In this document: positions 1 through 35,512 of the stretch, piece by piece
Layout of the letters: the number at the start of each line of letters is the position of its first letter
Position numbering within the stretch: the stretch's first letter is position 1
Virus record (IMG/VR): IMGVR_UViG_3300028197_000068
Location: 1-35,512 of that record
Length of the DNA stretch: 35,512 nt
Direction: 5' to 3' (one strand)
From: a virus
The notes under the pieces: generated by a model
Databases searched by the model: none
Seen by the model: the letters and a program-made list of their open reading frames with translations, nothing else
Told to the model about the DNA's origin: nothing
Program-made: the position numbers and the translations under genes

Positions 1-1432
1 CTATACCGTCAAGCTTTGTTTTATCTCCGTTTGCAAATGCTCCCTCAGATGGTGGTTGTTGTGCGCTATCGGCTTTTGTTCCTTGTGCGGCAGTAGCATA
101 ATCTGAAGAGTCAAACGCCTTAACCTGAGATAAGTTTGTGACTTCAGAGTCCATCAATGCACCAGCAGAGGTAACATTAGTAGTGTCAGTAACGTCTGCA
201 CTAGCTTCTATACCATCCAGTTTGCTATGGTCTGCTGTAGTAAAGTTTTCATCTGTCTGTGACGCTATTACGAAATCTAGGGTTCCGTCAGCGTCTTGAT
301 AGGTTACAGTGATACCTGTCTCAGTATTACCAGTAACCATACCTCCGACAAAATCTTCTACCTGTTCTTCTGTTAAGGTAGATCCTCCTCCGCCCCTAAA
401 CTCACCAGCGTCTACCTTTTTAAGTTGTGAATCTGTAGCATCCCAAATTAATAAATAATCTGAATCTGTACTAGTTACTTCAGTTCTACTATTAATTAAA
501 TCAGGATTGACATTTAATTCTGTACTTGCTAGTGATAGTCCTGTTCCTGCTGTATACTCTGTATTGGTATCTGTAACAGTTTCTGTTTCTGTAGTTATGC
601 CTGTTACGTGACCATTACTATCTAATAAAATATCTTGAATATAAGTTCTTCCACTATTATCAGAAGAAGAAGCAGCTGATGCTATAGTGGGATGAGAAGT
701 TAAATAGTTTTGTAAGTCTACTATCTGAGATTCTGTAAGTCGTAAAGCTCCGGAATGTTGAACTACAGAACTTTCTGTAATATTACTGTCTGGGACATTT
801 GCCCATGTAACTGCTGAAGATAAATCATTTGTTTCAGTAAATGATGTGAGATAAGTTTGTAGATCTACTATTTGAGACTCTTTAATTTGTAAAGAACCTG
901 TATGTTGAACCACAGAGCTTGCTGTGATATTAGTATCAGGAACGTTAGCCCATGTTACTGCTGAAGATAGATCATTTGTCTCAGTAAAAGATGTTAAATA
1001 ATTTTGTAAATCTACTATTTGAGATTCTGTAAGCCTTAATGCTCCACTATGTTGAATAACAGAGCTTTCAGTAATATTAGCATCTGGAACATTAACCCAA
1101 GTAACAGATGAAGACAGATCATTAGTTTCCGTAACAGCACCGGACTCTGTAGCTGTACTAATACCTATCACATGACCATTGCCATCAAGCAAAACATCTT
1201 GAATATATGTACGACCACTATTATCTGATGAACTTGCTGCTGATATATTAGGATGAGATTGTAAATAATTTAATCCACTACCTATAGGATTTAGATTATC
1301 CCATGCTGTGGTTCCATCTCCTACTTTTAAAATATTATTAGTAGTATCAAATCCTGGTTCACCCTCTGCTAATACAGGATTACTACTCCAATCATCCCCT
1401 CTTCTTAATTTAATTACATTATTAACTGGCAT
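1..1432 (-). CDS. Tail fibre protein with Mtd-like N-terminus (partial, C-terminus off the left edge)
   Basis: The reading frame is open from an ATG at 1432 to the window edge, so at least 477 residues are seen and the C-terminus is missing. A GGATAA ribosome site precedes the ATG. Residues 1-47 (RRGDDWSSNPVLAEGEPGF, then KVGDGTTAWDNL) match the N-terminal fold of the Bordetella phage major tropism determinant (Mtd_N), a virion-anchoring domain of receptor-binding fibres. The middle holds three 49-residue repeats (TESQIVDLQNYLTSFTET, then SSAVTWANVPD), flanked by two copies of a SSSDNSGRTYIQD segment. Further on, HSKLDGIEASAD and DKTKLDGI are typical tail-fibre shaft repeats. It probably forms a trimeric fibre for host recognition. 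Family assignment is from memory of the motif. Confidence 0.85.
   Translation of the reverse strand, partial: MPVNNVIKLRRGDDWSSNPVLAEGEPGFDTTNNILKVGDGTTAWDNLNPIGSGLNYLQSHPNISAASSSDNSGRTYIQDVLLDGNGHVIGISTATESGAVTETNDLSSSVTWVNVPDANITESSVIQHSGALRLTESQIVDLQNYLTSFTETNDLSSAVTWANVPDTNITASSVVQHTGSLQIKESQIVDLQTYLTSFTETNDLSSAVTWANVPDSNITESSVVQHSGALRLTESQIVDLQNYLTSHPTIASAASSSDNSGRTYIQDILLDSNGHVTGITTETETVTDTNTEYTAGTGLSLASTELNVNPDLINSRTEVTSTDSDYLLIWDATDSQLKKVDAGEFRGGGGSTLTEEQVEDFVGGMVTGNTETGITVTYQDADGTLDFVIASQTDENFTTADHSKLDGIEASADVTDTTNVTSAGALMDSEVTNLSQVKAFDSSDYATAAQGTKADSAQQPPSEGAFANGDKTKLDGI
571..1260 (-). repeat. Nested direct repeats inside the tail-fibre gene
   Basis: Three tandem 147-bp units begin at about 718, 865 and 1012 (exact 147-bp spacing, 49 codons). 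They are bracketed by two copies of a roughly 90-bp segment at about 606-696 and 1170-1258 that encodes the SSSDNSGRTYIQD region. Units differ mainly by synonymous or conservative changes, as expected for in-frame repeat expansion of a fibre shaft. Confidence 0.85.
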
Positions 1433-1455
1433 AGTGTTTATCCTATATTATATAA

Positions 1456-1746
1456 TTACGGAGAACCACCATCAATTACGACATGGTAAAGATTCAAAGG
1501 GTTGCTTGTTCCACTACCAGCAATACTAGCCATTCCACTAAGAGCAACAGGCATATTATTAGATATATAATTACTTAACCCAATAACATCACTCGCATAC
1601 GCTACAGTACTAGTAAATCCAGAATTAATCTCTAAACTTTTTTCACTAGTATTTTCAATAGACACATTATGAACATGATCTGTAATAGTTGTAGTTATAT
1701 CTACAAATTCTCTTGATTGAGATATTTCTATAGTAGGAGAGCCCAT
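1456..1746 (-). CDS. Small structural-region protein of unknown function (96 aa)
   Basis: I do not recognise this protein. I chose the ATG at 1746, which overlaps the upstream stop as TAATG and has GGAG eight bases before it; a GTG at 1755 in frame is less likely. It is rich in Ser, Thr, Ile and Val with no membrane segment, consistent with a beta-rich virion component. It lies between the capsid block and the tail fibre and is translationally coupled to its neighbour, so a structural or connector role is plausible but inferred from position only. Confidence 0.7.
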   Translation of the reverse strand: MGSPTIEISQSREFVDITTTITDHVHNVSIENTSEKSLEINSGFTSTVAYASDVIGLSNYISNNMPVALSGMASIAGSGTSNPLNLYHVVIDGGSP

Positions 1747-2147
1747 TATGTACACTCCAAAAGATCTGTAGATTTGCTAAATCTCTTAACCACAGTAACA
1801 GTTCCATATAACAGTCTAATTACTTGCTTGCCTCCGCCTGAATATAAATCATCATCACTCCTAAGTTCCAAATCATATTTTGCTGTATTAAAAGCAAAAT
1901 TATTAGTTGTTTCGGCTGGTAATAAAAATGTCAATTTCCCCAAACTTGGTTCTAATGTAAACTTATAAGTACTATAATTAACATTTTCAGTAGTAAAATT
2001 TTGAATAGCATTAGTATTAGTTTTCCAGGTTATCCTGGCGCACCAGCCTGTCAAATCAATAGCATTACCACTATCGTCTTTATATACTAAAGACAACGAA
2101 AAAGAAGATCCTTGTTCGATTTGGAAGTCATATTTACTTGCTGACAT
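1746..2147 (-). CDS. Probable structural protein with beta-sandwich-like N-terminus (133 aa)
   Basis: The N-terminus reads YDFQIEQGSSFSLSLVYKD followed by SGNAIDLTGWCARI. This pattern (an ordered E-Q-G-S-x-F segment, a D-x-x-G-N-x-I-D-L-T-G turn, then an alternating strand) is familiar from small phage proteins that sit beside tail fibres or baseplate genes. It is the first gene after the terminator that follows the capsid gene, and its stop overlaps the start of the next gene. The exact role (baseplate attachment, fibre adaptor) cannot be settled from sequence. Confidence 0.65.
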   Translation of the reverse strand: MSASKYDFQIEQGSSFSLSLVYKDDSGNAIDLTGWCARITWKTNTNAIQNFTTENVNYSTYKFTLEPSLGKLTFLLPAETTNNFAFNTAKYDLELRSDDDLYSGGGKQVIRLLYGTVTVVKRFSKSTDLLECT

Positions 2148-2216
2148 ACAATAAGACCTTCTAAAATAGGCGAGGAATAGATATATAGATATACACCTGC
2201 ATGATGCACATTATAT

Positions 2217-2247
2217 AAAAAGAAAGGCCAGTAAAAAAATACTGGCC
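2217..2247 (-). terminator. Rho-independent terminator after the major capsid gene
   Basis: An eight-base-pair stem (GGCCAGTA, loop of six A/T, TACTGGCC) at 2226-2247 is followed on the minus strand by TTTCTTTTT. It lies 30 bases past the capsid stop codon, so it should end or attenuate the capsid transcript and lower expression of the downstream fibre-side genes. Confidence 0.9.
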
Positions 2248-2276
2248 CTTCTAATTAAATATAAATCAACAATCTA

Positions 2277-3290
2277 TTATAGAGAGCCAATAAGGACCCT
2301 ACGATTGTCTAGAACAGCAAAGCCAAGCTCAGCCCATCCGTAGAAGCCAGCTCTCTTCTGACGATGTAAGCTATCGTCTTCAAAGATTTGAACCTCTTGA
2401 CGAACTGGCATGATGAAGCTGTCTCGTTTGCGTAGGTCTAAACCAACTACAACCTCAGTATCACCAGAAGGTAAGGAAGCAGAAAGACTATCTGTATAGA
2501 ATTTCTGATACTGCTGACCAACGCCAAGCTCATCGAGATCATGAAGATTAACACCGAAAATTCTATTCAAACTACCATCAGCAGCTGTATAGATTTCTCT
2601 ACGAGTAACTTCATCAACCTGATCAACGCCCCAGTTGCGAATGTCTTCCATTGCTTCTGGAGAAACGTAAAGGTCAGTAAGAGCGCCACGATTATTACTT
2701 GAGCTGTTACCACCGCCATTACGACGCATAACAGTCTTCATTAAGCTTACCAATCTCTTCGTGAATTGGCTAGCATTTGCATCACTATCATAAACAACGA
2801 TATTGCGATCAACACCAGCTGCTAAAAGCGTGTGCCAACCATCGTCATTCATCTTTTTAACAAAAGAAGCTTCGAGAACTTCCATTGCTCTGCCTACAAC
2901 ATCCCAACGAGCATCACGAGCATACTTTAAGAGATAGTCAATGCTGGAGCCGACATCATAGGTAGGAACCATGACGTAATCGCCTTCAACATGACGCTCT
3001 GGAATATATCCGTGATTAGGAATGGTATAAGCGACAAACTCTTTTTCATTTCCAGGTGCTAAAAAGTCAAGAGGAAATTCTGGAGTAGCACTTTGAGCTA
3101 GAGAAACTGGCTCAAAAATACCATTCAATACATCTCCACTTAAAACACCCTGTCTGAGAGGTAATTCTAAAGCCTTTGCAAATTCTGCATTTGCAGCTAG
3201 AGAAGTTTCTCTGTTGGATGAACCAGACTTAACTAAAAGCTCAGTTAATTCTGGTGTAGGTTGAAATCTTTCTTTACTATTATCTAACAT
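2277..3290 (-). CDS. Major capsid protein
   Basis: This 337-aa protein lies directly downstream of the protease-scaffold and decoration genes, the usual place for the major head protein. It has a charged N-terminal arm, a long helix region (GSSIDYLLKYARDARWDVV, residues about 115-133), and a C-terminal part with repeated beta elements, consistent with an HK97-like fold. RBS GGGAGAACC precedes the ATG, and a strong terminator follows. Base composition is more G+C-rich than the small genes, as expected for a heavily expressed protein. The role is from context plus overall resemblance; no short signature motif exists for this family. Confidence 0.85.
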   Translation of the reverse strand: MLDNSKERFQPTPELTELLVKSGSSNRETSLAANAEFAKALELPLRQGVLSGDVLNGIFEPVSLAQSATPEFPLDFLAPGNEKEFVAYTIPNHGYIPERHVEGDYVMVPTYDVGSSIDYLLKYARDARWDVVGRAMEVLEASFVKKMNDDGWHTLLAAGVDRNIVVYDSDANASQFTKRLVSLMKTVMRRNGGGNSSSNNRGALTDLYVSPEAMEDIRNWGVDQVDEVTRREIYTAADGSLNRIFGVNLHDLDELGVGQQYQKFYTDSLSASLPSGDTEVVVGLDLRKRDSFIMPVRQEVQIFEDDSLHRQKRAGFYGWAELGFAVLDNRRVLIGSL

Positions 3291-3313
3291 TTGTGGTTCT
3301 CCCTTTGTATAAA

Positions 3314-3784
3314 TTAGGCGACGTTGACTGCTACTTTTGCATAACCATCGGCATCTTTTGAACTCAAAAATCTGCCGATTCTATAGTACCCATCTTCAGT
3401 ATCGGAATCTGTTGGGGCTGTGGCAGAAACATTGCCGTTAGCTCCAACATAAGCTGGATCACCAGCTGCTGGCGTTCCCGTTACGTTAGATGTGGTTACC
3501 TGACCAACCTGTAGCAAAGTAACTTTGCCACCTTTTTGTACTTCGTCTTTATGCCAGTTGATATGTTGTCTAGTAAGATCAAGATCAACGACATCGTTTA
3601 ATAAAACTCCGACTGGTTTGCAACCGCTTGCAGTCGATGCATAACTTACGACAGCTGCAGAGTCGTCCATGGACACCCCTGAACCACCGCCTGAAACAGA
3701 TGCAACACCACCCCTAGTGGCTGTTGCACTCATGAAAAAAGAAACATCGGTTTGTAATTCGATACGATCTGGTTTTAGAGCCAT
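3314..3784 (-). CDS. Head decoration-like protein (156 aa)
   Basis: I chose the ATG at 3784 (MALKPDRIEL), preceded by GGGAGA at good spacing; an in-frame upstream start at 3844 would overlap the protease-scaffold gene and lacks a site. The protein is rich in Gly, Ala, Ser, Thr and Val, with GDPAYVGANGNVSA and YYRIGRFLSSKD near the C-terminus. This resembles small capsid-stabilising proteins of the DUF2190 type, in which a beta barrel binds the capsid surface. It sits between scaffold and major capsid genes, fitting a decoration role. The family call is tentative. Confidence 0.7.
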   Translation of the reverse strand: MALKPDRIELQTDVSFFMSATATRGGVASVSGGGSGVSMDDSAAVVSYASTASGCKPVGVLLNDVVDLDLTRQHINWHKDEVQKGGKVTLLQVGQVTTSNVTGTPAAGDPAYVGANGNVSATAPTDSDTEDGYYRIGRFLSSKDADGYAKVAVNVA

Positions 3785-3809
3785 TTGTTTATCTCCCTTA
3801 AAAAAGATA

Positions 3810-4592
3810 CTATTTGGTTGATGTGTTAAGTCTACTACGAACAAAATCTACTAAAGCTGCTCTGGTGGAATCTTCTTCAGATTCAACTTCGCTGCCAATG
3901 CCAAGATTAACTTCTTCTTCTACCTCAACTTCGTCGAGAATTTCGGCGTCAGCAATTACTTCTGATGCTTTATCTTTCTCTTCTTTTTTCTTCTTTTCTT
4001 CTAAAGCTTCTTTAAGAGCTGGAGGCATTCCTGCATCAGCATCGTCTTCAGCTTTTTTCTCTTCTTTTTTCTCTTTCTTAGACATACCAGCTAATAAAGC
4101 AGTCATGTCTTCAAAAGACTCGTCGCTCAAATGTTCAAATTTATCTGCGGTAGACCCAACTGTTTCGTTATCAAGACCAGCTTCTACTAAAGATGCCATT
4201 CTCTTGGCTTTCTTTTCTTTCTTCATCATCTCGTCTTCTTTGGCCTTGTAGCCTGCAACAACTTCGTTAGCAGCTTCGATATCAGTAACATGCTTAGCAA
4301 TTACTTCTTCTCTAGATGCTAGTTCGGTTTCTTTTGCTGCGATGGCTTCATCTTTTTGTACGATCTCTTCATCTCTTTGTGCGATGACGCTATCTTTTTC
4401 CGAAATGGTTGTATTCAATTCGGCAATAATAGTCTCTTTGGCTTCAACAGCTGCTGCTAGTTCTGCCTTAGCGCCAGCCTCTGTCTGAGCAAGCTGTGTC
4501 TTCAGCTCAACGTTAGCTGATTGTAGCTCCTCATGGCTAAATTTAGCCTCTAACTTAGTTTTGATGTCTGCGATATCATTTTCTAAACTCAT
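3810..4592 (-). CDS. Internal in-frame scaffold product of the protease-scaffold gene (260 aa)
   Basis: Met283 of the protease-scaffold protein (ATG at 4592-4590) is preceded by CGGAGATAAATACT, a strong ribosome site with about nine bases spacing, exactly at the junction between the protease part and the coiled coil. Translation from here would give the scaffold alone, as with lambda Nu3 inside gene C and herpesvirus UL26.5 inside UL26. The site and frame are seen; production of the protein is inferred. Confidence 0.7.
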   Translation of the reverse strand: MSLENDIADIKTKLEAKFSHEELQSANVELKTQLAQTEAGAKAELAAAVEAKETIIAELNTTISEKDSVIAQRDEEIVQKDEAIAAKETELASREEVIAKHVTDIEAANEVVAGYKAKEDEMMKKEKKAKRMASLVEAGLDNETVGSTADKFEHLSDESFEDMTALLAGMSKKEKKEEKKAEDDADAGMPPALKEALEEKKKKEEKDKASEVIADAEILDEVEVEEEVNLGIGSEVESEEDSTRAALVDFVRSRLNTSTK

Positions 4593-5438
4593 AGTATTTA
4601 TCTCCGATTCAGATTGAGTACTGGACTGTGTAGTTAATACACCTGTTTTATTAAAATCGTTAATTTTTTCTTCTGGTTCCAAAATATTTTCTTGTGATTT
4701 GATTAGACTCTTATTAAATATTATACTATCTTCATTAGCTGGTTTGTCAACAAACCCCTTGCCGCTAAAGGTAATATTTCTTAAAACTCTACCAATTTTA
4801 TAATTTTCATGTTCACCGACTCCGCCATAAGCTCTTAGATATTTGGTTAAATATGCTGTATTTTCATCTCTAGCTAAAACCTTATAACTGCCTGTTGTTT
4901 GGTCTTCAACTCCATAATCAAAGCCTTTAAAGAAACATTCCATGCTAACATATTTAGTTCCATTTTCAATTTCAGCAATAAGATTTTCGGCTCTTTCTTT
5001 TAATTCCGGATTGCTAAAACCTCTGTATATTACTGAGCCTGTTAATATATGATATTTCTCTGGCAAATCATTCATATCTATGCCTTCTTCTAAAACTTCT
5101 CCGTTTTCAGAAATTGGCCAATTTGAAGTGATATGTCCGATAATTAAATTTTCATCATGTTCTAAATTAGTAGGTTTATCCTCTGGAGTATTTTTAGCTG
5201 CCCATACTTCTGATTTTTCAAAAATGTCGTCATTTTTATTCCACGATGAGGATACTAAAATAGATTGCACATAATAAAGATCTGCGTCGTCATAAGAAGC
5301 AGTTGTTTTAATGTCTTTAATTTCTTCTTTTTTTGAAACTTCCGTACAAGGCTCGGCCATACTTGAATATGCGATACAAGCAGAACTTTTTATTTGTTCT
5401 TGTAAACCGTCTTTGATTTCTTGGTCAAAAATATTCAT
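3810..5438 (-). CDS. Prohead protease fused to scaffolding domain (542 aa)
   Basis: Residues 1-260 look like a herpesvirus-assemblin/HK97-type prohead serine protease: a conserved His at 94 (NLEHDENLIIGHI) and a Ser at 165 (KYVSMECFF), followed by a beta-rich segment ending FSGKGFVDKPANEDS, a phrase common in these proteases. Residues about 283-470 are a long, highly charged coiled coil (Glu/Lys/Ala heptads) typical of a head scaffold. The C-terminus (residues 470-542) is very acidic. The expected role is assembling the procapsid, then cleaving scaffold and capsid proteins before packaging. An internal start (see separate entry) may yield free scaffold. Confidence 0.88.
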   Translation of the reverse strand: MNIFDQEIKDGLQEQIKSSACIAYSSMAEPCTEVSKKEEIKDIKTTASYDDADLYYVQSILVSSSWNKNDDIFEKSEVWAAKNTPEDKPTNLEHDENLIIGHITSNWPISENGEVLEEGIDMNDLPEKYHILTGSVIYRGFSNPELKERAENLIAEIENGTKYVSMECFFKGFDYGVEDQTTGSYKVLARDENTAYLTKYLRAYGGVGEHENYKIGRVLRNITFSGKGFVDKPANEDSIIFNKSLIKSQENILEPEEKINDFNKTGVLTTQSSTQSESEINTMSLENDIADIKTKLEAKFSHEELQSANVELKTQLAQTEAGAKAELAAAVEAKETIIAELNTTISEKDSVIAQRDEEIVQKDEAIAAKETELASREEVIAKHVTDIEAANEVVAGYKAKEDEMMKKEKKAKRMASLVEAGLDNETVGSTADKFEHLSDESFEDMTALLAGMSKKEKKEEKKAEDDADAGMPPALKEALEEKKKKEEKDKASEVIADAEILDEVEVEEEVNLGIGSEVESEEDSTRAALVDFVRSRLNTSTK

Positions 5439-5450
5439 TAATAAACTCCA

Positions 5451-7643
5451 TTATTCTTCAGAAAATACAGATGCATAAAAAGAAGATTTAGCGTATTTAG
5501 TTTCGTCAACAGTTAGATCTCTATCTATCTCAGATTGTAATACTTTAAACCATTCGTAGTATCTATACACGATGTCATTCTGTTTATTGACATTTTCTAA
5601 TATACCGTCTATATAGTTTTTATCTATTTTGCAGAAAGGTTGTGAATTAAATAGGGCTGATGTCTTTACCTGCTCTAAAAGCGATGTTTGTTCTTTCGAT
5701 AAACTTCTAAGATTTTTCTTATTAAAGTACTCCAATATAATTGGGTTTATCGTTTCGCTTATTTTCTCTTGGGTTTCGTTAGCCCAGAGCGTTAATTTAG
5801 CTCCTGTTTGAGGGGCAAATTTTTTGGTCTTCCTTTTATTCTGATCTTTAGAAAGTTTTGGACGCCCTTCACCAGGTTGCCCAGGCAACGATTCCGAAGA
5901 CGGATCGTTAGCCAACTTCGTGGATTTTTTAGGTTCTTCCATCTTCATTTCCATCGCTGTTTTTTCTCCATTTTTCTTAGTGTTGAGTTCTAGGTTCAAC
6001 TCACCTGGAGTAACCATCCCTAACTGCAAAAGAGTTTTCTTAAGAGCATTTTCAAATTCTGGATCATGCCACGGACTAGCTTTTTTAACCATTCTTCCTG
6101 TTTTCCTTGCTCTTGTTTCTCTATTTAGTCTTGTTTTTTCCATTTCTGGATCAAAACCAAAACGTTTCTGGATAATTTCGTCGCTTATAATATTTCTGTC
6201 GACCAGCTGTATTAGTAAAGACTTTTCTGCTTCTTCGTTTGATAAGTCCATTCTGTCAAATTCTAAACGAGCTGGCTTTCGGAAACCCATGGCTTTTTGT
6301 ACTGCTATTATCTCTTTATTCCAAAAATCGCTCAACACATCCCTACCGTACTGTAGTCTCTGTGTTAATGTTTTTAAACTAATAAAGTTATTGGTGGTGC
6401 CAGCAGCTCCAAATGTTCCAGTTAAAGTAGGAGGAATACCTAGCCCTGCGTAAATACTATTTAAATGAGGTACATATTTACCTTCTCCTAGAAACTGATG
6501 TACATTAGTGTTGCTTTCTAATAGCTCAATATCTGGACCCCAAACCAAATCCATAGTACCTCCACCAACATTATTACCTAAAATACTTGCTAGTTTAGCT
6601 GTTGCTGCTTTGGTAGGAGCTATTTTATGTTCTAGACTTCCTAACTTAAAAATTCTTATATTAGAGATAGCACCATCTAAAGCTGCCATATCTGCTAATT
6701 TTAGTTTTTCGATTACGTTAATATCATCCATTATCGCGTAAATCATAGGAAAAGCAAAACTTTGCCAGTCATCTTTTTTATAATGATAGACTATTGTTTT
6801 CTCTGGATTTAAATGAAAGGGTTTCTTCTCCTTAGCCGCTAAGATAATAGCTTCAGGTAAATCAGCAATGATTTGTTTGTCAGCGTCTGTTTTAGGGCTA
6901 TTTATTAATTTTCTCAGATGGGCGGGTAGAGACAATTGATAGTGTTTGTTGTGAACAAAAGAAGCTAGTGCTCCCGAAGCCACATCTACATAAACAGGAT
7001 CAATAAATGTATATATCCAAGGTATTTCTTTTCTTTCTGGAGATACTTCTTCGATATTTGTAAGCAATAAGTCTGGTCTAGCTGCAGCCTTATACATCGT
7101 ATCAATAGCGTTTTTGCCAATCTTTGCGGTTTGTTTATTGATGACGATATTACCAGTTTTATATAAATTATTTAAAAATCTTTCGCTTCTGTCTTTACCT
7201 GCAACTTTATCAAACCATTTTTGATAAAATCTTTCGATCTTTTTATTGGTATGTATTAACCTAATTCCTTGAACACCAAAATCGGCCATTAAATCAATTA
7301 CATTTTTTACTAAGCCAATTCTGTGATAAACATCTTCAGCCCTACGCATGATTAACTTAATATTGTTTCTTGGTACAGCTTCGTCAGGACGAAAGAAATC
7401 ATAGTCTGTTCTTGTGAAACCAGGTCTGCCTCCGGTTCTGCCATCTAGATTAGAGTAATCTAAACTGGATCGTCTGCCCGCAGAGCTTCTTTCTATTAGA
7501 GTACATTCCTCTAAAGACTCGGAAGCTTTAGACATAGCTTCTTTTCTACTAGCTATATCATCGCCCCAGACGACATAAGCCTCTTCTATTTGATCTTTAC
7601 CATTTGCTAATTCTTCACCACTGTTGTATTTTTTTTTGGCCAT
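5451..7643 (-). CDS. Portal protein
   Basis: At 730 aa, this large protein lies between the large terminase and the prohead protease, the canonical portal position. Features fitting portals include an N-terminal DYDFFRPDEAVPRNN segment, FGVQGIRLIH, a central IPPTLTGTFGAAGTTNNF loop region followed by a long helix (LTQRLQYGRDVLSDFWNKEI), and a C-terminal Lys-rich extension. Twelve copies are expected to form the DNA entry vertex that docks the terminase. The ribosome site is weak (AAAGAAT before the ATG), and the C-terminal tail after residue 550 is longer than in compact portals. Confidence 0.87.
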   Translation of the reverse strand: MAKKKYNSGEELANGKDQIEEAYVVWGDDIASRKEAMSKASESLEECTLIERSSAGRRSSLDYSNLDGRTGGRPGFTRTDYDFFRPDEAVPRNNIKLIMRRAEDVYHRIGLVKNVIDLMADFGVQGIRLIHTNKKIERFYQKWFDKVAGKDRSERFLNNLYKTGNIVINKQTAKIGKNAIDTMYKAAARPDLLLTNIEEVSPERKEIPWIYTFIDPVYVDVASGALASFVHNKHYQLSLPAHLRKLINSPKTDADKQIIADLPEAIILAAKEKKPFHLNPEKTIVYHYKKDDWQSFAFPMIYAIMDDINVIEKLKLADMAALDGAISNIRIFKLGSLEHKIAPTKAATAKLASILGNNVGGGTMDLVWGPDIELLESNTNVHQFLGEGKYVPHLNSIYAGLGIPPTLTGTFGAAGTTNNFISLKTLTQRLQYGRDVLSDFWNKEIIAVQKAMGFRKPARLEFDRMDLSNEEAEKSLLIQLVDRNIISDEIIQKRFGFDPEMEKTRLNRETRARKTGRMVKKASPWHDPEFENALKKTLLQLGMVTPGELNLELNTKKNGEKTAMEMKMEEPKKSTKLANDPSSESLPGQPGEGRPKLSKDQNKRKTKKFAPQTGAKLTLWANETQEKISETINPIILEYFNKKNLRSLSKEQTSLLEQVKTSALFNSQPFCKIDKNYIDGILENVNKQNDIVYRYYEWFKVLQSEIDRDLTVDETKYAKSSFYASVFSEE

Positions 7644-7697
7644 ATTCTTTAATTCTATTGTATTAGTATTGCAATTTAATTACTTTTTGTAATTACA

Positions 7698-9731
7698 CTA
7701 TTCTCTGTATATTCCTGTATAAATATCTTCATTGGCTCCTTCTGTGAACCATTCGGGTCCTCGATACATCTGTCCATCTTTCCCTGTTATGTCTCTTAAA
7801 TTGCCTCCTATGACATCATAATCAACTGGTTTTAGTCCTTTGTGGAATTTTCTAGCTATAGCGTTAGCGATAATTAATGCGCTATATCTATCTTTTCTTA
7901 GTCTTCCTCTTTTTCCTTGCTGTAATTTGATTTCTGGAGTATCCCATCTATCTCTAGCGTTGGGTCCTTGACTAGTCTGAGACATAACAATTGTCGTTAA
8001 TTCATTTTTAAGTTCTTCTATTTCCATAATACATTCACTTAAATTGTCGTGTAAATTATCAAGCTCTGAATCTAATATATCTTGACCTTCTTGATCCAAA
8101 GCTAATCCCAAAGTAAGATTATCAAATCTTGGAAACAACAAAAGTTTATCTTCTAGGTCTTTTCTTAATCCATGATTTGCAAAAGCTGTCCATTCTGCTC
8201 TAGCAAATTGCACCAATTCTAAAATATGTAAACCTGGTTGAGCGTCTGTATCTTTACTTTTGCTTTTATTATAATCGATAATAGGCCATATCAAATTTTC
8301 TCCATCTTGTAATTTAGAAGGATCATGTAAACCCTCTTCTATCGCTACTCCACCTCCCTGAGCATCCATACCTATAGTGGCTGGAGGAAAGGTCTTCATC
8401 AAATCACGAATTTTACGAACACAAAATCCATAAAAATCATGTTCTTCGACCAAACCTCTTTTTTGTCTAGCTTTAAAATTACCCCTATTTGTAGTCCACG
8501 AATATACTACTCGATTATGGTCTGGATGTATTTCTAAAATAATTATACTAAAATTGTCTTTTTCACTAGCTGGATCAATTCCATACACATATTGATTATT
8601 TGTATTTCCTTTTACCACTGCATCAAAAACAATTTCTCTTTCACCTATCTTTATAGGATTTTTTTCTGAAACAACACAGCCTTCTATCAAACTTCTCTTA
8701 AAGAACCCTTCGCTGTCTGTAACAAAACAAGCTGCGTATTCCATATTATAAATCGCTGTGTGAATAGTGGCTTTTGCCCTAGCTACTTGTTTATCATCCA
8801 TAAAACCTTTAGGTATAAGTTCATAGGGAATTCTTATAATGCTATAATCTTGCCAATTAAAATTATCAGGAACTTCTCCTTGAAATAATTCTTGCAACTT
8901 TTCTATATCTCCCTTACTTTCCACGATACCCTTATAGCGATTCCAATATTTTGAGAAGTGCTTAAAGCCATAGTCTGCTGTTCCAGAAATAATCGCTTGA
9001 TTACCCATTTTAGTATGCAAGGTTTCTAAATCTTCATTCCATAAGCCTGCCTCTTTCAAAGCTTTCTTTTTAGCTTGCTCCTTTACATTTTCTATAGGCG
9101 TAGCACTAACAGCCGCGAAGCCAGCAACAACAGTTTCATAAATATCAGGACTGATAGAAGCAAATTCGTCAGCAATAATAATATGAGCTCTTAAGCCTCT
9201 AATTTTAGAACCATCACCCATAGGTATTGCTATAGCCCAGCTGTCGCCTAGTCTCATTGTACATCTATCGACATCTCTTCTTGGTCCGTCATCATTACCA
9301 GAAAATATACTTCTAAGTACTGGACTAGTTCTCCATATGGTTTCCATATACTCAAAAATAATTTTACTCTGTCTAAAAGCTGCACCTACGATAACAATCT
9401 TAGTACCTGGATAAAACATGCACCTTAACACAGAATATAGAGCCAAAAGAAAGGATTTACCCCAACCACGACTAGCTATATACATAGGGAACGGTCTTAA
9501 CGAAAATTCTTGGAGAATCATCATCTGTATTGGATGTAACTCAATATTGAATAACAATTTACAAGTAGAACCAACGTATTCAGGATCCCTCATTAATCTC
9601 ATCAGATGTAAATCAGGATTCTCTATTTCTTTTTCTGTTCGATGAATTAATGGATTGTTAGGTATCTGTAATTTTGTTAAATCCCCTAACCCTAACCACG
9701 CACCATCAAACTCTATATTGTTATTACTCAT
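7698..9731 (-). CDS. Terminase large subunit
   Basis: The 677-aa protein carries a Walker A motif SRGWGKS at residues 87-93 and a Walker B HIIIADEF at 183-190, the DNA-packaging ATPase core. The C-terminal nuclease half shows acidic clusters in GIDPASEKDNFSIIIL and GMDAQGGGVAIEEGL, with DRYSALIIANAIARK near the end, matching the RNase H-like terminase nuclease. It cuts concatemers and pumps DNA through the portal. The start overlaps the upstream gene by eight bases, implying translational coupling. Confidence 0.95.
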   Translation of the reverse strand: MSNNNIEFDGAWLGLGDLTKLQIPNNPLIHRTEKEIENPDLHLMRLMRDPEYVGSTCKLLFNIELHPIQMMILQEFSLRPFPMYIASRGWGKSFLLALYSVLRCMFYPGTKIVIVGAAFRQSKIIFEYMETIWRTSPVLRSIFSGNDDGPRRDVDRCTMRLGDSWAIAIPMGDGSKIRGLRAHIIIADEFASISPDIYETVVAGFAAVSATPIENVKEQAKKKALKEAGLWNEDLETLHTKMGNQAIISGTADYGFKHFSKYWNRYKGIVESKGDIEKLQELFQGEVPDNFNWQDYSIIRIPYELIPKGFMDDKQVARAKATIHTAIYNMEYAACFVTDSEGFFKRSLIEGCVVSEKNPIKIGEREIVFDAVVKGNTNNQYVYGIDPASEKDNFSIIILEIHPDHNRVVYSWTTNRGNFKARQKRGLVEEHDFYGFCVRKIRDLMKTFPPATIGMDAQGGGVAIEEGLHDPSKLQDGENLIWPIIDYNKSKSKDTDAQPGLHILELVQFARAEWTAFANHGLRKDLEDKLLLFPRFDNLTLGLALDQEGQDILDSELDNLHDNLSECIMEIEELKNELTTIVMSQTSQGPNARDRWDTPEIKLQQGKRGRLRKDRYSALIIANAIARKFHKGLKPVDYDVIGGNLRDITGKDGQMYRGPEWFTEGANEDIYTGIYRE

Positions 9732-10305
9732 TCTCTTTAGCTTTTTTAGCCAACATTCTTCGAGACTTAGAGATAGACCTATTAACCATCATCTTAGCTA
9801 CAGTCCTAACGAAAGGAAGTTTTCGTTTAGAGCTTTCTTCTTCTAGCCAGGACAATATCGTATCCATATTATTCTCACACCAATCTGGACCTTCTGTATT
9901 CATTTGAATAGCATGTCTTCGACAGCTACAATTAGGAGTACTTTTAATTCCCATAGTGCTAATCATTCCAGACAGAATACTGCCAGGGCCATCAGGATTT
10001 TCTTCCAGAGTTTTCGGAAACATCGATCTCAGCTTTACTGCTGGATCATCACCTAACTCTGCTTTAAATCTGCCGTGAATAAAACTTTTAGTATAATCAC
10101 CGGCTTTATCGTATTCGTCGCCCTGCAATAGCAGTATCCTTCCGGGAATATGTCCTACTGCTGCGAATACTGTTCTGTCAGTAGGATTATCAATATAATT
10201 AACGTACAATCTTTCTAATATCAAAGGTGGTGGATATTCAACTTTATTTGTTTGAGGATGTGTTTGAGGAGGGGGCTGTATAGTAATAGCTGTATCAAGT
10301 TCCAT
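9724..10305 (-). CDS. Cys-motif protein next to terminase (193 aa, unknown function)
   Basis: The function is not recognised. The C-terminal half carries NCSCRRHAIQMNTEG, then PDWCENNMDTILSWLEEE, a compact Cys-x-Cys plus distal Cys pattern suggesting a small zinc site followed by helices. The N-terminus is Pro-rich (QPPPQTHPQTNK), then LILERLYVNYIDNP and a beta region. Overlaps with both neighbours show it belongs to the packaging operon, so a terminase accessory or DNA-binding role is possible; this is inference from position. Confidence 0.75.
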   Translation of the reverse strand: MELDTAITIQPPPQTHPQTNKVEYPPPLILERLYVNYIDNPTDRTVFAAVGHIPGRILLLQGDEYDKAGDYTKSFIHGRFKAELGDDPAVKLRSMFPKTLEENPDGPGSILSGMISTMGIKSTPNCSCRRHAIQMNTEGPDWCENNMDTILSWLEEESSKRKLPFVRTVAKMMVNRSISKSRRMLAKKAKENE

Positions 10306-10801
10306 TTTCTGTCTCCTTGTCGTTATTATTCTTTAAATTATGTTCTAGGTAAAAAACTCTTCTAAAAATATATTCCGCAATTTGTTCAGCGTTACTGGAC
10401 GAACCACAAAACATTACATTTATTCCATATTTTATATTCCAATCTAATATATTCTTTAATAAAAAATTGGGTGTGATTCTGCTTTTATCCCAAAGTCTTT
10501 TTGGTAAAGAAGAACCTATAGGATATGATAATACTTTATCCATATTAAATTCTAATAATAAAAATGAATATTTACACCGCCCCAATCTTTCTAAAGCATT
10601 CGAAAATCTAGATTCTACGATATTATTAGCGATCTCAGAAATACTCTTTTTCCTCTCAATAGTAAATATGTCTTCGAATCCCTCTATAGAATAATCCCCA
10701 GTGTCTAGCTTTCTATTAGCTACACTATGATGCTTGAAAGACCAGGGCTGCTGCTCTCTCGTATCTATTATAATTGTATAGTTAGGTTCGGCGTTTACCA
10801 T
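10295..10801 (-). CDS. ERCC4/XPF-type nuclease domain protein (168 aa)
   Basis: The N-terminal half contains IDTREQQPW at residues 12-20, LDTGDYSIEG at 32-41 and TIERKKS at 47-53. Together these are the catalytic signature of ERCC4/XPF nucleases (GD, then ERK). It is a stand-alone nuclease domain without helicase or helix-hairpin-helix part. Such phage proteins are thought to act on branched or single-stranded DNA junctions during replication or packaging. The start lies within the end of the HNH gene (20-base overlap), so the nuclease genes are co-translated. Confidence 0.88.
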   Translation of the reverse strand: MVNAEPNYTIIIDTREQQPWSFKHHSVANRKLDTGDYSIEGFEDIFTIERKKSISEIANNIVESRFSNALERLGRCKYSFLLLEFNMDKVLSYPIGSSLPKRLWDKSRITPNFLLKNILDWNIKYGINVMFCGSSSNAEQIAEYIFRRVFYLEHNLKNNNDKETENGT

Positions 10802-11063
10802 TTTTTTCTTCTGTCGCTAATTTCAATAAAACAGCTTCATAATAACTTTCATTTCCAGTAATTATTTTATGATGAGTCCTACATAAAGTAATACCGTTAT
10901 TAACTTCATATCTTAACCCAGGAAAATTTGCCCAAGTTTTAATATGGTGAGCGTTCAAATATTTGCTGACTGTACACCCAGGCCATTGACACTTCCACTT
11001 GTCTCTAGCGTATACTTTTTGTCTCCATTGTTTATATATAGGATCGTCATAATTACGTTTCAT
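10782..11063 (-). CDS. HNH endonuclease (93 aa)
   Basis: A single HNH domain fills the protein: structural Cys pair in CQWPGC, catalytic LNAHHIKTWANFP, Asn in YEVNNGITLC, and the closing CRTHH. The size and position beside the terminase match HNH proteins that help terminase cut at cos sites in HK97-like phages. A homing endonuclease is an alternative, but no intron is evident. Overlaps both neighbours by 11 and 20 bases. Confidence 0.9.
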   Translation of the reverse strand: MKRNYDDPIYKQWRQKVYARDKWKCQWPGCTVSKYLNAHHIKTWANFPGLRYEVNNGITLCRTHHKIITGNESYYEAVLLKLATEEKNGKRRT

Positions 11064-12057
11064 GTATTATATTACTCTTATTTATGTCATGATCAACCAT
11101 ATCCGCCACTAATTCTTCAAAATTAATTTTAGGCTTCCATCCTAAAATCTTATAAGCTTTTTGATTACTACCTAAAAGATAGTCAACTTCTGCTGGTCTA
11201 TACAGAGAAGGATCAATTTGAATATGATTTTTATAGTCAAGATCTACTCTTTCAAAAGCAGCCTTAACAAAATCTAATACGCTACAAGTCCTTCCTGTGC
11301 AAATAACAAAATCATCAGGACTATCTAATTGTAACATCATATACATAGCTTCTACATAGTCCTTAGCATGACCCCAATCTCTATAAGCATTTAAATTACC
11401 TAGTTTTAATGGATCTTTTATTTTATTATTAATAAGATTAGATATATATTTAGTAATTTTTCTAGTAACAAAATTCTCACCACGACGAGGACTTTCATGA
11501 TTAAATAGGATTCCACTACAACAAAATATTCCATATGCATCTCTATAAATTTGAATCATTCTGTGACTAGCTAATTTAGAAACACCATATGGACTTTGTG
11601 GTAATAGTTCTGTATTTTCATCTTGATACTTATTTCCAGTAATTTTATCTACCGTATGATTTCTACCAAACATTTCGCTGGTACTAGCTTGATAAAATTT
11701 TGTATGCATCGATGTGCTTCTTATAGCTTCTAATATATTAACGACTCCAACTGTATTAATCTCAATAGAAGTAGTAGGCTGCTTAAAACTAGTTTGCACA
11801 TGACTCTGAGCCGCAAGATTATAAAACTCGTCTGGCTGATATTTATCAATTAATCTAAAAACATTTGCTGGATCAGTCAAATCAAATTCTTCCAAACTAA
11901 AACTACTATGATCTAAAATCTCAGAAACTCTAGAAAAATCTCCAGTACTCGTTCTTCTATGTAGTCCAACAACCCTATATCCTTTTTCTAACAAAAGCTC
12001 TGCTAGATAAGATCCGTCTTGTCCTGTTACTCCTGTAATTAATGCTAATTTATTCAT
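11053..12057 (-). CDS. gmd: GDP-mannose 4,6-dehydratase
   Basis: A short-chain dehydrogenase of the extended class: NAD(P)-binding GVTGQDGSYLAE at residues 9-20, catalytic STSEMFG at 125-131, and YGVSKLA with Tyr157/Lys161. Length 334 aa, close to bacterial Gmd. It converts GDP-mannose to GDP-4-keto-6-deoxymannose, the precursor of GDP-L-fucose and other 6-deoxy sugars. It is embedded in the packaging operon between probable small terminase and HNH genes, overlapping both, an unusual site for a sugar gene. The partner epimerase-reductase is encoded 2 kb away on the other strand. Confidence 0.95.
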   Translation of the reverse strand: MNKLALITGVTGQDGSYLAELLLEKGYRVVGLHRRTSTGDFSRVSEILDHSSFSLEEFDLTDPANVFRLIDKYQPDEFYNLAAQSHVQTSFKQPTTSIEINTVGVVNILEAIRSTSMHTKFYQASTSEMFGRNHTVDKITGNKYQDENTELLPQSPYGVSKLASHRMIQIYRDAYGIFCCSGILFNHESPRRGENFVTRKITKYISNLINNKIKDPLKLGNLNAYRDWGHAKDYVEAMYMMLQLDSPDDFVICTGRTCSVLDFVKAAFERVDLDYKNHIQIDPSLYRPAEVDYLLGSNQKAYKILGWKPKINFEELVADMVDHDINKSNIIHET

Positions 12058-12877
12058 TGTCTTTAACCACTGTTTCTGGTGTTAGAAAAGGTCGATCTAT
12101 TTTCTTGTCCTCATATGTATGATAATCCTGTAAAACATCTTTAACTTTGTCTGTAGCTAATTTAAGAATCTCCATCTCTTTACCTTCTTTTTCTCTAATT
12201 TCCTCATCTTCAAGCATTCTAATTAATCCTACCCAACTGCTTTTCCCATCTTCAATTCTTTTGATTCTTTGTTCTCTTGTCGCTTTAAGATCCTTACTTA
12301 TTTTTTGTTGCTCATTTAAAAGTTTGGTATATTCATTAGTGTAATTAGCTATACTGTTTCTAGCAAAACTTAATTGAGTCTCTAAATTAGCCAATCTTGG
12401 AACATCTCTGTCATCATCACTTTTTTCGTACTCTAAGTCTACTTGTTTTTGTAGTTTTTCCGTTTCTATAATATGTCTTTTCCTATCCTTCATACTTCTA
12501 TTAATTAAAATATCTATTGTAATAAATTGTTTAATTTGAAGCTCTTCCGCTGGCAAAACATCTTCCCTGAACTGCTTTATTAATCCTATCCAAGTTTCTT
12601 CAAAATATTCTAATTCTCCACTAGTTTCATCAAACTGTTTTTTTATCTCTGGCCAAAATGTTTTGAAATATAACTTTTGTTTTAAACTCTGTTTATCATC
12701 AGTATTAAGAATGGTTCTTGGATTTTCTTTAATATATTTTTCTATAGGAGCTTTATTCCTGTTTAAAGATTCAGCTATTTCTAATATAGACAAATTTTCA
12801 TAATTGTCTTTAATGAATTTCTGTTCCTCTAAACTTAATTGCCCTCGTTTTTTTCTTCTGCTATGTGCTTTGTCCAT
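12050..12877 (-). CDS. Probable terminase small subunit (HTH plus coiled coil, 275 aa)
   Basis: The N-terminus has a basic arm and a helix-turn-helix-like segment (KFIKDNYENLSILEIAESLN, residues about 20-39), followed by long charged helices predicted as coiled coil (residues 110-230). A DNA-binding N-terminus plus oligomerising helices is the usual plan of small terminases, which recognise packaging sites. It is in the packaging operon upstream of the large subunit. No sequence signature makes this certain; a different DNA-binding protein is possible. Confidence 0.6.
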   Translation of the reverse strand: MDKAHSRRKKRGQLSLEEQKFIKDNYENLSILEIAESLNRNKAPIEKYIKENPRTILNTDDKQSLKQKLYFKTFWPEIKKQFDETSGELEYFEETWIGLIKQFREDVLPAEELQIKQFITIDILINRSMKDRKRHIIETEKLQKQVDLEYEKSDDDRDVPRLANLETQLSFARNSIANYTNEYTKLLNEQQKISKDLKATREQRIKRIEDGKSSWVGLIRMLEDEEIREKEGKEMEILKLATDKVKDVLQDYHTYEDKKIDRPFLTPETVVKDNE

Positions 12878-13530
12878 TGATTATTTTCCATTAATTTTAA
12901 TATATATTTCTGCAATTTAATTAATTGACTTTTAGGAATTTTAACTCCATGTTTTAATTTTAAGTAATTCTCTCTAAATTCTGACTCAATATTATTATCT
13001 AAAAAATTAATAATTTCTTGATTTTGAATAAAATCCAAAGAAGCTGAAGGGTCGCAAAATATATTCTGATCCTCAATATATTTAGGTTGTACTATATTCT
13101 TTTTATTTTCATTTCGTTTTGACCAAGAAGAATATAACTGACAGCTGTATTTATCATCGTATTTTTCACATTCATTATCTGACTTTTTACATAGTTTGTC
13201 GTAAAACTCGCATTTCAGACAGGGCTTATCAGGACGTTGATAATTATTCCTCTTGTAATTAAAAAGTCTATTGCGTACATGAGTCCACAGGAAGTTCTCT
13301 AACGGCCTGCTATTATCATACTTCTCCAGACCCTCCAAAGCAAAGATAGCAGCTTGTTGCTTCATGTCGTCGAAACTGTGGTATGCAAATTTAAACTTGT
13401 GAGCCAATCTCCTGCTAATGTTATCTAAAACCAAAAGAAATTCTTTTTCACTAACATTTTTGTTAAATTTTTGCTTACTTATTTTCGTCTTCGGTATTTT
13501 CGGTGTTTTCTTCTTCAAGTTCTTCTTCAT
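12835..13530 (-). CDS. Sigma-70-like transcription factor with Cys cluster (231 aa)
   Basis: Residues about 35-95 resemble sigma region 2: RRLAHKFKFAYHSFDDMKQQ, then AIFALEGLEKYDNSRPLENF and LWTHVRNRLFNYKRN, the pattern for -10 recognition and core binding. It is followed by a Cys cluster (CLKCEFYDKLC, then CEKYDDKYSC) that could bind zinc. A plausible role is a phage late sigma factor (like T4 gp55) for the capsid genes. The annotated ATG at 13530 lies 56 bases inside the preceding gene and lacks a good ribosome site; a start further in, or coupling, is possible. Confidence 0.65.
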   Translation of the reverse strand: MKKNLKKKTPKIPKTKISKQKFNKNVSEKEFLLVLDNISRRLAHKFKFAYHSFDDMKQQAAIFALEGLEKYDNSRPLENFLWTHVRNRLFNYKRNNYQRPDKPCLKCEFYDKLCKKSDNECEKYDDKYSCQLYSSWSKRNENKKNIVQPKYIEDQNIFCDPSASLDFIQNQEIINFLDNNIESEFRENYLKLKHGVKIPKSQLIKLQKYILKLMENNQWTKHIAEEKNEGN

Positions 13531-13663
13531 GTAATAATTCTGCTATACTTTTTCCTTCTGGAAGTTTTAAGTCTTCTATTGAATCATCAGACAGCTCGCT
13601 GACTTTCAAACATGAATTTACAAATTCTGCTTTTCTTGTAGTTACTTTCAATTTATTTTTCAT
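13475..13663 (-). CDS. Small acidic protein of unknown function (62 aa)
   Basis: I chose the ATG at 13663 (MKNKLKVTT), preceded by AAGGAG five bases away; an upstream in-frame start has no site. The C-terminal third is almost entirely Glu/Asn/Thr (LLHEEELEEENTENTEDENK). The same DNA read in another frame gives the Lys-rich start of the sigma-like gene. It is the first gene of the minus-strand block and follows a minus-strand promoter. Confidence 0.65.
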   Translation of the reverse strand: MKNKLKVTTRKAEFVNSCLKVSELSDDSIEDLKLPEGKSIAELLHEEELEEENTENTEDENK

Positions 13664-13695
13664 CACAACTCCTTGCATAAACTTGTCAAAACAAT

Positions 13696-13726
13696 ATTAT
13701 ACTATTGTTTTTAGTATACCTGTCAA
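13696..13726 (-). promoter_or_regulatory. Minus-strand promoter for the packaging/head block
   Basis: TTGACA (minus strand, 13726-13721) and TATAAT (13701-13696) are separated by 19 bases, longer than ideal, upstream of the acidic-protein gene. A plus-strand -10-like TATATA lies in the same divergent spacer at about 13728. Confidence 0.5.
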
Positions 13727-13762
13727 TTATATAACACCAAAATACAAAAAAAGGAGCAAAAT

Positions 13763-14002
13763 ATGGCTACATACAAGAGATGGACAGCGACAGAAATAGA
13801 ATACATTAGGGAAAACCACACCTCTTTGCCCGATGAATATCTGGCTGCTAAGCTTAGTAAAATCACAGGATCAAATATTACTACTTCTATGATTAGAAGA
13901 CAAAGACGAAAGCTAAAGCTTACTAAAAGTAGAGGAAGGCCCCCTATTAATTTGCAAAAAGAAAACAGTGAAGAAGTAATTAGCACCAGCTCAGTAGATT
14001 AG
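13763..14002 (+). CDS. Small HTH/Myb-like DNA-binding protein (79 aa)
   Basis: Begins after AAGGAG. The segment KRWTATEIEYIRENHTSL, then PDEYLAAKLSKITGSNITTS and MIRRQRRKLKL, has the W-x-x-E-x-x-x-I pattern and helix spacing of Myb/SANT or GcrA-like single-domain DNA-binding proteins, followed by a basic GRPP AT-hook-like tail. It is divergent from the packaging block and heads the sugar operon, so it could regulate either; that is inferred. Confidence 0.7.
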   Translation: MATYKRWTATEIEYIRENHTSLPDEYLAAKLSKITGSNITTSMIRRQRRKLKLTKSRGRPPINLQKENSEEVISTSSVD

Positions 14003-14010
14003 GAGTATCT

Positions 14011-14937
14011 ATGAAATGCCTAGTAACAGGATCTAATGGATTCTTAGGAACTTTTGTAACAAAGGAGCTTGAAAAAAAATACAAGAAAGATATAGAAATA
14101 TTTTATCCTAGAAGCTATGAATATGATTTAATTGACCGTAATATGGTAGATGACATGTATGCTGAGTATAAGCCTAACGTTGTTATTCATTTAGCAGCAG
14201 AAGTGGGTGGAATTGGGGCTAATATGGAAAATCCAGGTCGTTTTTTCTATGCTAATGCTAGTATGGGTATTAATATGGTAGAAGGGGCTAGATTGAATAA
14301 TGTGGATAAGTTTATATTTGTAAGTACTGTATGTGGATATCCTAAATATGCTAACGCTCCTTTTCTAGAAGATGAGATGTGGGATGGATATCCTGAAGAA
14401 ACAAATGCTCCTTATGGAATAGCCAAAAAGGGAGTGATGGTAATGTTAGATGGATATTATAGACAGTACGGTTTAAAAAGTGCTACGTTAGTACCTACCA
14501 ATTTATATGGTCCTAACGATCATTTTGATCCTAAGATTAGTCATGTTATACCAGCTCTTATTAAGAAGTTTGTAGACGCAAAAGATAATAGGGAAAAAGT
14601 GGTCAATATATGGGGAGATGGAACAGCTACTAGGGAATTCTTGTATGTAGAAGATGCTGCTAGGGGAATAGTAGCAGCAGTAGATAAGGTGAATGTTCCT
14701 ACTCCTATTAATCTTGGTAGTGGTCATGAAATTAGTATTAATGATCTAGCTATAAAGATTAAAAATAATGTTGGATTTAAAGGAGATATACAATACGAAA
14801 CGAATAAACCAAACGGACAGCCTAGAAGGTTTTTAGACACTCAAAGAGCAAAAGATTTGCTTGAATGGAAAGCTAAAGTTTCGTTCGATGATGGCATTAG
14901 AAATACTGTCGAATGGTTTATGAAAAACAGGATTTAA
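14011..14937 (+). CDS. fcl: GDP-L-fucose synthase (epimerase-reductase)
   Basis: Nucleotide-binding GSNGFLGTF near residue 7, catalytic Ser in STVCGYP, and Tyr/Lys in YGIAKKG. LVPTNLYGPNDHFDP and HVIPALIKKF are characteristic of the GMER/WcaG family. Length 308 aa, typical. It turns GDP-4-keto-6-deoxymannose into GDP-L-fucose, directly following the Gmd step. AGGAG precedes the ATG, and the gene is packed against glmS (three-base gap). Confidence 0.93.
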   Translation: MKCLVTGSNGFLGTFVTKELEKKYKKDIEIFYPRSYEYDLIDRNMVDDMYAEYKPNVVIHLAAEVGGIGANMENPGRFFYANASMGINMVEGARLNNVDKFIFVSTVCGYPKYANAPFLEDEMWDGYPEETNAPYGIAKKGVMVMLDGYYRQYGLKSATLVPTNLYGPNDHFDPKISHVIPALIKKFVDAKDNREKVVNIWGDGTATREFLYVEDAARGIVAAVDKVNVPTPINLGSGHEISINDLAIKIKNNVGFKGDIQYETNKPNGQPRRFLDTQRAKDLLEWKAKVSFDDGIRNTVEWFMKNRI

Positions 14938-14940
14938 TAT

Positions 14941-16755
14941 ATGTGTGGAATAATAGCTTATAAAGGCAATAAAGATGCTATAGATATACTTAGTGATGGA
15001 TTATATAAATTAGAATATCGTGGATATGATAGTGTGGGGATATCTATTATAAATAACGATGGTAAACTAGAGACATATAAACAAGCTGGAAGTATAGAGG
15101 ATTTACTTGTCCCAGAAGGTAAAGTAAGTTCTATGGGTATAGGTCATACTAGATGGGCTACCCATGGAAAGGCTTGTGCCAGAAATTCTCATCCTCATGT
15201 TACAGAAGATAATACTCTTTCAATTGTACATAATGGTATTATAGAAAATTATGCAGAATTAAGGGAGGGATTAGCTGATAAATATAAAATAGTGTCTGAT
15301 ACGGACTCAGAGATTATGTTATATCTTATATATGATATAATGAAAGATGTGGGGAATTTGTTTGATAGTGTGAAGATTGCTGTAGAAAAAGTAATAGGTG
15401 CATATGCTATTGTCTTGATAAATACTAATGAACCAGATGTTATGGTGTGTGCTAAAAGAGGAAGCAGTCTTTGTATAGGTGTTAATGATAATGAATATTT
15501 TATTGCTAGTGATATCAATGCTTTTAGTAAGTATACTAATAATATCATTAATATAAAAGATGGATTTATTACAAAGATATCTGATCAAATAGAACATTAT
15601 GATTCTAATATAAAAGATGTAACACAATGTAATATAGAAAAAGTATATAATAATACATATAATATTTCTAAGAAAACTTGGTCGAGTTTTATGTTGAAAG
15701 AAATTTTTGAGCAGCCTTCTGCTGTGACAGATTGTCTTAAAGGAAGGGTTGATGGTTACAAGATTAAATTGGGTGGATTTGATAATACGGAAAATTTGTT
15801 TAAACGTGCTAGGAGAATTACTATATTAGGATGTGGTTCTAGCTGGCATGCGGCTTTATTAGGTAAATACTATATAGAGGAAATAGCAAATGTTCCAATC
15901 AATGTTGAATATGCTAGTGAGTTTAGATATAGAGACCCTGTCATAGACAACGGAGATATTATAATAGGTATATCGCAATCTGGTGAAACAGCAGACACTC
16001 TAGCTGCTTTGAAACTAGCTAAAGAAAAAGGTGCGATAACTGTTGGAATATGTAATACTGTTAATTCTGAATTAAGCAAGGTTACTGAGTTTGGTATGTA
16101 TACTCGATGTGGAATAGAAGTTGGAGTAGCTAGCACTAAGGCATTTATGAATCAATGTCTATGTCTATTAATGGTTTCACTATGGTTAGATCAAAATTTA
16201 AATCATAGTTCCAGATCTTTTCGTAAAGACATTATAGACAATATTAAGAATCTACCAGAGATTATTGCTCAGGCAGTTTGGAAAACACCTAACATTAGGG
16301 AGATTGCTGATAAATTTTCTTCTGCTAAGAATTTTTTATTTTTAGGCAGAAGATATAACTTTCCTATAGCTTTAGAGGGTGCTTTAAAACTAAAAGAAAT
16401 ATCTTATATTCATGCCGAGGGTTATCCGGCTGCGGAAATGAAACACGGGCCTATAGCATTGATAGATAAAAATATGCCTGTTGTGATTCTTGCTAATACG
16501 AAACAACAATACAATAAGATTCTTGCTAATAAAATGGAAATAGAGGCTAGGGATGGCCAAGTGATAGCAATTGTAAATAATATTAATAAGATGATGGTGG
16601 GGGCTTATGATATTCAGGTACCTGAGTGTCATGATATTTTAAGTCCTTTTGTCTCTATTATACCATTACAACTACTTGCTTTGTATGTTGCAGAAAATAG
16701 AGGTTGTAATGTTGATCGTCCTAGGAATTTAGCTAAAAGTGTAACGGTGGAATAA
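14941..16755 (+). CDS. glmS: Glutamine-fructose-6-phosphate aminotransferase (isomerizing)
   Basis: Full-length, 604 aa (E. coli 609). N-terminal glutaminase domain with the nucleophile Cys2 (MCGIIAYKGN), RGYDSVGI, HTRWATHG and SIVHNGIIENY. Two SIS sugar isomerase domains follow with GCGSSWHAALLG, GISQSGETADT and GVASTKAF, and the C-terminus LAKSVTVE is the diagnostic end of the family. It makes glucosamine-6-P from fructose-6-P and glutamine, the entry step to UDP-GlcNAc. All active-site landmarks are intact, so the phage enzyme is probably functional. Confidence 0.97.
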   Translation: MCGIIAYKGNKDAIDILSDGLYKLEYRGYDSVGISIINNDGKLETYKQAGSIEDLLVPEGKVSSMGIGHTRWATHGKACARNSHPHVTEDNTLSIVHNGIIENYAELREGLADKYKIVSDTDSEIMLYLIYDIMKDVGNLFDSVKIAVEKVIGAYAIVLINTNEPDVMVCAKRGSSLCIGVNDNEYFIASDINAFSKYTNNIINIKDGFITKISDQIEHYDSNIKDVTQCNIEKVYNNTYNISKKTWSSFMLKEIFEQPSAVTDCLKGRVDGYKIKLGGFDNTENLFKRARRITILGCGSSWHAALLGKYYIEEIANVPINVEYASEFRYRDPVIDNGDIIIGISQSGETADTLAALKLAKEKGAITVGICNTVNSELSKVTEFGMYTRCGIEVGVASTKAFMNQCLCLLMVSLWLDQNLNHSSRSFRKDIIDNIKNLPEIIAQAVWKTPNIREIADKFSSAKNFLFLGRRYNFPIALEGALKLKEISYIHAEGYPAAEMKHGPIALIDKNMPVVILANTKQQYNKILANKMEIEARDGQVIAIVNNINKMMVGAYDIQVPECHDILSPFVSIIPLQLLALYVAENRGCNVDRPRNLAKSVTVE

Positions 16756-16756
16756 A

Positions 16757-17200
16757 ATGAATTATGTAATATTGAATAAGGATAATTATAAGTTTTTCGT
16801 AGATGGCTATTTAGAATGTATCAAAGATTTAAATAATGAGAATGTAGAACCATCTTCAGCAGAGGATATGGAATATATGATGAAGAACCAATCATCTAAT
16901 ATTACTGTGTTTGTAGGAATAGAAGATGGAGAGGTAGTTTGTACGGCGACTTTGATTATGGAAAGAAAGTTGAGATATAAACAGCCTTGTTGTCATATAG
17001 AAGATGTGGCTGTTAAATCAGATAAAAGAAAAGAAGGTTATGGCAAACAAATAGTTCAATGCTGTATAGACACAGCACAGAAATATAAATGCTACAAAGT
17101 GAAGCTTAATTGCGCGCCGCATCTAGTTTCATTCTATGCGAACCTGGGCATATCTGATATGCAAATGCATATGTATCATAATATTAATTATGGCCAATAA
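16757..17200 (+). CDS. GNAT acetyltransferase, GNA1-like (glucosamine-6-P N-acetyltransferase)
   Basis: A 147-aa single GNAT domain. CCHIEDVAVKSDKRKEGYGK is the acetyl-CoA-binding motif A, and YKVKLNCAPHLVSFYANLG matches the eukaryotic GNA1 pattern (YK-x-x-L-x-C, then FY-x-x-x-G). One base separates it from glmS, so it most likely acetylates the GlmS product to GlcNAc-6-P. Bacteria normally use bifunctional GlmU after GlmM, so a GNA1-type step is unusual. Substrate choice is inferred from neighbourhood and motif. Confidence 0.8.
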   Translation: MNYVILNKDNYKFFVDGYLECIKDLNNENVEPSSAEDMEYMMKNQSSNITVFVGIEDGEVVCTATLIMERKLRYKQPCCHIEDVAVKSDKRKEGYGKQIVQCCIDTAQKYKCYKVKLNCAPHLVSFYANLGISDMQMHMYHNINYGQ

Positions 17201-17361
17201 ACTGGCCAATTACATAGGGGTCGGCTTACTATGTTTGTACCACCCTGGGAAAAAAGTATACAGTACGGCAGCATTTTAGAAAACAGAAAAACCCCCCTCT
17301 CGTCCTCTATCATTCCCTATCATCAGTAAGGTATTATATAGGGGCTACACTATCTTACGAG

Positions 17362-17431
17362 CGTAAGTTATTGCCAGTAAACAACTTACGAACAGGTGAC
17401 TACCACCCCCTACCCCTAAAGAGGGGGTAAA
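17362..17431 (+). repeat. Composite hairpin element, copy 1
   Basis: Inverted repeat CGTAAGTT/AACTTACG at 17362-17390, then a C-rich/G-rich hairpin (CCCCTAAAGAGGGGG) ending near 17431, followed by A-rich DNA. First of 12 related elements between transcription units. Confidence 0.75.
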
Positions 17432-17488
17432 AATCTGTTTGCACTGAAAAGTAGCACTAAAATCAATACTGTACATGCGAATAGTGCC

Positions 17489-17590
17489 GCAAAATGCCTC
17501 AAAAGTGTGTAAAACCCGTAAAAACACGACGCAAAATGCTACAGGGGTGCAGCAAAATGCTTCGCCTAAACATTAGGCGTCTCAAAATGG
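17489..17590 (+). repeat. Helically phased GCAAAATGC repeats
   Basis: Perfect nonamers at 17489-17497, 17531-17539 and 17552-17560, spaced 42 and 21 bases (four and two helical turns), plus TCAAAATGG at 17582. Equal helical phase suggests a protein-binding array such as an initiator or regulator site. Confidence 0.6.
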
Positions 17591-17702
17591 GGCACGTTTC
17601 TCTCGGTAAAACAGCAAAAAACTTTTTTCTGCGAATGGCACAGGACTTGCACTATATATAGGTATGGAAGTTGTTAGTAGTTTAGTTTTTAGGAGTTTAG
17701 TT

Positions 17703-17849
17703 ATGAATGTTGAAGTTGTTTATGTTTCTGATTGTTGTGGTGCTTATCTTGATGATGCCTGTGTTCAACACGGTATCTGCTGCGATTGTGCAGAACATTG
17801 TGAAGTTATTAAAGAAGAACTTGTTGTCTCCCCCATATGTGGGGGTTGA
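17703..17849 (+). CDS. Small Cys-rich zinc-ribbon-like protein (48 aa)
   Basis: I chose the ATG at 17703 with AGGAG seven bases upstream rather than the in-frame ATG at 17664. SDCCGAYLDDACVQHGICCD, then CAEHCEV, carries Cys pairs typical of a small zinc-binding protein common in phages. The function is unknown. Its 3' end forms a CCCCCA/TGGGGG hairpin (17830-17845) and overlaps the next promoter. Confidence 0.7.
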   Translation: MNVEVVYVSDCCGAYLDDACVQHGICCDCAEHCEVIKEELVVSPICGG

Positions 17850-17875
17850 CATCTAGTCAGCATCTTTGGTAAACT
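17846..17875 (+). promoter_or_regulatory. Sigma-70 promoter
   Basis: TTGACA at 17846 and TAAACT at 17870 with an 18-base spacer. The spacer contains TAGTCAGCA, a short relative of the GTCAGCGA element. It drives the 17926 and 18249 genes. Confidence 0.6.
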
Positions 17876-17925
17876 TGTTGAAACAAACGTATTGGAAGTA
17901 TTAGAAAAGTAGATAGGAATTAAAA

Positions 17926-18246
17926 ATGGATACAGAACAACTTATGAGACAATACCCGATTCTTTCAAAAGCATGGGATGAATGTTCTATGGTGTGGAAG
18001 GGTATAGCCGTACCATGTGAAAAGTCCACATTAGAAGGTGGTACGATAGCAAGTGAGAAGGTTGTAAAGTTTAGTCGGAAAGCTTTACGACGTATCAGAC
18101 ATAAAAAAGCTAACCCTAGGGTTGTAGGTAATGTTGACACGATGAAGTTTCCGATAGGGAAACCCGGTTCACAAGAACGTATCGCCGCACTTATTAAGCA
18201 GTACGATGCGTTATCTGAAAATGAAACATCACCATTTGGAGAATGA
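17926..18246 (+). CDS. Hypothetical protein (106 aa)
   Basis: Not recognised. RBS TAGGAATT precedes the ATG. N-terminus acidic/helical, middle very basic (VVKFSRKALRRIRHKKANPR), suggesting nucleic-acid contact. The stop overlaps the start region of the next gene (ATGA), so the two are probably co-translated. Confidence 0.75.
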   Translation: MDTEQLMRQYPILSKAWDECSMVWKGIAVPCEKSTLEGGTIASEKVVKFSRKALRRIRHKKANPRVVGNVDTMKFPIGKPGSQERIAALIKQYDALSENETSPFGE

Positions 18247-18248
18247 TC

Positions 18249-18671
18249 ATGGATTTTGAAACAAGATTGACAGCATTAGATGATATGTGCAGAGATATGG
18301 CAGAAGTACTAATACAGAATCGACTGATAATAGAGCAGTACCAACGATATGAGCAGAGAGTAAAGGATATAAAAGAACAGTACTCTGATATTATGAGTGA
18401 CCTATCGCCAGAGTTTGTAGAGAAACAAATTGAACAGAAGATGGGCAGCATGACTGCTACGCCTATGAATCCTAAGTATGTTACATCAGAGCAGAAAGAC
18501 ATTATATGGAATCAGATGGTAGAGGGTAAAGATAAAATATCATTCGCGGAAATGAATCACCATCTAAGTAGTAGGTATATACAAGGGAAAGCAGCGTTAT
18601 TCTTTCGACATAAAATTTCAAAGCTGGCAACAGTGGGAGGTAATAAGAAACGATATGTATTGTTGACGTAA
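18249..18671 (+). CDS. Hypothetical coiled-coil protein with winged-helix-like C-terminus (140 aa)
   Basis: The ATG at 18249 has GGAG seven bases upstream; the alternative ATG at 18243 overlaps the site. Residues 1-65 are heptad-rich helix (ENRLIIEQYQRYEQRVKD-like), and the C-terminal half (WNQMVEGKDKISFAEMNHHL, then RHKISKLATVGGNKKRYVL) has the helix-helix-hairpin look of a small DNA-binding domain. This is only a pattern judgement. The stop codon forms part of the next inverted repeat. Confidence 0.75.
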   Translation: MDFETRLTALDDMCRDMAEVLIQNRLIIEQYQRYEQRVKDIKEQYSDIMSDLSPEFVEKQIEQKMGSMTATPMNPKYVTSEQKDIIWNQMVEGKDKISFAEMNHHLSSRYIQGKAALFFRHKISKLATVGGNKKRYVLLT

Positions 18672-18733
18672 ACCCTTACCAGTAAACAACTTAGGCACAG
18701 GAGTTGCCCACCCCTAGTTACTAAGAGGGGTAT
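18669..18733 (+). repeat. Composite hairpin element, copy 2
   Basis: TAAACCCTT/AACAACTTA (18669-18693; left arm degenerate), GGCA/TGCC mini-hairpin, then ACCCCT/AGGGGT stem (18710-18731). The first TAA is the stop codon of the preceding gene. Confidence 0.7.
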
Positions 18734-18816
18734 GTAAAATAAAATTAATTTTTCTTCAAGATACTCGCCTGGTTAAGTCGATACTATATGTAGGCAAAGA
18801 TAACCCACGGAGAATA

Positions 18817-18975
18817 ATGATGTTGACAATCGCCACACTATTAAGTATGTTCGCTGGTTTTGAAGGATACGATAACGGCAAAGTGTACGTTGGTATCTAT
18901 ACCCCTCAGTGTGAGTACGGATATGTAATCACTCACGAAGAAATCTACTTGGACACAATTTTAGAAAAAAACTGA
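18817..18975 (+). CDS. Hypothetical small protein (52 aa)
   Basis: Two adjacent ATGs (18817, 18820) follow CACGGAGAATA; the second has better spacing. The hydrophobic N-terminus (LTIATLLSMFAGF) may be a signal or membrane anchor, followed by YVGIYTPQCEYGYVITHEE. Not recognised. Confidence 0.6.
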   Translation: MMLTIATLLSMFAGFEGYDNGKVYVGIYTPQCEYGYVITHEEIYLDTILEKN

Positions 18976-18984
18976 AGATTGTGC

Positions 18985-19012
18985 TTGACAATGTCGATAA
19001 TACCTGTATACT
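18985..19012 (+). promoter_or_regulatory. CGATA-type promoter
   Basis: TTGACA at 18985, TATACT at 19007, 16-base spacer containing GTCGATAA. Drives the acidic protein at 19047. Confidence 0.75.
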
Positions 19013-19046
19013 TGGAATATAACAACAACCACTTGGAGAATTGATT

Positions 19047-19253
19047 ATGGCACCTGCAGAAAATATTTATCGTTCAGACGTAGACGTTGTTGACGGGCTT
19101 GACATCGTTGACATGATGGAAGATGATCAGTATGAATCTGTACTGTATGATGATGTTGACGACGGACAGCCTACCATGTATGACGAAATGCAGGACTATT
19201 ATGGTGGTGACGATTGGGATCACGGACAATATGATTGCCCAGAGGACTGGTGA
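19047..19253 (+). CDS. Very acidic small protein (68 aa)
   Basis: The ATG at 19047 has TTGGAG eight bases upstream. About a third of residues are Asp/Glu (DVDVVDGLDIVDMMEDDQYE), with aromatic residues near the C-terminus. Acidic phage proteins of this kind often mimic DNA or bind host enzymes, but no specific family is recognised; this is speculation from composition. Confidence 0.7.
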   Translation: MAPAENIYRSDVDVVDGLDIVDMMEDDQYESVLYDDVDDGQPTMYDEMQDYYGGDDWDHGQYDCPEDW

Positions 19254-19316
19254 TAAGTCCTTATTGAGAATAGACTTAGGCACAAGGTGTGCGCACCCCC
19301 TACTGGAGAGGGGTAT
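19254..19316 (+). repeat. Composite hairpin element, copy 3
   Basis: TAAGTC/GACTTA (19254-19278) immediately after the TGA of the preceding gene, then CACAAGGTGTG mini-hairpin and an ACCCC/GGGGT stem with ATAAAG tail. Confidence 0.75.
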
Positions 19317-19339
19317 AAAGAAAAATAGAAAAATAATGC

Positions 19340-19368
19340 TTGACAGCTAAAGTTCTGTATGGTAGAAT
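19340..19368 (+). promoter_or_regulatory. Sigma-70 promoter with downstream CGATA
   Basis: TTGACA at 19340, TAGAAT at 19363, 17-base spacer GCTAAAGTTCTGTATGG; GTCGATATAA follows the -10 directly. Nearly the same spacer occurs in the 21493 promoter. Confidence 0.75.
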
Positions 19369-19395
19369 GTCGATATAAGAAGTAAGGAGAAACTA

Positions 19396-19569
19396 ATGAG
19401 TAACAACAACAACTGTGTCGTACCAGAATTTAGAAGAAACGTTTGGGTCGTAATGGATATGGAAGGAAACAAACTAGGAGAGGTCGGAGCCGTAACAGAA
19501 ACAGAGGCTCGACAATTAGTGTCACATCATGTCTTGGTTCCTTTCAGGCTATCACACATCGAGGAGTAA
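19396..19569 (+). CDS. Hypothetical protein (57 aa)
   Basis: RBS TAAGGAG before the ATG at 19396. Contains NVWVVMDMEGNKLGEVGAVT, a short beta hairpin-like stretch, then TETEARQLVSHHV, a helix. The last codons (GAGGAG) double as the ribosome site of the next gene. Not recognised. Confidence 0.7.
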   Translation: MSNNNNCVVPEFRRNVWVVMDMEGNKLGEVGAVTETEARQLVSHHVLVPFRLSHIEE

Positions 19570-19572
19570 ATA

Positions 19573-19923
19573 ATGAAAACTAAAGTAAACCCACTGAAAC
19601 TAAACAGTACACGATTCAACACACAAGCACACAAGGAGCAAGGTCGATATGTTAAACGCTACTATTTCAGCAACGGACTTGGGGCAAGTGTCGCTTTGCA
19701 TGATGGGACTCATGGTGGTCAGCATGGTTATTTTGAAGTGGCGATTCTAAAGTATAAACACGGAACGTACCCTGAGCAAACAAGAGAGATCCTCTATGAC
19801 ACGCCAATCAATCACGATCTAGGCTGTGTAGATGTTATCGGATGGCTTGACTTTCATGAGGTAGCGAGTAAACTACAAGAGATAAGAAACTACAACACGG
19901 GAGATTACAACTATGATAGATAG
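19573..19923 (+). CDS. Hypothetical protein (116 aa)
   Basis: Starts three bases after the previous stop and uses its GAGGAG as ribosome site. Contains RYYFSNGLGASVALHDGTHG, then GYFEVAILKYKHG and a C-terminal helix HEVASKLQEIRNY; the alternating strands suggest a small alpha/beta fold. Similar small proteins occur in many phages, function unknown. The end overlaps the next gene by 11 bases. Confidence 0.75.
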   Translation: MKTKVNPLKLNSTRFNTQAHKEQGRYVKRYYFSNGLGASVALHDGTHGGQHGYFEVAILKYKHGTYPEQTREILYDTPINHDLGCVDVIGWLDFHEVASKLQEIRNYNTGDYNYDR

Positions 19924-20188
19924 TAGCGAATACAACGGATATAAGAATTACGAAACGTGGAACGTTTGCTTGTGGATAGCTAACGACGAGGGGCTATACG
20001 GTCTAAGCATGTCATGTGCTAACTATGACGAATTTGTTGGTACTATGCGTGAGTTGAATTGCCTTGAAACTTCTGATGGGGTTGCATGGAATGATTCCGG
20101 CTTAGATATTGACGCTATCAACGAGGCGTGCTTTTCAGAAGATGCAGAAGACGACGAAGTGGAGGAAGATGATGCAACCATGGTTTGA
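19913..20188 (+). CDS. Conserved phage protein, DUF7249-like (91 aa)
   Basis: The N-terminal YNGYKNYETWNVCLWIANDE is the signature of a small family widespread in phages and plasmids (Y-x-N-x-E-T-W-x-V-x-L-W-x-x-N-D), whose function is unknown. The acidic C-terminus (EDAEDDEVEEDDATMV) overlaps the next small gene. Confidence 0.8.
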   Translation: MIDSSEYNGYKNYETWNVCLWIANDEGLYGLSMSCANYDEFVGTMRELNCLETSDGVAWNDSGLDIDAINEACFSEDAEDDEVEEDDATMV

Positions 20189-20291
20189 CCTAGTTCCATT
20201 CATTCGGCAATACGGCCCTATAGCTTCTATGGGGTACGTGTTGCTGTTTGCCTATATGTTCACTAAGATGGTGTTCAATATTAAAACGTAA
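20172..20291 (+). CDS. Small single-pass membrane protein (39 aa)
   Basis: GGAGG lies ahead of two adjacent ATGs (20169, 20172). The peptide has one clear membrane span (IASMGYVLLFAYMFTKMVF). It overlaps the end of the DUF7249 gene in another frame and ends in the TAA that begins the next inverted repeat. Function unknown. Confidence 0.6.
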   Translation: MQPWFDLVPFIRQYGPIASMGYVLLFAYMFTKMVFNIKT

Positions 20292-20352
20292 GTTGTTGAT
20301 AGATAAGGACTTAGGCACAAGAGATGCCCGCCCCTAGTAGGATTGAGGGGTG
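20289..20352 (+). repeat. Composite hairpin element, copy 4
   Basis: TAAGTTGTT/AAGGACTTA (20289-20313), GGCA/TGCC mini-hairpin, CCCCT/AGGGG stem (20331-20350). The first TAA is the stop codon of the small membrane protein. Confidence 0.8.
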
Positions 20353-20375
20353 TCTTATCTAATCCGTTAGGCTAA

Positions 20376-20403
20376 GGTTTATGTAGACAGTCAGCAATAA
20401 ACC
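20376..20403 (+). other. Hairpin with GTCAGC loop
   Basis: GGTTTAT/ATAAACC stem with the loop GTAGACAGTCAGCA; a member of the GTCAGCGA element family. Lies just before the 20426 promoter. Confidence 0.6.
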
Positions 20404-20425
20404 AAAAAAAATTAAAGATTAGTGC

Positions 20426-20453
20426 TTGACAAAGACGATATTAGATGTATACT
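20426..20453 (+). promoter_or_regulatory. CGATA-type promoter
   Basis: TTGACA at 20426, TATACT at 20448, 16-base spacer containing GACGATA. Confidence 0.75.
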
Positions 20454-20472
20454 TGGAAGATCGGAGGATATC

Positions 20473-20649
20473 ATGGAATACTATTTTGACGAATTCCCAA
20501 CTCATGAAATAGAGTCTTGGTTGGAAAGTGCTAAAAAGGCTTTACCTGACGCAGAGATGAGAGGGGATAATGAAGATGTTAAGGTTTGGAAAAATATAAT
20601 CGTTTCAAGCGAAAAGGAAATAAAACGTAGGAGAGAAGAGAATGAATGA
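20473..20649 (+). CDS. Hypothetical helical protein (58 aa)
   Basis: The ATG at 20473 follows CGGAGG; an upstream in-frame start would lie in the promoter. Charged helices (SWLESAKKALPDAEMRGDNE, then IIVSSEKEIKRRREENE). Overlaps the next gene by eight bases. Not recognised. Confidence 0.7.
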   Translation: MEYYFDEFPTHEIESWLESAKKALPDAEMRGDNEDVKVWKNIIVSSEKEIKRRREENE

Positions 20650-20806
20650 ATTGATGCAAGATAGCCTGTATGATACTCTTGACAAGCTATCGACTCGTTT
20701 GGTACAACTGTATTATGTGACTTGTTGGGAATTAGATGATCAGGACGGAATGAGGGTTTCAGGAAATATACTTTACGCGAGGAACTACTATAATGCAGAT
20801 GTCTGA
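20642..20806 (+). CDS. Hypothetical protein (54 aa)
   Basis: The ATG at 20642 follows AGGAGAGAAGAGA. Helical: SLYDTLDKLSTRLVQLYYV, then SGNILYARNYYNADV. Part of a run of overlapping small genes from 20473 to 21430. Not recognised. Confidence 0.65.
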   Translation: MNELMQDSLYDTLDKLSTRLVQLYYVTCWELDDQDGMRVSGNILYARNYYNADV

Positions 20807-20948
20807 ACAGCTAAGAATCGTCTATTTGAGAAGGGATTCGACAGAAGTTATTGAATCAAAACGTACAGAGGCTCAACTTGACAAAGATTGGGAAACTGTT
20901 AAACTATGTTCGAGGGTTTTACTACAAAGATGGAGCGATAACAAATGA
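20793..20948 (+). CDS. Hypothetical protein (51 aa)
   Basis: The ATG at 20793 follows GAGGAACTACTATA; a second in-frame ATG lies at 20799. Overlaps the previous gene by 14 bases and the next by 4 (ATGA). Sequence helical and basic/acidic mixed (LRIVYLRRDSTEVIESKRTE). Not recognised. Confidence 0.6.
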   Translation: MQMSEQLRIVYLRRDSTEVIESKRTEAQLDKDWETVKLCSRVLLQRWSDNK

Positions 20949-21175
20949 ATGAAGCGATGGATCAAAATTTTCGATACTACGATTGTAACAATATTGTTGA
21001 TGAGACTACTGGAGAGGAGCAAGAAAATTTGTCGATAATGGTAGCAGTACCTAAGATTGATCTTAGTACAGCAGAGAACAGGCAAGAAAACATAGTAGCG
21101 ATTTCAGGTATTGTAGAGGAGCAATATCGTAGAGGTGTTGAAAGTTTCTCTTACAAGGAGTATACGGGAGAATGA
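20945..21175 (+). CDS. Hypothetical protein (76 aa)
   Basis: Starts in the ATGA overlap with the upstream gene. Contains NLSIMVAVPKIDLSTAENRQ, then VAISGIVEEQYRRGVESFSY. Not recognised; the conserved spacing of overlaps says it is translated with its neighbours. Confidence 0.7.
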   Translation: MNEAMDQNFRYYDCNNIVDETTGEEQENLSIMVAVPKIDLSTAENRQENIVAISGIVEEQYRRGVESFSYKEYTGE

Positions 21176-21381
21176 ATTTTATTGAACTTGATGTTGGTAG
21201 TTTGACGATAGGATATGTATGCGGCACGTTGTTGTGCTGGTATCTCAGAGATATGTTAGACGCTAAGGAGAGCGAATATGACAAAGAACGAGAAACAGAA
21301 GAGAAGGATCGCAAAAATCATGATATGGGCATTTATGGCTGGAATCATAACAGCAGCAATAGCACATCTAGCGGAGTCTAA
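21172..21381 (+). CDS. Small membrane protein (69 aa)
   Basis: ATGA overlap with the previous gene and GGGAGA ahead. One membrane span (LTIGYVCGTLLCWYL), then a charged helix. The low-complexity C-terminus (NHNSSNSTSSGV) is read through the start of the next overlapping gene and may not be under selection. Confidence 0.6.
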   Translation: MNFIELDVGSLTIGYVCGTLLCWYLRDMLDAKESEYDKERETEEKDRKNHDMGIYGWNHNSSNSTSSGV

Positions 21382-21430
21382 TAATCCTCCTCCTAATTTT
21401 GACATAAGTGCTTGTGAGACAACAAGTTAG
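21278..21430 (+). CDS. Small membrane protein overlapping its neighbour (50 aa)
   Basis: The ATG at 21278 has a strong AAGGAG eight bases upstream and lies 104 bases inside the preceding gene in another frame. Basic N-terminus (MTKNEKQKRRIAKI), then a membrane span (MIWAFMAGIITAAIAHL) and NNPPPNFD. Function unknown; N-in/C-out topology is expected from the charge pattern. Confidence 0.65.
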   Translation: MTKNEKQKRRIAKIMIWAFMAGIITAAIAHLAESNNPPPNFDISACETTS

Positions 21431-21466
21431 GTACAGGAGATGCGCACCCCCTTATTGCGAGGGGTG
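21405..21466 (+). repeat. Composite hairpin element, copy 5
   Basis: TAAGTGCTT/AACAAGTTA (21405-21429, one arm mismatch; inner CTTGT/ACAAG) overlaps the stop of the preceding gene; then GATGCGCA and a CCCCCT/AGGGG stem (21447-21464), followed by TAAAAATTTTTT. Confidence 0.7.
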
Positions 21467-21492
21467 TCTAAAAATTTTTTCTTTTTTTTTGC

Positions 21493-21521
21493 TTGACAGG
21501 CTAAAGTTCGGATGGTAAAAT
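21493..21521 (+). promoter_or_regulatory. Sigma-70 promoter with T-tract upstream and CGATA downstream
   Basis: TTGACA at 21493, TAAAAT at 21516, 17-base spacer GGCTAAAGTTCGGATGG; TTGACGATATAACA follows the -10. A long A/T tract (21468-21490) directly upstream resembles an UP element. Confidence 0.75.
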
Positions 21522-21551
21522 TGACGATATAACAAGTAAGGAGAAATACTT

Positions 21552-21854
21552 ATGACACACGAAGAAGCAACAAAATTGGTTTTAGGCAAGACGGGTCGTA
21601 GGCAAAGAAAGATTGCAAACAACACTACTGCAAGAATTTTACAGAACGGGAGTATTGCGTTTGAGTTATATAGCACCGATGTGGTTACGATTCATAGTGA
21701 TGATTCTGCTACCTTGCGAACAGGGGGTCACAAAACTGACACAACAAAGCAGCGAATCAATCGATATAGTCCAGTTAGACTGTTCCAAAAAAACTGGGAA
21801 TGGTTCACTGTTCATGGTACACCTTTTCAAGAAGGTATGTTAGTCAGGGCTTGA
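21552..21854 (+). CDS. Conserved phage protein of unknown function (100 aa)
   Basis: RBS AAGGAG. NTTARILQNGSIAFELYSTD, then VVTIHSDDSATLRTGG and TTKQRINRYSPVRLFQ form a pattern I associate with a widespread small phage family (short beta strands, then T-T-K-x-R-I-N). No function is known to me. The next promoter overlaps the end of this gene. Confidence 0.78.
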   Translation: MTHEEATKLVLGKTGRRQRKIANNTTARILQNGSIAFELYSTDVVTIHSDDSATLRTGGHKTDTTKQRINRYSPVRLFQKNWEWFTVHGTPFQEGMLVRA

Positions 21855-21879
21855 CACGTTGTTGGGTCTGTGGTATAAT
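21851..21879 (+). promoter_or_regulatory. Consensus sigma-70 promoter
   Basis: TTGACA at 21851, TATAAT at 21874, spacer 17: a perfect consensus, without the CGATA box. The -35 overlaps the stop of the previous gene. Confidence 0.85.
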
Positions 21880-21915
21880 TGGTTTTGGGTTAGTTTACAC
21901 ACTAGGAGTTCTAAT

Positions 21916-22293
21916 ATGAACGATATGCTTTTAATTGGTTGTGCAGTCGCTGTTGCTTTGTGTTTCGTGATTGCTTATTTAGGTTCTTTTTTTGATAAGT
22001 CTGCTAGTCTCTGCGAGGCTAAGATCGGAGAAGTCTATAGTTTTGACTATCTACAGCCTCTTAATGGAGAACGCAGACGCTGGAAGGCAAGGATTGTAGA
22101 GCCTGTTGTCCATTTTGACAAATCTACACTGAGTCGTATGAACGCTAGTTCAAACTATCGTAAAAACGATCCAGAATTCAAGCGTACCAATCACTTGGTA
22201 ACTTGTGAAACTGAAGATGGTGAATACCGACAGTTCTACTGTGAAAGAGCAGTAAATTGTAAGAAGCCATTGATCTCAGCATTGTTTGCCTGA
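21916..22293 (+). CDS. Membrane-anchored conserved phage protein (125 aa)
   Basis: The ATG at 21916 follows AGGAGTTCTAAT; an upstream in-frame start lies in the promoter. One N-terminal membrane span (MLLIGCAVAVALCFVIAYLG), then a soluble domain with YSFDYLQPLNGERRRWKARI, NASSNYRKNDPEFKRTNHLV and EYRQFYCERAVNC. This R-R/F-Y-x-E-R domain appears in small phage proteins of unknown function. Served by its own consensus promoter, so probably strongly expressed. Confidence 0.75.
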   Translation: MNDMLLIGCAVAVALCFVIAYLGSFFDKSASLCEAKIGEVYSFDYLQPLNGERRRWKARIVEPVVHFDKSTLSRMNASSNYRKNDPEFKRTNHLVTCETEDGEYRQFYCERAVNCKKPLISALFA

Positions 22294-22321
22294 TCTCTTC
22301 GTTGTGTGTGTGTGTCGAGAA

Positions 22322-22375
22322 CCCGGCCTAAGTTGTTGCCTAGCAATGACTTAGGTTCGGGGGACGCCCGCTCCA
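22322..22375 (+). repeat. Composite hairpin element, copy 6
   Basis: The longest stem of the family: CCCG, CCTAAGT, GTTGC pair with GCAAT, ACTTAGG, CGGG across 22322-22360. The following part (GGACGCCCGCTCC) is divergent. Confidence 0.75.
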
Positions 22376-22388
22376 AAATTTGTATGCA

Positions 22389-22417
22389 TTGACACGCAGC
22401 AATCTATTTGATAGAAT
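22389..22417 (+). promoter_or_regulatory. Sigma-70 promoter
   Basis: TTGACA at 22389, TAGAAT at 22412, 17-base spacer. The transcript would begin with the GTCAGCGA element and then the 23-codon peptide gene. Confidence 0.7.
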
Positions 22418-22428
22418 AGCATTTGTAT

Positions 22429-22490
22429 CACCTAATCGTATCTGATTGGATGAGTATGGATACAGTCAGCGAAAACTAATATTGTAGGTG
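22429..22490 (+). ncRNA. GTCAGCGA structured element in a 5' leader
   Basis: Outer stem CACCTA/TAGGTG closes a 62-base unit with inner AATC/GATT and GTAT/ATAC hairpins and the conserved GTCAGCGA at 22465. It lies between the -10 and a small open reading frame, as a leader regulator would. Confidence 0.55.
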
Positions 22491-22528
22491 TATTAGATGT
22501 TCCTATACTAAAACCAGGAGAAGCTCTT

Positions 22529-22600
22529 ATGGATAATATGTTTATGGCAGGGTGGTTTATTCTAAATATAGTGATGTTGATTATAAGTTGTTATCTGTAA
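22529..22600 (+). CDS. Tiny membrane peptide (23 aa)
   Basis: The ATG at 22529 has AGGAG eight bases upstream. The peptide is almost wholly hydrophobic (MAGWFILNIVMLIISCYL). It follows its own promoter and the structured leader, and its last codons are part of the next inverted repeat. Could be a leader peptide or a membrane toxin-like peptide; unproven. Confidence 0.5.
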   Translation: MDNMFMAGWFILNIVMLIISCYL

Positions 22601-22640
22601 AGAACTTATATGTAGAGATGAGCACCCCCTATGCCAAAAG
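22583..22640 (+). repeat. Composite hairpin element, copy 7
   Basis: ATAAGTTGTT/AAGAACTTAT (22583-22609, one mismatch), then GAGATGAGCACCCCCTATG and an A/T tract AAAAGTTTTTTT. Confidence 0.75.
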
Positions 22641-22667
22641 TTTTTTTATTTTTTCTGGAGTTTTGTC

Positions 22668-22695
22668 TTGACATTAGACGATAATATGATATACT
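22668..22695 (+). promoter_or_regulatory. CGATA-type promoter
   Basis: TTGACA at 22668, TATACT at 22690, 16-base spacer containing GACGATAA. Confidence 0.8.
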
Positions 22696-22722
22696 TTGAA
22701 GACACCCACGGAGAACACAACC

Positions 22723-23436
22723 ATGAAAACAGCGAACGGCAACGACAAACTAGGTAAAGAAAACTGTATTGTAGTATCTCGACCAGTGGGGGATACCTGT
22801 CCACCTACTTGTGATTTTCTAGGCAATGGCTGTTATGCCGAACAACTAGAAAAAATTTATCCCGGTGTTCGCCCTGCCGGTATGCAAAATCTCATCACGG
22901 AGAAAAACAAAATCCGTGCTATGCTAATCAATGCAGAGAAGAAAAGTAAAGACCTGCGATGGCATGAAAGAGGCGATTTCTTCAAAGATGGTAGTATGCT
23001 TGATATAGAGTATGTAGACAATATATTGTGGGCGTGTCGTAGTATATTGGCTGAAGGTGGCAAACTTCCTAAAATGTGGGCCTACACTCATATCTACGAT
23101 CCTAAGCTGTCCAGAATACTCGGAAAGTATATCACAATGTACGCAAGTGTACATAACCAAGATGATGTAGTCAAGGCAAAAGCTGCGGGATTCAAACTAT
23201 TTGCATGGTGTGACAGCGACCAGAAGATAGCCTCTAAACGCCCAAGAAGTAAAAAGAAGGCTGACCAATGGCGTAGCGAACTACCTAAGTTGGTTGTGTT
23301 AGGTGGTGATAAATATGTTACTTGTCCAGAGATTCGTCGTGGTCGTGGCGTTGTCACTTGCACAAAATCTAAGGACAGCGTAAACTGTCAACTGTGTGTC
23401 CAAGGTTTTGCAAACGTCCTTTTCCCATCTCATTAG
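22723..23436 (+). CDS. DUF7227-like Cys-motif phage protein (237 aa)
   Basis: The ATG at 22723 follows CGGAGAACACAACC. The N-terminus has NDKLGKENCIVVSRPVGDTC, then PPTCDFLGNGCYAE, a Cys-x4-Cys-x7-Cys cluster, and a second Cys set near the C-terminus (VTCTKSKDSVNCQLC). The middle reads like an alpha/beta barrel (LPKMWAYTHIYD, ITMYASVHNQDDV, FKLFAWCDSD). Cys clusters suggest a metal or Fe-S site; the family is common in phages and its role is unknown. Among the largest genes of the accessory block, with its own promoter. Confidence 0.8.
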   Translation: MKTANGNDKLGKENCIVVSRPVGDTCPPTCDFLGNGCYAEQLEKIYPGVRPAGMQNLITEKNKIRAMLINAEKKSKDLRWHERGDFFKDGSMLDIEYVDNILWACRSILAEGGKLPKMWAYTHIYDPKLSRILGKYITMYASVHNQDDVVKAKAAGFKLFAWCDSDQKIASKRPRSKKKADQWRSELPKLVVLGGDKYVTCPEIRRGRGVVTCTKSKDSVNCQLCVQGFANVLFPSH

Positions 23437-23446
23437 AGGTGTATCT

Positions 23447-23617
23447 ATGTTTGAAAATGTTCCAGACGATCACATAAAAAATTTTTGGATATGTCAAGAA
23501 TGTAGTACAGAAGTTGAGATAATGCCAGATTGGTACGAACAGAATGGAACTCCTGTCTGTGGCGGATGCGATAGGGATATGGAATATTCACACTCGGAGG
23601 TATGGATAGATGGCTAA
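23447..23617 (+). CDS. Small zinc-ribbon protein (56 aa)
   Basis: I chose the ATG at 23447 ten bases after the previous stop (RBS GAGGTG). Two CxxC pairs, WICQECSTEVE and TPVCGGCDRDMEY, form a zinc ribbon; this size class is common in phages. The end overlaps the next gene by eight bases. Confidence 0.8.
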   Translation: MFENVPDDHIKNFWICQECSTEVEIMPDWYEQNGTPVCGGCDRDMEYSHSEVWIDG

Positions 23618-23837
23618 ATATTATATTTCAACGGGAACACTTCAATTAATTTACTCAACGAGTCAAGGAGCTTATGACGCTTGCAGAACTGTGATCCATG
23701 AAATTAATGAATATGATGAGCTAGATGAGTTTATGTATTGCGACGAGAGAGGTATGAAAAACTATCTTACAGCGACACCGAAAACTATGGTATTTATTAC
23801 GAAAGACATATTAGACAAAGAAGACTATCCGACGTAA
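23610..23837 (+). CDS. Conserved small phage protein (75 aa)
   Basis: KYYISTGTLQLIYSTSQGAY, then ACRTVIHEINEYDELDEFMY and CDERGM form a recurring phage pattern of unknown function. RBS CGGAGG. The TAA stop is part of the next inverted repeat. Confidence 0.75.
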   Translation: MAKYYISTGTLQLIYSTSQGAYDACRTVIHEINEYDELDEFMYCDERGMKNYLTATPKTMVFITKDILDKEDYPT

Positions 23838-23890
23838 GTTGTTGTTATGTAAAGACTTACAAGCAAAGCGGGGCGCACACCCTATGCCAT
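23834..23890 (+). repeat. Composite hairpin element, copy 8
   Basis: GTAAGT/ACTTAC at 23834-23860 starting at the stop codon of the upstream gene, then GCGGGGCGCACACCCTATG and AAAATTTTTG. Confidence 0.75.
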
Positions 23891-23920
23891 AAAATTTTTG
23901 TGTTTTTCTAAAGTTTTCTA

Positions 23921-23948
23921 TTGACAATGACGATATATATAGTATACT
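23921..23948 (+). promoter_or_regulatory. CGATA-type promoter of the structured RNA
   Basis: TTGACA at 23921, TATACT at 23943, 16-base spacer with GACGATA; the expected start is near 23955. No ribosome site or gene follows for 350 bases. Confidence 0.8.
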
Positions 23949-23954
23949 TACAAT

Positions 23955-24190
23955 ACATGGCACGGAACAGTTGCCCAAGTATTCAAGCCCAAGATTGTGA
24001 TACGGTAAGGCTTTACTGTGAAGCATTCGGAGATACTTGTGGGGTGCAAGTCCCTAGTGCGATGACCGAACATTAAGACGGATACGCAATCCAGTCTGGA
24101 GGGACTGAAAGGCGTAAAGGTGTGACACAGAATAACGTTATACGATAGTGTCACAGGAAACTGCAAACCCCGATACGGGCCAAGCACCTA
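23955..24190 (+). ncRNA. Candidate structured non-coding RNA R1
   Basis: Paired segments read by eye: GGCA/TGCC (23959/23972), AGT+AAGCC/GGCTT+ACT (23978-24017), CTTG/CAAG (24036/24181), GGGG/CCCC (24041/24168), GCA/TGC (24046/24162), GTCCC/GGGAC (24050/24101), TGCG/CGCA with CCG/CGG inside (24058-24088), and TGTGACAC/GTGTCACA (24121/24148). This makes a closed multibranched fold. It does not match tRNA, tmRNA, RNase P or intron signatures that I know. Confidence 0.65.
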
Positions 24191-24205
24191 AGTCCTATTA
24201 TGTCT

Positions 24206-24250
24206 CACCCTATCCTATAAGATTGGTAAAGATGGTCGTAGTCAGCGAAA
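24206..24250 (+). other. GTCAGCGA element (3' of R1)
   Basis: CCTATC/GATTGG hairpin, then AAAGATGGTCGTA and GTCAGCGA at 24241. Same order as the copy at 29519. Ends 12 bases before the next -35. Confidence 0.6.
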
Positions 24251-24261
24251 TGCTAAAGTTC

Positions 24262-24290
24262 TTGACAATAGTATGCCGATAATGTATACT
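24262..24290 (+). promoter_or_regulatory. CGATA-type promoter
   Basis: GCTAAAG box, then TTGACA at 24262, TATACT at 24285, spacer 17 containing GCCGATAA. Confidence 0.8.
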
Positions 24291-24308
24291 AGGGAGAAGG
24301 AGATAATT

Positions 24309-24707
24309 ATGAAATACAGAGTAAGATTCCACCTACAACGCGGTCAGCACTATATGCACTGGCAGATTAGAGCATGGGACGGTACAGTCAAGTATCTTAA
24401 TCCACAGAAATATCAGATCGAGATGAGACGTTGCACCCTAGTCAATAAGAAAAACGCTGCTGTCAAGGTACATAATGCAGGCAAGAAGGATGTTTGTGGT
24501 TGGGTAGAATGTGAGAATTTTGATATACTAGAAAAAGATAGTTTACCTATTGACAACCTAGAAAAATTGTTGTATAATCCAATAGTCGAGCCTAGTTGGA
24601 GGCGAGAAGACGATGATGGTGATTTTGATTGGGACAACTATCACTTTGATATGTTGGTGACAGATGGTAATAAGGTACATATTGCAGAGGAGAGATGTTA
24701 TGCCTAA
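24309..24707 (+). CDS. Hypothetical protein (132 aa)
   Basis: The ATG at 24309 follows GGAGAAGGAGATAATT; the in-frame upstream ATG lies within the promoter. N-terminal beta-rich region (KYRVRFHLQRGQHYMHWQIR, then NPQKYQIEMRRCTLVNK), acidic C-terminus (REDDDGDFDWDNYHF). Similar proteins of unknown role occur in phages. Overlaps the next start by eight bases. Confidence 0.75.
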   Translation: MKYRVRFHLQRGQHYMHWQIRAWDGTVKYLNPQKYQIEMRRCTLVNKKNAAVKVHNAGKKDVCGWVECENFDILEKDSLPIDNLEKLLYNPIVEPSWRREDDDGDFDWDNYHFDMLVTDGNKVHIAEERCYA

Positions 24708-25158
24708 CTGGTGCGATAATAAATTGAAAGTCACGCATGAAGATTTTGCATTTATCGACAAGTTCGTGGGTGCTTACATGAATAACAAGCTGTGTAGTTA
24801 TTTTTTACCACCTACAGAAGAAGACACTGCTGATTGGAGAGTTGCTAACTGGGGTCAAAAATGGGATATAGGTCCAGGCAAAGATGAAGAGTATGGTCTA
24901 TACCCAACTATCGTTGATAATGAAGTGAGTGTCACGTTCACTAGTGCTTGGGCTCCTCCTCTGGGGGTATACGAGAGGTTGGTAGTCTTAGGATTTGACG
25001 TACAGGCGTCCTATTTTGAGCCAGGAATGAGTTTTGCTGGAATTTGGGACAATGGGACAGATGAATCTTATGAGGGTAACTGGAGAGAATTTCCTCAGAA
25101 ATTGATTGACTTATTCGGGATGGAAGAGTATAATAAAGAAATAGAACAGGAAGCATAA
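24700..25158 (+). CDS. Api92-like ferredoxin-fold phage protein (152 aa)
   Basis: I chose the ATG at 24700 with GAGGAGA upstream. It begins MPNWCDNKLKVT, continues with WRVANWGQKWDIGPG, TFTSAWAPPLGVYERL and YFEPGMSFAGIW. The start P-N-W-C-x-N, N-W-G-x-K-W-D and the A-W-x-P-P motif define the DUF1281/Api92-like family found in phages and mobile elements; function unknown. The stop is followed by structured RNA R2. Confidence 0.85.
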   Translation: MPNWCDNKLKVTHEDFAFIDKFVGAYMNNKLCSYFLPPTEEDTADWRVANWGQKWDIGPGKDEEYGLYPTIVDNEVSVTFTSAWAPPLGVYERLVVLGFDVQASYFEPGMSFAGIWDNGTDESYEGNWREFPQKLIDLFGMEEYNKEIEQEA

Positions 25159-25167
25159 TACAAAACA

Positions 25168-25359
25168 TATAGCGGAGGTAGCCCCTCTGCTATAAGACGG
25201 TGGCTGAAAATGTGGTAGCCAGTATGAGATCACAACAGCACATGAGGCTCAGGAGGACGGGCAAGTGCCATACAGTCTTGAGATAGTGGTTCAAAGTAGG
25301 GAAATCTGACATATCATACCCTGAAACTTTGGAGGTAATAAAATAAATCCTCCCCGTCT
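25168..25359 (+). ncRNA. Candidate structured non-coding RNA R2
   Basis: An 11-base-pair hairpin (25168-25194) is followed by a closed domain: AGACGG/CCGTCT (25195/25354) encloses GGCT/AGCC (25202/25217), GTATG/CATAC with GCAC/GTGC inside (25222-25273), CAAAGT+AGGG/CCCT+ACTTTG (25292-25331), and GGAGG/CCTCC (25331-25353). It follows the Api92-like gene with no own promoter seen and ends at a strong terminator, so it may be a processed 3' RNA. Confidence 0.6.
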
Positions 25360-25373
25360 AAAATATTCCAAAG

Positions 25374-25427
25374 CTCGTCGCAGAATATCCTCTTATTCAT
25401 AATAAGTCTGCGGCGGGTTTTGTTTTT
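25374..25427 (+). terminator. Rho-independent terminator after R2
   Basis: Ten-base-pair stem CTCGTCGCAG/CTGCGGCGGG (25374/25408, G-T pairs) with an inner CTTATT/AATAAG hairpin, followed by TTTTGTTTTT. Confidence 0.88.
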
Positions 25428-25453
25428 AACACAGTTGCGCGCGCCCCGAACGC

Positions 25454-25478
25454 TAAGTGCTTATGTATCAACGACTTA
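25454..25478 (+). repeat. Inverted repeat, copy 9
   Basis: TAAGTGCTT, seven bases, AACGACTTA; the C-rich hairpin part is missing, but GCGCGCGCCCC lies just upstream. Confidence 0.65.
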
Positions 25479-25539
25479 CCTTAACAGATGATTGGGTTTC
25501 CGATATAAAAATTTTTCTCTTTTGCTAAAGACATTATGC

Positions 25540-25567
25540 TTGACATGACGATACTATATGATAGAAT
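25540..25567 (+). promoter_or_regulatory. CGATA-type promoter
   Basis: GCTAAAG box at 25524, TTGACA at 25540, TAGAAT at 25562, 16-base spacer with GACGATA. Confidence 0.8.
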
Positions 25568-25632
25568 GATATTATAAGTGACAAGCACAGTGCAAGTTAC
25601 TAAGTTTGGTTTTCTTTTTGGAGTACGCTACT

Positions 25633-25893
25633 ATGAAGGCTTTTTCTTTTAATGTTACGATTGCTGCAACGGCTCTTGATACCGAAGTTATCGAGGATAC
25701 TATCCGTCAGGCTCTAGCTGATGGTCTGCCTGCTGACACTCTTGCTTTGTGCAAGTCTGATGGTGTCAAAGAGTATTCCGAGCAGGGCTGGAAGGTTGCT
25801 CGCAACCGCAAGTTCGGCATCGGTGTCAAGGAAGCAGGGGATGCTCACAAGGCTACCTCTGCAAAGGTCGAAGCAGAAGTTGCTACAGCCTAA
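25633..25893 (+). CDS. Small, probably abundant protein of unknown function (86 aa)
   Basis: I chose the ATG at 25633 (TTTTGGAGTACGCTACT upstream) over an in-frame ATG at 25606. Ala/Val/Lys-rich helices (TEVIEDTIRQALADGLPADT), then a GWKVARNRKFGIGVKEAGDA segment. Codons are richer in G+C than in the neighbours (GTC, CGC, AAG), as in the DUF932 gene, which fits strong expression. Not recognised. Confidence 0.75.
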   Translation: MKAFSFNVTIAATALDTEVIEDTIRQALADGLPADTLALCKSDGVKEYSEQGWKVARNRKFGIGVKEAGDAHKATSAKVEAEVATA

Positions 25894-25903
25894 TTAAGAT
25901 AGT

Positions 25904-25956
25904 CAGAGTCGCAGCGTCAATGGGGATAACCAAGACTGCGGCTCTGGCTTCTAATT
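25904..25956 (+). terminator. Hairpin, probable terminator or processing site before tRNA-Arg
   Basis: Eleven-base-pair stem CAGAGTCGCAG/CTGCGGCTCTG (25904/25936) with a 21-base loop, followed by GCTTCTAATTT, a weak U tract. It ends just before the tRNA. Confidence 0.6.
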
Positions 25957-25957
25957 T

Positions 25958-26029
25958 GGCTCCGTAGTTCAACGGATAGAACAGTGGTCTTCTAAACCTC
26001 AAATGTGAGTTCGATTCTCGCCGGAGCTA
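25958..26029 (+). tRNA. tRNA-Arg (anticodon UCU)
   Basis: Acceptor GGCTCCG/CGGAGCT, D-arm GTTC/GAAC, anticodon loop CTTCTAA giving UCU (reads AGA/AGG), T loop TTCGATT. One U-U mismatch in the anticodon stem. The 3' CCA is not encoded. Confidence 0.9.
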
Positions 26030-26031
26030 CT

Positions 26032-26199
26032 ATGGATAAAGATAAGAAAATTGGGACGATTCTAAGTTATCTTAATCACAAGATGAGTGTGATGAATCAA
26101 ACCGAGACAGATAAGGTAAAGAAAATCGTTGAGGATGACGATATTACTCTTAAGGAGGTGGTAGAATGGTATATAGACTATGTTTGGCGTTCATCTTAA
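26032..26199 (+). CDS. Hypothetical protein (55 aa)
   Basis: The ATG is two bases after the tRNA-Arg 3' end, with the discriminator-side sequence as leader (CCGGAGCT serves as a possible ribosome site). Sequence MDKDKKIGTILSYLNHKMSV, then VKKIVEDDDITLKEVVEWYI, helical. Overlaps the next gene by 34 bases. Not recognised. Confidence 0.6.
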   Translation: MDKDKKIGTILSYLNHKMSVMNQTETDKVKKIVEDDDITLKEVVEWYIDYVWRSS

Positions 26200-26339
26200 T
26201 TTGCTGTTCTGGATGTGTGACAACTACCAAAACTACTATGTTCTGCAATAAAACAATAGCCCTTGACAATCGACCAGTAGATGGTACAATGGACGTTGGG
26301 ATTCGATGGGAGTTCTTTAGAGATTGGAGCAGAAAGTGA
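26166..26339 (+). CDS. Small predicted lipoprotein (57 aa)
   Basis: The ATG at 26166 has a perfect AAGGAGGT upstream. LCLAFILICCSGC is a lipoprotein signal with a lipobox ending at Cys17, followed by VTTTKTTMFCNKTI and IRWEFFRDWSRK. Size and layout resemble an outer spanin (Rz1-type), but it lacks the Pro-rich linker and no inner spanin is seen next to it. A surface lipoprotein for exclusion is an alternative. Confidence 0.65.
   Translation: MVYRLCLAFILICCSGCVTTTKTTMFCNKTIALDNRPVDGTMDVGIRWEFFRDWSRK
26263..26290 (+). promoter_or_regulatory. Internal sigma-70 promoter
   Basis: TTGACA at 26263 and TACAAT at 26285, spacer 16, inside the lipoprotein gene; would serve the small genes and tRNAs downstream. 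Confidence 0.55.
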
Positions 26340-26455
26340 ACGAGATATGTGAACAAATGCAGGAAGATATCAGATGTATTCTTAATGGTCGTAGTGATCC
26401 GGCTACTATCGATATGATTTGTGACTTGCTTGTAGAGAAGCTTAGCGATGAGTAA
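26336..26455 (+). CDS. Hypothetical peptide (39 aa, GTG start)
   Basis: GTG at 26336 overlaps the previous stop (GTGA) with GGAGCAGAAA upstream. Sequence EICEQMQEDIRCILNGRSDP, then IDMICDLLVEKLSDE, two short helices. Ends in ATGAGTAA, overlapping the next start. Not recognised. Confidence 0.5.
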   Translation: MNEICEQMQEDIRCILNGRSDPATIDMICDLLVEKLSDE

Positions 26456-26609
26456 GTATGGAAGTGTAAAAGTAAAAACTAAAAAACTTTGGGAGATATC
26501 TCGTGGACACAACAGCTATCGTTCTGGTTCTGGTAATCATGATAACCGGCCTCGTAGAGTTCGTACCAGAATGGATGTTCGGAGAAGAGCAATAGAAGAG
26601 GGGATGTAG
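26448..26609 (+). CDS. Small basic protein (53 aa)
   Basis: The ATG at 26448 overlaps the previous stop. Lys/Arg-rich: KVKTKKLWEISRGHNSYRSG, then NHDNRPRRVRTRMDVRRRAI. Small basic proteins with an H-x-x-x-R-x-G-x-G-x-x-D-x-R-P-x-R-x-R-T-R pattern are frequent in phages. The stop lies inside tRNA-Asp. A second frame here encodes a membrane peptide (26502). Confidence 0.55.
   Translation: MSKYGSVKVKTKKLWEISRGHNSYRSGSGNHDNRPRRVRTRMDVRRRAIEEGM
26502..26594 (+). CDS. Possible membrane peptide in an overlapping frame (30 aa, GTG start)
   Basis: GTG at 26502 after GGGAGATATCTC. Sequence TTAIVLVLVIMITGLVEFVP is a single membrane span followed by EWMFGEEQ. It lies wholly within the basic-protein gene in another frame; only one may be real. 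Confidence 0.35.
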
Positions 26610-26673
26610 ATCAATTGGTTAGATCGCCAGCCTGTCACGCTGGAGGTTGCGGGTTCGAGTCCCGTCATTCTCG
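26600..26673 (+). tRNA. tRNA-Asp (anticodon GUC)
   Basis: Acceptor GGGGATG/CATTCTC (two G-U pairs), D-arm GATC/GATC, anticodon stem CCAGC/GCTGG with loop CTGTCAC, T-arm GCGGG TTCGAGT CCCGT, discriminator G as expected for Asp. CCA not encoded. Confidence 0.93.
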
Positions 26674-26686
26674 CTAAAGTTTTAAT

Positions 26687-26715
26687 TTGACTATGAACGA
26701 CGTAAGTGCTATAAT
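26687..26715 (+). promoter_or_regulatory. Sigma-70 promoter
   Basis: TTGACT at 26687, TATAAT at 26710, spacer 17, right after tRNA-Asp. Confidence 0.75.
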
Positions 26716-26734
26716 TGGGAAAAGGAGAAAAACT

Positions 26735-27085
26735 ATGGGATTAGATCAGTACGCATACGTAGTAGACCCTAAGAACCCTGAGGCTGATTCAAGAGAAATT
26801 GCCTGCTGGAGAAAGCATCCCAATCTGCAGGGATGGATGGAAAGTCTCTATTTTAAAAAAGGGGGTAAAGAGGAGCAGTTTAACTGTGTTGCTGTAAAGA
26901 TTAATGCAGAAGATCTTGATGCTCTTGACTTAACTATTAACAACAAAGAGCTACCGGAAACACAAGGATTCTTTTTTGGCTCTGATAGTGATGACTATTA
27001 CAAAGACCAGGATATACAATTTATTGAGGATGCCCGTGTAGCTCTTGACAAAGGGATGATTGTCGAGTATAGTAGTTGGTGGTAA
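26735..27085 (+). CDS. Conserved phage protein with MGLDQYAY start (116 aa)
   Basis: The ATG at 26735 follows AAAGGAG. It begins MGLDQYAYVV and continues REIACWRKHPNLQGWMESLY, then GFFFGSD and IQFIEDARVALDKG. This W-R-K-H-x-x-L-Q-x-W-M family is widespread in phages and is sometimes mislabelled phosphoglycerate kinase; its function is unknown. A tRNA follows nine bases after the stop. Confidence 0.85.
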   Translation: MGLDQYAYVVDPKNPEADSREIACWRKHPNLQGWMESLYFKKGGKEEQFNCVAVKINAEDLDALDLTINNKELPETQGFFFGSDSDDYYKDQDIQFIEDARVALDKGMIVEYSSWW

Positions 27086-27091
27086 GACCAT

Positions 27092-27164
27092 GGGGCGTTC
27101 GTTCAATGGTCAAGGACCGTAGTCTTATTAACTACAGAAGTGGGTTCGATTCCCTCACGCCCTA
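27092..27164 (+). tRNA. Atypical tRNA, anticodon reads UAU (Ile?)
   Basis: Acceptor GGGGCGT/ACGCCCT, D-arm GTTC/GGAC, anticodon stem GTAGT/ACTAC with loop CTTATTA, T loop TTCGATT. A seven-base loop places UAU in the anticodon, but position 37 is U instead of a purine, and the T stem has a U-U mismatch. Identity therefore uncertain. Confidence 0.7.
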
Positions 27165-27169
27165 CTTAC

Positions 27170-27243
27170 GCCCTCATAACTCAATTGGTTAGAGTATCGG
27201 TCTTTTAAACCGCAAGTTCTAGGTTCGAGTCCTAGTGGGGGCA
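27170..27243 (+). tRNA. tRNA-Lys (anticodon UUU)
   Basis: Acceptor GCCCTCA/TGGGGGC, D-arm ACTC/GAGT, anticodon loop CTTTTAA, T-arm CTAGG TTCGAGT CCTAG, discriminator A. Starts five bases after the previous tRNA, so both are probably cut from one precursor. Confidence 0.93.
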
Positions 27244-27281
27244 CTGGCAAATGTGTATAATACTAACAGGAGAGAAAGGTG

Positions 27282-27368
27282 ATGAGTAATAACTTTATTG
27301 GCGATATCTTAATAAGGATGACTATTGTGATAATATTGATAATTCTGATTGTTGTAATGACTGCATGA
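27282..27368 (+). CDS. Tiny membrane peptide (28 aa)
   Basis: The ATG at 27282 has AGGAGAGAAAGGTG upstream and a TATAAT (27256) 20 bases before that. MTIVIILIILIVVMTA is a membrane span after a short polar start (SNNFIGDILIR). Function unknown. Confidence 0.5.
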   Translation: MSNNFIGDILIRMTIVIILIILIVVMTA

Positions 27369-27439
27369 TGGGTAACATAACTTTAAACTAGGAAGTTGGA
27401 TCAGGTGTTATAAGAAATAGAGTGCCAATCTTTTCTCTT

Positions 27440-27509
27440 GCTGATGCGGTGTGGTGGGACACACAATATATTATCTTTTCTCTAGTCTGTTCGAATCGGG
27501 CCATTAGCT
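27440..27509 (+). other. tRNA-like sequence, degenerate
   Basis: GCTGATG (27440) can pair with CATTAGC (27502), GTGT/ACAC forms a D-like arm, and GTTCGAATC a T-loop with GTCTG/CGGGC. No anticodon stem can be drawn between them. Possibly a decayed tRNA or tRNA mimic downstream of the tRNA cluster. Confidence 0.35.
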
Positions 27510-27519
27510 TTTAAAAATT

Positions 27520-27999
27520 ATGAATGTTTTAATGCAACAACTTGATGAATATAGAAGAAATGAAGATGGCAGTGTTATTCAAGGAGCTTCACACACTAGC
27601 CGTATCTTGAATCATAAGTATCGTAATAAAATCATTATGACTACTTATCAACATCTTAAAAAGCATAACGGATCATACGATGCTATCGCCTGTTGTGGGA
27701 CTAGTGGATTGATGGTGGTTCCTCAGATAGCTGAGTTATTAAAAAAGAACATTATTGTTGTAAGGAAGGATTTAAAGGGATATAGCAAGTTCTATGTAGA
27801 AGGTCCTAATACAAAAAAATATATTATTATTGACGACTTAATATGTTCTGGAGATACTGTTAAGCATATCATACGGAGTATTAAAAAAGAAACTTCAATC
27901 TCTAAATGTATTGGTGTTTACTCTTATATGAAAGATGAATGTGCTTATAGGAAAATGCCTGAGCTGTGTGAAAAAGATTTGGGTATACCTTATCTTTAA
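27520..27999 (+). CDS. Phosphoribosyltransferase (type I, 159 aa)
   Basis: KKYIIIDDLICSGDTVKHII holds the PRPP-binding motif (hydrophobic strand, D-D, then S-G-D-T), and YDAIACCGTSGLMVVPQIAE with IIVVRKD match the other loops of type I PRTases. The substrate cannot be told; orotate/purine-type salvage or a phage-specific role are possible. Ribosome site weak; it directly follows the tRNA-like sequence. Confidence 0.8.
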   Translation: MNVLMQQLDEYRRNEDGSVIQGASHTSRILNHKYRNKIIMTTYQHLKKHNGSYDAIACCGTSGLMVVPQIAELLKKNIIVVRKDLKGYSKFYVEGPNTKKYIIIDDLICSGDTVKHIIRSIKKETSISKCIGVYSYMKDECAYRKMPELCEKDLGIPYL

Positions 28000-28024
28000 A
28001 ATAGGTGGCGCGGCCCGGCTGGAT

Positions 28025-28051
28025 GTAAGTCCTTTGCTGGTAACGACTTAC
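28025..28051 (+). repeat. Inverted repeat, copy 10
   Basis: GTAAGTCCTT, seven bases, AACGACTTAC. The C-rich hairpin part is absent; GGCGCGGCCCGGC lies upstream. Confidence 0.7.
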
Positions 28052-28082
28052 GAACAATCTTTTCTTTCTCTAAAGATAACGC

Positions 28083-28110
28083 TTGACAATGTCGATAATT
28101 ATAGTATACT
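28083..28110 (+). promoter_or_regulatory. CGATA-type promoter
   Basis: CTAAAG box, TTGACA at 28083, TATACT at 28105, 16-base spacer with GTCGATAA, nearly identical to the 18985 promoter. Confidence 0.85.
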
Positions 28111-28150
28111 TAGGACATAGCAACTAACCACGAAACGAAAAGGAAATAAA

Positions 28151-29101
28151 ATGGCTGCTAATGTTGAATCTATGTTTTACACCGGAGCAGAACCTTGGCA
28201 TGGTCTTGGTGAGAAGTTGGAAGATGCTCCAACAATCAGCGAGGCTATCGAAAAGTCCGGTTTGGATTGGGAAGTTGGTGTCAAGGATCTTGTCACTAAG
28301 GATGGTATGCAGGATGTTCCTGCTAAGGCCACCTATCGTAAAACGGACGGGACTATTCTAGGGGTTGTCGGACCTCGATATGTACCTCTCCAGAATAAGG
28401 ATGCTTTCGAGTGGTTTCAGCCATTCGTAGACGCTGGTGAGTGTAGTCTCCACACGGGTGGTTCGCTAAGTGGCGGTCAGAAAGTCTGGGCTCTGGCTCA
28501 ACTAAACCGTGATCCTAGCGAGATTGTCAAGGGTGACGAAGTGCAGAAGTTTATTCTTCTCTCCAATAGTCACGATGGCACAACAGCTATTCGTGTGGGG
28601 TATACTCCAATTCGGGTTGTATGTGTCAACACTTTGGCTTTTGCTCACGGGCATAAACAGAGTAGTCTGCTAAGAATCCGACATACTCGTTCGGCTCAGG
28701 GCAAACTTGATAATGTCCGGGATATCATGGACAATATCAATGCTCAGTTTGAAGCTACTGCGGAACAATTCCGCTTTCTGGCTAGTCGAGACTTCAATCA
28801 GGCTGACGTTCGCAGGTATGTCAAAACCCTGTTGAATGTCGATAAGACTCCTGAAGATGACTTGAAAACTCGTACTAAGAATGTCCTTCAAGATATTCTG
28901 GGTACGATTCATGGTCCTAAACAGGATATGCCCGGTGTTCGTGGTACTTGGTGGGCAGCTTACAACGGCTTCAATGAGTACCTGAATTACACCAAAGGTC
29001 GTAATGAGAACAATCGCATGGAAAGCCTGTGGTTCGGTCAGAACGGCAATGCTAATAACAGAGCGTTGAATCTAGCATCTGAGTATGCCAACGCTTTATA
29101 A
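28151..29101 (+). CDS. DUF932 phage/plasmid-like protein (316 aa)
   Basis: Full-length. The start NVESMFYTGAEPWHGLGEKL, the VVGPRYVPLQNKDAFEWF segment, and FILLSNSHDGTTAIRVGYTP with VRVVCVNTLAFA-like continuation are signatures of the DUF932/TIGR03299 family, common in phages and plasmids; biochemical role unknown. RBS AAAAGGA; consensus promoter upstream and a strong terminator downstream make a single-gene unit. Codon use is more G+C-rich than surrounding genes, suggesting high expression. Confidence 0.9.
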   Translation: MAANVESMFYTGAEPWHGLGEKLEDAPTISEAIEKSGLDWEVGVKDLVTKDGMQDVPAKATYRKTDGTILGVVGPRYVPLQNKDAFEWFQPFVDAGECSLHTGGSLSGGQKVWALAQLNRDPSEIVKGDEVQKFILLSNSHDGTTAIRVGYTPIRVVCVNTLAFAHGHKQSSLLRIRHTRSAQGKLDNVRDIMDNINAQFEATAEQFRFLASRDFNQADVRRYVKTLLNVDKTPEDDLKTRTKNVLQDILGTIHGPKQDMPGVRGTWWAAYNGFNEYLNYTKGRNENNRMESLWFGQNGNANNRALNLASEYANAL

Positions 29102-29131
29102 TCGCTCTCCTTTCGTGGTGCGTGGCGTGTG

Positions 29132-29172
29132 GAGGGTCGGCCTTTCGTTCCGAGGTCGGCCCTCTCTTTTTT
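29132..29172 (+). terminator. Strong rho-independent terminator of the DUF932 gene
   Basis: Twelve-base-pair stem GAGGGTCGGCCT/AGGTCGGCCCTC (29132/29153, G-T pairs), loop TTCGTTCCG, then TCTTTTTT. Confidence 0.93.
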
Positions 29173-29176
29173 ACTC

Positions 29177-29243
29177 GTAAGTCGTTACTGAATAAGGACT
29201 TACATAACATGGCGCGCTCCCCATCCCCCAAATTAAGGGGTAT
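29177..29243 (+). repeat. Composite hairpin element, copy 11
   Basis: GTAAGTCGTT, seven bases, AAGGACTTAC (29177-29203), then GGCGCGCTCCCCATCCCCC and an AGGGGTATAAAT end. Confidence 0.78.
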
Positions 29244-29267
29244 AAATATAAGAGATTACTATTAGTT

Positions 29268-29294
29268 GTAAGTCTATATCTGACAAGGACTTAC
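29268..29294 (+). repeat. Inverted repeat, copy 12
   Basis: GTAAGTCTAT, seven bases, AAGGACTTAC; no C-rich hairpin follows. Confidence 0.72.
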
Positions 29295-29307
29295 GTTCTT
29301 TTCCTAA

Positions 29308-29336
29308 TGGACAAAGGTGTGATGATCCGATATAAT
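29308..29336 (+). promoter_or_regulatory. Promoter of a non-coding transcript
   Basis: TGGACA at 29308, TATAAT at 29331, spacer 17; CCGATA overlaps the -10. Confidence 0.7.
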
Positions 29337-29342
29337 AGTATA

Positions 29343-29575
29343 GGTGTGTAGTCTAGTAGTCGGCATCTCGATATATAAAAATAATTGTATTATAATGATT
29401 GTCTTAGCATAACTAACCTGCTAGGTGGTCTTGGTGATAGTCAGCGAGATTTGCGGGTCTTTGAATTATGCAGTAAGGAATGAAATAGTATCTGTGAAAA
29501 ATAATAATAGGTTTGTAATACCTAATCTAATAAGATTGGTCAAGTTGGTCGTAGTCAGCGAGATTTGGTACCATG
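29343..29575 (+). ncRNA. Candidate transcript with two GTCAGCGA elements
   Basis: From the 29308 promoter the RNA has no ribosome-site-plus-gene. It contains CCTGC/GCGGG closing a unit at 29417-29457 and TACC/GGTA closing a unit at 29519-29570 with inner CCTAATC/GATTGG, each carrying GTCAGCGAGATTTG. It runs into the 3' end of the minus-strand methyltransferase gene. Confidence 0.5.
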
Positions 29576-29580
29576 CATAA

Positions 29581-30207
29581 TTATACTAATGTTAAGATTC
29601 TATGCTTATATTCGTCCCCATTAGTCACATTAGCATCTGTAGCTCTGTTAGATTCTACTAGAGTGTTACATTCATTATTTATATAGGGGAGATTAGTATC
29701 GTCAATTATAAGATGGGTTCCTGAATGAGATAATTTTATACTATTATTAACGTCTGCTTTAACTAAAGGTAGTGAATGTCCACCATCAATATGTATTATA
29801 TCATAAGTCTTATTCTGTTTATGCAGATCAGGAAGGATAGTAGTGGATGATCCATAGATAATATTGATATTACTATAATCTTCCTTAATAGTCTGAAAAC
29901 AACCAGAGGTATATTTATGAGAATTTATATCTACACAAGTTAAATTAATATGGGGATTTGACATTAACATTAATAATGACGAATATCCTGCATTAAATCC
30001 TATCTCTAATATCTCTGTCCCTTTAGGAGCATTAGATACTAGTTCTGATATGTTCTTTTGTTTATAATATAATGATTTACATGGAATATATTTTCCACCC
30101 TCACTATAAATATTTCCCTCAATTTTATCATTAGATTTCTCAACTACTGGTTTAATTTTATTAAGTAAATACTTTTCCCAGTTTTGCAGAAGGATATCTA
30201 AATTCAT
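29581..30207 (-). CDS. Class I SAM-dependent methyltransferase (208 aa)
   Basis: KGTEILEIGFNAGYSSLLML is motif I (SAM-binding E-I-G-x-x-x-G-x-S), followed by NLTCVDINSHKY (acidic residue after strand 2) and YDIIHIDGGHSLPLVKAD, the class seen in Methyltransf_24 proteins. HLIIDDTNLPY near residue 165 completes the core. Members methylate sugars, small molecules or other targets; given the sugar genes, O-methylation of a glycan is a guess. It is the only minus-strand gene among plus-strand genes and has its own promoter, as in a moron. Confidence 0.85.
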   Translation of the reverse strand: MNLDILLQNWEKYLLNKIKPVVEKSNDKIEGNIYSEGGKYIPCKSLYYKQKNISELVSNAPKGTEILEIGFNAGYSSLLMLMSNPHINLTCVDINSHKYTSGCFQTIKEDYSNINIIYGSSTTILPDLHKQNKTYDIIHIDGGHSLPLVKADVNNSIKLSHSGTHLIIDDTNLPYINNECNTLVESNRATDANVTNGDEYKHRILTLV

Positions 30208-30246
30208 AATTATTTGTTATCTGGTGATGAGTACAGTAACTATCTC

Positions 30247-30274
30247 ATTATACTTCATAAATAAAACAGGTCAA
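30247..30274 (-). promoter_or_regulatory. Promoter of the methyltransferase gene
   Basis: Minus strand TTGACC (30274-30269) and TATAAT (30252-30247), spacer 16; leader of about 35 bases. Confidence 0.75.
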
Positions 30275-30413
30275 GTAGGAATATTATAAGGATATATAGT
30301 TTATTACCTAGTAGTTATATATTACTCCCGCCCTCTGCATAATTAATAATCATATTTCAAGATTTGGCAATATCAAAAAATTTTAAAGAAACTGTCTTAC
30401 CATAACTATTTGG

Positions 30414-30450
30414 GTTGAGTCTAATTATAAGTAGTCAGCGAAAAAAGCAG
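30414..30450 (+). other. GTCAGCGA element
   Basis: GTAGTCAGCGAAAAAAGC with a less clear surrounding stem; conserved core at 30434. Confidence 0.5.
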
Positions 30451-30585
30451 GCACTTGCGATCATGATTCTAGTCACTAATATAAATTAGTAGCATGAAGT
30501 GATGAGCATGTGAATTGATAGGAGAAATATAGTTTGTATTATCTAAACTATCAAGTTTGCGTCCTATGTAGTCAGTCAGTCAAAT

Positions 30586-30777
30586 ATGATAATATTAACA
30601 ATATCTCTAAAGCAAGATATAGATTGTAATAATTTATGCAGGAGATTACAAAAGGCTATTGGTAAAAATTTAAAGCCGGGGGATATAGATAATAAAATTA
30701 TAACTATTCATATAAATGATATAGTCACTAGTCAGGAAACTACCAAGACCCTTAATGTGGAAAATAAAAAAGAATAA
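30586..30777 (+). CDS. Doubtful small protein (63 aa)
   Basis: The frame is open from ATG at 30586 with no ribosome site (GTCAGTCAGTCAAAT upstream). The product has LKQDIDCNNLCRRLQKAIGK and a strand-rich end. Composition is protein-like but expression is uncertain. Not recognised. Confidence 0.35.
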   Translation: MIILTISLKQDIDCNNLCRRLQKAIGKNLKPGDIDNKIITIHINDIVTSQETTKTLNVENKKE

Positions 30778-31146
30778 CTATACTAGTAAATTCAAGGCAC
30801 AATCTGTATCTAAGGATTCTAAGCAACAAAATACAGAATCTTAATTTTTAATCATTTTTCCCATATATTCTCTTACTTTCTGCATAATAACCCCATTATA
30901 TGCACTTGTATTTTTAAAATCACTATTATTTGCCGGTTTTATAGCTTTTATGACCATATATTCACTTTATATTAACTATTTTTACTTATTGTGTATGCCG
31001 GTGATGAAAATTGAGAATACACAATGATTTCTGAGAATTTCTAAAGACTCCCTCTCCCTATTTCCGATACTATTGACAGGGCTAAGTTTCTATGGTATAC
31101 TTGCTATTAGTTGTAGTATGAATAAAGTTAGTTTTATAGGGAAATA
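30778..31146 (+). other. AT-rich non-coding interval
   Basis: No supported gene. Contains a TGTGTATGCC/…/AATACACA imperfect repeat near 30990-31024 and CCGATA just before the next promoter. Confidence 0.45.
31073..31101 (+). promoter_or_regulatory. Sigma-70 promoter with CGATA upstream
   Basis: TTGACA at 31073, TATACT at 31096, 17-base spacer GGGCTAAGTTTCTATGG; TTTCCGATACTA directly upstream of the -35. Confidence 0.75.
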
Positions 31147-31332
31147 ATGTATACAAGCGTACTCTTTACCGAGAGCGAAATCAAGCTATTACGCAAGGTC
31201 TTACATGGACATCTGAGTAATCATTTAATGCAAACGAACCATGAAGACATAAAGAATCTACATATAATCGACAGAACACTATTGGGCGCAAATCCCACAA
31301 AAGGTATTAATCAAGAAGCAATCAGGGGCTAA
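31147..31332 (+). CDS. Hypothetical protein (61 aa)
   Basis: RBS AGGGA before the ATG. SVLFTESEIKLLRKVLHGHL, then NHEDIKNLHIIDRTLLG form two helices. Similar short helical proteins are frequent in phages. Not recognised. Confidence 0.65.
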   Translation: MYTSVLFTESEIKLLRKVLHGHLSNHLMQTNHEDIKNLHIIDRTLLGANPTKGINQEAIRG

Positions 31333-31380
31333 TTACCCATGAATCAAACATAAATCAACAACAAATCAAATACAAACATC

Positions 31381-31408
31381 TTGACAAAACGAGAAAACAC
31401 TATATATC
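31381..31408 (+). promoter_or_regulatory. Probable promoter
   Basis: TTGACA at 31381 with TATATC at about 31403, 16-base spacer; drives the paralogue pair. Confidence 0.5.
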
Positions 31409-31428
31409 TAATTAGATCGGAGTTAATT

Positions 31429-31665
31429 ATGACGATAGATGAGATAACTTGCATGGATGATTATAGTAATGCTATTGCTGATTATTTATGTGCAGAGTAC
31501 GGAGATATTAGTAAGGAACTGCCGATTTCTACGCAGCAAAGGAACACTATAGGTTCTATATTAAATTACTGTTATAACAATGATGACAGTGTTAATAATG
31601 CTGCTAACTATTTAATGGAATTTGTTAGAAAGATACAAAATGAGTCATCACAAAAGCATGAATGA
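31429..31665 (+). CDS. Hypothetical protein, paralogue A of a tandem pair (78 aa)
   Basis: The ATG at 31429 follows CGGAGTTAATT; the longer frame start lies in the promoter. MDDYSNAIADYLCAEYGD, then LNYCYNNDDSVNNAANYL is shared with the next gene, showing a recent tandem duplication. All-helical, function unknown. Confidence 0.7.
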   Translation: MTIDEITCMDDYSNAIADYLCAEYGDISKELPISTQQRNTIGSILNYCYNNDDSVNNAANYLMEFVRKIQNESSQKHE

Positions 31666-31861
31666 TTATGCTAATGCTATTCAGAATTATATTAGTAATG
31701 AATATAGTGATTATAATTTATTAAGCATGAACGATTCTCAATCTAAGACTGTCGCGGGATTAATGAGTTATTGTTATTCAAACAATGATAGCGTAAATAA
31801 TGCTGCTGGTTGTATAGTAGATATAGTAAAAGCAACATCAGGAGTTAAAAATGACGCTTAA
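31640..31861 (+). CDS. Hypothetical protein, paralogue B of a tandem pair (73 aa)
   Basis: Overlaps paralogue A by 26 bases. MNDYANAIQNYISNEYSDY, then MSYCYSNNDSVNNAAGCIV aligns with A without large gaps. The ribosome site is weak, so it may depend on translation of A. Confidence 0.68.
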   Translation: MSHHKSMNDYANAIQNYISNEYSDYNLLSMNDSQSKTVAGLMSYCYSNNDSVNNAAGCIVDIVKATSGVKNDA

Positions 31862-32033
31862 ACCAGATTTTAATTATGACTTTGATATATTCAAGATAAG
31901 ATTAAGTGAAGAAATTGGTTATAATGTTGTGGATATTACTGACGTTATTAGTTGGCAAAATTTAAGGCTTAAAATGACTAGACTAGAATTAGAAGGTCTA
32001 GCTAACACGATTAATCAATATCTTTTAGATTAA
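31851..32033 (+). CDS. Hypothetical protein (60 aa)
   Basis: RBS CAGGAG six bases before the ATG; overlaps paralogue B by 11 bases. FDIFKIRLSEEIGYNVVDIT, then LRLKMTRLELEGLANTINQY. Not recognised. Confidence 0.68.
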   Translation: MTLKPDFNYDFDIFKIRLSEEIGYNVVDITDVISWQNLRLKMTRLELEGLANTINQYLLD

Positions 32034-32047
32034 GCTAAAGATTGCTC

Positions 32048-32076
32048 TTGACGGTATCCGATATATATGGTATAAA
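32048..32076 (+). promoter_or_regulatory. CGATA-type promoter
   Basis: GCTAAAG box at 32034, TTGACG at 32048, TATAAA at 32071, spacer 17 with TCCGATA. Confidence 0.72.
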
Positions 32077-32078
32077 TG

Positions 32079-32252
32079 ATGGAAATATTAATGAGATATT
32101 GGAGGATATGGTGCAAAGCACTGGGAGAGAAATCTGGAGCAACTGACAGGCAAAGTGATGGTATCGCCTTTATAAGAACCATACTTGTAACACAAGCTGT
32201 TATTACTAATTTTTTTATAGTAGCTAATATATTAAGAGAATGGTATCTATGA
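32079..32252 (+). CDS. Hypothetical membrane protein (57 aa), start abuts promoter
   Basis: The first ATG (32079) is three bases past the -10, so it is too close to be read from this promoter; the in-frame ATG at 32091 is an alternative. WRIWCKALGEKSGATDRQS, then IAFIRTILVTQAVITNFFIV gives a membrane span. No ribosome site. Confidence 0.45.
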   Translation: MEILMRYWRIWCKALGEKSGATDRQSDGIAFIRTILVTQAVITNFFIVANILREWYL

Positions 32253-32494
32253 GTATCAGGTATAAATACCAGACCGTTTTATGTCTAACAATAATGTTAT
32301 TGTCTTTGTTCTATCTAAACAATCAAGACACAAAGATTAAACAAGAAAATTTAGTAAAGCAGTCAAAACCAAAAAATTTTGTAAACGAATGGAAACCAAT
32401 AGACTTTTATTTAATTTATCAAATGTGGACAGACAAAGACTTAATTGAACTAAGAAAACAAATAGAGAGAGATGACGCTAAAGTTAATCGTTGA
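32249..32494 (+). CDS. Small membrane-anchored protein (81 aa)
   Basis: ATG at 32249 (or 32240 in frame) overlaps the previous stop. One N-terminal membrane span (TVLCLTIMLLSLFYL), then a Lys/Gln-rich periplasmic or cytoplasmic tail with FVNEWKPIDFYLIYQMWTD. Not recognised. Confidence 0.6.
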   Translation: MSIRYKYQTVLCLTIMLLSLFYLNNQDTKIKQENLVKQSKPKNFVNEWKPIDFYLIYQMWTDKDLIELRKQIERDDAKVNR

Positions 32495-32518
32495 CATTCT
32501 CGATAATTATGGTATAAA
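32491..32518 (+). promoter_or_regulatory. CGATA-type promoter
   Basis: GCTAAAG box at 32478, TTGACA at 32491, TATAAA at 32513, 16-base spacer with CTCGATAA. Overlaps the previous gene's end. Confidence 0.78.
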
Positions 32519-32520
32519 TT

Positions 32521-32691
32521 ATGGAAATACTATCTACTTTATTTATGATAGCACTTGTCTGGGCATTTGTGCAAGGATTTAGAGAAGGTTATAGGGGAGA
32601 TTATGATGATAGTCTACCTGATTATTTGTACTACAGAGATAGTAAGAGTGGTATAGGGTTTGGTATTAAAACTAAGAAGAGAAAGAAATAA
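32521..32691 (+). CDS. Small membrane protein (56 aa), start abuts promoter
   Basis: ATG at 32521 two bases after the -10, as in the 32079 gene, with the same GGTATAAAT/ATGGAAATA context. STLFMIALVWAFVQGF is a membrane span, the tail GIGFGIKTKKRKK is basic. An internal start (32545) is possible. Confidence 0.5.
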   Translation: MEILSTLFMIALVWAFVQGFREGYRGDYDDSLPDYLYYRDSKSGIGFGIKTKKRKK

Positions 32692-32801
32692 TGGAGATAT
32701 TTGGAAGAGTATTGCACATTATAGCTATCTTGGCTACTGCGTGGTTTTTTATAGCGTCCTACAGAGAATGGAAAGTAGATAAAAGGAGAAAGAAAGTATG
32801 A
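32691..32801 (+). CDS. Tiny membrane protein (36 aa)
   Basis: TAATG stop-start coupling with the previous gene. VLHIIAILATAWFFIASY is a membrane span followed by REWKVDKRRKKV. Overlaps the next start by four bases. Confidence 0.6.
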   Translation: MEIFGRVLHIIAILATAWFFIASYREWKVDKRRKKV

Positions 32802-33136
32802 TTGATAAGTATATTAATTTTGTAGAAGAATGGTGTGAGATATTAGAAAGTAAAGCATTTGCTCGTCAGCATGGTCAATGGTCTAAAGAACAACCGACTA
32901 TATTCTTTCATTTTAAGATTAATAAAAAGTATACTAAGATTATTAAGACAGATCATGGTAATGATAGTGTTCATGCCTTTGTAGATAATAGTAATCTGGA
33001 TATATTCAAAGCAGCTACATGGAATGCTCCAGCTAAAGGAGCCAGATACAATCTGGAAAGAGATTTTAATGACATATTAGAAGTGTGTCAACCTAATGGT
33101 GGTTATTTATACAAAGGGAGAAAGGTCACAGTATGA
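32798..33136 (+). CDS. Conserved phage protein (112 aa)
   Basis: RBS AAAGGAG. SVHAFVDNSNLDIFKAATWN, then APAKGARYNLERDF is a recurring phage pattern (F-V/I-D, D-I-x-K-A-A-x-W-x-A-P-A-K). N-terminal helix INFVEEWCEILESKAF. Function unknown. Overlaps the next gene by four bases. Confidence 0.8.
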   Translation: MIDKYINFVEEWCEILESKAFARQHGQWSKEQPTIFFHFKINKKYTKIIKTDHGNDSVHAFVDNSNLDIFKAATWNAPAKGARYNLERDFNDILEVCQPNGGYLYKGRKVTV

Positions 33137-33354
33137 AATACTTCAATCAATTATTTGATATGACAGATCAAGATTATCTTATGTTATACGATGCTCTGTT
33201 GGAAAAACGTGCTAAGATAAAGAAAGATGAAGAAATTGGTTTTGCTTATGTAGGTAAAGATTATCAAATGGAGGATATTGATAGATTAGCTAAGGAAATG
33301 TGGGAAGTCTTTAATTTAGAGGAAAGATTTAGTAAGGGGAAAATGCCAGTATGA
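33133..33354 (+). CDS. Hypothetical protein (73 aa)
   Basis: ATGA overlap with the previous gene and GGGAG upstream. Helical: DQDYLMLYDALLEKRAKIKK, then DYQMEDIDRLAKEMWEVF. Not recognised. Confidence 0.7.
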   Translation: MKYFNQLFDMTDQDYLMLYDALLEKRAKIKKDEEIGFAYVGKDYQMEDIDRLAKEMWEVFNLEERFSKGKMPV

Positions 33355-33527
33355 AAGTTGAATTAGATAAACACGATTTGATTATGATTGTGGACTCATT
33401 AGAGTACATGGCAGAACTTATGAAGAGTATGGAAGAAAGAACAGGGTATCAACCTTATACTCTTAATGAGATAAATAGTATGGTTAATTTTCTGGATGGT
33501 TTTTACAATATTGGACAACTAAAATAA
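33351..33527 (+). CDS. Hypothetical protein (58 aa)
   Basis: ATGA overlap with the previous gene. DLIMIVDSLEYMAELMKSME, then LNEINSMVNFLDGFYNIGQL, two helices, the kind of pattern seen in small phage regulators. Not recognised. Confidence 0.65.
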   Translation: MKVELDKHDLIMIVDSLEYMAELMKSMEERTGYQPYTLNEINSMVNFLDGFYNIGQLK

Positions 33528-33537
33528 GGAAAAACTA

Positions 33538-33936
33538 ATGCATTATCGTAAAATCGCTACAGGGATGATAGAGGCTACATACGAGCATTATAAAGAGTTA
33601 CTAGCCAATAAAGACAATAAAAGCTATGAATTACCTCTCGATGAATTTTTAGAAGCATATGATATTGCTGTATGGAATGATATGGACAATAATACAAGAT
33701 GTTCAGCTATTGAATATGTTTATAATAAGAGAAATGAGATAGAGTTAGACTCTAATTGCTCAGAAGCATGGGTTCAAGCTACTGTCTACTTTTTAATTAA
33801 CGAATTTGCTTGTGATATGGGTGCTACAGATATTAGCCTATTCTTTGGTGATATGGATTTTGAAATGGAAGAGATTAATGACGATGAGATAAAAAAGATA
33901 TTCGGTATCTGTTCTAATTTTAATGATAAATTTTAA
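33538..33936 (+). CDS. Hypothetical protein (132 aa)
   Basis: RBS AAGGAAAAACTA. Acidic, helical: YELPLDEFLEAYDIAVWNDM, then ATVYFLINEFACDMGATDIS and MEEINDDEIKKIFG. No known motif. Confidence 0.72.
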   Translation: MHYRKIATGMIEATYEHYKELLANKDNKSYELPLDEFLEAYDIAVWNDMDNNTRCSAIEYVYNKRNEIELDSNCSEAWVQATVYFLINEFACDMGATDISLFFGDMDFEMEEINDDEIKKIFGICSNFNDKF

Positions 33937-33950
33937 CTAGGTGTTAAGCA

Positions 33951-34175
33951 ATGATATCTTTCGGGAATTATGGTAATGATAAAATTTTTTATATTGTCTG
34001 TGAACATTGCCTTAAAGAATATGCTATACATTTAAATGAAGACGATTATGACAGATGGAATAATGGAGATTGTTATATACAAGATTGTCTAGACTATTTA
34101 ACAGCATCACAAAGAGAATTATTAATAAGTCATACCTGTGATGACTGTTGGAAAAAACTTTATCCAGAAGATTAG
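33951..34175 (+). CDS. Small zinc-finger-like protein (74 aa)
   Basis: Two Cys pairs far apart in sequence, VCEHCLKEYA near the start and HTCDDCWKKL near the end, could bind one zinc. AGGTG ahead of the ATG. Function unknown. Confidence 0.7.
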   Translation: MISFGNYGNDKIFYIVCEHCLKEYAIHLNEDDYDRWNNGDCYIQDCLDYLTASQRELLISHTCDDCWKKLYPED

Positions 34176-34184
34176 GAGATAACT

Positions 34185-34517
34185 ATGTCAAGTGAAATTC
34201 AATTTATAGCTTTTGAAACATGGTGGACAGAAATAGCCCAACCTAGAATGAATCATTTTATTGATAAATATATTGAAGAATTTCCAGAATATACCGAAGA
34301 AGACACCGAGGACTATACTGATAGTGGTTGTGTTCACAGATTGGTACATGAGGGAGAGGTTGATAATGTTCTGTGGGATATTTGTCAAGAGGTTTTTCAA
34401 TTAGGTTATGAAAGCGAAAAGTGGGAAATGAGTATGTCTGATAGCCTATTTTGCAATTTAGACGATATTATTGTATTAAGCTATAATGCTGGACAAAAAA
34501 CAGGAGCCAATGTATGA
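34185..34517 (+). CDS. Hypothetical acidic protein (110 aa)
   Basis: RBS TAGGAGATAACT. FETWWTEIAQPRMNHFIDKY, then TEEDTEDYTDSGCVHRLVHE and ICQEVFQLGYES. Overlaps the next gene by four bases. Not recognised. Confidence 0.7.
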   Translation: MSSEIQFIAFETWWTEIAQPRMNHFIDKYIEEFPEYTEEDTEDYTDSGCVHRLVHEGEVDNVLWDICQEVFQLGYESEKWEMSMSDSLFCNLDDIIVLSYNAGQKTGANV

Positions 34518-34660
34518 ACTTAGAAATTACTAAATCTGAAGCATGGAGGATTTTAGATGCTGTAGAAGCCTATAAAAACGACTATGAATTATCTGTTTCG
34601 GTACAAAAAAACCTAAAAGATATAATTAAAAAAATGAATAAAGTAGTTAATCAAAGTTGA
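34514..34660 (+). CDS. Hypothetical helical protein (48 aa)
   Basis: ATGA overlap with the previous gene; CAGGAGCCAATGT serves as ribosome site. SEAWRILDAVEAYKNDYELS, then LKDIIKKMNKVVNQS. Not recognised. Confidence 0.6.
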   Translation: MNLEITKSEAWRILDAVEAYKNDYELSVSVQKNLKDIIKKMNKVVNQS

Positions 34661-34702
34661 TGCTGGTGGTGTATTCTTTTGTTATCTACAAAAGGAAACT
34701 AA

Positions 34703-34900
34703 ATGAACTCCAATATAAAATTTGAAATTAAATCGAAAGAAGATTTAAACTCTATTTATATCTATAGGAATTATGGTTTTACAGAAGATGGTGAGCCTAA
34801 ATGGTCTTATATTGACAGTTGCCACGCTATGAGTAAAATGGAGTTACTAGTTCTGAAAAATTTCTTACAGGAATATCTACAAAATAATGATTGGTATTAA
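34703..34900 (+). CDS. Hypothetical protein (65 aa)
   Basis: RBS AAAGGAAACTA. SIYIYRNYGFTEDGEPKWSY, then SKMELLVLKNFLQEYLQNN: beta hairpin then helix. Overlaps the ASCH gene by 14 bases. Confidence 0.65.
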   Translation: MNSNIKFEIKSKEDLNSIYIYRNYGFTEDGEPKWSYIDSCHAMSKMELLVLKNFLQEYLQNNDWY

Positions 34901-35282
34901 TATCCAGTCTCCTTTCGCTGAGTTATTAATTAATTCAGACAAATGTGTTGAGACTAGAACCTATCCTTTGCCTCCAAAATATGAAGGTGAAGAATTAGCA
35001 TTAATCGAAACTCCCGGCAAATTAGGTAAATTTAAAGCTAGAATTATTGGAACAATAACTTTTAGTCATAGTTTTAAATATAATAGCATTCAAGAATGGG
35101 AAGCAGACTATAATAGACATAAGGTAAATACAGATAGCGATTTTGGGTGGGAAGACAGTAAAAGTAAATATGGTTGGGTAGTATCTCAAATTTATAAATT
35201 CGACGAACCATTTCCTGCTCCTGAAAATAAAGGAATAGTATTTACAAATAATTGTAAAACTGTAATACCTACGGGAGTGTGA
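34887..35282 (+). CDS. ASCH-domain protein (131 aa)
   Basis: GINIQSPFAELLINSDKCVE, then TRTYPLPPKYEGEELALIET, FKARIIGTITFSHSFKY and KYGWVVSQIYKF match the ASCH/PUA-like fold (S-P-x-A-x-x-L-x-x-x-x-K-x-V-E-T-R). These domains bind RNA or nucleosides, and phage members may modify transcripts; the specific activity is unknown. Confidence 0.82.
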   Translation: MIGINIQSPFAELLINSDKCVETRTYPLPPKYEGEELALIETPGKLGKFKARIIGTITFSHSFKYNSIQEWEADYNRHKVNTDSDFGWEDSKSKYGWVVSQIYKFDEPFPAPENKGIVFTNNCKTVIPTGV

Positions 35283-35286
35283 TGTA

Positions 35287-35496
35287 ATGTATATTGTAGT
35301 AACCAATGATATGACTGAATTTGCTATTGAGTTAAGCAAGTTTAATATTGGGCAAAGAGATGACAGAATATTTGGGCCTTTTGAGGATAAATATAGTGCA
35401 GAAGAATGGGTAGATAATCATTGTGGTAGTAAGTACTGGACAATTATCCAGTTAAATAATAAAGGCATCTACGAAAACACAAAACTATGGATGTAA
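35287..35496 (+). CDS. Hypothetical protein (69 aa)
   Basis: Begins soon after the ASCH stop with GGGAGTG ahead. FGPFEDKYSAEEWVDNHCGS, then YWTIIQLNNKGIY; the F-G-P-F-x-x-x-x-x-A-x-x-W pattern is common in small phage proteins of unknown role. Last complete gene in the window. Confidence 0.72.
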   Translation: MYIVVTNDMTEFAIELSKFNIGQRDDRIFGPFEDKYSAEEWVDNHCGSKYWTIIQLNNKGIYENTKLWM

Positions 35497-35512
35497 AATA
35501 AAGAATGTATAT

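Follow-up and report, generated by a model that had tools for sequence, protein, structure and literature searches.

The window analysed here, the whole 35,512-base record IMGVR_UViG_3300028197_000068 of an uncultured phage read on one strand, carries a terminase, a portal-like protein, four tRNA genes and many small ORFs. No DNA match to its first 24,000 bases was found in phage records, and the terminase shares only ~25% identity with terminases of isolated phages. Translations read by eye gave an unusual phage cargo: genes resembling a GDP-mannose dehydratase (11053–12057), an NAD-dependent epimerase (14011–14937) and GlmS (14941–16755). Between a small ORF (23610–23837) and a further ORF (24273–24707) lies the stretch 23955–24190, for which a first-pass annotation had proposed about 235 gene-free bases holding a new structured RNA behind its own strong CGATA promoter. 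The absence of a gene was borne out: there is no sense-strand gene over the RNA (2–6 stops per sense frame in 238 nt), sense coding is not conserved among homologues, and a 79-aa antisense ORF was likewise rejected as coding, not being kept in homologues.

The promoter was recovered as described. It is one of 7 plus-strand promoters in the window that follow the form TTGACn..CGATA..TAnnnT; 100 order-1 Markov randomisations contained 0.01 such promoters on average, so that they can be taken as a real class. The end of the −10 box lies 5–7 nt ahead of the first base of helix P1 in nine homologues, so that, on promoter geometry, the RNA would start at or adjoining the first base pair and the 5′ end of the transcript would be buried in a helix. 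Coordinates of these and the other features are collected in Table 1.

Table 1. Positions in the window of the RNA, its helices and neighbouring elements, with the evidence or detail for each.
Feature	Positions	Strand	Evidence or detail
RNA promoter TTGACA-16-TATACT	23921–23948	+	CGATA within spacer; also conserved in homologues
tRNA-like 5′ domain	23956–24064	+	Four-way cloverleaf, pseudoknotted arm instead of anticodon arm; covariation, cross-detection
P1 (acceptor-like), 5′ strand	23956–23963	+	Pairs with 24057–24064, one G-G mismatch; covariation, RNAalifold
D-like hairpin	23964–23975	+	Covariation; A-U/G-C exchange in group 2 too
P2, 5′ strand	23976–23983	+	Pairs with 24032–24039; covariation, RNAalifold
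Pseudoknot strand AAGCC	23985–23989	+	Partner GGCUU, 24009–24013 (P4 loop); covariation
P3, 5′ strand	23993–23997	+	Pairs with 24024–24028, one U-U mismatch; covariation
P4, 5′ strand	24002–24006	+	Pairs with 24015–24019; covariation, RNAalifold
T-arm	24040–24056	+	5-bp stem, 7-nt loop UGCAAGU (24045–24051); covariation, RNAalifold
P1, 3′ strand	24057–24064	+	Covariation, RNAalifold
Conserved tail NCC[A/G]..ACAWU	24065–24074	+	Alignment A1
3′ module A (exchangeable)	~24080–24190	+	Homologue comparison
Module A hairpin 24123–24128/24148–24153	24123–24153	+	Palindromic loop AUAACGUUAU at 24132–24141
Repeated 3′ element ending in UAGUCAGCGA	24194–24245	+	Ahead of next promoter; at least six copies in window
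Separate promoter of next gene	24262–24290	+	Between RNA and following ORF

Relatives of the RNA were sought in 64 related viral loci, fetched by means of the phrog_1392-like window gene at 22696–23436. Local blastn and nhmmer searches found homologues in L008, L002/L006, L027, L004/L005, L028/L062 and L024/L025, and a T-arm-plus-tail pattern, with later scans, added L103, L117, L119, L131, L139 and L224. In viral contigs this pattern matched mostly ordinary tRNAs or chance stretches, and true members were filtered by structure; the exact motif GGAAACTGCAAACCCC gave chance matches only, a search by the downstream protein returned two distant loci of no use, and DNA searches of isolated phages revealed no relatives of the RNA, one of them giving short promoter matches only. 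Two groups were aligned by sequence alone: group 1, comprising the window, L008, L103, L028 and L025 (alignment A3), and its sister group 2, comprising the seven sequences of L002, L004, L117, L119, L139, L027 and L131 (alignment A2).

Given no structure, RNAalifold returned for both groups the same nested P1, D-like hairpin, P2, P3, P4 and T-arm, with differences limited to a few extra or missing pairs. In group 2, P1 has 7 bp and a single bulge, the stem of the D-like hairpin has 4 bp, the T-stem has 5 bp and a 7-nt loop, and the four-way junction contains zero unpaired bases. A pseudoknot between the strand directly following P2 and the loop of P4 was added to this fold; it shows three compensatory pairs in group 1 and two in group 2. 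P3 covaries weakly in group 1 and at 5/5 pairs in group 2. Overall, 97.4% of cells in A2 are paired and 18/39 pairs have changed on both sides, giving a covariation score of 0.551 compared with 0.227 ± 0.026 for 500 shuffles, a control that ignores relatedness, and with ≤0.084 when partners were slid by 1–3 columns, a control that favours structures derived from the same sequences. Both-side changes were seen in 10/38 pairs of A3 (score 0.337, shuffled 0.178 ± 0.025), both alignments being small (5 and 7 sequences). By folding energy the stretch does not stand out (MFE z −1.57; 17/200 shuffles as good), and it is because of covariation in homologues, not folding energy, that the structure is taken as real.

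A covariance model, R1, built from group 2 only with the pseudoknot left out, and hence without the window, matched the window at 38.0 bits (E 1.8e-8). It also matched the other members of group 1, namely L103 (44.8 bits), L008 (42.6), L028 (27.1) and L025 (15.4 bits, E 0.13), and found one copy per record in 12/29 related records. Covariation and cross-detection show the 5′ domain to be a conserved four-way cloverleaf, in which a T arm, an acceptor-like arm and a D-like arm are joined by a long pseudoknotted one.

The family extends further. A third group (L011, L029, L033, L046, L052, L058, L064 and L188) was found with a custom structural descriptor (alignment A5) to have P1, P2, pseudoknot and T-arm in common, although in L046 the descriptor picked another strand and the usual AUAACC/GGUUAU pair was seen by eye; for L019, L020, L021, L042 and L056 the likeness was judged solely by eye. 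Pseudoknot strands in this wider family (AUAACC:GGUUAU, UAGCCC:GGGCUA, AUAAGCC:GGCUUAU, AAGGC:GCCUU and GUAGC:GCUAC) are unlike those of groups 1 and 2. When partners were swapped within a hand table of ten, 5/90 combinations paired, and these swapped-partner counts are the informative part of a table whose strands had been picked for complementarity.

The first-pass annotation was therefore right about the promoter and about a new structured RNA, which is conserved, covarying and absent from Rfam, and only partly right about the fold. Its closing CTTG/GGGG/GCA helix with a multibranch interior would pair ~24036–24049 with ~24162–24183, destroying the P2 3′ strand and the T-arm. Because the P2 and T-arm pairing covaries, and because relatives lacking the 3′ module keep the T-arm, this helix is unsupported and probably wrong, and two domains, one after the other, should take the place of the whole-molecule multibranch fold.

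The order of arms in the 5′ domain (acceptor, D-like, long arm, T-arm, acceptor) is that of a tRNA. Acceptor, D and T arms are all present, and the T-arm, with its 5 bp and 7-nt loop, is in direct contact with the 3′ strand of the acceptor, as in tRNA. There is no anticodon arm with a 7-nt loop; P2, P3, P4 and the pseudoknot stand in its place. The D-like loop lacks a tRNA-type GG pair. After P1 comes a tail, a conserved sequence motif reading NCC[A/G]..ACAWU in most of alignment A1; the window's group has CCG, not CCA, which argues against simple charging, and CCA is encoded in 4/274 tRNA genes of these phages. Standard tRNA models (Rfam, ARAGORN) failed to recognise the RNA, which falls below every tRNA threshold, and ARAGORN at a lowered threshold made weak, mutually discordant calls in 3/7 members. 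Among sub-threshold R1 matches in related loci, 21/28 overlapped ARAGORN tRNA genes (≥40 bases, same strand), where tRNA genes cover 2.9% of the strands searched. In excluding tRNA and tmRNA, the first-pass annotation was right as regards family membership, but it overlooked the tRNA-like cloverleaf formed by the 5′ half.

No Rfam family matches the RNA at gathering thresholds, and a permissive scan of the short region (E up to 10) gave only a chance fungal snoRNA, snR107, which scored 20.5 bits where its gathering score is 44 and lay mostly over the AT-rich promoter. The same permissive scan showed no match to the GOLLD or ROOL models. Resemblances to RNase P and to group I and II introns, considered by eye, found no support in Rfam. 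Nor did Rfam models match for the cobalamin riboswitch or the twister-sister ribozyme, to which a likeness had also been noticed by eye and both of which hold a GGUGCAAGUCC-like hairpin.

The 3′ part of the molecule is exchangeable. Module A follows the tail in the window, L002, L027 and L004, and in a shorter form in L131; L008, L103, L117, L119 and L139 have module B instead, and L028 and L025 keep the T-arm with neither module. Elsewhere in the clade, phages carry module A as a stand-alone unit preceded by a promoter of its own. For the mixed alignment of module A (A4), RNAalifold predicted 6 pairs only, because fused and stand-alone forms align poorly, and the fold of this module therefore draws mainly on single-sequence folding and on its loop. 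In the window that loop holds the 10-nt palindrome AUAACGUUAU; in L002, L004 and L027 the corresponding sequence is UGACGUUA, palindromic only with G-U pairs. Natural module A variants include UGAUAUCA, UGACGUCA and UAACGUUA. An unbiased viral scan that kept the surroundings constant and let seven loop positions vary yielded 33 stretches, in which all 28 distinct contexts contained a perfect 8-nt palindrome of one of three sequences (TGATATCA in 25, TGACGTCA in 2, TAACGTTA in 1). Random substitutions in the commonest loop kept a palindrome in 4.8% (double) or 1.0% (quadruple) of cases, the observed switching amounting to only about two independent double changes. Since such an 8-mer cannot fully pair inside one loop, the natural interpretation is that two molecules pair with each other, and the preservation of the palindrome through sequence change suggests a kissing-loop homodimer. 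The same palindrome-switching argument has been applied to OLE and GOLLD (PMC12286853). No module A was found in bacterial and archaeal genomes. The first hairpin loop of module B contains GGCAGCC (GGUAACC in L103), a palindrome save for the A-A in its middle, with changes to both of its sides; this could be a second self-pairing loop.

Structured elements are frequent in the surroundings. The repeat that follows the RNA, ~50 nt long and roughly of the form CCTAATC..GATTGG....TAGTCAGCGA, is intergenic, often directly ahead of a promoter, and recurs in the window at ~20340–20400, 22420–22475, 29390–29445, 29505–29560 and 30385–30440; it also follows tRNAs and RNA modules in relatives, and is possibly a terminator or processing site. 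Pistol ribozymes (51–55 bits) lie near tRNA genes in L030 (5050–5112), L023 (2869–2931) and L009 (5430–5492). More conserved, structured-looking elements were seen in L025 (after 7400), L042 (~8070–8200) and L058 (~4180–4330), and downstream of module B in L103, L117, L119 and L139, with the motifs CCAG[C/T]AACCG..GTGGGCGGTTTC..CGTAAAAG..CGCTGG and AACTGGTGACCTC..CCAG. These elements had no Rfam match at gathering thresholds, or in permissive scans of L058 and L103, and the related phages thus hold several further structured elements outside the recognition of Rfam. A possible processing site, AATACAA or a near variant of it, repeatedly separates one structured RNA element from the next in L058, L052, L056, L042, L202 and L203. 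When L028 (7207–7329) is compared with the window (25958–26199), the tRNA-like domain of L028 stands directly ahead of a small ORF, and the related ORF of the window follows tRNA-Arg; tRNA and tRNA-like RNA thus fill the same slot, the ORF similarity being judged by eye.

Comparison of homologues shows that 23956–24190 specifies a conserved, selected, two-domain RNA, as predicted from sequence, with a dedicated promoter-like site. As to what it does, on balance we lean towards a phage RNA acting in trans, in which a non-decoding tRNA mimic or decoy is joined to a palindrome that makes the homodimer the working unit. The strong promoter would yield a transcript that begins with the first pair of P1 and whose buried 5′ end would stabilise the RNA; host or phage factors that bind tRNA would be offered the acceptor/T-arm half, a mimic or decoy incapable of decoding; and the palindromic loop would pair two copies. 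Expression is predicted, and action in trans is inferred because a separate promoter precedes the next gene and because neighbours differ between relatives, and the target of the mimicry would be factors that read the acceptor/T half. The first-pass annotation had proposed a trans-acting or scaffolding RNA expressed early; such a role may be right, the palindromic loop hinting at self-association, and early timing is conjectural. More tentatively, these molecules could represent a new class of phage RNA, in which a non-decoding tRNA mimic, its anticodon arm turned into a pseudoknotted one, is fused to interchangeable dimerisation modules. Together these would make up a device of RNA alone, able to capture the machinery that handles tRNAs or to protect the phage against host defences directed at tRNA.

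The rival that survives best, although we think it rather unlikely, is a structural, self-assembling RNA with a role like that of GOLLD or ROOL, forming an RNA-only complex during infection, with the tRNA-like domain as a mere stable folding unit. Switching of a palindromic loop, the criterion used for OLE and GOLLD, would fit this, as would several exchangeable modules and a location in phages of a clade rich in tRNA genes; yet the RNA is far smaller than GOLLD or ROOL, matches neither in Rfam, offers a single candidate kissing loop, is without a 3′ module in L028 and L025, and gives no sign of higher oligomers.

Less probable again is a cis-acting leader exerting riboswitch-like control over the downstream gene. 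Such an arrangement is suggested by L028, where the domain directly precedes a ribosome-binding site and small ORF with no second promoter, but the RNA and the next gene have a promoter between them in the window, L008, L002 and L027, downstream neighbours vary among relatives, and no expression platform was seen. A tag-less, tmRNA-like ribosome-rescue RNA would, like tmRNA, unite a tRNA-like domain and a pseudoknot in one molecule; we give it very little credence, as Rfam and ARAGORN report no tmRNA, CCA is not conserved, and P2, P3 and P4 close the arm, leaving no tag reading frame or room for one. Last, a functionless, decayed tRNA gene, for which cloverleaf order, T-arm and the many tRNA genes of these phages might speak, is scarcely credible: there is a dedicated promoter, the RNA is retained in distant relatives, and every helix, as well as a pseudoknot foreign to tRNAs, shows compensatory changes, which imply selection.

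The RNA at 23955–24190 is thus a real and structurally well-supported tRNA-like RNA that is not in Rfam, and as a putative non-decoding tRNA mimic it may be set beside several known systems. To our knowledge, tRNA-like RNAs of DNA phages other than tmRNA and tRNA genes are little described. With canonical tRNA (RF00005) it shares the acceptor-like helix, D-like hairpin, T-arm (5 bp, 7-nt loop), their order and the four-way junction, but it has a pseudoknotted P2/P3/P4 arm, no anticodon arm and no constant CCA. In tmRNA, a larger RNA, a tRNA-like domain occurs together with a pseudoknot; the phage RNA joins the same two elements, but has no tag ORF, holds its pseudoknot inside an arm and carries its second domain after the acceptor. 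Mimicry of tRNA outside decoding is known from YrlA Y RNAs and from plant-virus tRNA-like structures. The former are marked by a Ro-binding stem and a Ro60 relative near by, and the phage RNA has no Rfam match to them; the latter, unlike the phage RNA, sit at genome 3′ ends and have their pseudoknot in the acceptor. GOLLD and ROOL are phage-encoded RNAs of several hundred nt that lie near tRNA genes and form nanocages, their intermolecular loop pairing backed by palindrome switching (PMC12286853). Phage encoding, proximity to tRNA genes and palindrome switching are all shared by the present RNA, which differs in its size (~235 nt) and, within the tests made, has neither sequence nor secondary structure in common with them. 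What sets it apart is a covariation-backed cloverleaf in which decoding has been lost and a pseudoknot gained, and such small RNAs (~110–235 nt) with exchangeable 3′ modules offer a test bed for the mimicry of tRNA and the homodimerisation of RNA during infection by phages.
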